Below, piece by piece: positions 1 to 32,339 of a stretch of 32,339 bases of DNA. This stretch comes from Fluviicola sp. (lineage in GTDB: Bacteria > Bacteroidota > Bacteroidia > Flavobacteriales_D > Crocinitomicaceae): contig JAJTEO010000053.1 in the NCBI GenBank assembly GCA_021300395.1, positions 1-32,339 on the forward strand. Reading direction: 5' to 3'. The notes under the pieces were generated by a model, which saw only the letters and a list, made by a program, of their open reading frames with translations, made no database searches and had not been told where the DNA came from. Position 1 is the first letter of the stretch; each line of letters opens with the position of its first letter. The position numbers and the translations under genes are program-made.

Positions 1-649
1 CTTGATTGGTAATTGTTACTGTTGGTCCGGAAGGGTCTGTTTTTACTGCGACATTTGATTGAAGTACATTATAACTTCCCCCATTCGGTCCAGTTAAATC
101 CATATCATATCCTGAAATATCAACATTTTCAATAACAATTCCAGGATTGCTTTGTGAGCCAGGAGGAGCGATGAATACATGTTGAAAATCAATCCCATTT
201 TTTGTTACTCCAGGAAGGGTAATTGTGAAATATGTTTTCGTACCTACAGGATTGGATAACTTTAAAGAAATTGCACCTTTTTTAAGTCTGATTTTTTTTA
301 GTTGAACATCTTTTAAATCAATCGGATGTTCTTCGATTTGTAAGGGGTTTACAAAATTTGAACCGGGTGTTAAAACTAAACTATTTACAGATAAAATGTA
401 ATTTGTCTTAATCGTAGTATCAGGGATTGTAATGAGATCAGAAAGATTAATATCCATTAATGTTCGATGTAAATCCAATTCATACATACCTGATGATAAA
501 ACAGATAATGTCGAATCATTTACAAATTTATCCAATGAAATAGTGTCATTTACAACAGGAATATTCCAATCTGAATCCCAAGATGTCTTTTGTTTTCGAC
601 AGGAAAACAAAAAAACGCTTGTTATAATAAGAAGTATAATTTTTTTCAT
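1..649 (-). CDS. Putative lipoprotein, 3' end outside the window
   Basis: Open frame on the minus strand from an ATG at 649 to the window edge (216 codons, no stop), so the C-terminus is missing. The N-terminus MKKIILLIITSVFLFSC is a lipoprotein signal peptide with lipobox LFSC, giving a predicted acylated Cys17 and anchoring in the inner or outer membrane. The remainder is rich in Asp, Thr, Ser and beta-prone segments, with no motif I recognise; it resembles the large secreted or surface lipoproteins of Bacteroidota. It lies 45 bases downstream of the thiolase in the same direction, without an obvious terminator between them. Function unknown. The frame and signal peptide are clear; the product name is deliberately general. 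Confidence 0.72.
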   Translation of the reverse strand, partial: MKKIILLIITSVFLFSCRKQKTSWDSDWNIPVVNDTISLDKFVNDSTLSVLSSGMYELDLHRTLMDINLSDLITIPDTTIKTNYILSVNSLVLTPGSNFVNPLQIEEHPIDLKDVQLKKIRLKKGAISLKLSNPVGTKTYFTITLPGVTKNGIDFQHVFIAPPGSQSNPGIVIENVDISGYDMDLTGPNGGSYNVLQSNVAVKTDPSGPTVTITNQ

Positions 650-694
650 AATCGTATTATATCAAACGTTTTATATTTTAAAAGGTTGGTAATC

Positions 695-1588
695 TTATGC
701 TCTTTCTATAACAACAGCGTATCCTTGACCAAGTCCGATACACATTGTGACAAGTGCATAACGTTTATTTGTTTTTTGTAATTCAATCGCTGCTGATAGT
801 AATATTCTAGCGCCTGACATTCCAAGTGGGTGACCTAAAGCGATTGCACCTCCGTTTGGATTAATTCTTGGATCATTATCTTCTAAACCTAATTCACGTG
901 TACATGCAAGAACTTGAGCAGCAAACGCTTCGTTTAATTCTAAAATATCCATTTGGTCTAACGTTAAACCAGCTCTTTCAAGTGCTTTTTTAGATGCATA
1001 AACGGGACCGATTCCCATAATTCTTGGTTCAACACCTGCTATAGCTCCAGAAATAATTTTAGCTAATGGTTTTAAATTTTCCGGACGAGCAAACTCATCT
1101 TGTTGGAAAACGATTGGGTCTTTCTTTTTTTGTGGAATTGAAACTGGAATAATTTCTTCAGCGAATCGACCAGATTGAATAGCCTTTGCAGCTTTTTCTT
1201 GTGACCAAGCTGAGAATTTATCTTGTGAAGCTCTGTCGATTTTATACATTTCAGCTAAATTTTCAGCTGTACCTCCCATGCTGTCAACACCATATAATTC
1301 TTCCATTTTAGGGTTGATAAAACGCCATCCAAAAGATGAATCATACATTTGAGCATCACGACCGTATGCAGATGAAGTTTTTGAGATAACCCAAGGTCCA
1401 CGTGTCATATGTTCAACACCACCAGCGATGTAAATATCACCAGCACCATCTTTAATCGCTCTAGCAGCATTCATTGTAGCAGCCATTCCTGAAGCACACA
1501 ATCTATTCACAGTTTCACCTCCTAATTGGTAAGGTAAACCAGCTCTTTCAAGTGCTTTTTTAGATGCATAAACGGGACCGATTCCCAT
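695..1588 (-). CDS. Acetyl-CoA C-acyltransferase (thiolase), rearranged and probably non-functional
   Basis: Thiolases exchange an acyl group between CoA thioesters in beta-oxidation or related pathways. Recognisable parts are VNRLCASG with the nucleophilic Cys31, MTRGPWV, GWRFINPKMEELYGVDSM, GVEPRIMGIGP, LNEAFAAQ, the GHPLGMSGAR histidine block near residue 250 and C-terminal CIGLGQG. The usual length is about 390-400 residues; here it is 297. Two things are wrong. The normal N-terminal 80-odd residues before the Cys motif are absent and replaced by a copy of the gene's own internal segment, part of a 114-bp perfect repeat. Near residue 170, ARPE runs straight into NLKPLAK, skipping about 50 residues that normally include the conserved NASGxNDGA motif. 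The ATG at 1588 lies within the duplicated piece, so it is not the native start. Family certain; integrity not. Confidence 0.75.
   Translation of the reverse strand: MGIGPVYASKKALERAGLPYQLGGETVNRLCASGMAATMNAARAIKDGAGDIYIAGGVEHMTRGPWVISKTSSAYGRDAQMYDSSFGWRFINPKMEELYGVDSMGGTAENLAEMYKIDRASQDKFSAWSQEKAAKAIQSGRFAEEIIPVSIPQKKKDPIVFQQDEFARPENLKPLAKIISGAIAGVEPRIMGIGPVYASKKALERAGLTLDQMDILELNEAFAAQVLACTRELGLEDNDPRINPNGGAIALGHPLGMSGARILLSAAIELQKTNKRYALVTMCIGLGQGYAVVIERA
965..1078. repeat. 114-bp direct repeat, copy A (native position inside the thiolase)
   Basis: This segment is identical base for base to 1535-1648, offset by 570 bases (190 codons, so frame is kept). It encodes the thiolase stretch from NLKPLAK to ALERAGL and is followed by the expected TLDQMDILELNEAF, so this copy is in its natural place. 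Its upper edge at 1078 is also the point where about 50 conserved thiolase residues are missing. Confidence 0.92.
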
Positions 1589-1648
1589 AATTCTTGGTTC
1601 AACACCTGCTATAGCTCCAGAAATAATTTTAGCTAATGGTTTTAAATT
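1535..1648. repeat. 114-bp direct repeat, copy B (ectopic, at the thiolase 5' end)
   Basis: Perfect copy of 965-1078. It joins ALERAGL directly to PYQLGGETVNRLC, where a thiolase would normally have its own N-terminal sequence ending in a similar xxAGLP. The shared 'AGL' codons suggest a microhomology junction. Beyond 1648 the sequence is unrelated to a thiolase and the frame meets a stop, so no natural start codon remains. Perfect identity means a very recent event or an assembly artefact. Confidence 0.92.
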
Positions 1649-1839
1649 ATAACATGGAACGATTATTTCGTGTAATTAATTAGATTTTTCCTTTGATTAT
1701 TTCAGTTTGAGTGGGTTTATTCGTCAAAATGTAAATTAAAATTATTTGAAGATTGTCCAAGTGTGTTGAAAACTTCTAATTCAAAAAAATATTAAGTCTT
1801 AGTATATTCGAAAACGCTAAAAATTTAAAACCAGAGAAA

Positions 1840-2729
1840 GTGAAGTTAAAAAAATCTACTATTTTATCTATTGTGTTGTTTTTCTCGATGGGCGTTTATG
1901 CTCAATTGGAAGATTTAACACCGGCAGAAATTGCCTATAGAGATTCAATTGCGAAGTTAAATTCCCAAAATGATGCAATCGCAAAAAGTCAAGAAGCTTA
2001 TAATAAAGGTATTCAGCTTTTTGGTGAGAAAAATTACAAAGGAGCAATTGAACAATTCTCTACATCTGTAAAATTAGATCCAAAATTTACGGGAGCTTAT
2101 TACAATAAAGGAGTTGCAGAAAACGAAGCAGAATTGTATTCGGAAGCATCAAAAACGTTGAATGAGTTAATTAATATTGATCCAAATTATTCTAAAGCTT
2201 ATTTTCAAAGAGGTAGAGCTTTTCAAGGTCAAAGTGATTATTTAAATGCTGAGAAAGATTACGAAAAGTCAATTCAGATTGATCCAAAGAGCGCAAAAGC
2301 ATATTACAATTATGGTACTTTACGTTTTTTACAAGCAGATTATAATGGCGCAATCAAATATTTCACGAAAGCAATCGAATTAGATCCAAATTATGCTTTT
2401 GCATATAATGTGTAACGTTAATGGAACAGGGGAAATTAGATGATGCGAAAAAAGATTTTGAAAAAGCATTAGCAATTAATCCTAAATATGCACCAGCAGC
2501 TTCAAATTTAAGTGCTGTATATTTTAAACAAAAAGATTACAAAAAAGCATTAGAATTTGGTGATAAAGCAGTAGGTGCTGATCCAAAATATGCAAGTGCT
2601 TTTATCAATAGAGGTATGGCTAGAGAGATGAATCGTGACTTGAATGGTGCTTGTGAGGATTGGCATAAAGCGAAAGACTTAGGTGCTGAAGCAGGGAAAA
2701 CGTATTATTCAGGAAATTGTAACAATTAA
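1840..2729 (+). pseudogene. Secreted TPR-repeat protein, split by a 7-base loss near 2410
   Basis: A GTG start at 1840 gives signal peptide MKLKKSTILSIVLFFSMGVYA with cleavage before QLEDL, so the product is periplasmic or outer-membrane associated. The frame stops at 2413-2415 and resumes in another frame (second part from about 2412, open to 2729). Both parts are tandem 34-residue TPR units such as AYNKGIQLFGEKNYKGAIEQ and AYFQRGRAFQGQSDYLNAEK. Inserting 7 bases (enough to restore AYNNRGVTLMEQGKL) gives exactly 34 residues between AYN and the next KYAPAAS, so the loss is 7 bases within a TPR helix. The reconstructed protein is about 298 residues with roughly seven TPRs. The OmpA-family gene begins 11 bases after its stop, so the two are probably co-transcribed and the TPR protein may be a scaffold at the envelope. 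Whether the break is biological or an assembly error cannot be told here. Confidence 0.8.
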
Positions 2730-2740
2730 ATCTAGAAATC

Positions 2741-4813
2741 ATGCTTAAAAAATATATATTATTACTTATCGTATTTGTAGCAACTTCTAGTTTGTTTGCT
2801 CAAAATGTTGAATTTAAATCATCTAATTTTAAAGACAATAAAGACGGATTGAAAAAAGCACAAGATGCAATTGATGCAGGAGATGTTTTTTACAAATTAG
2901 GAAATGAAGCATTTTTTAATGTTCAAAATACAGGATTGAATTATCAAAAAGCTTTAAAACAATATGATGTTGCTCAAAAATTCAATCCAAATAATGGAAT
3001 GTTGAATTTTAAAATTGGAGTTTGTTATGCGAATTCAAATGATCCTTTTAAAGGAATTGAATACATCAAAAAAGCAAAAACATTAGATCCAACGTGTGAT
3101 CCATTTTTAGATTATTATGTTGCTTTTTCATTGCATTTAGAAAAAAAGTTTGATGAAGCGATTGTTGCTTACCAAGCATTTGAGACGAATTACAAAAAGG
3201 CTGATAATTTCGCGAAATTTGTGACTCAACGTAAAAATGAATGTAAATTAGGGAAAACATTAGTTACTTCAAGTGTTAGAGCTTGGGTAGATAATGTTTC
3301 TGAATTAAATACTGAATTTGACGATTATGCACCATCAATTTCAACGGATGGTTCTGAGTTAGTTTTTACATCTAATCGACCAAACGCACATACTCCAAAT
3401 GAAATAGGTGGATACGATAAAGATATCTATTCTTCTACCTTGACAAATGGAAAATGGTCAACACCAAAAGATTTGCCAGGAGCTATTAATACACCAGTTG
3501 ATGAAGTTTCTGACAATATGAACTACAGTGGAACAGGTATGTTGTTGCATAGGGATGTTGCAGGACAAACAGATATTTTTGAATCAAAATTACAAGGTTT
3601 AAATTGGTCTGACCCTGTAGCTTTAAGCTTTTTAATTTCTTCTCCAAAATCAAATGAGCGTTTTGCTTCTTATAGTAGTGATGGTTGGAGTATTTACTTC
3701 GCAAGAGATAATGATAGCAAAGAAAATGGTTTTGATATTATGAATTCAGCGATGCAAAATAAAATGTTAAAAGATTTTATGACAGCATCTTCTGTAAGTA
3801 TTGTTAACTCTAAATTTGATGATGGACCAATTTACATTCACATCGATGGAGAAACAATGTACATCGCTTCTGAAGGAAATGAATCAATGGGAGGTTTTGA
3901 TATTTTTGTTTCAAAAAGAATGCAAGGATCTTGGTCTAAACCAGTAAATATGGGCTATCCAATTAATACACCTTATGATGACTTCTTTTTTGCTTCAACG
4001 GCGAATGGAAAATTTGCTTACATCGCATCTAATCGTGAAGGAGGAAAAGGTGGTTATGATATTTACAAAGTAACTTTCTGGGGACCTGAGAAAAAACCAA
4101 TTTTTGATGTAGAAGATTATTTATTAGCTTCAGTTGCTATGCCAGTGAAAGATCATCAGATTGAAGCAGCAGTAGATGTAAATAAAAAATCATTTACAGT
4201 ATTCAAGGGAACAACTATTGATGCAATGACAAAGAAACCTGTTGAAGCAGAAATTGAAATTACGGACAATGTTACTGGTAAAATTATTGAAACATTCACA
4301 ACGAATAGTGCGACAGGTAAATTCATTATCACATTGATTTCAGGTAAGAATTATGGTATTGCAGTAAAAGCGAAAGGCTATTTGTTTCACTCAGAAAATT
4401 TTGATATTCCAGCAGGAAGTGGAGACAACTTAGTGAACACAGTAATCGAGTTGAAAAACATCGCTATTGGAAGTAAAATTGCGCTTCGAAATATCTTTTT
4501 TGACATGGGGAAAGCAGTTTTAAGAGCTGAATCAAATGCCGAGTTAGATCGTTTAGTGAAGTTAATGAAAGATGTTCCAACGTTGAAAATTGAAATTTCA
4601 GGACATACAGATAATACTGGTTCTGCAACGATTAACGAAACATTATCTCAGCAAAGAGCGGAAGCAGTTGTTGCTTATTTAGTAAGTAAAGGAATTGTAG
4701 CTGCTAGGATGACAGCAAAAGGTTATGGTTCGAGCAGACCAATTGCCTCAAATTCATCTGACGAAGGAAAACAACAAAACCGAAGAACAGAATTCGAGAT
4801 AAAAGGAAACTAA
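2741..4813 (+). CDS. OmpA-family protein with TPR, PD40 propeller and carboxypeptidase-regulatory-like domain
   Basis: 690 residues. Signal peptide MLKKYILLLIVFVATSSLFA is followed by Q. TPR-like helices span about 40-160. A PD40/WD40-like beta-propeller spans about 190-450, with blades such as APSISTDGSELVFTSNRP, SSDGWSIYFARDND and MGGFDIFVSKR. A carboxypeptidase-regulatory-like beta-sandwich covers about 485-570 (FKGTTIDAMTKKPVEAEIE), and the C-terminal OmpA/MotB peptidoglycan-binding domain about 585-690, with FFDMGKAVLRAES, ISGHTDNTGS, LSQQRAEAVVAYL and NRRTEFEI. It should sit in the periplasm or outer membrane and hold peptidoglycan. The domain order matches that of PorE of the type IX secretion system, but Bacteroidota carry many paralogues of this layout, so that role is only a possibility. 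It follows the TPR gene closely and is closed by a terminator. Confidence 0.88.
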   Translation: MLKKYILLLIVFVATSSLFAQNVEFKSSNFKDNKDGLKKAQDAIDAGDVFYKLGNEAFFNVQNTGLNYQKALKQYDVAQKFNPNNGMLNFKIGVCYANSNDPFKGIEYIKKAKTLDPTCDPFLDYYVAFSLHLEKKFDEAIVAYQAFETNYKKADNFAKFVTQRKNECKLGKTLVTSSVRAWVDNVSELNTEFDDYAPSISTDGSELVFTSNRPNAHTPNEIGGYDKDIYSSTLTNGKWSTPKDLPGAINTPVDEVSDNMNYSGTGMLLHRDVAGQTDIFESKLQGLNWSDPVALSFLISSPKSNERFASYSSDGWSIYFARDNDSKENGFDIMNSAMQNKMLKDFMTASSVSIVNSKFDDGPIYIHIDGETMYIASEGNESMGGFDIFVSKRMQGSWSKPVNMGYPINTPYDDFFFASTANGKFAYIASNREGGKGGYDIYKVTFWGPEKKPIFDVEDYLLASVAMPVKDHQIEAAVDVNKKSFTVFKGTTIDAMTKKPVEAEIEITDNVTGKIIETFTTNSATGKFIITLISGKNYGIAVKAKGYLFHSENFDIPAGSGDNLVNTVIELKNIAIGSKIALRNIFFDMGKAVLRAESNAELDRLVKLMKDVPTLKIEISGHTDNTGSATINETLSQQRAEAVVAYLVSKGIVAARMTAKGYGSSRPIASNSSDEGKQQNRRTEFEIKGN

Positions 4814-4828
4814 AAGGATATAATAAAG

Positions 4829-4865
4829 AAAAGGGGTTTTGAATTAGTTCGAAATCCCTTTTTTT
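4829..4865 (+). terminator. Intrinsic terminator after the OmpA-family gene
   Basis: A stem formed by AAAAGGGGTTTTGAA and TTCGAAATCCCTTTT (two G-U pairs) with loop TTAG is followed by a T run, 16 bases after the stop codon. It closes the TPR-OmpA transcription unit. Confidence 0.8.
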
Positions 4866-4890
4866 GTTACTTTAATTAGAGAATAAGGTT

Positions 4891-4922
4891 AATCCAAAAT
4901 TCAAAATCTAAAATCCAAAATT
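4891..4922. repeat. Low-complexity 'aatccaaaattc' intergenic filler
   Basis: Tandem imperfect copies of (t)caaaatctaaaatccaaaattc between the OmpA terminator and the GH3 gene. Similar A/T-rich word repeats recur at 21020-21056 and before trpA (29317-29338). No coding potential or stem is seen. Confidence 0.5.
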
Positions 4923-4999
4923 ATAAAAGCGGCTTAATTATTGACAACTCATACTTGATAAACTCTAAGTAATATGAATAAAGTTCGTTTGAAAGCTGT

Positions 5000-5007
5000 T
5001 AACTTTG
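5000..5007 (+). promoter_or_regulatory. -7 box TAACTTTG of the GH3 gene
   Basis: Matches the Bacteroidota -7 consensus TAnnTTTG and is followed by C as usual. Transcription would start near 5012-5014, only a few bases before the ATG at 5019. A good TTG -33 element at the usual spacing is not obvious. The box lies inside the longer reading frame from 4974, which argues against that upstream start. Confidence 0.5.
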
Positions 5008-5018
5008 CAGTTCTTAGT

Positions 5019-6179
5019 ATGAAAAAAATGAAAAAAATTGCAGCAATAGGATCAATAGGAATGTTCTTGTTTTTAGCTTGTTCTCAAGGTCAAAATAAAG
5101 AATTAGCACCTCAAAAAAAGAAAATTGAAATTCCAAAACATTCAATCGAATTTAAACTTTCAGATTATTTAACTGAAAATAAAGACTTAGATGCAGAAGT
5201 AGAAAAGATTTTTGCTTCTTTAGATGATACAGCAATTGTTGCTCAGTTAATTATGCCAGCTGTTGGACGTTTAGGTCAGACAGAAGCTACAATTAAGCAA
5301 CACATTAAAGATCGAATTATTGGTGGTGTTTTGATGTTAAATGGAACAAAAGATGGTTTCACATCATGGATTAAGAATTTCGAAGCAATGAATGATTCAA
5401 TTGGAAATATTCCATTTTTATATAGCGCTGATGCTGAACCAAGTCTAGTAAATAGAAAAATCGAAGGTTCAGTTAAAGTGAAAAAAGCAAACGAAATGAC
5501 TTCAATCGATGAGGTTACTGCTTGTGCAAAAACAATTTCTTCAGATTTAAATGCAATTGGGATTAACTATAATTTTTCACCAGTTGTAGATATGTCGCCT
5601 AATACAACGGTTGGATTTAGAAGTTTTGGAAAAGTTCCTGCGAACATTATTCCTTGGTCAAATGCGTTTATTCAAGAAACTCAAGCGCACAATATTTTGG
5701 CAACTGCGAAACATTTCCCTGGTCACGGTTTAGTTTCTGGAGATACACATAAATCGTTACAAATGATTGATGGAGAATTGAAAGAGATTGGAAATTATCC
5801 TGAATTAATCAAAAATGGAGTATTGTCAATCATGGTGGCGCACATTGGTGTAAAAAACAATTCAAAATACGATACTAAAGGAATGCCAGCGACAACTTCA
5901 GAGATTATTGTAAAAGGATTATTGAGAGAAGAATATGGATTCAAAGGATTGATCGTTACAGATGCAATGAATATGGGTGGTGTAGCTTCGATTCCTCAAG
6001 CAGAAGTGAAAGCGGTGAATGCAGGTTGTGACATCGTATTAATGCCTTTAGATGCAAAGAAAGCACATGCTGATTTGATCAAAAAATACAATGAAGACAA
6101 AGAATTTAAAGCAAAAGTTGATGCTTCAGCGAAACGAATTATTCGTATGAAAATTTGCGTTGGACTTTTGAAAAAATAA
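5019..6179 (+). CDS. Glycoside hydrolase family 3 lipoprotein (NagZ-like beta-N-acetylhexosaminidase)
   Basis: GH3 enzymes of this type remove terminal beta-linked sugars, commonly N-acetylglucosamine, as in peptidoglycan turnover. Motifs include FSPVVDMSPN, FRSFG, AKHFPGHG (about residue 231) followed by GDTHKSL, which carries the Asp-x-His general acid/base dyad of NagZ-type enzymes, and the nucleophile Asp in IVTDAMNMGGV (about 314). I chose ATG 5019 (or 5028) because it gives MKKMKKIAAIGSIGMFLFLAC, a lipoprotein signal with Cys at the lipobox. The in-frame ATG at 4974 would bury this signal and overlap the promoter. The product is about 386 residues, a single GH3 domain without the beta-lactamase fusion seen in many Bacteroidota relatives. 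It has its own promoter and terminator. Substrate is inferred from the family only. Confidence 0.85.
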   Translation: MKKMKKIAAIGSIGMFLFLACSQGQNKELAPQKKKIEIPKHSIEFKLSDYLTENKDLDAEVEKIFASLDDTAIVAQLIMPAVGRLGQTEATIKQHIKDRIIGGVLMLNGTKDGFTSWIKNFEAMNDSIGNIPFLYSADAEPSLVNRKIEGSVKVKKANEMTSIDEVTACAKTISSDLNAIGINYNFSPVVDMSPNTTVGFRSFGKVPANIIPWSNAFIQETQAHNILATAKHFPGHGLVSGDTHKSLQMIDGELKEIGNYPELIKNGVLSIMVAHIGVKNNSKYDTKGMPATTSEIIVKGLLREEYGFKGLIVTDAMNMGGVASIPQAEVKAVNAGCDIVLMPLDAKKAHADLIKKYNEDKEFKAKVDASAKRIIRMKICVGLLKK

Positions 6180-6200
6180 GCTTAGTTAATAAAAATAAGA

Positions 6201-6235
6201 AAGCTTCAATCTACTTAAGATTGGAGCTTTTTTTT
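6201..6235 (+). terminator. Intrinsic terminator after the GH3 gene
   Basis: AAGCTTCAATCT pairs with AGATTGGAGCTT (one G-U) around a short loop and is followed by a run of eight T. It separates the GH3 gene from thrS. Confidence 0.85.
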
Positions 6236-6296
6236 GTTTTTCACTATTCTATTGAAAATAAACACCAAACTATCATCTGTATTTAACTAAATCACT

Positions 6297-6304
6297 TAAC
6301 TTTG
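6297..6304 (+). promoter_or_regulatory. thrS: -7 box TAACTTTG upstream of thrS
   Basis: The same TAACTTTGC string as before the GH3 gene, 21 bases before the thrS ATG. It matches TAnnTTTG and probably drives thrS-infC-rpmI-rplT. No convincing -33 TTG at 19-21 bases upstream was seen. Confidence 0.5.
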
Positions 6305-6325
6305 CAAGCATAATTTTTAAATGTC

Positions 6326-8269
6326 ATGATTAATATTACACTTCCTGACGGAACAGTAAAACAATTTAATGCAGGTGTTACAGCACATGATGTAGCAATG
6401 AGCATTTCAGAAGGATTGGCTAGAAACGTACTAGCAGCAAAAGTAAATGGAGTAGTTGTTGATTCAACGAGAACCATTACTGAAGATTCGACCTTACAAT
6501 TGTTGACCTGGAACGATACGGATGGTAAATCTACTATGTGGCATTCATCAGCGCATTTAATGGCTGAAGCAATTGAATTTTATTATCCAGGAGTTAAATT
6601 AGCGATCGGGCCACCAGTTGCTAATGGTTTTTACTATGATGTTGATTTTTTAGAAAATACTATTTCTGAAAAAGATTTAGAGAAAATCGAGCATAAAATG
6701 AAAGAATTGGCGAAACAAAAAAATAAATTTGTTCGTCAAGAAATTTCAAAAGCGGAAGCGATTGCATATTTCACAGAAAAAGAAGATCCATATAAATTAG
6801 AGTTACTTGAGAATTTAGAGGATGGAAACATCACTTTCTATACACAGGGTGAATTTACTGATTTATGTCGTGGACCACATATTCCTGATACAGGATTCAT
6901 CAAAGCAGTAAAATTAACTTCTATTGCAGGTGCTTACTGGAGAGGAGATGAAAAAAACAAACAATTAACACGTATTTACGGTATTACATTTCCGAAACAA
7001 GCAGAATTAACTGAATATTTAGAGAAAGTTGAAGAAGCCAAAAGAAGAGATCACCGTAAATTAGGTAAAGAAATGGATTTATTTGCGTTCTCTCAAAGAG
7101 TAGGGCAAGGGCTTCCATTGTGGTTACCAAAAGGTGCTGCTTTAAGAGAAAGATTAGAAAATTTCTTGAAAAAAGCACAGAAAAAAGCAGGTTACAGTCA
7201 AGTAATTACTCCTCATATCGGAAGTAAAGAATTGTACGTTTGTTCTGGGCATTACGAAAAATATGGTGCTGATTCATTTCAGCCAATCAATACACCGGAT
7301 GATAACGAAGAGTTCTTGTTAAAACCAATGAACTGTCCTCATCACTGTGAGATTTTTAAAACTAGACCTCGTTCTTACAAAGATTTACCAATTCGTTTTG
7401 CGGAATTTGGAACAGTTTATAGATATGAGCAAAGTGGTGAGTTACATGGTTTAACACGTGTAAGATGTTTCACACAAGATGATGCACATATTTTCTGTAG
7501 TCAAGATCAAGTAAAAGATGAGTTTAAGAAAGTAATTGATTTAGTGTTATATATTTTCAAAACATTAAAATTCGATAATTTCAAAGCTCAAATTTCATTG
7601 AGAGATCCTGAAAATCCAACAAAATACATTGGAACAGATGAAAACTGGACGAAAGCTGAAAATGCAATCATCGAAGCAGCAGCAGAAAAAGGTTTACCAA
7701 CTGTTGTTGAATTAGGAGAAGCAGCATTCTACGGACCAAAATTAGATTTCATGGTGCAAGATGCTTTAGGAAGAGAGTGGCAATTAGGAACAATCCAAGT
7801 TGATTACAATTTACCAGAGCGTTTTGAATTAGAATATACAGGAGCTGACAATCAAAAACACAGACCAGTAATGTTGCATAGAGCACCATTCGGTTCAATG
7901 GAACGATTTGTTGCTGTGTTGTTAGAACATTGTGCTGGTGACTTCCCATTATGGTTGACAACAGAGCAAGTTGCTATTCTTCCGATCAGTGATAAATACA
8001 ACGAGTATGCAGAAAAAGTTTTAGAATTGCTAAATAATTCCGATATTCGCGGTTTCGTTGACGATCGTAGTGAGAAAATAGGTAAAAAAATTCGTGATTC
8101 AGAATTGAAGAAAATACCTTTCATGTTAATTGTTGGAGATAAAGAAGCTGAAAATGAGGAAGTTTCTGTTCGCCAAAGAAGTGAAGGAGATTTAGGATCA
8201 ATGAAGATTGAAGAGTTTGGACAATTAGTTCAAAAAGCGATTGAAATCGAATTATCAATAAACGCATAA
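6326..8269 (+). CDS. thrS: Threonine--tRNA ligase
   Basis: Charges tRNA-Thr in the cytoplasm. All domains are present in 647 residues, normal for the family: TGS domain (1-61, [11 protein letters not shown]), second N-terminal editing-like domain with [10 protein letters not shown] and [12 protein letters not shown], class II catalytic core and anticodon-binding C-terminus. In the core, MNCPHH holds zinc ligand Cys337, [21 protein letters not shown] is motif 2, and [12 protein letters not shown] is motif 3. The ATG at 6321 is out of frame with an immediate stop; 6326 is the start. It is the first gene of thrS-infC-rpmI-rplT, a gene order widespread in bacteria, with infC eight bases after its stop. 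No frame damage is seen here, in contrast to several neighbours. Confidence 0.97.
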
Positions 8270-8277
8270 TAAATTGA

Positions 8278-8826
8278 ATGAGAAAAGACTTTAGAAAACC
8301 AAATTTAAAGAGAGAAGATAACGATAAGCACAAGATTAACGAGAAAATTACTGCTCGTGAAGTGAGAATTGTATTTGAAGGACAAGAACCACAAGTAATG
8401 AAAACATCTGAGGCGATTCAATTAGCTGAAGAACAAGAGTTAGATTTAGTTGAGATTTCTCCAAATGCTGTTCCTCCTGTGTGTAAGATTATGGACTATC
8501 GTAAGTTCTTATACAATCAAAAGCGTAAAGAGAAAGAATTAAAAGCGAAACAAAGTAAAATTGTCATCAAAGAAATCCGTTTTGGACCAAATACTGATGA
8601 GCACGATTTTAACTTTAAATTAGCACATGCACGTAAATTCTTAGAAGAAGGAAGTAAGTTGAAAGCTTATGTATTCTTTAGAGGACGTACTATTGTATTT
8701 AAAGATAGAGGAGAATTATTATTGTTGAAATTCGTTACTGAATTGGAAGATATCGGTGCTGTAGAGCAAATGCCGAAATTGGAAGGGAAACGAATGATCA
8801 TTATGATTAATCCTAAGAAAAAATAA
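8278..8826 (+). CDS. infC: Translation initiation factor IF-3
   Basis: Binds the 30S subunit, prevents premature joining of 50S and checks the initiator tRNA-start codon pair. 182 residues: N-terminal domain with [14 protein letters not shown] and [21 protein letters not shown], a Lys-rich linker ([13 protein letters not shown]) and C-terminal domain with [14 protein letters not shown] and [11 protein letters not shown]. It starts with ATG rather than the rare AUU used for infC self-regulation in enterobacteria, so that control is not expected. It follows thrS by eight bases and is separated from rpmI by about 110 bases of repeat-rich DNA. Confidence 0.96.
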
Positions 8827-8829
8827 TAT

Positions 8830-8903
8830 TAGTCATTAGTTTTGAGTCATTAGGCAGTAGTTAGTTGCTAATGCCTATTGCCTTTTTAACTAATGCCTTA
8901 AGG
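8830..8903. repeat. Word repeats between infC and rpmI, with a possible weak stem
   Basis: Repeats of tagtcattag / ctaatgcct words, similar in style to the filler at 20896-20978. The arms aggca and tgcct can pair, followed by gccttttt, so a weak attenuator-like stem is possible, but the repeats make this uninformative. The rpmI start lies 34 bases further on. Confidence 0.35.
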
Positions 8904-8937
8904 ACTGTATAGAGGTAAACTTTAAAAACGAAGAGAG

Positions 8938-9135
8938 ATGCCAAAAATGAAAACTAAATCTAGTGCAAAGAAGAGATTCACTGTAACTGGAAGTGGTAAA
9001 ATTAAAAGAAAACACGCTTTTAAAAGTCACATCTTAACTAAGAAGTCGACAAAGCAAAAAAGAAATTTGACGAAAGCTGGATTAGTTCATCCTGCTGATA
9101 TGTCAAATATCAAATTACAATTGTGTATGAAATAA
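8938..9135 (+). CDS. rpmI: 50S ribosomal protein L35
   Basis: Component of the large ribosomal subunit. 65 residues, very basic, starting [14 protein letters not shown] with the conserved [16 protein letters not shown] and STKQKRNL segments; length normal for L35. It lies between infC and rplT as expected. The ATG at 8938 is preceded by GAAGAGAG, one of the few purine-rich leaders here. Confidence 0.96.
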
Positions 9136-9137
9136 TT

Positions 9138-9213
9138 GAAAGCTTAGCTTTCGATTATACACAATCATTAGTGCAGCAATGTACTAATAAAAAATAGTCT
9201 GAATGATCAGACT
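9138..9213 (+). promoter_or_regulatory. Three consecutive hairpins in the rpmI-rplT spacer
   Basis: The 159-base spacer holds three perfect stems: GAAAGC-TTA-GCTTTC (9138-9152), ATTAGT...ACTAAT (9167-9188) and AGTCTGA-ATGA-TCAGACT (9196-9213). None is followed by a T run, so they are not terminators. In several bacteria L20 represses its own operon by binding RNA structures, so this may be a regulatory leader for rplT or a processing site. The structures are seen; the role is inferred. Confidence 0.45.
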
Positions 9214-9294
9214 GGTTTAGTATTGTTAACCCGATATTTGAGTACAAAGTTTTCTGCGACAATGAAACACTCACTATCAAAAAACTAAAAAATT

Positions 9295-9642
9295 ATGCCA
9301 AGATCGGTAAACCATGTTGCTTCAAGAGCTCGTAGAAAGAACTTTATGAAGCTTGCCAAAGGTTACTTTGGAAGAAGAAAAAATGTTTGGACAGTTGCTA
9401 AAAATGCAATTGAAAAAGGATTAAATTACGCATACGAAGGTCGTAAGCAAAAGAAAAGAAATTTCCGTTCTTTATGGATCGCTCGAATCAACGCGGGTGC
9501 TCGTCAACACGGAATGAGCTATTCTCAATTCATGGGTGCTATCCACAAAAGTGGAATTGAATTGAACCGTAAAGTTCTTGCTGATTTAGCAATGAACCAA
9601 CCGGAAGCATTCAAAGCAATTGTGGAAACAATTAAAAAATAA
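9295..9642 (+). CDS. rplT: 50S ribosomal protein L20
   Basis: Primary-binding protein of 23S rRNA, needed for large subunit assembly. 115 residues, typical for L20: [57 protein letters not shown] and NRKVLADLA are all canonical. Last gene of the translation cluster, followed 31 bases later by a strong terminator. Confidence 0.97.
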
Positions 9643-9673
9643 TTAAGTAACCTTAGGGAACTCTATACAGCTT

Positions 9674-9702
9674 AAGCCATTCACAAAGTGAATGGCTTTT
9701 TT
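9674..9702 (+). terminator. Intrinsic terminator after rplT
   Basis: Perfect 11-bp stem AAGCCATTCAC / GTGAATGGCTT with loop AAA and a run of T. Ends the thrS-rplT unit. Confidence 0.92.
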
Positions 9703-9750
9703 GTTTCCAATAGCTCATCACTTTTAACTTTACATTATTAACTAAATAAA

Positions 9751-10110
9751 ATGAAACCAACAAAAACAGATCAGGCCTTCTGGAATCAAAAAGAATCCTT
9801 TATTCAGGAATTAACTGAATTGATTGAAGTTTTTAAACAGCAATTGGAAGAAGAAAAAATGTCTACTGGGGCAATCAGTGGTCATTATCGTGTGGCGTCT
9901 CTTTTTGTGAAGCATATCAAAGATTTTACCGATCATCTTACTTTTGAAGAAATAACGGTTTCCAATGCGAATAAAAAGTTCTTATTGCACGTCAAATGGG
10001 AAGGATTGACGGATTGGGATCCAAAAGAGATTAAATTAAAATTAAAGCGTTTCGTTCAGTTTTTAGCTACCAAAGGGCATGTTAATGAGAATGTATTGGG
10101 GAGTTTGTAG
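9751..10110 (+). CDS. Conserved-looking hypothetical protein, 119 residues
   Basis: Starts MKPTKTDQAFWNQKESF with A-rich sequence before the ATG and a TAACTTTA box at about 9726-9733, a near match to the -7 consensus, so it is likely expressed. The first half is a charged helix (FIQELTELIEVFKQQLEEEK); the second half, with FLLHVKWEGLTDWDPKEIKLKLKRF, looks like a small folded domain. No signal peptide, transmembrane segment or motif is recognisable. It lies alone between the rplT terminator and the toxin-antitoxin remnant. Coding is likely from the codon pattern and normal start; function unknown. Confidence 0.6.
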   Translation: MKPTKTDQAFWNQKESFIQELTELIEVFKQQLEEEKMSTGAISGHYRVASLFVKHIKDFTDHLTFEEITVSNANKKFLLHVKWEGLTDWDPKEIKLKLKRFVQFLATKGHVNENVLGSL

Positions 10111-10191
10111 TTTATTATAACATCCCGATCTTATTGGATTTGTTATCCTATTTGAATGATTCTTGAATATTTTTATGTGATAAGTAAAAAT

Positions 10192-10210
10192 GTTATAATA
10201 TTTTTATAAC
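10192..10210. promoter_or_regulatory. Inverted repeat, possible operator of the toxin-antitoxin module
   Basis: Perfect 7-bp arms GTTATAA and TTATAAC with a 5-base spacer. The repeat ends 24 bases before the toxin ATG and 9 bases before a -7 box (10219-10226). HigA-type HTH antitoxins repress their own promoters through such palindromes, so this is a candidate binding site. Confidence 0.4.
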
Positions 10211-10218
10211 TTTATTTC

Positions 10219-10226
10219 TATATTTG
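10219..10226 (+). promoter_or_regulatory. -7 box TATATTTG of the toxin-antitoxin module
   Basis: Exact TAnnTTTG match followed by C, eight bases before the ATG at 10234. Likely promoter of the module. Confidence 0.45.
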
Positions 10227-10233
10227 CATAGAA

Positions 10234-10541
10234 ATGAAACTAACCGGAACACATAAATTATTAAAATTAAAAAAGAAAAATATAGGATACATTATTCTGA
10301 TTTCCCTCCTTGAGGAGGGATTAAAGGGAGGTGACTTCGTGAATTAATTCGAGAAATTCGATTTCATAATTTTTACTTTTTTGATTTACATATCCATCGA
10401 TCTTTGGTACTTATTGAATTTGGAGAATTTGAAGAAGCGGCAGTCGTTTGGTGCGGTTCTCATGATGAATATGAGTCGGTATTTAAGAATAATAAAGATG
10501 TCATCCGTAAATGGTTGAAAGTAAATGAATGGATTGATTAA
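10234..10541 (+). pseudogene. HigB/RelE-like toxin gene, interrupted
   Basis: The 5' piece starts at ATG 10234 (MKLTGTHKLLKLKKKNIGY), then runs into a palindromic REP-like element and stops at 10345-10347. The 3' piece is open from 10341 to 10541 in another frame and reads FYFFDLHIHRSLVLIEF, AAVVWCGSHDEYESVF and NKDVIRKWLKVNEWID. The hydrophobic beta strand followed by a (G)xHxEY motif is typical of HigB-family mRNA interferases in Bacteroidota, which cut mRNA at the ribosome. The middle, perhaps 20-30 residues, is missing or replaced. An HTH gene follows at 10558, the usual higB-higA order. The family call rests on this motif, the order and remembered relatives; the toxin is very probably inactive as read. 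Confidence 0.55.
10302..10333. repeat. REP-like palindromic element inside the toxin gene
   Basis: CCCTCC-TTGA-GGAGGG stem followed by ATTAAAGGGAGGTGA, a third G-rich arm that can compete for pairing. A close relative with the same layout (C-rich arm, G-rich arm, short spacer, second G-rich arm) is at 22312-22342. Such C5/G5 palindromes are scattered in many Bacteroidota genomes. Here it sits exactly where the toxin frame breaks. Confidence 0.65.
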
Positions 10542-10557
10542 CTATAAATTTTGAAAG

Positions 10558-11131
10558 ATGAAAACACAATTAGACATAAAAAAACTTTTAAAAAAAAGGT
10601 GTTATTTCAAACGAGTTGGAATTTGAACGGGCATCTATTTTATTGAGAAAACTACGTTTATTAGCGAAAGAAGATAAAGAACTAAATAAGCTTCGATTAG
10701 AACTGAAACAATTAATCATTGATTTTGAAAAGAGGAATTGGAATCCAGAAGTTGAAATTACTGAAGTTCAATTGAAAGAAAGTGATTATGCAACTTTTAT
10801 AGCAGAACAAGAGCGTGTGTTTTTATTAAATCGAAAAGAACACATTCAAGAGCGTTTGTCTGAATTTGGTTTAACACAGCAAGAATTTGGAGCAATTTTA
10901 GGACACGGAAAATCGTATATTTCTCAATTAATGAATGGTGTTTATCCTTTTTCTAATAAAGATTTAATTATCATTCACCGTCTTTTTGATATAAAATTAG
11001 AATATCTTATTTTAACAATACTTCCCTCTGAAGAACGTCTAAGAATTAATGATACTATTTCTAAAATTAAAATAACAAAGAAAGCAACGAGCTTGAAATT
11101 GAAGAAGATGGATTTGTTGAAAGCGGTTTGA
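10558..11131 (+). pseudogene. HigA-like XRE-family HTH antitoxin, frameshifted in an A8 tract
   Basis: The natural start is ATG 10558: MKTQLDIKKLLKK, then GVISNELEFERASILLRKL if the run of eight A (10587-10594) is read as seven. With eight A the frame is lost and the rest is open only from about 10616. The body has an N-terminal helical region, EVQLKESDYATFIAEQERVF, and a C-terminal helix-turn-helix at about residues 105-155 (LTQQEFGAILGHGKSYISQLMNG), typical of XRE regulators. The complete protein would be about 190 residues. It follows the toxin remnant by 16 bases. The role would be to neutralise the toxin and repress the operon. The A8 tract may be an assembly error, real inactivation or a slippage site that still makes some full-length protein. 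Confidence 0.65.
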
Positions 11132-11201
11132 TAGTTGGGTGTTTATTGCAAAAGCTACAGTTTGATATATTACCAAATCAGTAGAAAAATAATCAAATTT
11201 C

Positions 11202-11516
11202 TTATTTTATTAATAGTCTTGAATCAATACATTTACCAATTGAAGGAAAAATTTTACTGTATTCAATTTTAACACAATTTAATTGTTTAATTTTATTTAT
11301 TTCTCTTATTTTACAGTCTATAAAAGGTATGCTTGAAATATAATTTTCACCGTTAACGTTATATTTAAATACAATCGTTTTAACACCTCTTACACTACCA
11401 ATTCGCAGAAATCTTGAACAAACAGTGTTTGTATTGTGTTTAAGTATCTTTAATAAAATAATAATACTCAATAAAGTAATAGTTAATGTCAAGAAAAAGC
11501 CTCTAAATTTTCTCAT
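11202..11516 (-). CDS. Small membrane-anchored hypothetical protein, 104 residues
   Basis: N-terminal transmembrane segment (FFLTLTITLLSIIILLKIL, about residues 7-25) after a basic start MRKFR, then a mostly beta domain of about 75 residues (GVKTIVFKYNVNGENYISSIPF, CVKIEYSKIFPS). The pattern G-x-x-Y-NVNG-x-x-Y followed by VKIEYS is seen in small Bacteroidota envelope proteins of unknown function. Cys residues at about 33, 68, 80 and 94 may form disulfides outside the membrane. It starts four bases after the stop of the small frame at 11521-11685, so the two may form one unit. Function unknown. Confidence 0.55.
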   Translation of the reverse strand: MRKFRGFFLTLTITLLSIIILLKILKHNTNTVCSRFLRIGSVRGVKTIVFKYNVNGENYISSIPFIDCKIREINKIKQLNCVKIEYSKIFPSIGKCIDSRLLIK

Positions 11517-11520
11517 AGTT

Positions 11521-11685
11521 TTATTTTTTTACTGGTATAGTACTATTTGACCCAGAATTCCAAGCATTAATTCCGCTACCATAAACAAAAGAATTAAATG
11601 GTTTTTTACGAATTCCACCGAAGTTACATATACTTCCATATATTAGATCATTAGTGAATACTCTAGAATCCTTATTTATACACAT
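11521..11685 (-). CDS. Possible 54-residue orphan frame or gene tail
   Basis: Reads MCINKDSRVFTND, NFGGIRKKPFNSF, YGSGINAWNSGSN and ends TIPVKK. The frame is open upstream of the ATG through the palindrome to a stop near 11759, so this may be the C-terminal tail of a longer gene cut off by the repeat. Gly/Asn/Ser/Tyr richness is like the extreme C-termini of large secreted or Rhs-type proteins. The next gene on this strand, a small membrane protein, begins four bases later, an arrangement also seen for toxin tails and immunity genes. This is speculative; the composition looks protein-like but the frame is short. Confidence 0.3.
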   Translation of the reverse strand: MCINKDSRVFTNDLIYGSICNFGGIRKKPFNSFVYGSGINAWNSGSNSTIPVKK

Positions 11686-11698
11686 AATTGCCCTCGCT

Positions 11699-11721
11699 CC
11701 GCTGGATTTGCAATCCTGCGG
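11699..11721. repeat. REP-like palindrome (ccgctggatttgcaatcctgcgg)
   Basis: Arms CCGCTGGATT and AATCCTGCGG pair with one mismatch around a 3-base loop, flanked by ccctcgct. GC-rich in an AT-rich setting. Palindromes containing GGATTTGCAATCC are, from memory, common dispersed repeats in Bacteroidota. In the 371 bases between the genes at 11516 and 11888 I see only the 54-codon frame, this palindrome and the terminator at 11841. Confidence 0.55.
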
Positions 11722-11840
11722 TATCGATAATCCAAATCTAGAAAATATAATCTAAAAAGTAATCAGTCGTGTTGGTATTTTGTAAGGCTTAAAATACTTT
11801 CTTAATATAGTGGAATTATTAAGTTCAATTTAGGTTATAT

Positions 11841-11868
11841 AAAAAAAGCAGGATTTTTTATCCTGCTT
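11841..11868 (-). terminator. Intrinsic terminator of the TPR-PD40 gene
   Basis: On the minus strand AAGCAGGAT and ATCCTGCTT form a perfect 9-bp stem around an A-rich loop, followed by a T run (the A run at 11841-11847), 20 bases after the stop of the gene at 11888-13270. Confidence 0.88.
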
Positions 11869-11887
11869 CAAAGTATTTCAACTTTTC

Positions 11888-13270
11888 TTATCTCTTAGGA
11901 TAAGAAAAGCTACTCATATCCACTTCGTAAATGTCTAAACTTGATTTTTGTCCGATTACTTCTGAACCAGCTAAAACAGCTTTTTTCATTTCTGGGTAAT
12001 ATTGGAAATGAGAATCGTTGTTTACAGTGTTTATCATAAGACCAAGGTTGACTGGTTTTGTCCAAACATTTTCTCCAACGTTTTCTGAAACAAAAACATC
12101 TAGACCTCCCATTCCTGGATGACCGTCAGAACTGAAGAATAAGAATCTTCCGTCAGCTGAGATAAATGGAGTCGTTTCTCTTCCTTTAGAATTGATACTA
12201 TCAGATAGAGCGATTGCATCTCCCCATTTTTTACCAACTTTATGTACTACGTATAAATCAGTTGAGTTTTTTAGATTTCGATCTGAAACAAAATACATTG
12301 TGTTTCCATCAGCAGTTAAAGTTGCTCCACTTTCAAAAAATGAAGTATTGATTGTTTTGTTTTTGATGATTTTTGGAGTTGACCATTTTCCTTTATCTGT
12401 GAAAGTGATTTCGCAAATTTCTGCACTAGAAGTTCTATTCTTTTTAGATTCTAACATAGAAGTATTCATCGTCATATACGCCATTAATCCATTTGGAGCA
12501 ATCCAAGTAATCGCATCATGTCCTTCCGAGTTGATACGGTCAATATCGTTTGTGATACTATCCCATTTTTGATCATCACCATTCCATTCAGCACGATAAA
12601 TATCTTCAAAAAACTCTTGATCATCTTCTAAATTTGTTTTTCCACCTTTGGTATTATTTCTTCTAGAAGTAAAATAGATTTCTTTTCCACCTTTTGATAA
12701 GATTGGCGCATATTCGTTAAAACCAGAATTTACTTCTCCTTGTAATTTTACTCGTAATGATTTTTTACCAGCAGCTTTTTCTGCATGAACAAAATTACAT
12801 TGATCAATTTTCTCGTTGATTTTTAATTCTTTAACTCTTGTTTTTGATAATAATGTTAAACATTTGTTATAGTAAACAAGTGCCGAATCAACTTGACCAA
12901 CATTGTGAAAACTTTGTCCTATAATTTCAAAAACTTCTTTATCAACATTTTCTGGATCAGTATGTAATGATTCTTTCGCATATTTCAATGCAAAACCAAA
13001 GTTAGACATATGTAAGTGACAACTTGAAATCCAGTAAGTTGGTTTCCAGCTATAAGGATCTTTTGCAGCGGCTTCTCTAAATAAATTTAAAGCATCTTTA
13101 ACTTTTCCTTCATCAAACAATGTTCTACCTTCATCAACTAGAAGCATCGCTCCAGCTTTGTCCAATAGTTTAGTTGTAGAATCTGGAGGAGCAATTAAAG
13201 AGCTATTAGAAGCACTTGCATTAAATGAAATAGTAGCGATAAATAAACCGAAAAGTAATCTTAAATACAT
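11888..13270 (-). CDS. Secreted TPR-PD40 repeat protein
   Basis: 460 residues. Signal peptide about 1-21 (MYLRLLFGLFIATISFNASA). TPR helices span about 45-160, including GRTLFDEGKVKDALNLFREA and SFHNVGQVDSALVYYNKCL. A PD40 beta-propeller spans about 170-445, with blades such as APILSKGGKEIYFTSRRNN, ATLTADGNTMYFVSDRNL and SADGRFLFFSSDGHPGMGG. It resembles the N-terminal two-thirds of the OmpA-family protein at 2741-4813 but ends before any CRD or OmpA domain. Likely a periplasmic or outer-membrane scaffold; no enzymatic motif. It is transcribed alone, with a -7-like box upstream and a clear terminator. Confidence 0.85.
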   Translation of the reverse strand: MYLRLLFGLFIATISFNASASNSSLIAPPDSTTKLLDKAGAMLLVDEGRTLFDEGKVKDALNLFREAAAKDPYSWKPTYWISSCHLHMSNFGFALKYAKESLHTDPENVDKEVFEIIGQSFHNVGQVDSALVYYNKCLTLLSKTRVKELKINEKIDQCNFVHAEKAAGKKSLRVKLQGEVNSGFNEYAPILSKGGKEIYFTSRRNNTKGGKTNLEDDQEFFEDIYRAEWNGDDQKWDSITNDIDRINSEGHDAITWIAPNGLMAYMTMNTSMLESKKNRTSSAEICEITFTDKGKWSTPKIIKNKTINTSFFESGATLTADGNTMYFVSDRNLKNSTDLYVVHKVGKKWGDAIALSDSINSKGRETTPFISADGRFLFFSSDGHPGMGGLDVFVSENVGENVWTKPVNLGLMINTVNNDSHFQYYPEMKKAVLAGSEVIGQKSSLDIYEVDMSSFSYPKR

Positions 13271-13302
13271 ATGATAATTATAACAAAATTTGATTTTGGA
13301 AA

Positions 13303-13310
13303 TAAAGATA
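13303..13310 (-). promoter_or_regulatory. -7-like box TATCTTTA of the TPR-PD40 gene
   Basis: Seven of eight match to TAnnTTTG on the minus strand, 33 bases before the ATG at 13270. Confidence 0.35.
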
Positions 13311-13418
13311 CAAATAAAAGAATAATACCTCCGAAATCTTTAAAACTTAATCTATTTTGTTGATAAAATTGATCTTTAACTTTATCGATAAACTACTCTA
13401 TAGTTCATATGGAATTAC

Positions 13419-13426
13419 TATCTTTG
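13419..13426 (+). promoter_or_regulatory. purB: -7 box TATCTTTG upstream of purB
   Basis: Exact match to TAnnTTTG, 67 bases before the purB ATG. The only such match found in the purB upstream region; the -33 element is not clear. Confidence 0.45.
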
Positions 13427-13493
13427 ACCTTTCTTTTTTGAAAAATATAGATTGTTTTTAACACGAATAGTTAGATAAATTAATACTTAAATA

Positions 13494-14801
13494 ATGATTT
13501 TAAACGCACTTACAGCAATTTCTCCAGTAGATGGAAGATACCATTCAAAAACACAAGAATTACAACCATTTTTTTCTGAGTTTGGTTTATTTAAATACCG
13601 TGTTATTGTAGAGGTTGAGTATTTTATTGCTTTAGTAGATGCAGGAATAGAACCTTTAAGTGATTTTCCAAAAACTAAATATGCTGATTTGAGAGCATTG
13701 TGTACTAATTTCTCAGAAGAGGAAGCGGTTGAATATTTCTTGAAAGAGAAAATGACAGCTTTAGGTTTAGAAAAATATTTAGAATTTATCCATTTCGGTT
13801 TAACTTCTCAAGATATCAATAATACGTCAATTCCGCTTTCATTAAAAGAAGCGATTGAGCAAGTCTATTTGCCATTTGTAAACAAATTAGTTACAAAACT
13901 AACTACAATTCAATCGGAGTGGAAAGACATCCCAATGTTAGCTAGAACGCATGGTCAACCAGCTTCTCCGACACGTTTAGGGAAAGAGATTCAAGTTTTT
14001 TCTGAGCGTTTACAAAAACAAATTGACATCTTAAAAAACATTCCTTTCTCTGCGAAATTTGGTGGAGCTACAGGAAATTTCAATGCGCATTTTGTTGCGT
14101 TTCCAAATCATGATTGGGTTTCTTTTGCAAATGATTTTGTAAACAACCGTTTAGGATTAGATAGAAGTCAAACGACAACTCAAATTGATCATTACGATAA
14201 TATTGCTGCATTATTTGATGCTATGAAACGTATCAATACGATTGTATTAGATTTAGATCGTGATATGTGGACATACATTTCAATGGAATATTTCAAACAA
14301 CGATTGAAAGAAGGAGAAGTAGGTTCTTCAGCGATGCCACATAAAGTAAATCCAATTGATTTTGAAAATTCAGAAGGAAACATTGGTTTAGCGAATGCAA
14401 TTTTGGAGCATTTAGCATCTAAATTACCAGTTTCAAGATTACAAAGAGATTTAACTGATTCTACTGTTTTACGTTCAATTGGAATGCCATTTGCTCATAC
14501 TTTAATTGCTTTCAAATCTACTTTACAAGGATTAGATAAATTGTTATTGAACGAAAGTGCAATTGAAAAAGAATTAGAAAACAATTGGGCGGTTGTTGCT
14601 GAAGCGATTCAAACGATTTTAAGAAGAGAAGGTTTTCCAAAGCCTTATGAAGCTTTAAAAGGATTGACACGTAAAAATGAAGCAGTAACTCAAGTAACAG
14701 TTCACGAATTTGTTGATACATTGCCAGTTTCTGATGCTATTAAAACGGAATTAAAAGCAATTACACCAAGTAATTATACAGGTATTCAGTTGGTTAAATA
14801 A
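13494..14801 (+). CDS. purB: Adenylosuccinate lyase with an apparent in-frame loss near residue 77
   Basis: PurB cleaves SAICAR and adenylosuccinate, releasing fumarate, in purine synthesis. 435 residues of the PurB subgroup typified by the E. coli enzyme: ISPVDGRYHSKT, HFGLTSQDINNT, ARTHGQPASPTRLGKE (about 147), KFGGATGNFNAH, the fumarase-superfamily signature SSAMPHKVNPIDFENSEGN (about 277) and LQRDLTDSTVLR. Near 13718-13726 the sequence goes from NFSEEE directly into AVEYFLKEK. In relatives about 17 residues stand between these, ending TTNHDVK, and contain the conserved His-Asp pair of the active site (the region of His68 in the B. subtilis enzyme). As read, the enzyme would be impaired, which is surprising for a core gene. 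A secreted-protein gene follows after six bases. Confidence 0.9.
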   Translation: MILNALTAISPVDGRYHSKTQELQPFFSEFGLFKYRVIVEVEYFIALVDAGIEPLSDFPKTKYADLRALCTNFSEEEAVEYFLKEKMTALGLEKYLEFIHFGLTSQDINNTSIPLSLKEAIEQVYLPFVNKLVTKLTTIQSEWKDIPMLARTHGQPASPTRLGKEIQVFSERLQKQIDILKNIPFSAKFGGATGNFNAHFVAFPNHDWVSFANDFVNNRLGLDRSQTTTQIDHYDNIAALFDAMKRINTIVLDLDRDMWTYISMEYFKQRLKEGEVGSSAMPHKVNPIDFENSEGNIGLANAILEHLASKLPVSRLQRDLTDSTVLRSIGMPFAHTLIAFKSTLQGLDKLLLNESAIEKELENNWAVVAEAIQTILRREGFPKPYEALKGLTRKNEAVTQVTVHEFVDTLPVSDAIKTELKAITPSNYTGIQLVK

Positions 14802-14807
14802 TTTTAA

Positions 14808-16372
14808 ATGAGATTTTTTGTTTTTTTCTTGGGATTAAGTATTGCATTCTTTTCTAGATCTCAAGAAACGATTGAATGGAGTCAATTGCTAAAAACAAAA
14901 GGTCAGGTCAATAAGATTTTACCGAATTCTGGTTCGGATTTTTACACCATTCGATTTCAAGGTGGAGCTTTATTAGGTTCAAATTATTTCAGTCACCATG
15001 AAAATTTCCTCTTGCAAAAAACAGGGAAAATTAAAGCTGCAGTAGAAAATAGTACGGCAACTATTGAATACGTTTGTATGATCAATAGTGCACCTTATGC
15101 TATTTTGATGGATAAGGTCGGTGATAAAAAAATTCTGTATGCTCAAAAGTACAGTCCAGAGTGTAAGCCGGTTGAAGATCCAATTAAGCTTTCTGAATAT
15201 ACTACACCAAAAAGCGGTTGGAAGAGTAGGGGATATTACAACTTTTTGTTCTCAAAAAACAGCGATTTCTTTTGCGTAGAATATGATGTTCCAGGAACGA
15301 AGGATGAAAACGAACGTTTTGGATACAGAATTTTCACCAAAGATTTTGAAATGATTGCACAAGGAGAATATGAATTACCATATTTGAAAAGTGAAGCACT
15401 TGTTGATAAACGTTATTTATCGAATACCGGTGATTATTTCATTTCTGTTAAACTATTTAAAGAAGAGGAAAAAAAACGTCTATTTAAAGATAATACAACA
15501 CTTTCTAAAATTTTATTGATGCATGTAACTTCATCTGGTTTAGAGGAATATGAATTAGATTTGGAAGGAAAAAGGATAACAGATATGACGTTTTCATCTG
15601 ATAATGATCGAATCATGACATTTTCAGGATTGTATGGTGATAAGGCTAAAAAAGAACAAGGGATAAAAGGCGTCTTCTATTTTCGTTTAAACTTTGATAA
15701 GAAAGAGATAATAAATTCTGGATTTCAGGAGTTTGATAAAGATTTTATTACGCAAGATTGGACAGATCGACAAAAAGATCGGGCTGAACGAAATGAAGAA
15801 AAAGGTAAAGGTTCACCAGAATTGTATAACTACGAGATCAAAGAGATGAGTACACTTTCAGATGGAAGTATCATTGGGATGTTGGAGCAATATTACATGA
15901 ATGTTGTGACATACACAGACCCAAGAGGTTATTCTAGAACTACTTATTATTATCATTACAACGACATCGTAGCCTATAAAATTAGTAATTCAGGTGTTTT
16001 TGAATGGGTGAAAAAGATTCCTAAAACACAAATTACCTCAAATGACTATGGGTACTTTAGTTCAATTGGAAGTTATATCAATGATAATCATTTAGTGATC
16101 TTTTTCAATGATCATATCAAGAATTATAATGAAAATGGAACTTGGATAAGTAGTAACAATTATGAAGCAAGTTTCACTAAAGATCAAGTACAGTTGCCAA
16201 AGTTGTAGTTGATTTGAAATCTGGTGATTTAAAACGTACCGCATTTCTGAATGTTCAGGAAACAAAAGCAATTGCTATCCCTAAATTATTTACAGTAGAT
16301 TACAGTAAAAATGAAATGATCTTGTTTATGATTTACGGTAAAAAAGAGAAGTTCGGATTAATTCATTTTTAG
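14808..16372 (+). pseudogene. Secreted hypothetical protein, frameshifted near 16190
   Basis: Signal peptide MRFFVFFLGLSIAFFSRS with cleavage before QETIEW; then a long, mostly beta protein with many aromatic and charged residues (DFYTIRFQGGALLGSNYF, SDNDRIMTFSGLYGD). The first frame stops at 16206-16208 (QLPKL), but the next frame continues without a break from AKVVVDLKSGD through FLNVQETKAIAIPKL to FGLIHF, with the stop at 16370-16372. One missing base just upstream of 16200 explains this; the restored protein is about 520 residues. It starts six bases after purB and ends four bases before the convergent mscS stop. No domain recognised; likely an envelope or exported protein specific to this lineage. 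Confidence 0.7.
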
Positions 16373-16376
16373 CGAA

Positions 16377-17495
16377 TTAATCTCTTGATTGATTTTTATC
16401 AATAATGTGAATGTCTCTTTGTTGGAAAGGAATTACGATATTATATTCTCTGAATAATCGATCGATTTCAAAGCGAATGTCAGATTTGTAAAAGCTAATA
16501 TCCCAACTTTGATCTGCCCAAAATACAAGTTCTAATTCCATTCCATTTTCACCAAATTTTGCCAATCGAACTTCTACAGGTTGTGTCTTTTTGACTTTTG
16601 GATGACTCATAGCTGCTTGACGAAGTAATCTTGACACTAATTCTGTATCAGAACCATAAGCGACAGTTGTGTTGATTATAAAGCGTGTTAATTCTGAACC
16701 ATGCGACCAGTTTTCTACAAATTCTTGAGTCAATTTTACGTTTGGCACAATCAATACATTTCCGTCTCTCGTTTGAATTTGAGTTGTACGCACATTGATT
16801 TTTACAATTTTAGCAACAATTGATTCTTTCTCGGAAGTTTTACTTCCTAATTCAATAACGTCTCCAACTCTTATGTTTCCTTCAAATAATAATATTATAC
16901 CAGAGATCATATCTTTAAAGACATCTTGAAGACCTAAACCTAAACCTACTAAAATCCCTGTGGATCCTAAAAGAATGTTTTCAATCTTCACTTCTAAAGC
17001 TTGTAAACTTAAGATACAAGCGAACATATAGATAGCGTATTTTGCTAATTGGATATAAACAAATTCAGAACCTTGATTAATGTTGTTTTTCTCTTTGAAT
17101 TTTCTGTTGATATATAATTTTACAACATTTAAAAGCATTCGAGCACCAAAGAAAATAACGAAAATGATGATCACATGGTAAAATGATAAGTGGAATTTTT
17201 TACCGGCAATTATATTAAAGTTTAATAAATCGGTAAGTGTAACATTTTCATTGTTAAAATTAAAACTCCAAACTCCAATGTAAACGGCAAGGATATAAAC
17301 ACTTTGACTAATTAATCGAAGCCAAGTAGTTCGTTGACCTTCCATTCGAATATTTGCTTGAGTCAAATAACGCTTTAACAAACGGTGAAAAATTCTTCGA
17401 AGTCCGATAGAAGCTAAAACAATTAATGCAATGAAGAACAAGTTTAACAAGCATACTTTGTAAGGTCCTAAAGAAAATAACGTTGCGCTTAACAT
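16377..17495 (-). CDS. MscS-family mechanosensitive ion channel
   Basis: Opens under membrane tension to release solutes on osmotic downshock. 372 residues with four hydrophobic segments (about 10-30, 62-85, 105-127 and 145-170), then the pore-lining helix and start of the MscS beta domain, LGSTGILVGLGLGLQDVFKDMISGIILLFEGNIRVGDVIELG (shown here as a family block at about 177-220, Gly/Ala-rich as usual). The cytoplasmic part continues with KINVRTTQIQTRDGNVLIVPN and ends HIIDKNQSRD. The N-terminal extension makes it longer than E. coli MscS (286). It begins four bases after the dnaG stop, so it is the last gene of the polyprenyl synthase-lipoprotein-dnaG-mscS set. A subfamily symbol is not assigned. 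Confidence 0.9.
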   Translation of the reverse strand: MLSATLFSLGPYKVCLLNLFFIALIVLASIGLRRIFHRLLKRYLTQANIRMEGQRTTWLRLISQSVYILAVYIGVWSFNFNNENVTLTDLLNFNIIAGKKFHLSFYHVIIIFVIFFGARMLLNVVKLYINRKFKEKNNINQGSEFVYIQLAKYAIYMFACILSLQALEVKIENILLGSTGILVGLGLGLQDVFKDMISGIILLFEGNIRVGDVIELGSKTSEKESIVAKIVKINVRTTQIQTRDGNVLIVPNVKLTQEFVENWSHGSELTRFIINTTVAYGSDTELVSRLLRQAAMSHPKVKKTQPVEVRLAKFGENGMELELVFWADQSWDISFYKSDIRFEIDRLFREYNIVIPFQQRDIHIIDKNQSRD

Positions 17496-17499
17496 ATTT

Positions 17500-19491
17500 T
17501 TATCCGATTATTCGTCCTAATTTTTCCGAAAATACAATTTTTACATTATCCAAAGCAATTTTTTCTGATATTAAATCTGCTAACTTGTCATTTTCATTTT
17601 CAATGTCAAGTGTTTCTAAAGCAGTTTCAATTTTCTTTATTCTTTGGTCTATTTTTCCCAATTTAAAATTGTAAATTGAATGTAAGATTGCATTTTGAAG
17701 TTTATCTAATTCTGTGTTGGTGTGAATATTGTGTTTGATTAACCAATTTGGGCTAACTTCATTGAGTTCTGTTTCAATATCAGTTACAAATTGAATAATT
17801 TCTTGATCTTCTAATTTTAAGAAATGACTCGGTTTGTAAAAGATGTTTTGAGCCAAACCTTCAACAATCAATTGATGAATTTTATTGTATAATGGTGTGA
17901 AAAACAACAATTCATCACGATCTAATTCATGACAAATTAATTCAACGACACTCGTTTTTATTTTAATTTTTTGATCGTTTTCATCAAATTGTTCAGTTTC
18001 AATTTCATACTGACCATATTTAATCATTTTACGAATTAAATCATATTCGTTATGATCAAAAGAGGAAACTTTTTCTTTTTGAACTGGTTGAGGAATTTCC
18101 TGAAATTCATTACTAGGATCAGGCTGAAAACTTTGCTGTTGAATGGGCTGTCTTTCTTGTTCTTGAAGTTGTTTAACAGCAGCAGTATTTCTACTTTTAT
18201 TCAATTCATTCGTAACAATTTGTTCACTTAAGTCAAACTGTTTTGCAATTTCTTGTGTATAAATTGAACGTGTAATTTGATCAGGAATCAAAGAAACTGA
18301 ATGAACTATTTCACGCACTAAATCAGCTCTTTTTATCGGGTCATTTCCACCATCTTTTAATAAGATATCTGTTTTAAATGAAACGAAATCTTGTGTATGT
18401 TCCTTAATGTATCTTTCTAGCTCAGAAGTGCTAACACTTTTTGAATATGAATCTGGATCTTCGCCTTCAGGAAATAATACAACTTTTACATTCATTCCTT
18501 CTTGAAGAATCAAATCGATACCTCTAAAAGATGCTTTAATACCAGCTGCATCACCATCGTAAAGAATTGTAATGTTCTGAGTATATCGGCGAATTAATTT
18601 AATCTGATCTTTTGTTAAAGAAGTACCAGAAGAAGCAACAACATTTTGAATTCCTGCTTGATACATACTGATAACATCCGTATATCCCTCACACAAGAAA
18701 CAATTATCGTACTTAATGATATCTCCTTTTGAAAAGTAAAGACCGTATAATATTTCACTTTTGTTATAGATAATACTTTCAGGTGAGTTGAAGTATTTAG
18801 CTATTTTTTTATCTGTGATCAACGTTCGACCACCAAAACCTAATGTTCTTCCAGAAACACTGTGAATAGGGAACATAACTCGACCTCTAAAGAAATCAAA
18901 TTGACGATCTTCTTTCGATTTTACAAGTCCTACTTTTTCTAAGTATTCTAATTTATATCCTTTTTCTAGAGCGGCTTTTGTGAAATCTGTTCCAGTATTT
19001 AAGCAATAACCTAATTGAAATTTTTTAATGATATCTAATCGAAATCCACGTTCTTCGAAATATGAAACGGCAATAGCTTTTCCTTCATCCGTTTCATGCA
19101 TCGATTTCATGAAATATTCCTTCGCAAATTCATTGATGATATGTAAACTTTCACGTTCTGAAATTGCTTCTAATTCTTCTGCCGTTGCTGGTGTCTCTTC
19201 AGGAAGTTGAATGCTGTATTTATCAGCTAACCATCGTAATGCTTCAGGATAGGAAAAATGTTCTTTCTCCATTAAAAAAGAGACAACATTTCCTCCTTTA
19301 CTTGTCGAGAAACATTTAAAAATTTGTTTGGCAGGTGAGACCATAAAAGAAGGTGATTTTTCATCTGTAAAAGGACTTAACCCTTTTAAGTTTGAACCAG
19401 CTCTTTTTAAATTCACAAATTCCCCAATGACTTCCTCAATTCGAGCAGTCTGTATAATTTCATCAATTATATGTGGGGGAATTTTTGCCAT
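17500..19491 (-). CDS. dnaG: DNA primase
   Basis: Makes RNA primers at the replication fork. 663 residues: N-terminal CHC2-type zinc domain (1-100), TOPRIM catalytic core (about 250-350, with LCEGYTDVISM, ASSGTSLTKDQ and ILYDGDAAGIKA, the acidic metal ligands) and a C-terminal helicase-binding region after a Gln/Pro-rich linker (about 435-470). The zinc domain has the right fold sequence (LKRAGSNLKGLSPF, EKSPSF, KGGN) but the CHCC ligands are replaced: Ser39 for Cys, Thr42 for His, Cys60 kept, Thr63 for Cys, so zinc is unlikely to bind. Bacteroidota primases commonly show this loss. The lipoprotein upstream ends two bases before its start. Confidence 0.95.
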   Translation of the reverse strand: MAKIPPHIIDEIIQTARIEEVIGEFVNLKRAGSNLKGLSPFTDEKSPSFMVSPAKQIFKCFSTSKGGNVVSFLMEKEHFSYPEALRWLADKYSIQLPEETPATAEELEAISERESLHIINEFAKEYFMKSMHETDEGKAIAVSYFEERGFRLDIIKKFQLGYCLNTGTDFTKAALEKGYKLEYLEKVGLVKSKEDRQFDFFRGRVMFPIHSVSGRTLGFGGRTLITDKKIAKYFNSPESIIYNKSEILYGLYFSKGDIIKYDNCFLCEGYTDVISMYQAGIQNVVASSGTSLTKDQIKLIRRYTQNITILYDGDAAGIKASFRGIDLILQEGMNVKVVLFPEGEDPDSYSKSVSTSELERYIKEHTQDFVSFKTDILLKDGGNDPIKRADLVREIVHSVSLIPDQITRSIYTQEIAKQFDLSEQIVTNELNKSRNTAAVKQLQEQERQPIQQQSFQPDPSNEFQEIPQPVQKEKVSSFDHNEYDLIRKMIKYGQYEIETEQFDENDQKIKIKTSVVELICHELDRDELLFFTPLYNKIHQLIVEGLAQNIFYKPSHFLKLEDQEIIQFVTDIETELNEVSPNWLIKHNIHTNTELDKLQNAILHSIYNFKLGKIDQRIKKIETALETLDIENENDKLADLISEKIALDNVKIVFSEKLGRIIG

Positions 19492-19493
19492 TC

Positions 19494-19901
19494 TTATTCT
19501 TTCGGTTGCCCGTAATCAGTTGTATTGATTAATTTGCCTTTTTCATCGTAAAACTCCCAAATACCAATTTGTTTATCGTTGCTATATTCTCCAACATAGC
19601 TGATTGCTCCGTTAGGATGTTTTACAATAGAATGTCCATTTTTTTTTCCATTTTCATAAAAGCAGATTGACATTTCAGTTCCATTTTTCGCCAAAAATGT
19701 CCATTTACCTTCTCTAATGTTGTTGTCTCCAACAGGTCCAGTAATTCTCACTTCTTTTTTTCCAGGATAATATTCTTTGTAAATCCCATCTTTTATTTCA
19801 ATCAGATTTTCAACTTCAATTTTTTTTGGTTTTTCTTTTTCTTGTTCACCACAAGCAACAACCAAAACCAGCAAACTAAATAGGTATGCAAATTTCTTCA
19901 T
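19494..19901 (-). CDS. Lipoprotein with MORN-like repeats
   Basis: 135 residues. N-terminus MKKFAYLFSLLVLVVAC is a lipoprotein signal (lipobox VVAC, Cys17), followed by a Lys/Glu linker. The rest consists of repeats in the MORN style: REGKWTFLAKNGTEMS, YENGKKNGHSIVKHPNGA, YVGEYSNDKQIGIWEFYDE. These form beta-hairpin stacks in antitoxin-like and envelope proteins; no catalytic role is expected. It lies between the polyprenyl synthase (nine bases upstream) and dnaG (two bases downstream), within one transcription unit. Function unknown. Confidence 0.8.
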   Translation of the reverse strand: MKKFAYLFSLLVLVVACGEQEKEKPKKIEVENLIEIKDGIYKEYYPGKKEVRITGPVGDNNIREGKWTFLAKNGTEMSICFYENGKKNGHSIVKHPNGAISYVGEYSNDKQIGIWEFYDEKGKLINTTDYGQPKE

Positions 19902-19910
19902 AATAAAATT

Positions 19911-20882
19911 TTAATTTTCTCTTTGTACAGTGAATTCAACCAATCCAATCAATGCTTTTTTTGCATCATTTTCTGGTATTTCTTTTAACAATTCTAGTGC
20001 TTGATTTTTTATTTCCATCATACGTTTGTACGCATAATCAATTCCACCATTTTGGATTACTAAATTGACAGCAATGTTCACTTTTTTAGGATCTTCATTA
20101 TGGTTTTTAATAATGTTAATCAACTCCTTTTTAGTAGGTTTATCACAAACTGAAAGCGTGTGAATTAATGGAAGTGTCATTTTGCGTTCACGAATATCTA
20201 AACCAGTTGGTTTCCCTATTTTATCTGAAGCGCCATAATCAAAAATATCATCTTTGATTTGAAAAGCTAAACCAACCAATTCTCCAAATTGACGCATATT
20301 TGCAGCCTGATCTTCTCTATCTACTGATGAAGCAGCAGCTTCACAAACAGTGGCGATCAAAGAGGCTGTTTTTTGTCGAATGACGTCAAAATAAACCTCT
20401 TCAGTAATATCTAAATTTCTAGCTTTTTCAATTTGTAATAATTCACCTTCACTCATTTCACGTACAGCTCTCGCTACGATTTCTAAAAGGCGAATGTTAT
20501 TTTTTTCAATCGAAAGCAAAAGCACTCTAGATAACATAAAATCACCAACTAAAACAGCAATTTTATTTTTCCATAATGCATTTACAGAAAAGAAGCCTCT
20601 TCGCTCATTGGCATCATCAACAACATCATCGTGAACTAAGGAAGCAGTGTGTAATAATTCTACTAATGAAGCAGCTGTATAAGTATTGTCATTGATTTTA
20701 CCAAGCATTTTTGCCGTTAAAAACAAGAACATAGGTCTGACTTGTTTTCCTTTTCGCTTGATAATGTAATGAGTGATTTTGTCTAATAAAGGAACTTTAG
20801 ACTTCATACTGTCGCGAAAACGAACTTCAAATTCGTTCATTTCCGTTTCAATCGGAGCCATTATTTCCTTTACAGTCATCAT
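19911..20882 (-). CDS. Polyprenyl (probably octaprenyl-type) diphosphate synthase
   Basis: Adds isopentenyl units in trans to an allylic diphosphate to make the quinone side chain. 323 residues, normal length. Conserved sites: KGKQVRP (about 44-50), the first Asp-rich motif HDDVVDDANERRG (Asp85-Asp90), GDFMLSR, KTASLIATVCEAAA, the second Asp-rich motif QIKDDIFDY (Asp211, 212, 215) and GKPTGLDIRERKMTLPLI. The residues before the first motif (ASLVELLHTASLVH) are small, as in long-chain trans-synthases, and Bacteroidota use menaquinone, so a C30-C40 product is likely. It heads the set with the MORN lipoprotein, dnaG and mscS. Met1 and Met2 are both possible starts. Confidence 0.9.
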   Translation of the reverse strand: MMTVKEIMAPIETEMNEFEVRFRDSMKSKVPLLDKITHYIIKRKGKQVRPMFLFLTAKMLGKINDNTYTAASLVELLHTASLVHDDVVDDANERRGFFSVNALWKNKIAVLVGDFMLSRVLLLSIEKNNIRLLEIVARAVREMSEGELLQIEKARNLDITEEVYFDVIRQKTASLIATVCEAAASSVDREDQAANMRQFGELVGLAFQIKDDIFDYGASDKIGKPTGLDIRERKMTLPLIHTLSVCDKPTKKELINIIKNHNEDPKKVNIAVNLVIQNGGIDYAYKRMMEIKNQALELLKEIPENDAKKALIGLVEFTVQREN

Positions 20883-20895
20883 AAGTACAAATATA

Positions 20896-20978
20896 ATAGT
20901 TTTTGGTCAATAGTTGATTTAGATTAGTCAATAGTTTTGAGAGGTTAATCAATAGTTTTTAGTCAATAGTTAATAGGG
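20896..20978. repeat. 'agtcaatagtt' filler repeat upstream of the polyprenyl synthase
   Basis: Four to five imperfect copies of (t)agtcaatagtttt in tandem. Same style as 8830-8903. No gene or stem seen; it fills the space between aroA and the polyprenyl synthase together with the aattcaaaattc repeats at 21020-21056. Confidence 0.5.
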
Positions 20979-21044
20979 TTATTGAACTCAAAAATTTATA
21001 TTAATTTTTAATTTGAAACATGCAAATTCAAAATTCAAAATTCA

Positions 21045-22295
21045 TCATTCAAAATCTAGAATTTCAACATGTTCCCAGAAATGAGGATAACTTTTATTTA
21101 CAGCCTCTGCTTCTTCGATTTCAATTTCATCTTCTGCGAAAAAAGCAGCGATTGCTAAGCACATTGCAATTCGATGATCATTGTGAGATTTTGTTTTACC
21201 ACCTTCAATCGTTGTTTTTCCGTAAACATGCATAATATCTCCATCTAGTACTATATTTACTCCTAATTTTTCAAATTCTTCTTTTAAAACAACACCACGA
21301 TTACTTTCTTTATGTTCTAGTCGATTAACACCTTTTATTTCAGATTTCCCTTCTGTTAAAGCTGCAAATGTTACTAAGGCAGGGAATAAATCCGGGCAAT
21401 TTGTAGCATCAAATTTAAAAGGCTTACGATTTTCACCATTGATGTTGAATGTTTTTTCATGGAATTCAATCGAACAGTTAGCGGCTTCAAATGCTTTTAA
21501 AAGTGCTTTATCAGCTTGGTAACTAGCTAAGGTCAATCCTGTTAATTGAATATCCATCCCTAATGCTGATGCAACTAACCAATAACTTGCAGAGCTCCAG
21601 TCACTTTCAATGATATAATTACATGAAATGTATTTCTGTTTTCCTCCGATGATGAAATTCTCAAAATTTTGATTCTGAATAAAAATTCCGAATTGTTCCA
21701 AAGTATGAAGTGTCATTTGGACATATGGAAGACTATTTAAGTCTTGCACATTTACATATGTATCTTCGTTTGTCAATGGTAATCCCATTAACAGTCCAGA
21801 TAAATATTGAGAGCTATCACTTCCTTTGAAAGAAACTGAACCACCAGTTACTGGACCTTTTATTTTTAAAGGTAAATAGCCATTTGTAGATTGAACTTTG
21901 GCTCCAATTTGAGTTAAAACTTCTTCGAAAAAAGGCATCGGTCGTTTTAAAATAGAACCTTTCCCAATAATAGAATATTCTCCATTGTTTGCTGCTGCAA
22001 CAGAAGTGATTAATCGACATCCTAAACCACTTTCACCTACATTAATTTCAGCATTCGCAGGAAAGTTTTGAATACCTTTTATTGTCAATGAATTATCATT
22101 ATTTGAAACAATTGTTGCTCCTAAAGATTCAATCGTTTTTAGCATAGCCAATTCATCATGACTATCACCAACATTTTTCAATAAACTTTCTCCTTTTGCC
22201 AATCCTGCAGCTAATATAGCTCGTTGCGAATCGCTTTTTGAAGCGGGAATTTGAATAATCCCTTTTCTCTTTCCTGGTTTAATTGTAATATTCAT
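21045..22295 (-). CDS. aroA: 3-phosphoshikimate 1-carboxyvinyltransferase (EPSP synthase)
   Basis: Joins PEP to shikimate-3-phosphate, the sixth step of the shikimate pathway. 416 residues, somewhat shorter than the E. coli enzyme. Motifs: IPASKSDSQRAILAAGLAKG (shikimate-phosphate binding), VGESGLGCRLITSVAA (PEP-binding block), KGSDSSQYLSGLLMGLP, NCPDLFPALVTFAALTEG with the catalytic Asp, RLEHKESNRG (the Lys/Glu of the PEP site; D of the usual KE(S/T)DR is Asn, a form also seen in other Bacteroidota) and SHNDHRIAMCLAIA. The C-terminus has VNKSYPHFWE. It lies 105 bases after the DAHP synthase-chorismate mutase gene, with a REP-like palindrome between, so it probably shares that leader and attenuator. 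Confidence 0.93.
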   Translation of the reverse strand: MNITIKPGKRKGIIQIPASKSDSQRAILAAGLAKGESLLKNVGDSHDELAMLKTIESLGATIVSNNDNSLTIKGIQNFPANAEINVGESGLGCRLITSVAAANNGEYSIIGKGSILKRPMPFFEEVLTQIGAKVQSTNGYLPLKIKGPVTGGSVSFKGSDSSQYLSGLLMGLPLTNEDTYVNVQDLNSLPYVQMTLHTLEQFGIFIQNQNFENFIIGGKQKYISCNYIIESDWSSASYWLVASALGMDIQLTGLTLASYQADKALLKAFEAANCSIEFHEKTFNINGENRKPFKFDATNCPDLFPALVTFAALTEGKSEIKGVNRLEHKESNRGVVLKEEFEKLGVNIVLDGDIMHVYGKTTIEGGKTKSHNDHRIAMCLAIAAFFAEDEIEIEEAEAVNKSYPHFWEHVEILDFE

Positions 22296-22311
22296 TTTTT
22301 TCTGTTTTTAC

Positions 22312-22342
22312 TTCCCCCTTCGAAGGGGGAGTGAGGGGGATG
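22312..22342. repeat. REP-like palindromic element between aroA and DAHP synthase
   Basis: Perfect 16-base palindrome CCCCCTTCGAAGGGGG (22314-22329) followed by AGTGAGGGGGATGA, a second G-rich arm. Same design as 10302-10333. It could fold in the aro transcript and alter aroA expression, but no T run follows on the minus strand beyond the usual AT content. Confidence 0.65.
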
Positions 22343-22400
22343 ATAACGTAAATCTTTCAATTTGAAATTATCTAATATCTAACCTCTAAAGTCTAATAAA

Positions 22401-23330
22401 CTATTTCGAATTCATCACTTTTGTCTGATGTCTAATCGATTCTTGATGCATTGCATCCATCATTTGGCGAATAAACATTTTTGAAAGCTTGTAATCATCT
22501 GATTTGTCTAATCGATGATTGATTATTTTTGCCCAATGTTCTTGTTGAAGAATCATGATGTTGTTTTCACGTTTGAATTTACCAACTTCTTCACTTAAAA
22601 CCATTCTAGCTGAAAATAAATCGAATAAACGATCATCTAAATTGTTAATTTTTTCTCTTATGTCAGACAGAAAATCTGTATCGCAAGAACTAATATCATT
22701 TGAACGTAAAATCAAATTATCAATGATTGATTTTAATTGATCGGGAGTAACTTGTTGGGCTGCATCTGACCAAGCTTTATCTGGATTTGGATGTGTTTCA
22801 ATCATCAATCCATCAAAATTTAAATCCAATGCTTTTTGTGATACTTCCAACAATAAATTTCTATTTCCAGTAATGTGACTTGGATCGCAAATAATAGGAA
22901 GATTTGGTAATCGTTCTCTCAATCCAATTGCTATTTCCCAAGTTGGTACATTTCTATATTTGGGATGTTTATAAATCGAAAATCCTCTATGAATCGCTGC
23001 TAAATCAGTGATTCCTGCTTTTTCAAAACGCTCGAAAGCACCGATCCATAATTCTAAATCAGGATTGACAGGATTTTTAATTAAAACAGGAATTTTTGTT
23101 CCCTGTAAAGCATCCGCAATTTCTTGAACAGCAAAAGGATTGACAGTTGTTCGTGCACCAATCCAAAGCACATCAATTCCAGCTTTTAAAGCTTGTTCTA
23201 CGTGAATTTTATTAGCAACCTCCGTAGAAACAGGAAGTCCAGTTTCTTTACCATCTGGAGTTTCAGCACTACATGGTCCTGTTATCAAAAAAGGACGATT
23301 AGTATTTTTTATTGTTTCCTGTAAGTTCAT
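22401..23330 (-). CDS. DAHP synthase-chorismate mutase fusion with an apparent internal deletion
   Basis: The N-terminal part is a type I-beta DAHP synthase (PEP + erythrose-4-phosphate, first shikimate step); residues about 218-305 are an AroQ-type chorismate mutase (REKINNLDDRLFDLFSARM, VGKFKRENNI, MHQESIRHQ), a fusion typical of Bacteroidota. Recognised: LITGPCSAET, STEVANKIHVEQALKAGIDVLWIGARTTVNPF, LIKNPVNPDLELWIG, AIHRGFS, ICDPSHITGNR and MIETHPNPDKAWSDAAQQ. But SAETPDGK runs into ETGLPVSTEVAN at about residues 22-34, while relatives have about 45-50 more residues there, including AGIWKPRTRPNSFEG, which binds PEP and the sugar phosphate. Length is 309 against about 355-360. As read, synthase activity would be lost. 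A leader peptide and terminator precede it. Confidence 0.88.
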   Translation of the reverse strand: MNLQETIKNTNRPFLITGPCSAETPDGKETGLPVSTEVANKIHVEQALKAGIDVLWIGARTTVNPFAVQEIADALQGTKIPVLIKNPVNPDLELWIGAFERFEKAGITDLAAIHRGFSIYKHPKYRNVPTWEIAIGLRERLPNLPIICDPSHITGNRNLLLEVSQKALDLNFDGLMIETHPNPDKAWSDAAQQVTPDQLKSIIDNLILRSNDISSCDTDFLSDIREKINNLDDRLFDLFSARMVLSEEVGKFKRENNIMILQQEHWAKIINHRLDKSDDYKLSKMFIRQMMDAMHQESIRHQTKVMNSK

Positions 23331-23345
23331 CTTAATATTTTTAAA

Positions 23346-23384
23346 AATAAAAAACCCGTTTCAACTCAAAGTACGAAACGGGTT
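23346..23384 (-). terminator. Attenuator terminator before the DAHP synthase gene
   Basis: On the minus strand AACCCGTTTC (23375-23384 side) pairs perfectly over 10 bp with GAAACGGGTT (23353-23362 side) around a 12-base loop, followed by a T run. It lies between the leader peptide (ending 23416) and the ATG at 23330, inside the 5' leader, so it must act as a conditional terminator. Confidence 0.85.
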
Positions 23385-23415
23385 CAAATCTATATATAGC
23401 ATTTTCCGAACGCAC

Positions 23416-23463
23416 TCAGCGAGTTTTAAACCACCACCAAAAATTTTGTTTCGAAAAATTCAT
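23416..23463 (-). CDS. Aromatic leader peptide of the aro genes (FWWWF)
   Basis: ATG 23463 to TGA 23416 encodes MNFSKQNFWWWFKTR. Three adjacent Trp codons are flanked by Phe codons, far beyond chance in 15 residues. It starts about 14 bases after the predicted transcription start and is followed by a strong terminator before the DAHP synthase-chorismate mutase gene. The layout is that of a transcription attenuator: ribosomes slow at Trp (and perhaps Phe) codons when charged tRNA is scarce and the terminator is avoided. Possible pairing partners include CGAAAC at codons 4-5 with GTTTCG in the terminator arm. A clear antiterminator was not proven by eye. Confidence 0.7.
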   Translation of the reverse strand: MNFSKQNFWWWFKTR

Positions 23464-23481
23464 TGTCTCAATTTGTTGGTA

Positions 23482-23489
23482 CAAAGATA
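23482..23489 (-). promoter_or_regulatory. -7 box TATCTTTG of the aro leader
   Basis: Exact TAnnTTTG match on the minus strand, ending 18 bases before the leader ATG at 23463. Predicted start of transcription near 23477. No good -33 TTG seen. Confidence 0.5.
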
Positions 23490-23512
23490 AATGAAAAAAA
23501 TTGAAATTAAAT

Positions 23513-23544
23513 TTTGTTTTATGAAAATAATTTCTAAATCTTTG
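23513..23544 (+). promoter_or_regulatory. Promoter of the trp operon (TTTG-N20-AATCTTTG)
   Basis: -33 element TTTG at 23513-23516, 20-base spacer, and -7 element AATCTTTG at 23537-23544 (seven of eight to TAnnTTTG). Spacing fits the Bacteroidota rule of 19-21. Transcription would begin near 23549-23552, practically at the leader ATG 23551. Confidence 0.5.
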
Positions 23545-23550
23545 TCGCAG

Positions 23551-23619
23551 ATGAAAACGAAATATACAAATACAAATTTTTGGTGGCGCTCAACTAACAG
23601 TTGGTGTGCGTGGCGTTAA
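23551..23619 (+). CDS. trpL: trp operon leader peptide
   Basis: ATG 23551 to TAA 23617-23619 encodes 22 residues: MKTKYTNTNFWWR then STNSWCAWR, with Trp codons at 23581, 23584, 23602 and 23611. Four Trp in 22 codons directly before trpE and upstream of a perfect terminator make this an attenuation leader, matching the description of the Bacteroid-trp RNA class. An in-frame ATG at 23521 would add ten residues but overlaps the -7 element, so 23551 is preferred; the mRNA may then be nearly leaderless. The end of the frame (GCGTGGCGTT, 23608-23617) can pair imperfectly with the terminator arm AACGGCTTGT, a possible antiterminator that a ribosome reaching the stop would cover. Confidence 0.8.
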   Translation: MKTKYTNTNFWWRSTNSWCAWR

Positions 23620-23644
23620 TTTGTAATTCTTTATAAATATTTTT

Positions 23645-23679
23645 AAACGGCTTGTCACACGACAAGCCGTTTTTTTTTT
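23645..23679 (+). terminator. Attenuator terminator before trpE
   Basis: Perfect 12-bp stem AAACGGCTTGTC / GACAAGCCGTTT with loop ACAC and an unbroken T run, 26 bases after the leader stop and 22 bases before the trpE ATG. Strong intrinsic terminator in the 5' leader. Confidence 0.92.
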
Positions 23680-23700
23680 CACTTCCTTTTTATTTTTTTT

Positions 23701-25116
23701 ATGATTTATTCAAAAATTACTCCGTTCAATGCGGATGTATACACTCCGGTGGAAATTTATCTTTCTTTAAGAAACCATTATCGCAAGACATGCTTATTAG
23801 AAAGCAATGAATATCAGTCTAGAAGCAACAGTAAATCTTTTATTGGAGTTAATCCGGTTATTGAGATAATGGTTAAAAATCAAGTAGTTTCAATTGATGT
23901 TGATGGAGTTTGTTCGGAAGAAATATTGAATCAAAATCAAGATTCAGTTGCTCAAATTCAGCAAATATTAGAACGATTTAAATTCAATAATCCTGAAATT
24001 GAAGGAAATGGTTTCTTTGGAAGATTTGGATTTGAATTTGCTTTGTTGACTGAAAAACATATTGAAAAAGCAAAAAGTGATCTAGAAATTCCTGACATTC
24101 ATTTTTTTGTTTTTGAGCAAATAATTGTCATAGATCATTTTACTTCAAATGGTTATGTCATCTCAAATAGTTTTAATTCAGAAGAGTTGAAAGCAATGGG
24201 GATAACTCATTTACTTCAACGTAAACCATTTACTGAATTGCCATTTGAAACAATAGGAAATGAAAAATCAGATTTTACGGATGAAGAATTCGCTCGTATA
24301 GTGACAGATGCAAAATCTTCTTGTATGCGAGGAGATGTTTTTCAGTTAGTCGTTTCAAATAGATTTCAGCAATCTTTTTTTGGGGATGATTTTCAAGTGT
24401 ATAGACAATTAAGAAGATTAAATCCATCACCTTATTTGTTCTATTTTGATTTCGAAAGTTATCGTTTATTCGGTTCTTCTCCTGAAGCACAATTAATCGT
24501 GAAAAAAGGAAAAGCAGAAATTCATCCAATAGCAGGAACGGTTTCAAAATCAGGTGATAAATCTGTAGATGATGAGCAGATTCATTTTTTAGTAAATGAT
24601 GAAAAAGAAAATGCGGAACATACGATGTTGGTTGATTTAGCTAGAAATGATTTAAGCAAAGATTGTAAAAATGTCAAAGTGGAGATTTATAAAGAAATTC
24701 AACACTTTAGTCATGTCATTCACTTAGTGTCAAAAGTGACAGGTGAAGTTGATTCTACTGAATCGTTAAAACTTATCAGTAATTCATTTCCAGCAGGTAC
24801 ACTTTCTGGAACGCCAAAGCCAAAAGCATTGGAATTAATCGCTAAAACTGAAAAGTCAACTAGGGATTTTTATGGTGGAGCTGTTGGATTAATCGCTTCA
24901 AATGGTGATGTCAATATGGCAATTGTCATTCGAAGTATTTTGAGTAAGAATAATATTATGAATTATAGAGCAGGTGCGGGTGTAGTCATTAATTCAATAG
25001 TTGAAAATGAAGTGAAAGAAGTACATCATAAACTTAGAGCTGTTCGAACAGCTATTTCAAAAGCAGATTCGCAAAAAGAAGTAATTGAAAATTTAAAAAT
25101 CGTATCAAATATTTAA
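23701..25116 (+). CDS. trpE: Anthranilate synthase component I
   Basis: Converts chorismate plus ammonia or glutamine-derived ammonia to anthranilate, first step of the Trp branch. 471 residues. The N-terminal feedback-site motif LLES is at 32-35 and NPSPYLFYF at about 240, both elements of Trp inhibition. Chorismate-binding blocks: MRGDVFQLVVSNRF, FGSSPEAQ, HPIAGT, NAEHTMLVDLARNDL, HVIHLVSKVTGEV, SFPAGTLSGTPKPKALELI, FYGGAVGLI and YRAGAGVVINS. First gene of trpEGDCFBA, behind the leader peptide and attenuator. Intact. Confidence 0.95.
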   Translation: MIYSKITPFNADVYTPVEIYLSLRNHYRKTCLLESNEYQSRSNSKSFIGVNPVIEIMVKNQVVSIDVDGVCSEEILNQNQDSVAQIQQILERFKFNNPEIEGNGFFGRFGFEFALLTEKHIEKAKSDLEIPDIHFFVFEQIIVIDHFTSNGYVISNSFNSEELKAMGITHLLQRKPFTELPFETIGNEKSDFTDEEFARIVTDAKSSCMRGDVFQLVVSNRFQQSFFGDDFQVYRQLRRLNPSPYLFYFDFESYRLFGSSPEAQLIVKKGKAEIHPIAGTVSKSGDKSVDDEQIHFLVNDEKENAEHTMLVDLARNDLSKDCKNVKVEIYKEIQHFSHVIHLVSKVTGEVDSTESLKLISNSFPAGTLSGTPKPKALELIAKTEKSTRDFYGGAVGLIASNGDVNMAIVIRSILSKNNIMNYRAGAGVVINSIVENEVKEVHHKLRAVRTAISKADSQKEVIENLKIVSNI

Positions 25117-25120
25117 TAAA

Positions 25121-25693
25121 ATGAAAATAGCTGTAATTGATAACTATGATTCTTTTGTTTATAACATCATTCGTTATGTGAAAGAATCGAATGTTGACGA
25201 AGTGATTGTGATGCGAAACAATGAAGTTGATTACGAAGTATTGGAGAAATGTGATGCCATCTTATTGTCTCCAGGTCCTGGTATTCCATCAGAAGCAGGT
25301 GATTTATTGAAAATAATTCGACAATATGGATCTTCAAAAAATATATTAGGGGTTTGTTTAGGGCATCAAGCAATTGCAGAGGTTTATGGTGGGAAACTAG
25401 AGCAATGTAAAGAACCAATTCATGGAAAAGCTTCTTTGATCCAGCATCAACAAATTGATTCCATTTTTGATTCAATTCCTCAAGAATTTGAAGTAGGACG
25501 ATATCATAGCTGGAAAATTAATTCAAATGTCCCAAATGAGTTGGTGGTTACTGCTCAAACGAAGGATGGAGAAATCATGGCAATCAAACATCGTGACTTA
25601 AATATCAGAGGAGTTCAATTTCATCCAGAATCAATATTGACTCCACAAGGGCGAACAATGATTGAGAATTGGGTTTCGTCAGTTAATAATTAA
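25121..25693 (+). CDS. trpG: Anthranilate synthase component II (glutamine amidotransferase)
   Basis: Hydrolyses glutamine and passes ammonia to TrpE. 190 residues, normal for a stand-alone class I glutamine amidotransferase: IDNYDSFVYN, LLSPGPGIPSEAG, GVCLGHQAI with nucleophile Cys79, and QFHPESILT with His168 and Glu170 completing the triad. It starts four bases after trpE. It may also serve aminodeoxychorismate synthase, as TrpG does in some bacteria, but nothing here shows that. Confidence 0.94.
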   Translation: MKIAVIDNYDSFVYNIIRYVKESNVDEVIVMRNNEVDYEVLEKCDAILLSPGPGIPSEAGDLLKIIRQYGSSKNILGVCLGHQAIAEVYGGKLEQCKEPIHGKASLIQHQQIDSIFDSIPQEFEVGRYHSWKINSNVPNELVVTAQTKDGEIMAIKHRDLNIRGVQFHPESILTPQGRTMIENWVSSVNN

Positions 25694-25728
25694 TAATTAA
25701 TAGTTGAAAGTTATAAGTTCAAAATAAA

Positions 25729-26706
25729 ATGAAAACACTGATACAAAAAGTACTAAATAATCAATCACTTTCTTCTCAGGAAGCATCAGAAATTATCCAT
25801 GCAATTGCTGAGGAAAAGATGAATGATGCTCAAGTTGTAGCGTTAATGATTGGTTTACAAATGAAAGGTTTGAGTTTGGATGAAATTGAAGGATTTCGAA
25901 ATGCGTTACTAAATCTTGCTTTAAAAATTGAATTAGATGGAACTAATGCAATTGATTTATGTGGAACAGGTGGAGATGGAAAAGATACATTCAATATTTC
26001 TACGACTACATCATTTGTTCTGGCAGCAATGGGAAATAAAGTGATCAAGCATGGTAATTATGGTGTAAGTTCATCTTGTGGATCTTCCAATGTTTTAGAA
26101 GCTTTAGGATACGTATTTACACATGATGAGAAAGAGTTAAACGAGCAATTAACGAAAAACAATATTTGCTTTTTACATGCACCTTTATTTCATCCAACGT
26201 TAAAAAAAGTAAGTCATTTGAGAAGAGATTTGGGGCTTAGAACTTTTTTCAATTCACTTGGGCCGTTGGTAAACCCTGTTCAACCAGCTTTTCAATTAAC
26301 GGGAACTTATGATTTAGAATTAGCGAAAATCTACCAGCACTTATTGAAAAAGAATAGAACTGATTTTAGAGTAGTTTTTGGAATGGATGGCTATGATGAA
26401 ATTACATTAACAGAACAAACACGCGTTTTAGGATTGAAATCAGATGAAGTGATCAATGCAAATTTGTTTGAATTGAAAAGTGTAAATGCGAGTACTTTGA
26501 AAGCTGGAAAAACGGTCGATGAATCGGCTCAAATTGTGAAAACAATTTTGAAAGGAGAAGGATCAGCTGAACAAACAAATGTAGTTGCAGTTAATACAGC
26601 AATCGCTTTAGAATGTTTTCATCCAACGACTTCGAAAATAGAATTATTTAATGAATCACTTTCATTTATTAAAAGTGGTCAAGCAGCAAAAACATTTAAA
26701 TTTTAG
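25729..26706 (+). CDS. trpD: Anthranilate phosphoribosyltransferase
   Basis: Transfers the ribose-phosphate of PRPP to anthranilate. 325 residues. The PRPP and anthranilate sites are clear: DLCGTGGDGKDTFNIST (GTGGD), KHGNYGVSSSCGSSNVLEALG, HLRRDLGLRTFFNSLGPLVNPVQ and GMDGYDEIT. A short helical N-terminal domain (MKTLIQKVLNNQSLS) is typical. A 35-base AT-rich spacer separates it from trpG and five bases from trpC. Confidence 0.95.
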   Translation: MKTLIQKVLNNQSLSSQEASEIIHAIAEEKMNDAQVVALMIGLQMKGLSLDEIEGFRNALLNLALKIELDGTNAIDLCGTGGDGKDTFNISTTTSFVLAAMGNKVIKHGNYGVSSSCGSSNVLEALGYVFTHDEKELNEQLTKNNICFLHAPLFHPTLKKVSHLRRDLGLRTFFNSLGPLVNPVQPAFQLTGTYDLELAKIYQHLLKKNRTDFRVVFGMDGYDEITLTEQTRVLGLKSDEVINANLFELKSVNASTLKAGKTVDESAQIVKTILKGEGSAEQTNVVAVNTAIALECFHPTTSKIELFNESLSFIKSGQAAKTFKF

Positions 26707-26711
26707 AAAAT

Positions 26712-27491
26712 ATGGGAACAATTTTAGATACAATTATAGATCAAAAAAGAAAGGAAGTTGAATTGTTAAGATCAACATTCACGATTAAAGATTTTGAACA
26801 GAGTGTTTATTTCGATAAAAAGACAATTTCGCTTAAAGAAAAATTAGAAAATCAATTTGGAGTTATAGCTGAGTTCAAGAGAAAATCACCAAGTGCTGGT
26901 ATTATTAATAGCGAACTAGATCCTGTTGAAATTAGTAAAATCTATGAGCAAAATGGAGCAAGTGCAATTTCAGTGTTAACAGATTCAAGCTTTTTTGGAG
27001 CAAAAGAAACGGATATCACAGAAATTAGAAAAACGGTTCAAATTCCAATTTTGCGTAAAGATTTTATTATTGATGAAATTCAATTATTCCAAGCGAAAGC
27101 GATGGGAGCGGATGTCGTTTTATTGATAGCAGAAGCATTAACGGAGCAAGAAATTTTACATTTTACAATTTTAGCTCAAGGTTTAGGATTAGAGGTGATT
27201 TGTGAGTTTCATGAAAAGAATCAGTTAAATAAAATTTCAGATTTGGTCGATATCATTGGTGTAAATAATCGAAACTTAAAAACACAAACGACAACAATCC
27301 AAACTTCTTTAGATGTGATTGATTTCTTGCCAAAAGATAAATTAATCATCACGGAATCAGGAATTAAATCAAAAGAAGATTTAGAATTATTAACTGAAGC
27401 AGGATATAATGGCGCTTTGATAGGAGAAAGTATTTTGAAAAGCAGTTCTATAAAGAGTTTTATTAATGAATTAAACTATTCAAAGGCATGA
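26712..27491 (+). CDS. trpC: Indole-3-glycerol phosphate synthase
   Basis: Closes the indole ring from CdRP with loss of CO2 and water. 259 residues, a single TIM barrel not fused to TrpF. Motifs: VIAEFKRKSPSAG (catalytic Lys), ISVLTDSSFFGA, ILRKDFIIDEIQ (second Lys and Asp), GVNNRNLKT and ITESGIKS. The stop overlaps the trpF start by four bases (ATGA), indicating translational coupling. Confidence 0.95.
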   Translation: MGTILDTIIDQKRKEVELLRSTFTIKDFEQSVYFDKKTISLKEKLENQFGVIAEFKRKSPSAGIINSELDPVEISKIYEQNGASAISVLTDSSFFGAKETDITEIRKTVQIPILRKDFIIDEIQLFQAKAMGADVVLLIAEALTEQEILHFTILAQGLGLEVICEFHEKNQLNKISDLVDIIGVNNRNLKTQTTTIQTSLDVIDFLPKDKLIITESGIKSKEDLELLTEAGYNGALIGESILKSSSIKSFINELNYSKA

Positions 27492-28123
27492 AAATAAAAG
27501 TTTGTGGATTAAAAGATCAAGAACAGATTAATGTTTTAGATCAGAATAATCAAATTGAATTTTTAGGATTTATTTTTTACTCAAAATCAAAACGATTTTT
27601 TGATCAATTACCCATTTTTACAAAAAATAGTAAGCGAGTAGGAGTTTTTGTAAATGAGGAAATAGATAAAATCATTGATATAGCTTCGTTTCATCAGCTC
27701 GATTACATTCAATTACATGGAGATGAAGATGTTGTTTATTGTAGAAAGCTGATGAATCAAATCATGAAGACCAATCAAAAGTTAAGTATCATAAAAGCGT
27801 TTGGAGTCGATGATAATTTTGATTTTAAACAATTGACGGAATTTGAAGCTTTGGTTGACTATTTTTTGTTTGATACAAAAACGGATGCATATGGTGGTTC
27901 AGGTAAAGTTTTTAATTGGGAAATATTAAATCATTATCAAGGGAATATTCCATTTTTATTGAGTGGAGGGATAAAAATTGAAATGGGAGATGAAATAAAA
28001 AATATAGATCACAAACGTTTCATTGGGATTGATATCAATAGTGGTTTTGAAATTAATCCAGGGAATAAAAATGTAGATAAAATAGATGAATTTGTAGAAA
28101 GTATTACAACTGTTTTAAATTAA
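27488..28123 (+). CDS. trpF: Phosphoribosylanthranilate isomerase
   Basis: Amadori rearrangement of PRA to CdRP. 211 residues: KVCGLKDQ with the catalytic Cys near residue 6, FLGFIFYSKSKRF, IQLHGDED, FLFDTKTDAYGGSGKVFNW (catalytic Asp) and LLSGGI, GIDINSGFE. Starts inside the trpC stop codon and ends five bases before trpB. Confidence 0.94.
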   Translation: MKIKVCGLKDQEQINVLDQNNQIEFLGFIFYSKSKRFFDQLPIFTKNSKRVGVFVNEEIDKIIDIASFHQLDYIQLHGDEDVVYCRKLMNQIMKTNQKLSIIKAFGVDDNFDFKQLTEFEALVDYFLFDTKTDAYGGSGKVFNWEILNHYQGNIPFLLSGGIKIEMGDEIKNIDHKRFIGIDINSGFEINPGNKNVDKIDEFVESITTVLN

Positions 28124-28128
28124 GAAAG

Positions 28129-29316
28129 ATGATAAGTGAAAAAAAATATACAGCAGTAGATGATTTAGGCTTTTATGGTGAATTTGGTGGTGCTTTTGTG
28201 CCAGAATTGCTAAGAGATAATTTAGAAGAATTAAGTTTGAATTATAATTTATTAAAGGAAGATGAAGCGTTTCAGAATGAATTTGTTTCATTGTTAAAAC
28301 ATTATGTTGGTCGTCCTTCTCCTTTGTATTTATCTCAAAAGTTGACGAATGAATATCAATGTCCAATTTTTTTGAAACGTGAAGATTTAAATCATACGGG
28401 GTCTCATAAAATCAACAATGCTATTGGTCAGATTTTATTAGCGAAAAAAATGGGTAAAACCGAAATTATTGCTGAAACAGGAGCAGGTCAACATGGTGTA
28501 GCTACAGCAACGGTTTGTGCGCTGATGGATATGAAATGTATTGTTTTTATGGGTGAAAAAGATATTGAGCGTCAAGCGCCTAATGTACAACGAATGAAAT
28601 ATTTGGGAGCTGAAGTGGTTCCAGCAACTTCGGGTAGTAAAACATTGAAAGATGCTACAAATGAGGCAATTCGTTATTGGATTAATCATACAAATGCCTA
28701 TTATTTAATAGGAAGTGTTGTTGGGCCGCATCCTTATCCAGCAATGGTCGCATTATTTCAATCGGTTATTTCAAAAGAAATTAAAACACAATTAAAAGAA
28801 CAAACGGGATCTGAAAATCCAACTAAAATCGTTGCCTGCGTAGGCGGAGGAAGTAATGCAGCTGGAGCATTTTTTGAATATTATGATAACGAAGAAGTTG
28901 AGTTAATTGCCGTAGAAGCAGGTGGTATGGGTGTTGATTCTGGTCACACAGCAGCAACTTCAGCAGTTGGAAATCCAGGTGTTCTTCATGGAAGTTTAAC
29001 ATTGTTAATGCAAGATGAATACGGACAAGTAATTGAGCCTTATTCAATTTCAGCTGGTTTAGATTATCCAGGAATTGGTCCTTTACATGCACATACAATT
29101 CAAGTAGGAAGAACAAAAAGTATTTCCGTTACAGATGATGAAGCGTTAAAAGCGGCAAAGAAATTAGCTGTTTATGAGGGAATTATTCCAGCATTAGAAA
29201 GTGCACATGCCATTGCGGCCTTGGATAAAATTGATTTTTCTTCGAATGATGTTGTTGTAATCAATTTATCGGGAAGAGGAGATAAGGATATGGAAACGTA
29301 TTTGAATTTTGAATGA
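28129..29316 (+). CDS. trpB: Tryptophan synthase beta chain
   Basis: Condenses indole with serine to give tryptophan, using PLP. 395 residues: GEFGGAFVPE, RPSPLY, LKREDLNHTGSHKINNAIG with PLP lysine Lys94, AETGAGQHGVATAT, CVGGGSNAAG (phosphate-binding loop), GVDSGHTAAT, EPYSISAGLDYPGIGPLHAH and LSGRGDKDM. All conserved blocks of the main TrpB1 type are present. Its stop codon overlaps the region where the alternative early trpA start would lie. Confidence 0.96.
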   Translation: MISEKKYTAVDDLGFYGEFGGAFVPELLRDNLEELSLNYNLLKEDEAFQNEFVSLLKHYVGRPSPLYLSQKLTNEYQCPIFLKREDLNHTGSHKINNAIGQILLAKKMGKTEIIAETGAGQHGVATATVCALMDMKCIVFMGEKDIERQAPNVQRMKYLGAEVVPATSGSKTLKDATNEAIRYWINHTNAYYLIGSVVGPHPYPAMVALFQSVISKEIKTQLKEQTGSENPTKIVACVGGGSNAAGAFFEYYDNEEVELIAVEAGGMGVDSGHTAATSAVGNPGVLHGSLTLLMQDEYGQVIEPYSISAGLDYPGIGPLHAHTIQVGRTKSISVTDDEALKAAKKLAVYEGIIPALESAHAIAALDKIDFSSNDVVVINLSGRGDKDMETYLNFE

Positions 29317-29338
29317 TGAATTAAAATTGAAAATTAAA

Positions 29339-30076
29339 ATGAACAGATTTATAAAAGATAAAAAGCAGCTAAGTATTTTCATTACAGCAGGTTTTCCTAC
29401 TTTGGATAGCACTGCAGCTCAAATACTAGAATTACAATCGAAAGGAATAGATTTCATTGAAGTTGGAATTCCATTTTCAGATCCGATGGCAGATGGTGTT
29501 GTCATTCAAGAATCAAGTTCAATAGCACTTGCAAACGGAATGAATATGGATGTTTTATTTGATCAATTAGATTCGATTAAAAATCAAGTTCAGATTCCAT
29601 TAGTTTTGATGGGATATTTGAATCCAGTTTTGCAATATGGTTTGGAGAAATTTTTAAAACGATGTAAGGATTTAAAAATAGCCTCTGTCATATTGCCTGA
29701 TATGAGTATTGAAATTTATGAGCGTTTTTATAAAGAATTATTTGAGAAATATGAGGTTTCAATGACTTTTTTAATAACTCCAACCACTTCGAATGAACGA
29801 ATTCAAAAAGTTGTAAATGCATCTTCTAAAAGCTTCATTTATTTGGTTTCTCAAACAAGTATTACGGGTAAGAAACAAGCATTGGATTCAAGTCTATTTG
29901 AACGTTATTCTGAAATAAAGCAATTGTGTAAAGGTGTACCTGTTATGCTTGGATTTGGAATTTCCACTAAAGAAGATGTTGAAAATGCGCATCTGTCATG
30001 TGATGGAGCAATTATTGGATCAGCTTACATTCGAAGTTTGATGGAGAAAAAGGATTTAATAGCAGAATTGGTGTAA
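29339..30076 (+). CDS. trpA: Tryptophan synthase alpha chain
   Basis: Releases indole from indole-3-glycerol phosphate and channels it to TrpB. From ATG 29339 it has 245 residues; catalytic Glu41 (DFIEVGIPFSDP) and Asp52 (MADG) have the usual spacing of 11. Also LMGYLNPVLQYG, ILPDMSIEIY, FLITPTTSNERI, YLVSQTSITG and GFGISTKEDV. The earlier in-frame ATG at 29309 overlaps the trpB stop and would add residues encoded by AT-rich filler, with no counterpart in the family, so 29339 is preferred. Last gene of the operon. Confidence 0.94.
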   Translation: MNRFIKDKKQLSIFITAGFPTLDSTAAQILELQSKGIDFIEVGIPFSDPMADGVVIQESSSIALANGMNMDVLFDQLDSIKNQVQIPLVLMGYLNPVLQYGLEKFLKRCKDLKIASVILPDMSIEIYERFYKELFEKYEVSMTFLITPTTSNERIQKVVNASSKSFIYLVSQTSITGKKQALDSSLFERYSEIKQLCKGVPVMLGFGISTKEDVENAHLSCDGAIIGSAYIRSLMEKKDLIAELV

Positions 30077-30094
30077 TGACAATAATAGTCCAAT

Positions 30095-30121
30095 AACATC
30101 TAGATGTTTAAGCTTTTTTTT
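30095..30121 (+). terminator. Weak terminator candidate between trpA and tsaB
   Basis: Palindrome AACATCTAGATGTT followed after four bases by a run of T. The stem is only about five pairs with loop CTAG, and the T run overlaps the end of convergent tsaB. Possible end of the trp operon. Confidence 0.35.
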
Positions 30122-30779
30122 GAGCATTGATAATAAAGTCCTTTAAATAATAGGGTTCAAAATAAGCGACATCTTCAAATTCTTTATTCGTAAATTTTTG
30201 AAAAGCTAAATCAACCTGACCAATTGCTGAAGAATGAATTGTTAAATCAGCAGTACAATTTCTAGTTTTCCAAATGTCTGCTAGTTTTTCAGCCCCATCT
30301 CCAAAATAGGCGAAAGGTTCAAATTCAGAATAGGAATTCTCATCTAAAATATCAGCTGAAATGGGTTTAATCAATTCGTCTTTTGAATTAAAAATAGAAG
30401 CATAAACTTCCATTCTTCTAGCGTCAATTAGTGGACATAAATTAATGTTTGAATGTTTTGATTTTGCAATTTCTTTTAATGATGTTAATGCATCAATAGC
30501 GATTAAATGAATATTTAAAGCGTAACACAAACCTTTTGCACAAGAAACGCCAATTCTTAATCCCGTATAAGAGCCTGGTCCAGAAGCAACCGAAACAGCG
30601 CTTAATTGACTTGGCTTAATATTTTCTTTTCCAAGAACTTCTTCAATAAATAAAGTCAAATTTTCTCCATGTGAATAGCCGTCTTCTTGATTTTCTTTTA
30701 AAGAAACAAGTTTTCCATTTTTTGATAATGCAACAGAACAAACTTTTGTCGCTGATTCAATATGAAGAATATAAGTCAT
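30108..30779 (-). CDS. tsaB: tRNA threonylcarbamoyladenosine biosynthesis protein TsaB
   Basis: Partner of TsaD in making t6A37 on ANN-decoding tRNAs; inactive ASKHA-fold subunit. 223 residues: ILHIESATKVCSVAL, SHGENLTLFIEEVL, VASGPGSYTGLRIGVSCAKGLCYAL (the most conserved block, about 64-88), and LCPLIDARRMEVYAS. The start codon directly abuts the stop of the response-regulator gene (TAA-ATG), so the two are co-transcribed and probably coupled. Core gene; no damage seen. Confidence 0.93.
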   Translation of the reverse strand: MTYILHIESATKVCSVALSKNGKLVSLKENQEDGYSHGENLTLFIEEVLGKENIKPSQLSAVSVASGPGSYTGLRIGVSCAKGLCYALNIHLIAIDALTSLKEIAKSKHSNINLCPLIDARRMEVYASIFNSKDELIKPISADILDENSYSEFEPFAYFGDGAEKLADIWKTRNCTADLTIHSSAIGQVDLAFQKFTNKEFEDVAYFEPYYLKDFIINAQKKA

Positions 30780-31475
30780 TTATTTTTCTGTAATTTCAAA
30801 TTTAAATCCAACCCCATGTATATTCAAAATTTGAATTGATTCATCTTCTTGAAAATATTTTCTCAATTTTGTAATGAATACATCCAAACTTCTTCCAACA
30901 AAATAATCATCTTGCCCCCACACAGCATTTAATACGGTCTCTCTTGGTACAACTTGATTTTTAAATTTTAATAAAACCTTTAAAATTTGTGCTTCTTTTT
31001 TAGTTAGCGATTTATTGAAATTAGTACTTTTTAAAGTGTAATTTTCAGAATCAAATTCATAAGTTCCTAAATGAACGATTGTTTCTATCTCTGTTGTTTC
31101 AACTTGAACATTTACCCTTTTTAATAAAGCTTTAACTCGTAATTGTAATTCTTCAACGCCAAATGGTTTTGTTAAATAATCATCGCCACCAGATTTAAAT
31201 CCCTCGATTTTATCTTCCATCATAGATTTCGCAGATAAAAAAAGAATAGGAATGTCTGAATTTAATTTTCTTACATCTTTCGCTAATGAAAACCCATCTT
31301 TTTTGGGCATCATTACATCAAAAATGCATAAATGAAAAATTTCATCATTAAATCTTTTGTATGCCTCAGCACCATCTCTACAAAGAGCAACTTGATAACC
31401 ATCCGATTTTAGTTGATCAGAAATCATAAACCCCAAACTAGAATCATCTTCAGCAAGTAAAATCTTTATTTTCAT
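30780..31475 (-). CDS. OmpR-family two-component response regulator (RprY-like)
   Basis: 231 residues. Receiver domain 1-120: acidic pocket Glu9-Asp10-Asp11, phospho-acceptor Asp53 (CIFDVMMPKKDG), Ser in LFLSAK and Lys in YLTKPFG. Winged-helix DNA-binding domain about 135-231 (LTKKEAQILKVLLKF, RSLDVFITKLRKYF, ILNIHGVGFKFEI). The sequence style is that of Bacteroidota regulators related to RprY. No histidine kinase gene is beside it; tsaB follows at once. About 95 bases upstream of its start lies a minus-strand terminator (31569-31611), so its transcript either begins below that point or passes a conditional terminator. Confidence 0.9.
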   Translation of the reverse strand: MKIKILLAEDDSSLGFMISDQLKSDGYQVALCRDGAEAYKRFNDEIFHLCIFDVMMPKKDGFSLAKDVRKLNSDIPILFLSAKSMMEDKIEGFKSGGDDYLTKPFGVEELQLRVKALLKRVNVQVETTEIETIVHLGTYEFDSENYTLKSTNFNKSLTKKEAQILKVLLKFKNQVVPRETVLNAVWGQDDYFVGRSLDVFITKLRKYFQEDESIQILNIHGVGFKFEITEK

Positions 31476-31568
31476 GGTTTCATGGATTAATAATTATTCA
31501 AATAAATAAAGATTTAATTGAATACTATATTTAAAAGATAAAATTAACGATTATATAACAATTTCAGC

Positions 31569-31611
31569 AAAAAAAAAATAAGAGTCTTAGACGGGCGTCT
31601 AAAACTCTTAT
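31569..31611 (-). terminator. Strong minus-strand terminator between the two response-regulator genes
   Basis: 14 base pairs with one internal mismatch around loop GCCC, followed on the minus strand by ten T. No T run follows on the plus strand, so it acts on minus-strand transcription. It ends nothing annotated, which is why a short transcript is proposed. Confidence 0.75.
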
Positions 31612-31638
31612 CAACTAATCAACCTAACCTACTACTAC
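31569..31638 (-). ncRNA. Candidate small RNA or leader RNA upstream of the response regulator
   Basis: On the minus strand a consensus -7 box (31644-31651) is followed by about 65-70 bases containing TAGTAGTAGTAGG and GGTTGATTAGTTG, then a long stem ATAAGAGT-x-TTAGAC / GTCTAA-x-ACTCTTAT (31578-31611) and a run of ten T (31569-31578). There is no open frame of note. The unit promoter-body-terminator in 80 bases suggests a small RNA; alternatively it is an attenuating leader of the regulator gene starting at 31475. Structure seen, transcript inferred. Confidence 0.4.
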
Positions 31639-31643
31639 TAGAG

Positions 31644-31651
31644 CAAATCTA
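31644..31651 (-). promoter_or_regulatory. -7 box TAGATTTG on the minus strand
   Basis: Exact TAnnTTTG match followed by C. It lies six bases above the proposed small RNA start. -33 element weak. In the rest of the 442-base gap (31652-31917) I see only AT-rich sequence and the box at 31879. Confidence 0.4.
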
Positions 31652-31878
31652 ATAAAAAAATAATAAGGTTTCTCGAAAATTTTTAGTTTTTTTAGAAAGA
31701 CTTTTTTATTGGTTTAAAAGATAGTTGTAAAAAATATTATCCAAGATATTAATACTTACTACTTGTTTTATTTTAAAGTGTTGTAAATCAATAAGTGTAA
31801 AATCTACCGAGATTAATTTACATAATTTATTTAAAATAATATTGAAACATTTTATAGATAGGCATCCAATATTATCAT

Positions 31879-31886
31879 TAATTTTG
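31879..31886 (+). promoter_or_regulatory. -7 box TAATTTTG upstream of the second response regulator
   Basis: Matches TAnnTTTG, 31 bases before the ATG at 31918. No good -33 element seen. Confidence 0.35.
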
Positions 31887-31917
31887 TTTACATTGTGATA
31901 ACATTAAATAACAGAAA

Positions 31918-32339
31918 ATGGTTTCGATCCTTATAATTGATGACGAAGATGATATCAGAGATATTCTAAAATACAATCTTGAAAAGGAAGGTTTTTACAT
32001 TAGTGTAGCTTCGAACGGTGAACAAGGTCTTAAATTGATTCAACAATCTATTCCGGATTTAATTATTCTTGACGTGATGATGCCTGGAATGGATGGAATT
32101 GAAGTTTGTGAAGCCATCAGAAATAATGCTGAATGTAATAAAATATTAATTTGCTTATTGACAGCTAGAAATGAAGATTATAGTCAAATCGCTGGATTAA
32201 ATGCTGGAGCTGATGACTATGTTGCAAAACCAATAAAACCAAAAGTTCTTGTAAGTCGTATAAATGCACTTTTAAGAAGAAAAGGCAAAATTGAATTGTC
32301 AAACAATACTAAATCGTCTGATTTGGTAATTAATCGTGA
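31918..32339 (+). CDS. PhoB/OmpR-type response regulator, 3' end outside the window
   Basis: ATG 31918, 140 codons, open to the window edge. Complete receiver domain: acidic pair in ILIIDDEDD (8-12), phospho-acceptor Asp52 in LIILDVMMPGMDG, Thr in LLTARNEDYSQIAG and Lys in YVAKPIKPKVLVSRI. The DYSQIAG...KPIKPKVL stretch is characteristic of PhoB/PhoP-like regulators of Bacteroidota, usually followed by a winged helix and a histidine kinase gene; only the beginning of the linker is visible. Divergent from the RprY-like gene across 442 bases. Confidence 0.85.
   Translation, partial: MVSILIIDDEDDIRDILKYNLEKEGFYISVASNGEQGLKLIQQSIPDLIILDVMMPGMDGIEVCEAIRNNAECNKILICLLTARNEDYSQIAGLNAGADDYVAKPIKPKVLVSRINALLRRKGKIELSNNTKSSDLVINR

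Follow-up and report, generated by a model that had tools for sequence, protein, structure and literature searches.

A candidate tryptophan-codon attenuator upstream of DAHP synthase-chorismate mutase in Crocinitomicaceae

The stretch of DNA analysed here (the window, 32,339 nucleotides from Fluviicola sp.) carries aromatic biosynthesis genes on both strands. On the minus strand lies the gene for a DAHP synthase-chorismate mutase (DAHPS-CM, isozyme 1; 22401..23330), recognised by the Pfam domains DAHP_synth_1 and CM_2, followed by that for EPSP synthase (aroA; 21045..22295, by Pfam), which presumably comes second in the transcription unit. Back to back with the leader of these aro genes, the trpEGDCFBA operon (23701..30076) runs divergently on the plus strand; it was recognised from its ORFs, with trpE identified by Pfam and the names trpG to trpA assigned by us from the translations. 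This operon has a leader of its own, in which an ORF at 23551..23619 (plus) encodes MKTKYTNTNFWWRSTNSWCAWR followed by a stop codon, and a terminator is seen in the sequence at 23645..23679 (plus). The ORF lies inside a match to the Rfam family RF01692 (23531-23656, plus), and at gathering threshold this trp side is the only part of the window with an Rfam match.

The window DAHPS-CM lacks 138 bp (46 codons, including the KPRTRP stretch, to which we ascribe a catalytic role) that are found in L003 and L004. The gap is in frame, with its junction at 23253/23252, and the relatives compared are 99% identical elsewhere. Either an assembly error or a genuine deletion could account for it; the former has to be considered because an ORF at 695-1588 (minus) of the same window, presumably a thiolase, contains a duplicated piece of at least 54 nt, with MGIGPVYASKKALERAG occurring twice, which has the look of a fault in assembly or of a rearrangement. 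Two adjacent TPR-like ORFs on the plus strand (1840-2415 and 2421-2729, together 1840-2729) appear by eye to be parts of a single gene interrupted by a frameshift.

The initial annotation placed aroA under the control of the aro leader as well. This stands in so far as aroA comes next after DAHPS-CM in the window and in its genus, but no aroA was found in the leader-bearing loci L019, L020 and the 17-kb L194. Thus aroA does not always belong to the unit.

The leader had been described as an ORF with three Trp codons between Phe codons, flanked by a -7 box and a strong terminator, and these parts were found exactly so. On the minus strand, the ORF (23416..23463) runs from the ATG at 23463 to the TGA at 23416 and encodes MNFSKQNFWWWFKTR; its assignment rests on the sequence and on the leaders of relatives. 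Three consecutive UGG codons (TGGTGGTGG; 23431..23439, minus) begin 21 nt before the stop codon. The putative -7 box TATCTTTG (23489-23482, minus) fits the Bacteroidota consensus TAnnTTTG, as quoted in PMC9723704 and PMC7366714, and ends 18 nt 5' of the leader ATG. The intrinsic terminator (23384-23349, minus) consists, by sequence, of a 10-bp stem AACCCGTTTC/GAAACGGGTT and a U-run (AACCCGTTTC ... GAAACGGGTTTTTT). The 15-mer TTTTGGTGGTGGTTT occurs a single time in the 2.52-Mb assembly. TGGTGGTGG alone occurs 58 times in this assembly compared with 50 for the reversed control; hence DNA coding for WWW is in itself not rare, and the evidential weight is to be sought in the combination of leader features and their conservation, not in the WWW run alone.

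To what extent this combination recurs was seen in the relatives. DAHPS matches were obtained in 112 of 119 relatives, and upstream regions were read at 109 of the 127 match places and at 51 loci of named genomes, giving 137 unique regions after removal of duplicates. A strong terminator ending 8-150 nt 5' of DAHPS was present in 40 of them. A leader was counted when an ORF starting with ATG had two or more Trp within six codons and ended no more than 60 nt from the terminator stem. Such Trp leaders precede 24 of the 40 terminators, whereas 0.19 are expected when the sequence 5' of the terminators is dinucleotide-shuffled; the 24 amount to about 19 independent sequences, as L002-L006 are near-identical and likewise L012/L083. 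This rules out a chance ORF.

The leader peptides diverge freely between relatives while Trp is kept (MNFSTQLFWWWYITQ, MFFNSSDIWWLLNLN, MITNNAYNWLWNDLT, MQRLSTNKFHWNWLF and MMNRTQISWSWGALI), and 14 of the 24 leaders have their first Trp codon 21 nt before the stop codon (range 15-27). The search of relatives for a conserved peptide and terminator, which the initial annotation had proposed, has therefore found leader peptide, Trp codons and terminator again upstream of DAHPS. Among the order-level loci retrieved none has a leader with at least two Trp by this rule; L166 and L179 pass a looser rule only, in stretches resembling tRNA genes. At L097 a terminator and a short ORF are present, the latter free of Trp. 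Leaders with a single Trp (L087, L119, L203, L206 and L208) should respond weakly. The motif WWRST is common to the aro leaders of L037/L038 (genus g12) and the trp leader of the window, which is suggestive of an aro leader that may descend from a copied trp leader.

A pairing that would compete with the terminator was found next to the leader stop codon. The segment at and just after this codon, (T)AAGTGCG..TTCGG, is complementary to CCG..CGTACTT in the 5' arm and loop of the terminator. According to pairing and folding tests, the 5' half of this antiterminator in the window is GAGTGCG-TT-CGG (23406..23417, minus), overlapping the leader stop codon, and the 3' half CCG-TTT-CGTACTT (23369..23381, minus), overlapping the terminator 5' arm and loop. 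In an alignment of few sequences (11, several of them close relatives) 89.9% of the cells of this helix were paired, compared with 29-52% in slid versions. Double-sided changes were seen in three cells at two pairs, for example as AAGTGCA/TGTACTT in L007 and as the GGCCG/CGGTC form in L019 and L020. Two of 500 shuffles attained the percentage paired and the covariation score, and 16 of 500 had as many pairs with double changes; further pair types were not above the shuffles (464 of 500 as high). The terminator helix was paired in 95.5% of cells and showed no double changes in the 11 sequences.

Duplex tests against shuffled stop-codon segments gave a combined Fisher p of 6.5e-6 in the first set (18 groups, one row per near-identical pair) and of 1.1e-4 in the follow-up set (15 leaders). 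Most single loci were not significant: p was below 0.05 in 9 of 24 loci of the first set and in 3 of 16 of the follow-up, and above 0.5 for L037, L038, L088, L199 and L200.

When the window leader was folded with the ribosome at the first, second or third Trp codon and the 3' arm of the terminator not yet made, the antiterminator was predicted at -16.4, -14.1 and -11.8 kcal/mol, respectively. With the ribosome on the stop codon at this stage, the antiterminator stretch was unstructured. The complete leader had the terminator as its minimum-energy fold whether the ribosome was stalled or not (-21.9, -20.1 and -20.0 kcal/mol for the three stalls). Thus the antiterminator can win only kinetically, as is the case in other attenuators. 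The folding comparison with a stalled ribosome had also been proposed in advance, and the alternative structures indeed depend on the position of the ribosome.

The locus has the parts of an attenuator: a short leader ORF whose regulatory codons specify the amino acid produced, an intrinsic terminator (by sequence) between this ORF and the first structural gene, and a competing antiterminator, supported by the group tests, whose 5' half in the window is predicted to be masked with the ribosome at the stop codon and free with it at the Trp codons. Together with the conservation and the co-occurrence with trpB described below, the leader, its Trp codons, the terminator and the alternative pairing, as read from sequence, argue for a ribosome-mediated transcription attenuator of the trpL type, by which charged tRNA-Trp very probably controls the Trp-branch DAHPS-CM and, in the window, probably also aroA. 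That the first shikimate enzyme has a Trp-codon attenuator of its own had been claimed from the window alone; recurrence in relatives and the position-dependent folds lend this claim support.

Transcription would start about 10-20 nt before the leader ATG, judging from the -7 box. With tRNA-Trp charged, the ribosome would proceed to the stop codon and cover GAGTGCG..CGG, leaving the 5' arm of the terminator free; the hairpin 23384-23349 would then form and transcription would end. With charged tRNA-Trp in short supply, the ribosome would stall at the UGG codons, 21-15 nt upstream of the stop codon, and leave the stop-codon segment exposed. Before synthesis of the 3' arm is complete, this segment could pair with CCG..CGTACTT and so pre-empt the terminator. 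By the ensuing read-through, DAHPS-CM would be made alongside the divergent, separately attenuated trp operon.

Several genomes possess a second DAHPS-CM, about 48% identical to the first, which lies beside prephenate dehydratase and often asnA. (The names tsaB, 'rr' and, in some loci, asnA are our own or were transferred by homology between loci.) Upstream of this (asnA)-pheA-DAHPS2 operon a Phe-rich leader and a terminator are found (MKINNTYFFFNNNYMT, MTQNFNFFFFSFFHKCD, MSNTNFNNFFFGPPP and others). The sample comprised 17 loci from 17 genomes, 13 of them with a terminator in view, and a leader with a cluster of F/Y codons lies at the start of an operon gene in all 13 (for example upstream of 7585, minus, in L186); shuffles lead one to expect 0.83, Phe codons being common in AT-rich DNA. 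In L262 a further terminator, before asnA, has no such leader. Of the remaining four loci, L252, L256 and L258 end at a contig edge and L254 has no terminator. A leader with at least two Trp was not found before the second isozyme in any of the 17 loci, and at gathering threshold no Rfam family matches the Phe-leader loci L186 and L249.

In relatives with both isozymes the Phe-rich leader would call up the second DAHPS-CM, together with prephenate dehydratase. Hence the two isozymes appear to be separately addressed by tRNA-Trp and tRNA-Phe, each called by the amino acid of its branch. The window assembly (83% complete) yielded no second DAHPS and no prephenate dehydratase match; for this organism the Trp/Phe pairing is therefore taken from its relatives, which include G009 and G010, 99% identical to it in DAHPS-CM.

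These observations also bear on the suggestion, made in the initial annotation, that tRNA-Phe might act on the aro leader as well. The Phe codons flanking WWW would then be a second input of the same switch. Phe does flank WWW in the window and its closest relatives; across the family, however, it is the Trp codons that are conserved and not the Phe codons. Of 36 Trp leaders, thirteen are free of Phe codons, eight have neither F nor Y, and an F/Y cluster is present in two. As the Phe-rich leaders precede the other isozyme instead, dual sensing by the aro leader is improbable and the suggestion was not borne out.

If the aro leader responds to tRNA-Trp, it should be found in genomes that make tryptophan. 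In a genome-wide search of the first set, 16 of 23 genomes with trpB had the leader, compared with 2 of 40 without trpB (p 7.5e-8, ignoring kinship). One of these two, G001, has a trp operon reduced to a 191-aa N-terminal fragment of trpE and a remnant of trpA, with both leaders kept (L192, 6841-7595); the other, G041, is 84% complete, and trpB is present in G022, a genome of the same genus. By the rule, 7 of the 23 trpB-containing genomes of the first set and 7 of the 27 such loci of the follow-up are leaderless. Some of the former seven loci may be isozyme 2, to judge from their 55-60% identity. Leaderless G071 has a lone 54% trpB match and no trpE in 11 kb (L268), and L205, from the follow-up, has by eye a single-Trp leader and a terminator farther upstream.

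For the follow-up, 29 further genomes with trpB were found among 240 family genomes, and DAHPS could be read in 27. The rule of at least two Trp was carried over unchanged; the single-Trp class had been added after the first set. A leader with at least two Trp and a terminator was present in 16 of 27 trpB-containing loci and in none of 24 without trpB; single-Trp leaders added four in the former group and one in the latter. Loci already seen made up 8 of the 27 and 4 of the 24, and without them the leader was present in 11 of 19 versus 0 of 20 (p 4.5e-5). Phylogenetically independent pairs differing in trpB, drawn from a rapidly built tree with 80 DAHPS-CM proteins, on average differed in the leader in the same direction in 6.4 cases, in the opposite direction in none and not at all in 7.6 (median p 0.031); counting leaders with at least one Trp, the figures were 8.2, 0 and 5.8 (p 0.008). 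The cleanest sister pair is L010, which has neither trpB nor leader, and L011, which has both. A trpB match was present in only 54 of the 240 family genomes, many of which are incomplete, and loss of tryptophan synthesis therefore seems common in the family.

Where a leader-bearing locus has enough flanking sequence, trpE mostly adjoins DAHPS in divergent orientation; many genomes without trp have the order rr-tsaB-DAHPS-aroA instead. This usual co-occurrence of leader and adjacent trpE could also be read such that the leader is a passenger of the arrival of the trp operon beside DAHPS, with no regulatory role of its own. Yet the aro leader is present in L038 (G022) and L044 (G052) though trpE, with its own Trp-rich leader, lies on another contig (L265 and L266, respectively), so that trp adjacency is not the whole cause of the leader. 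Given also that its pairing shows some covariation, a mere passenger is hardly credible. In L025, L031 and L101 trpE is adjacent and no aro leader is present.

Two further explanations concern the peptide and its translation. The nascent peptide might bind free Trp and stall the ribosome, as in TnaC, instead of sensing uncharged tRNA-Trp; in both systems a regulated terminator is preceded by a short peptide that contains Trp. However, nascent-chain arrest requires fixed residues, whereas the non-Trp residues of the aro leaders vary widely between genera, and by eye no conserved arrest residues other than Trp were seen. As the gene is biosynthetic, the logic would moreover be inverted, which makes arrest of this kind very unlikely. 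It is equally doubtful that the short ORF acts on translation, by coupling or reinitiation at DAHPS with the hairpin incidental: a role in reinitiation has been proposed for leader genes near structural genes, with a peak at 11-14 bp in Bacteroidetes (PMC4833913), but 85 nt separate the leader stop codon from the DAHPS start in the window, and 209 nt in L003, outside this range, and a U-run hairpin stands in between (in the 24 counted leaders as part of the counting rule).

We hence favor the tRNA-Trp attenuator. DAHP synthase sets the entry of carbon into all aromatic synthesis, and E.coli splits its control between isozymes by the DNA-binding repressors TrpR and TyrR. The same division of labour is here apparently written in leader-peptide codons. 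The Trp repressor domain PF01371 had no match in 36 family genomes (of 59 searched), while the E.coli and B.subtilis controls were matched; in 2 of 23 order-level genomes weak matches with internal stops were found, one of them above the cut-off. It is rather likely, though less so than the attenuator itself, that two parallel codon-addressed attenuators govern aromatic entry in Crocinitomicaceae, the trp-branch isozyme being addressed by UGG codons and the one beside prephenate dehydratase by UUU/UUC codons, that the two together would do the job of TrpR and TyrR in E.coli without TrpR, and that the Trp half has been lost repeatedly together with Trp prototrophy. The family offers a natural series in which the trp operon is present, unlinked, decaying or gone, with the switch following suit, so that comparison offers a test of how the attenuator is tied to physiology.

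Attenuation of trp operons is a classical mechanism. With the E.coli-type trp leader (trpL, RF00513) the aro leader shares a short ORF with tandem Trp codons, a stop-proximal antiterminator half, an intrinsic terminator and a biosynthetic target. Unlike trpL it would control DAHPS-CM and not anthranilate synthase, it is very short and no pause hairpin is shown; in the Rfam search of the window RF00513 had no match on the aro-leader strand. A T-box was rejected, as no such family was matched at gathering threshold in the window or at E<=1 over 23250-23800. The Bacteroid-trp leader RNA (RF01692, listed in PMC2864571) belongs to the same phylum, concerns the same amino acid and is the leader of the divergent trp operon in the window. 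The aro leader differs from it in peptide, spacing and terminator and had no match to it even at E<=1. In a set of eight loci RF01692 was matched twice (L197 and L199), both times on the trp side, and membership of the aro leader in this family was rejected, the trp side alone being matched in the window.

Similar in target is the aroR leader of the DAHP synthase gene aroF in C.glutamicum, which has Phe-Tyr-Phe codons and responds to Phe (Neshat et al. 2014, as cited in PMC11802643 and PMC4046766). It is likewise leader-peptide attenuation of a DAHP synthase gene, but through Phe instead of Trp and in a different phylum, and the passages citing it mention no second isozyme with a Trp leader. 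In Flavobacterium psychrophilum pheA is preceded by a conserved 5' element that matches no Rfam family, and there are clues to leader peptides before amino-acid operons (PMC9723704). The pheA element is perhaps the counterpart of the Phe-rich leader before (asnA)-pheA-DAHPS2; the section on it gives no peptide sequence and no Trp leader of DAHPS-CM. In the open-access library searched, we found no Trp leader on DAHPS-CM in Bacteroidota and no case of two isozymes with a Trp leader on one and a Phe leader on the other. The mechanism is thus classical, and it is the target, DAHPS-CM, and the Trp/Phe pairing that are without match in this library. Leader-peptide control in Bacteroidota would thereby reach beyond the trp branch into the common trunk of aromatic synthesis.
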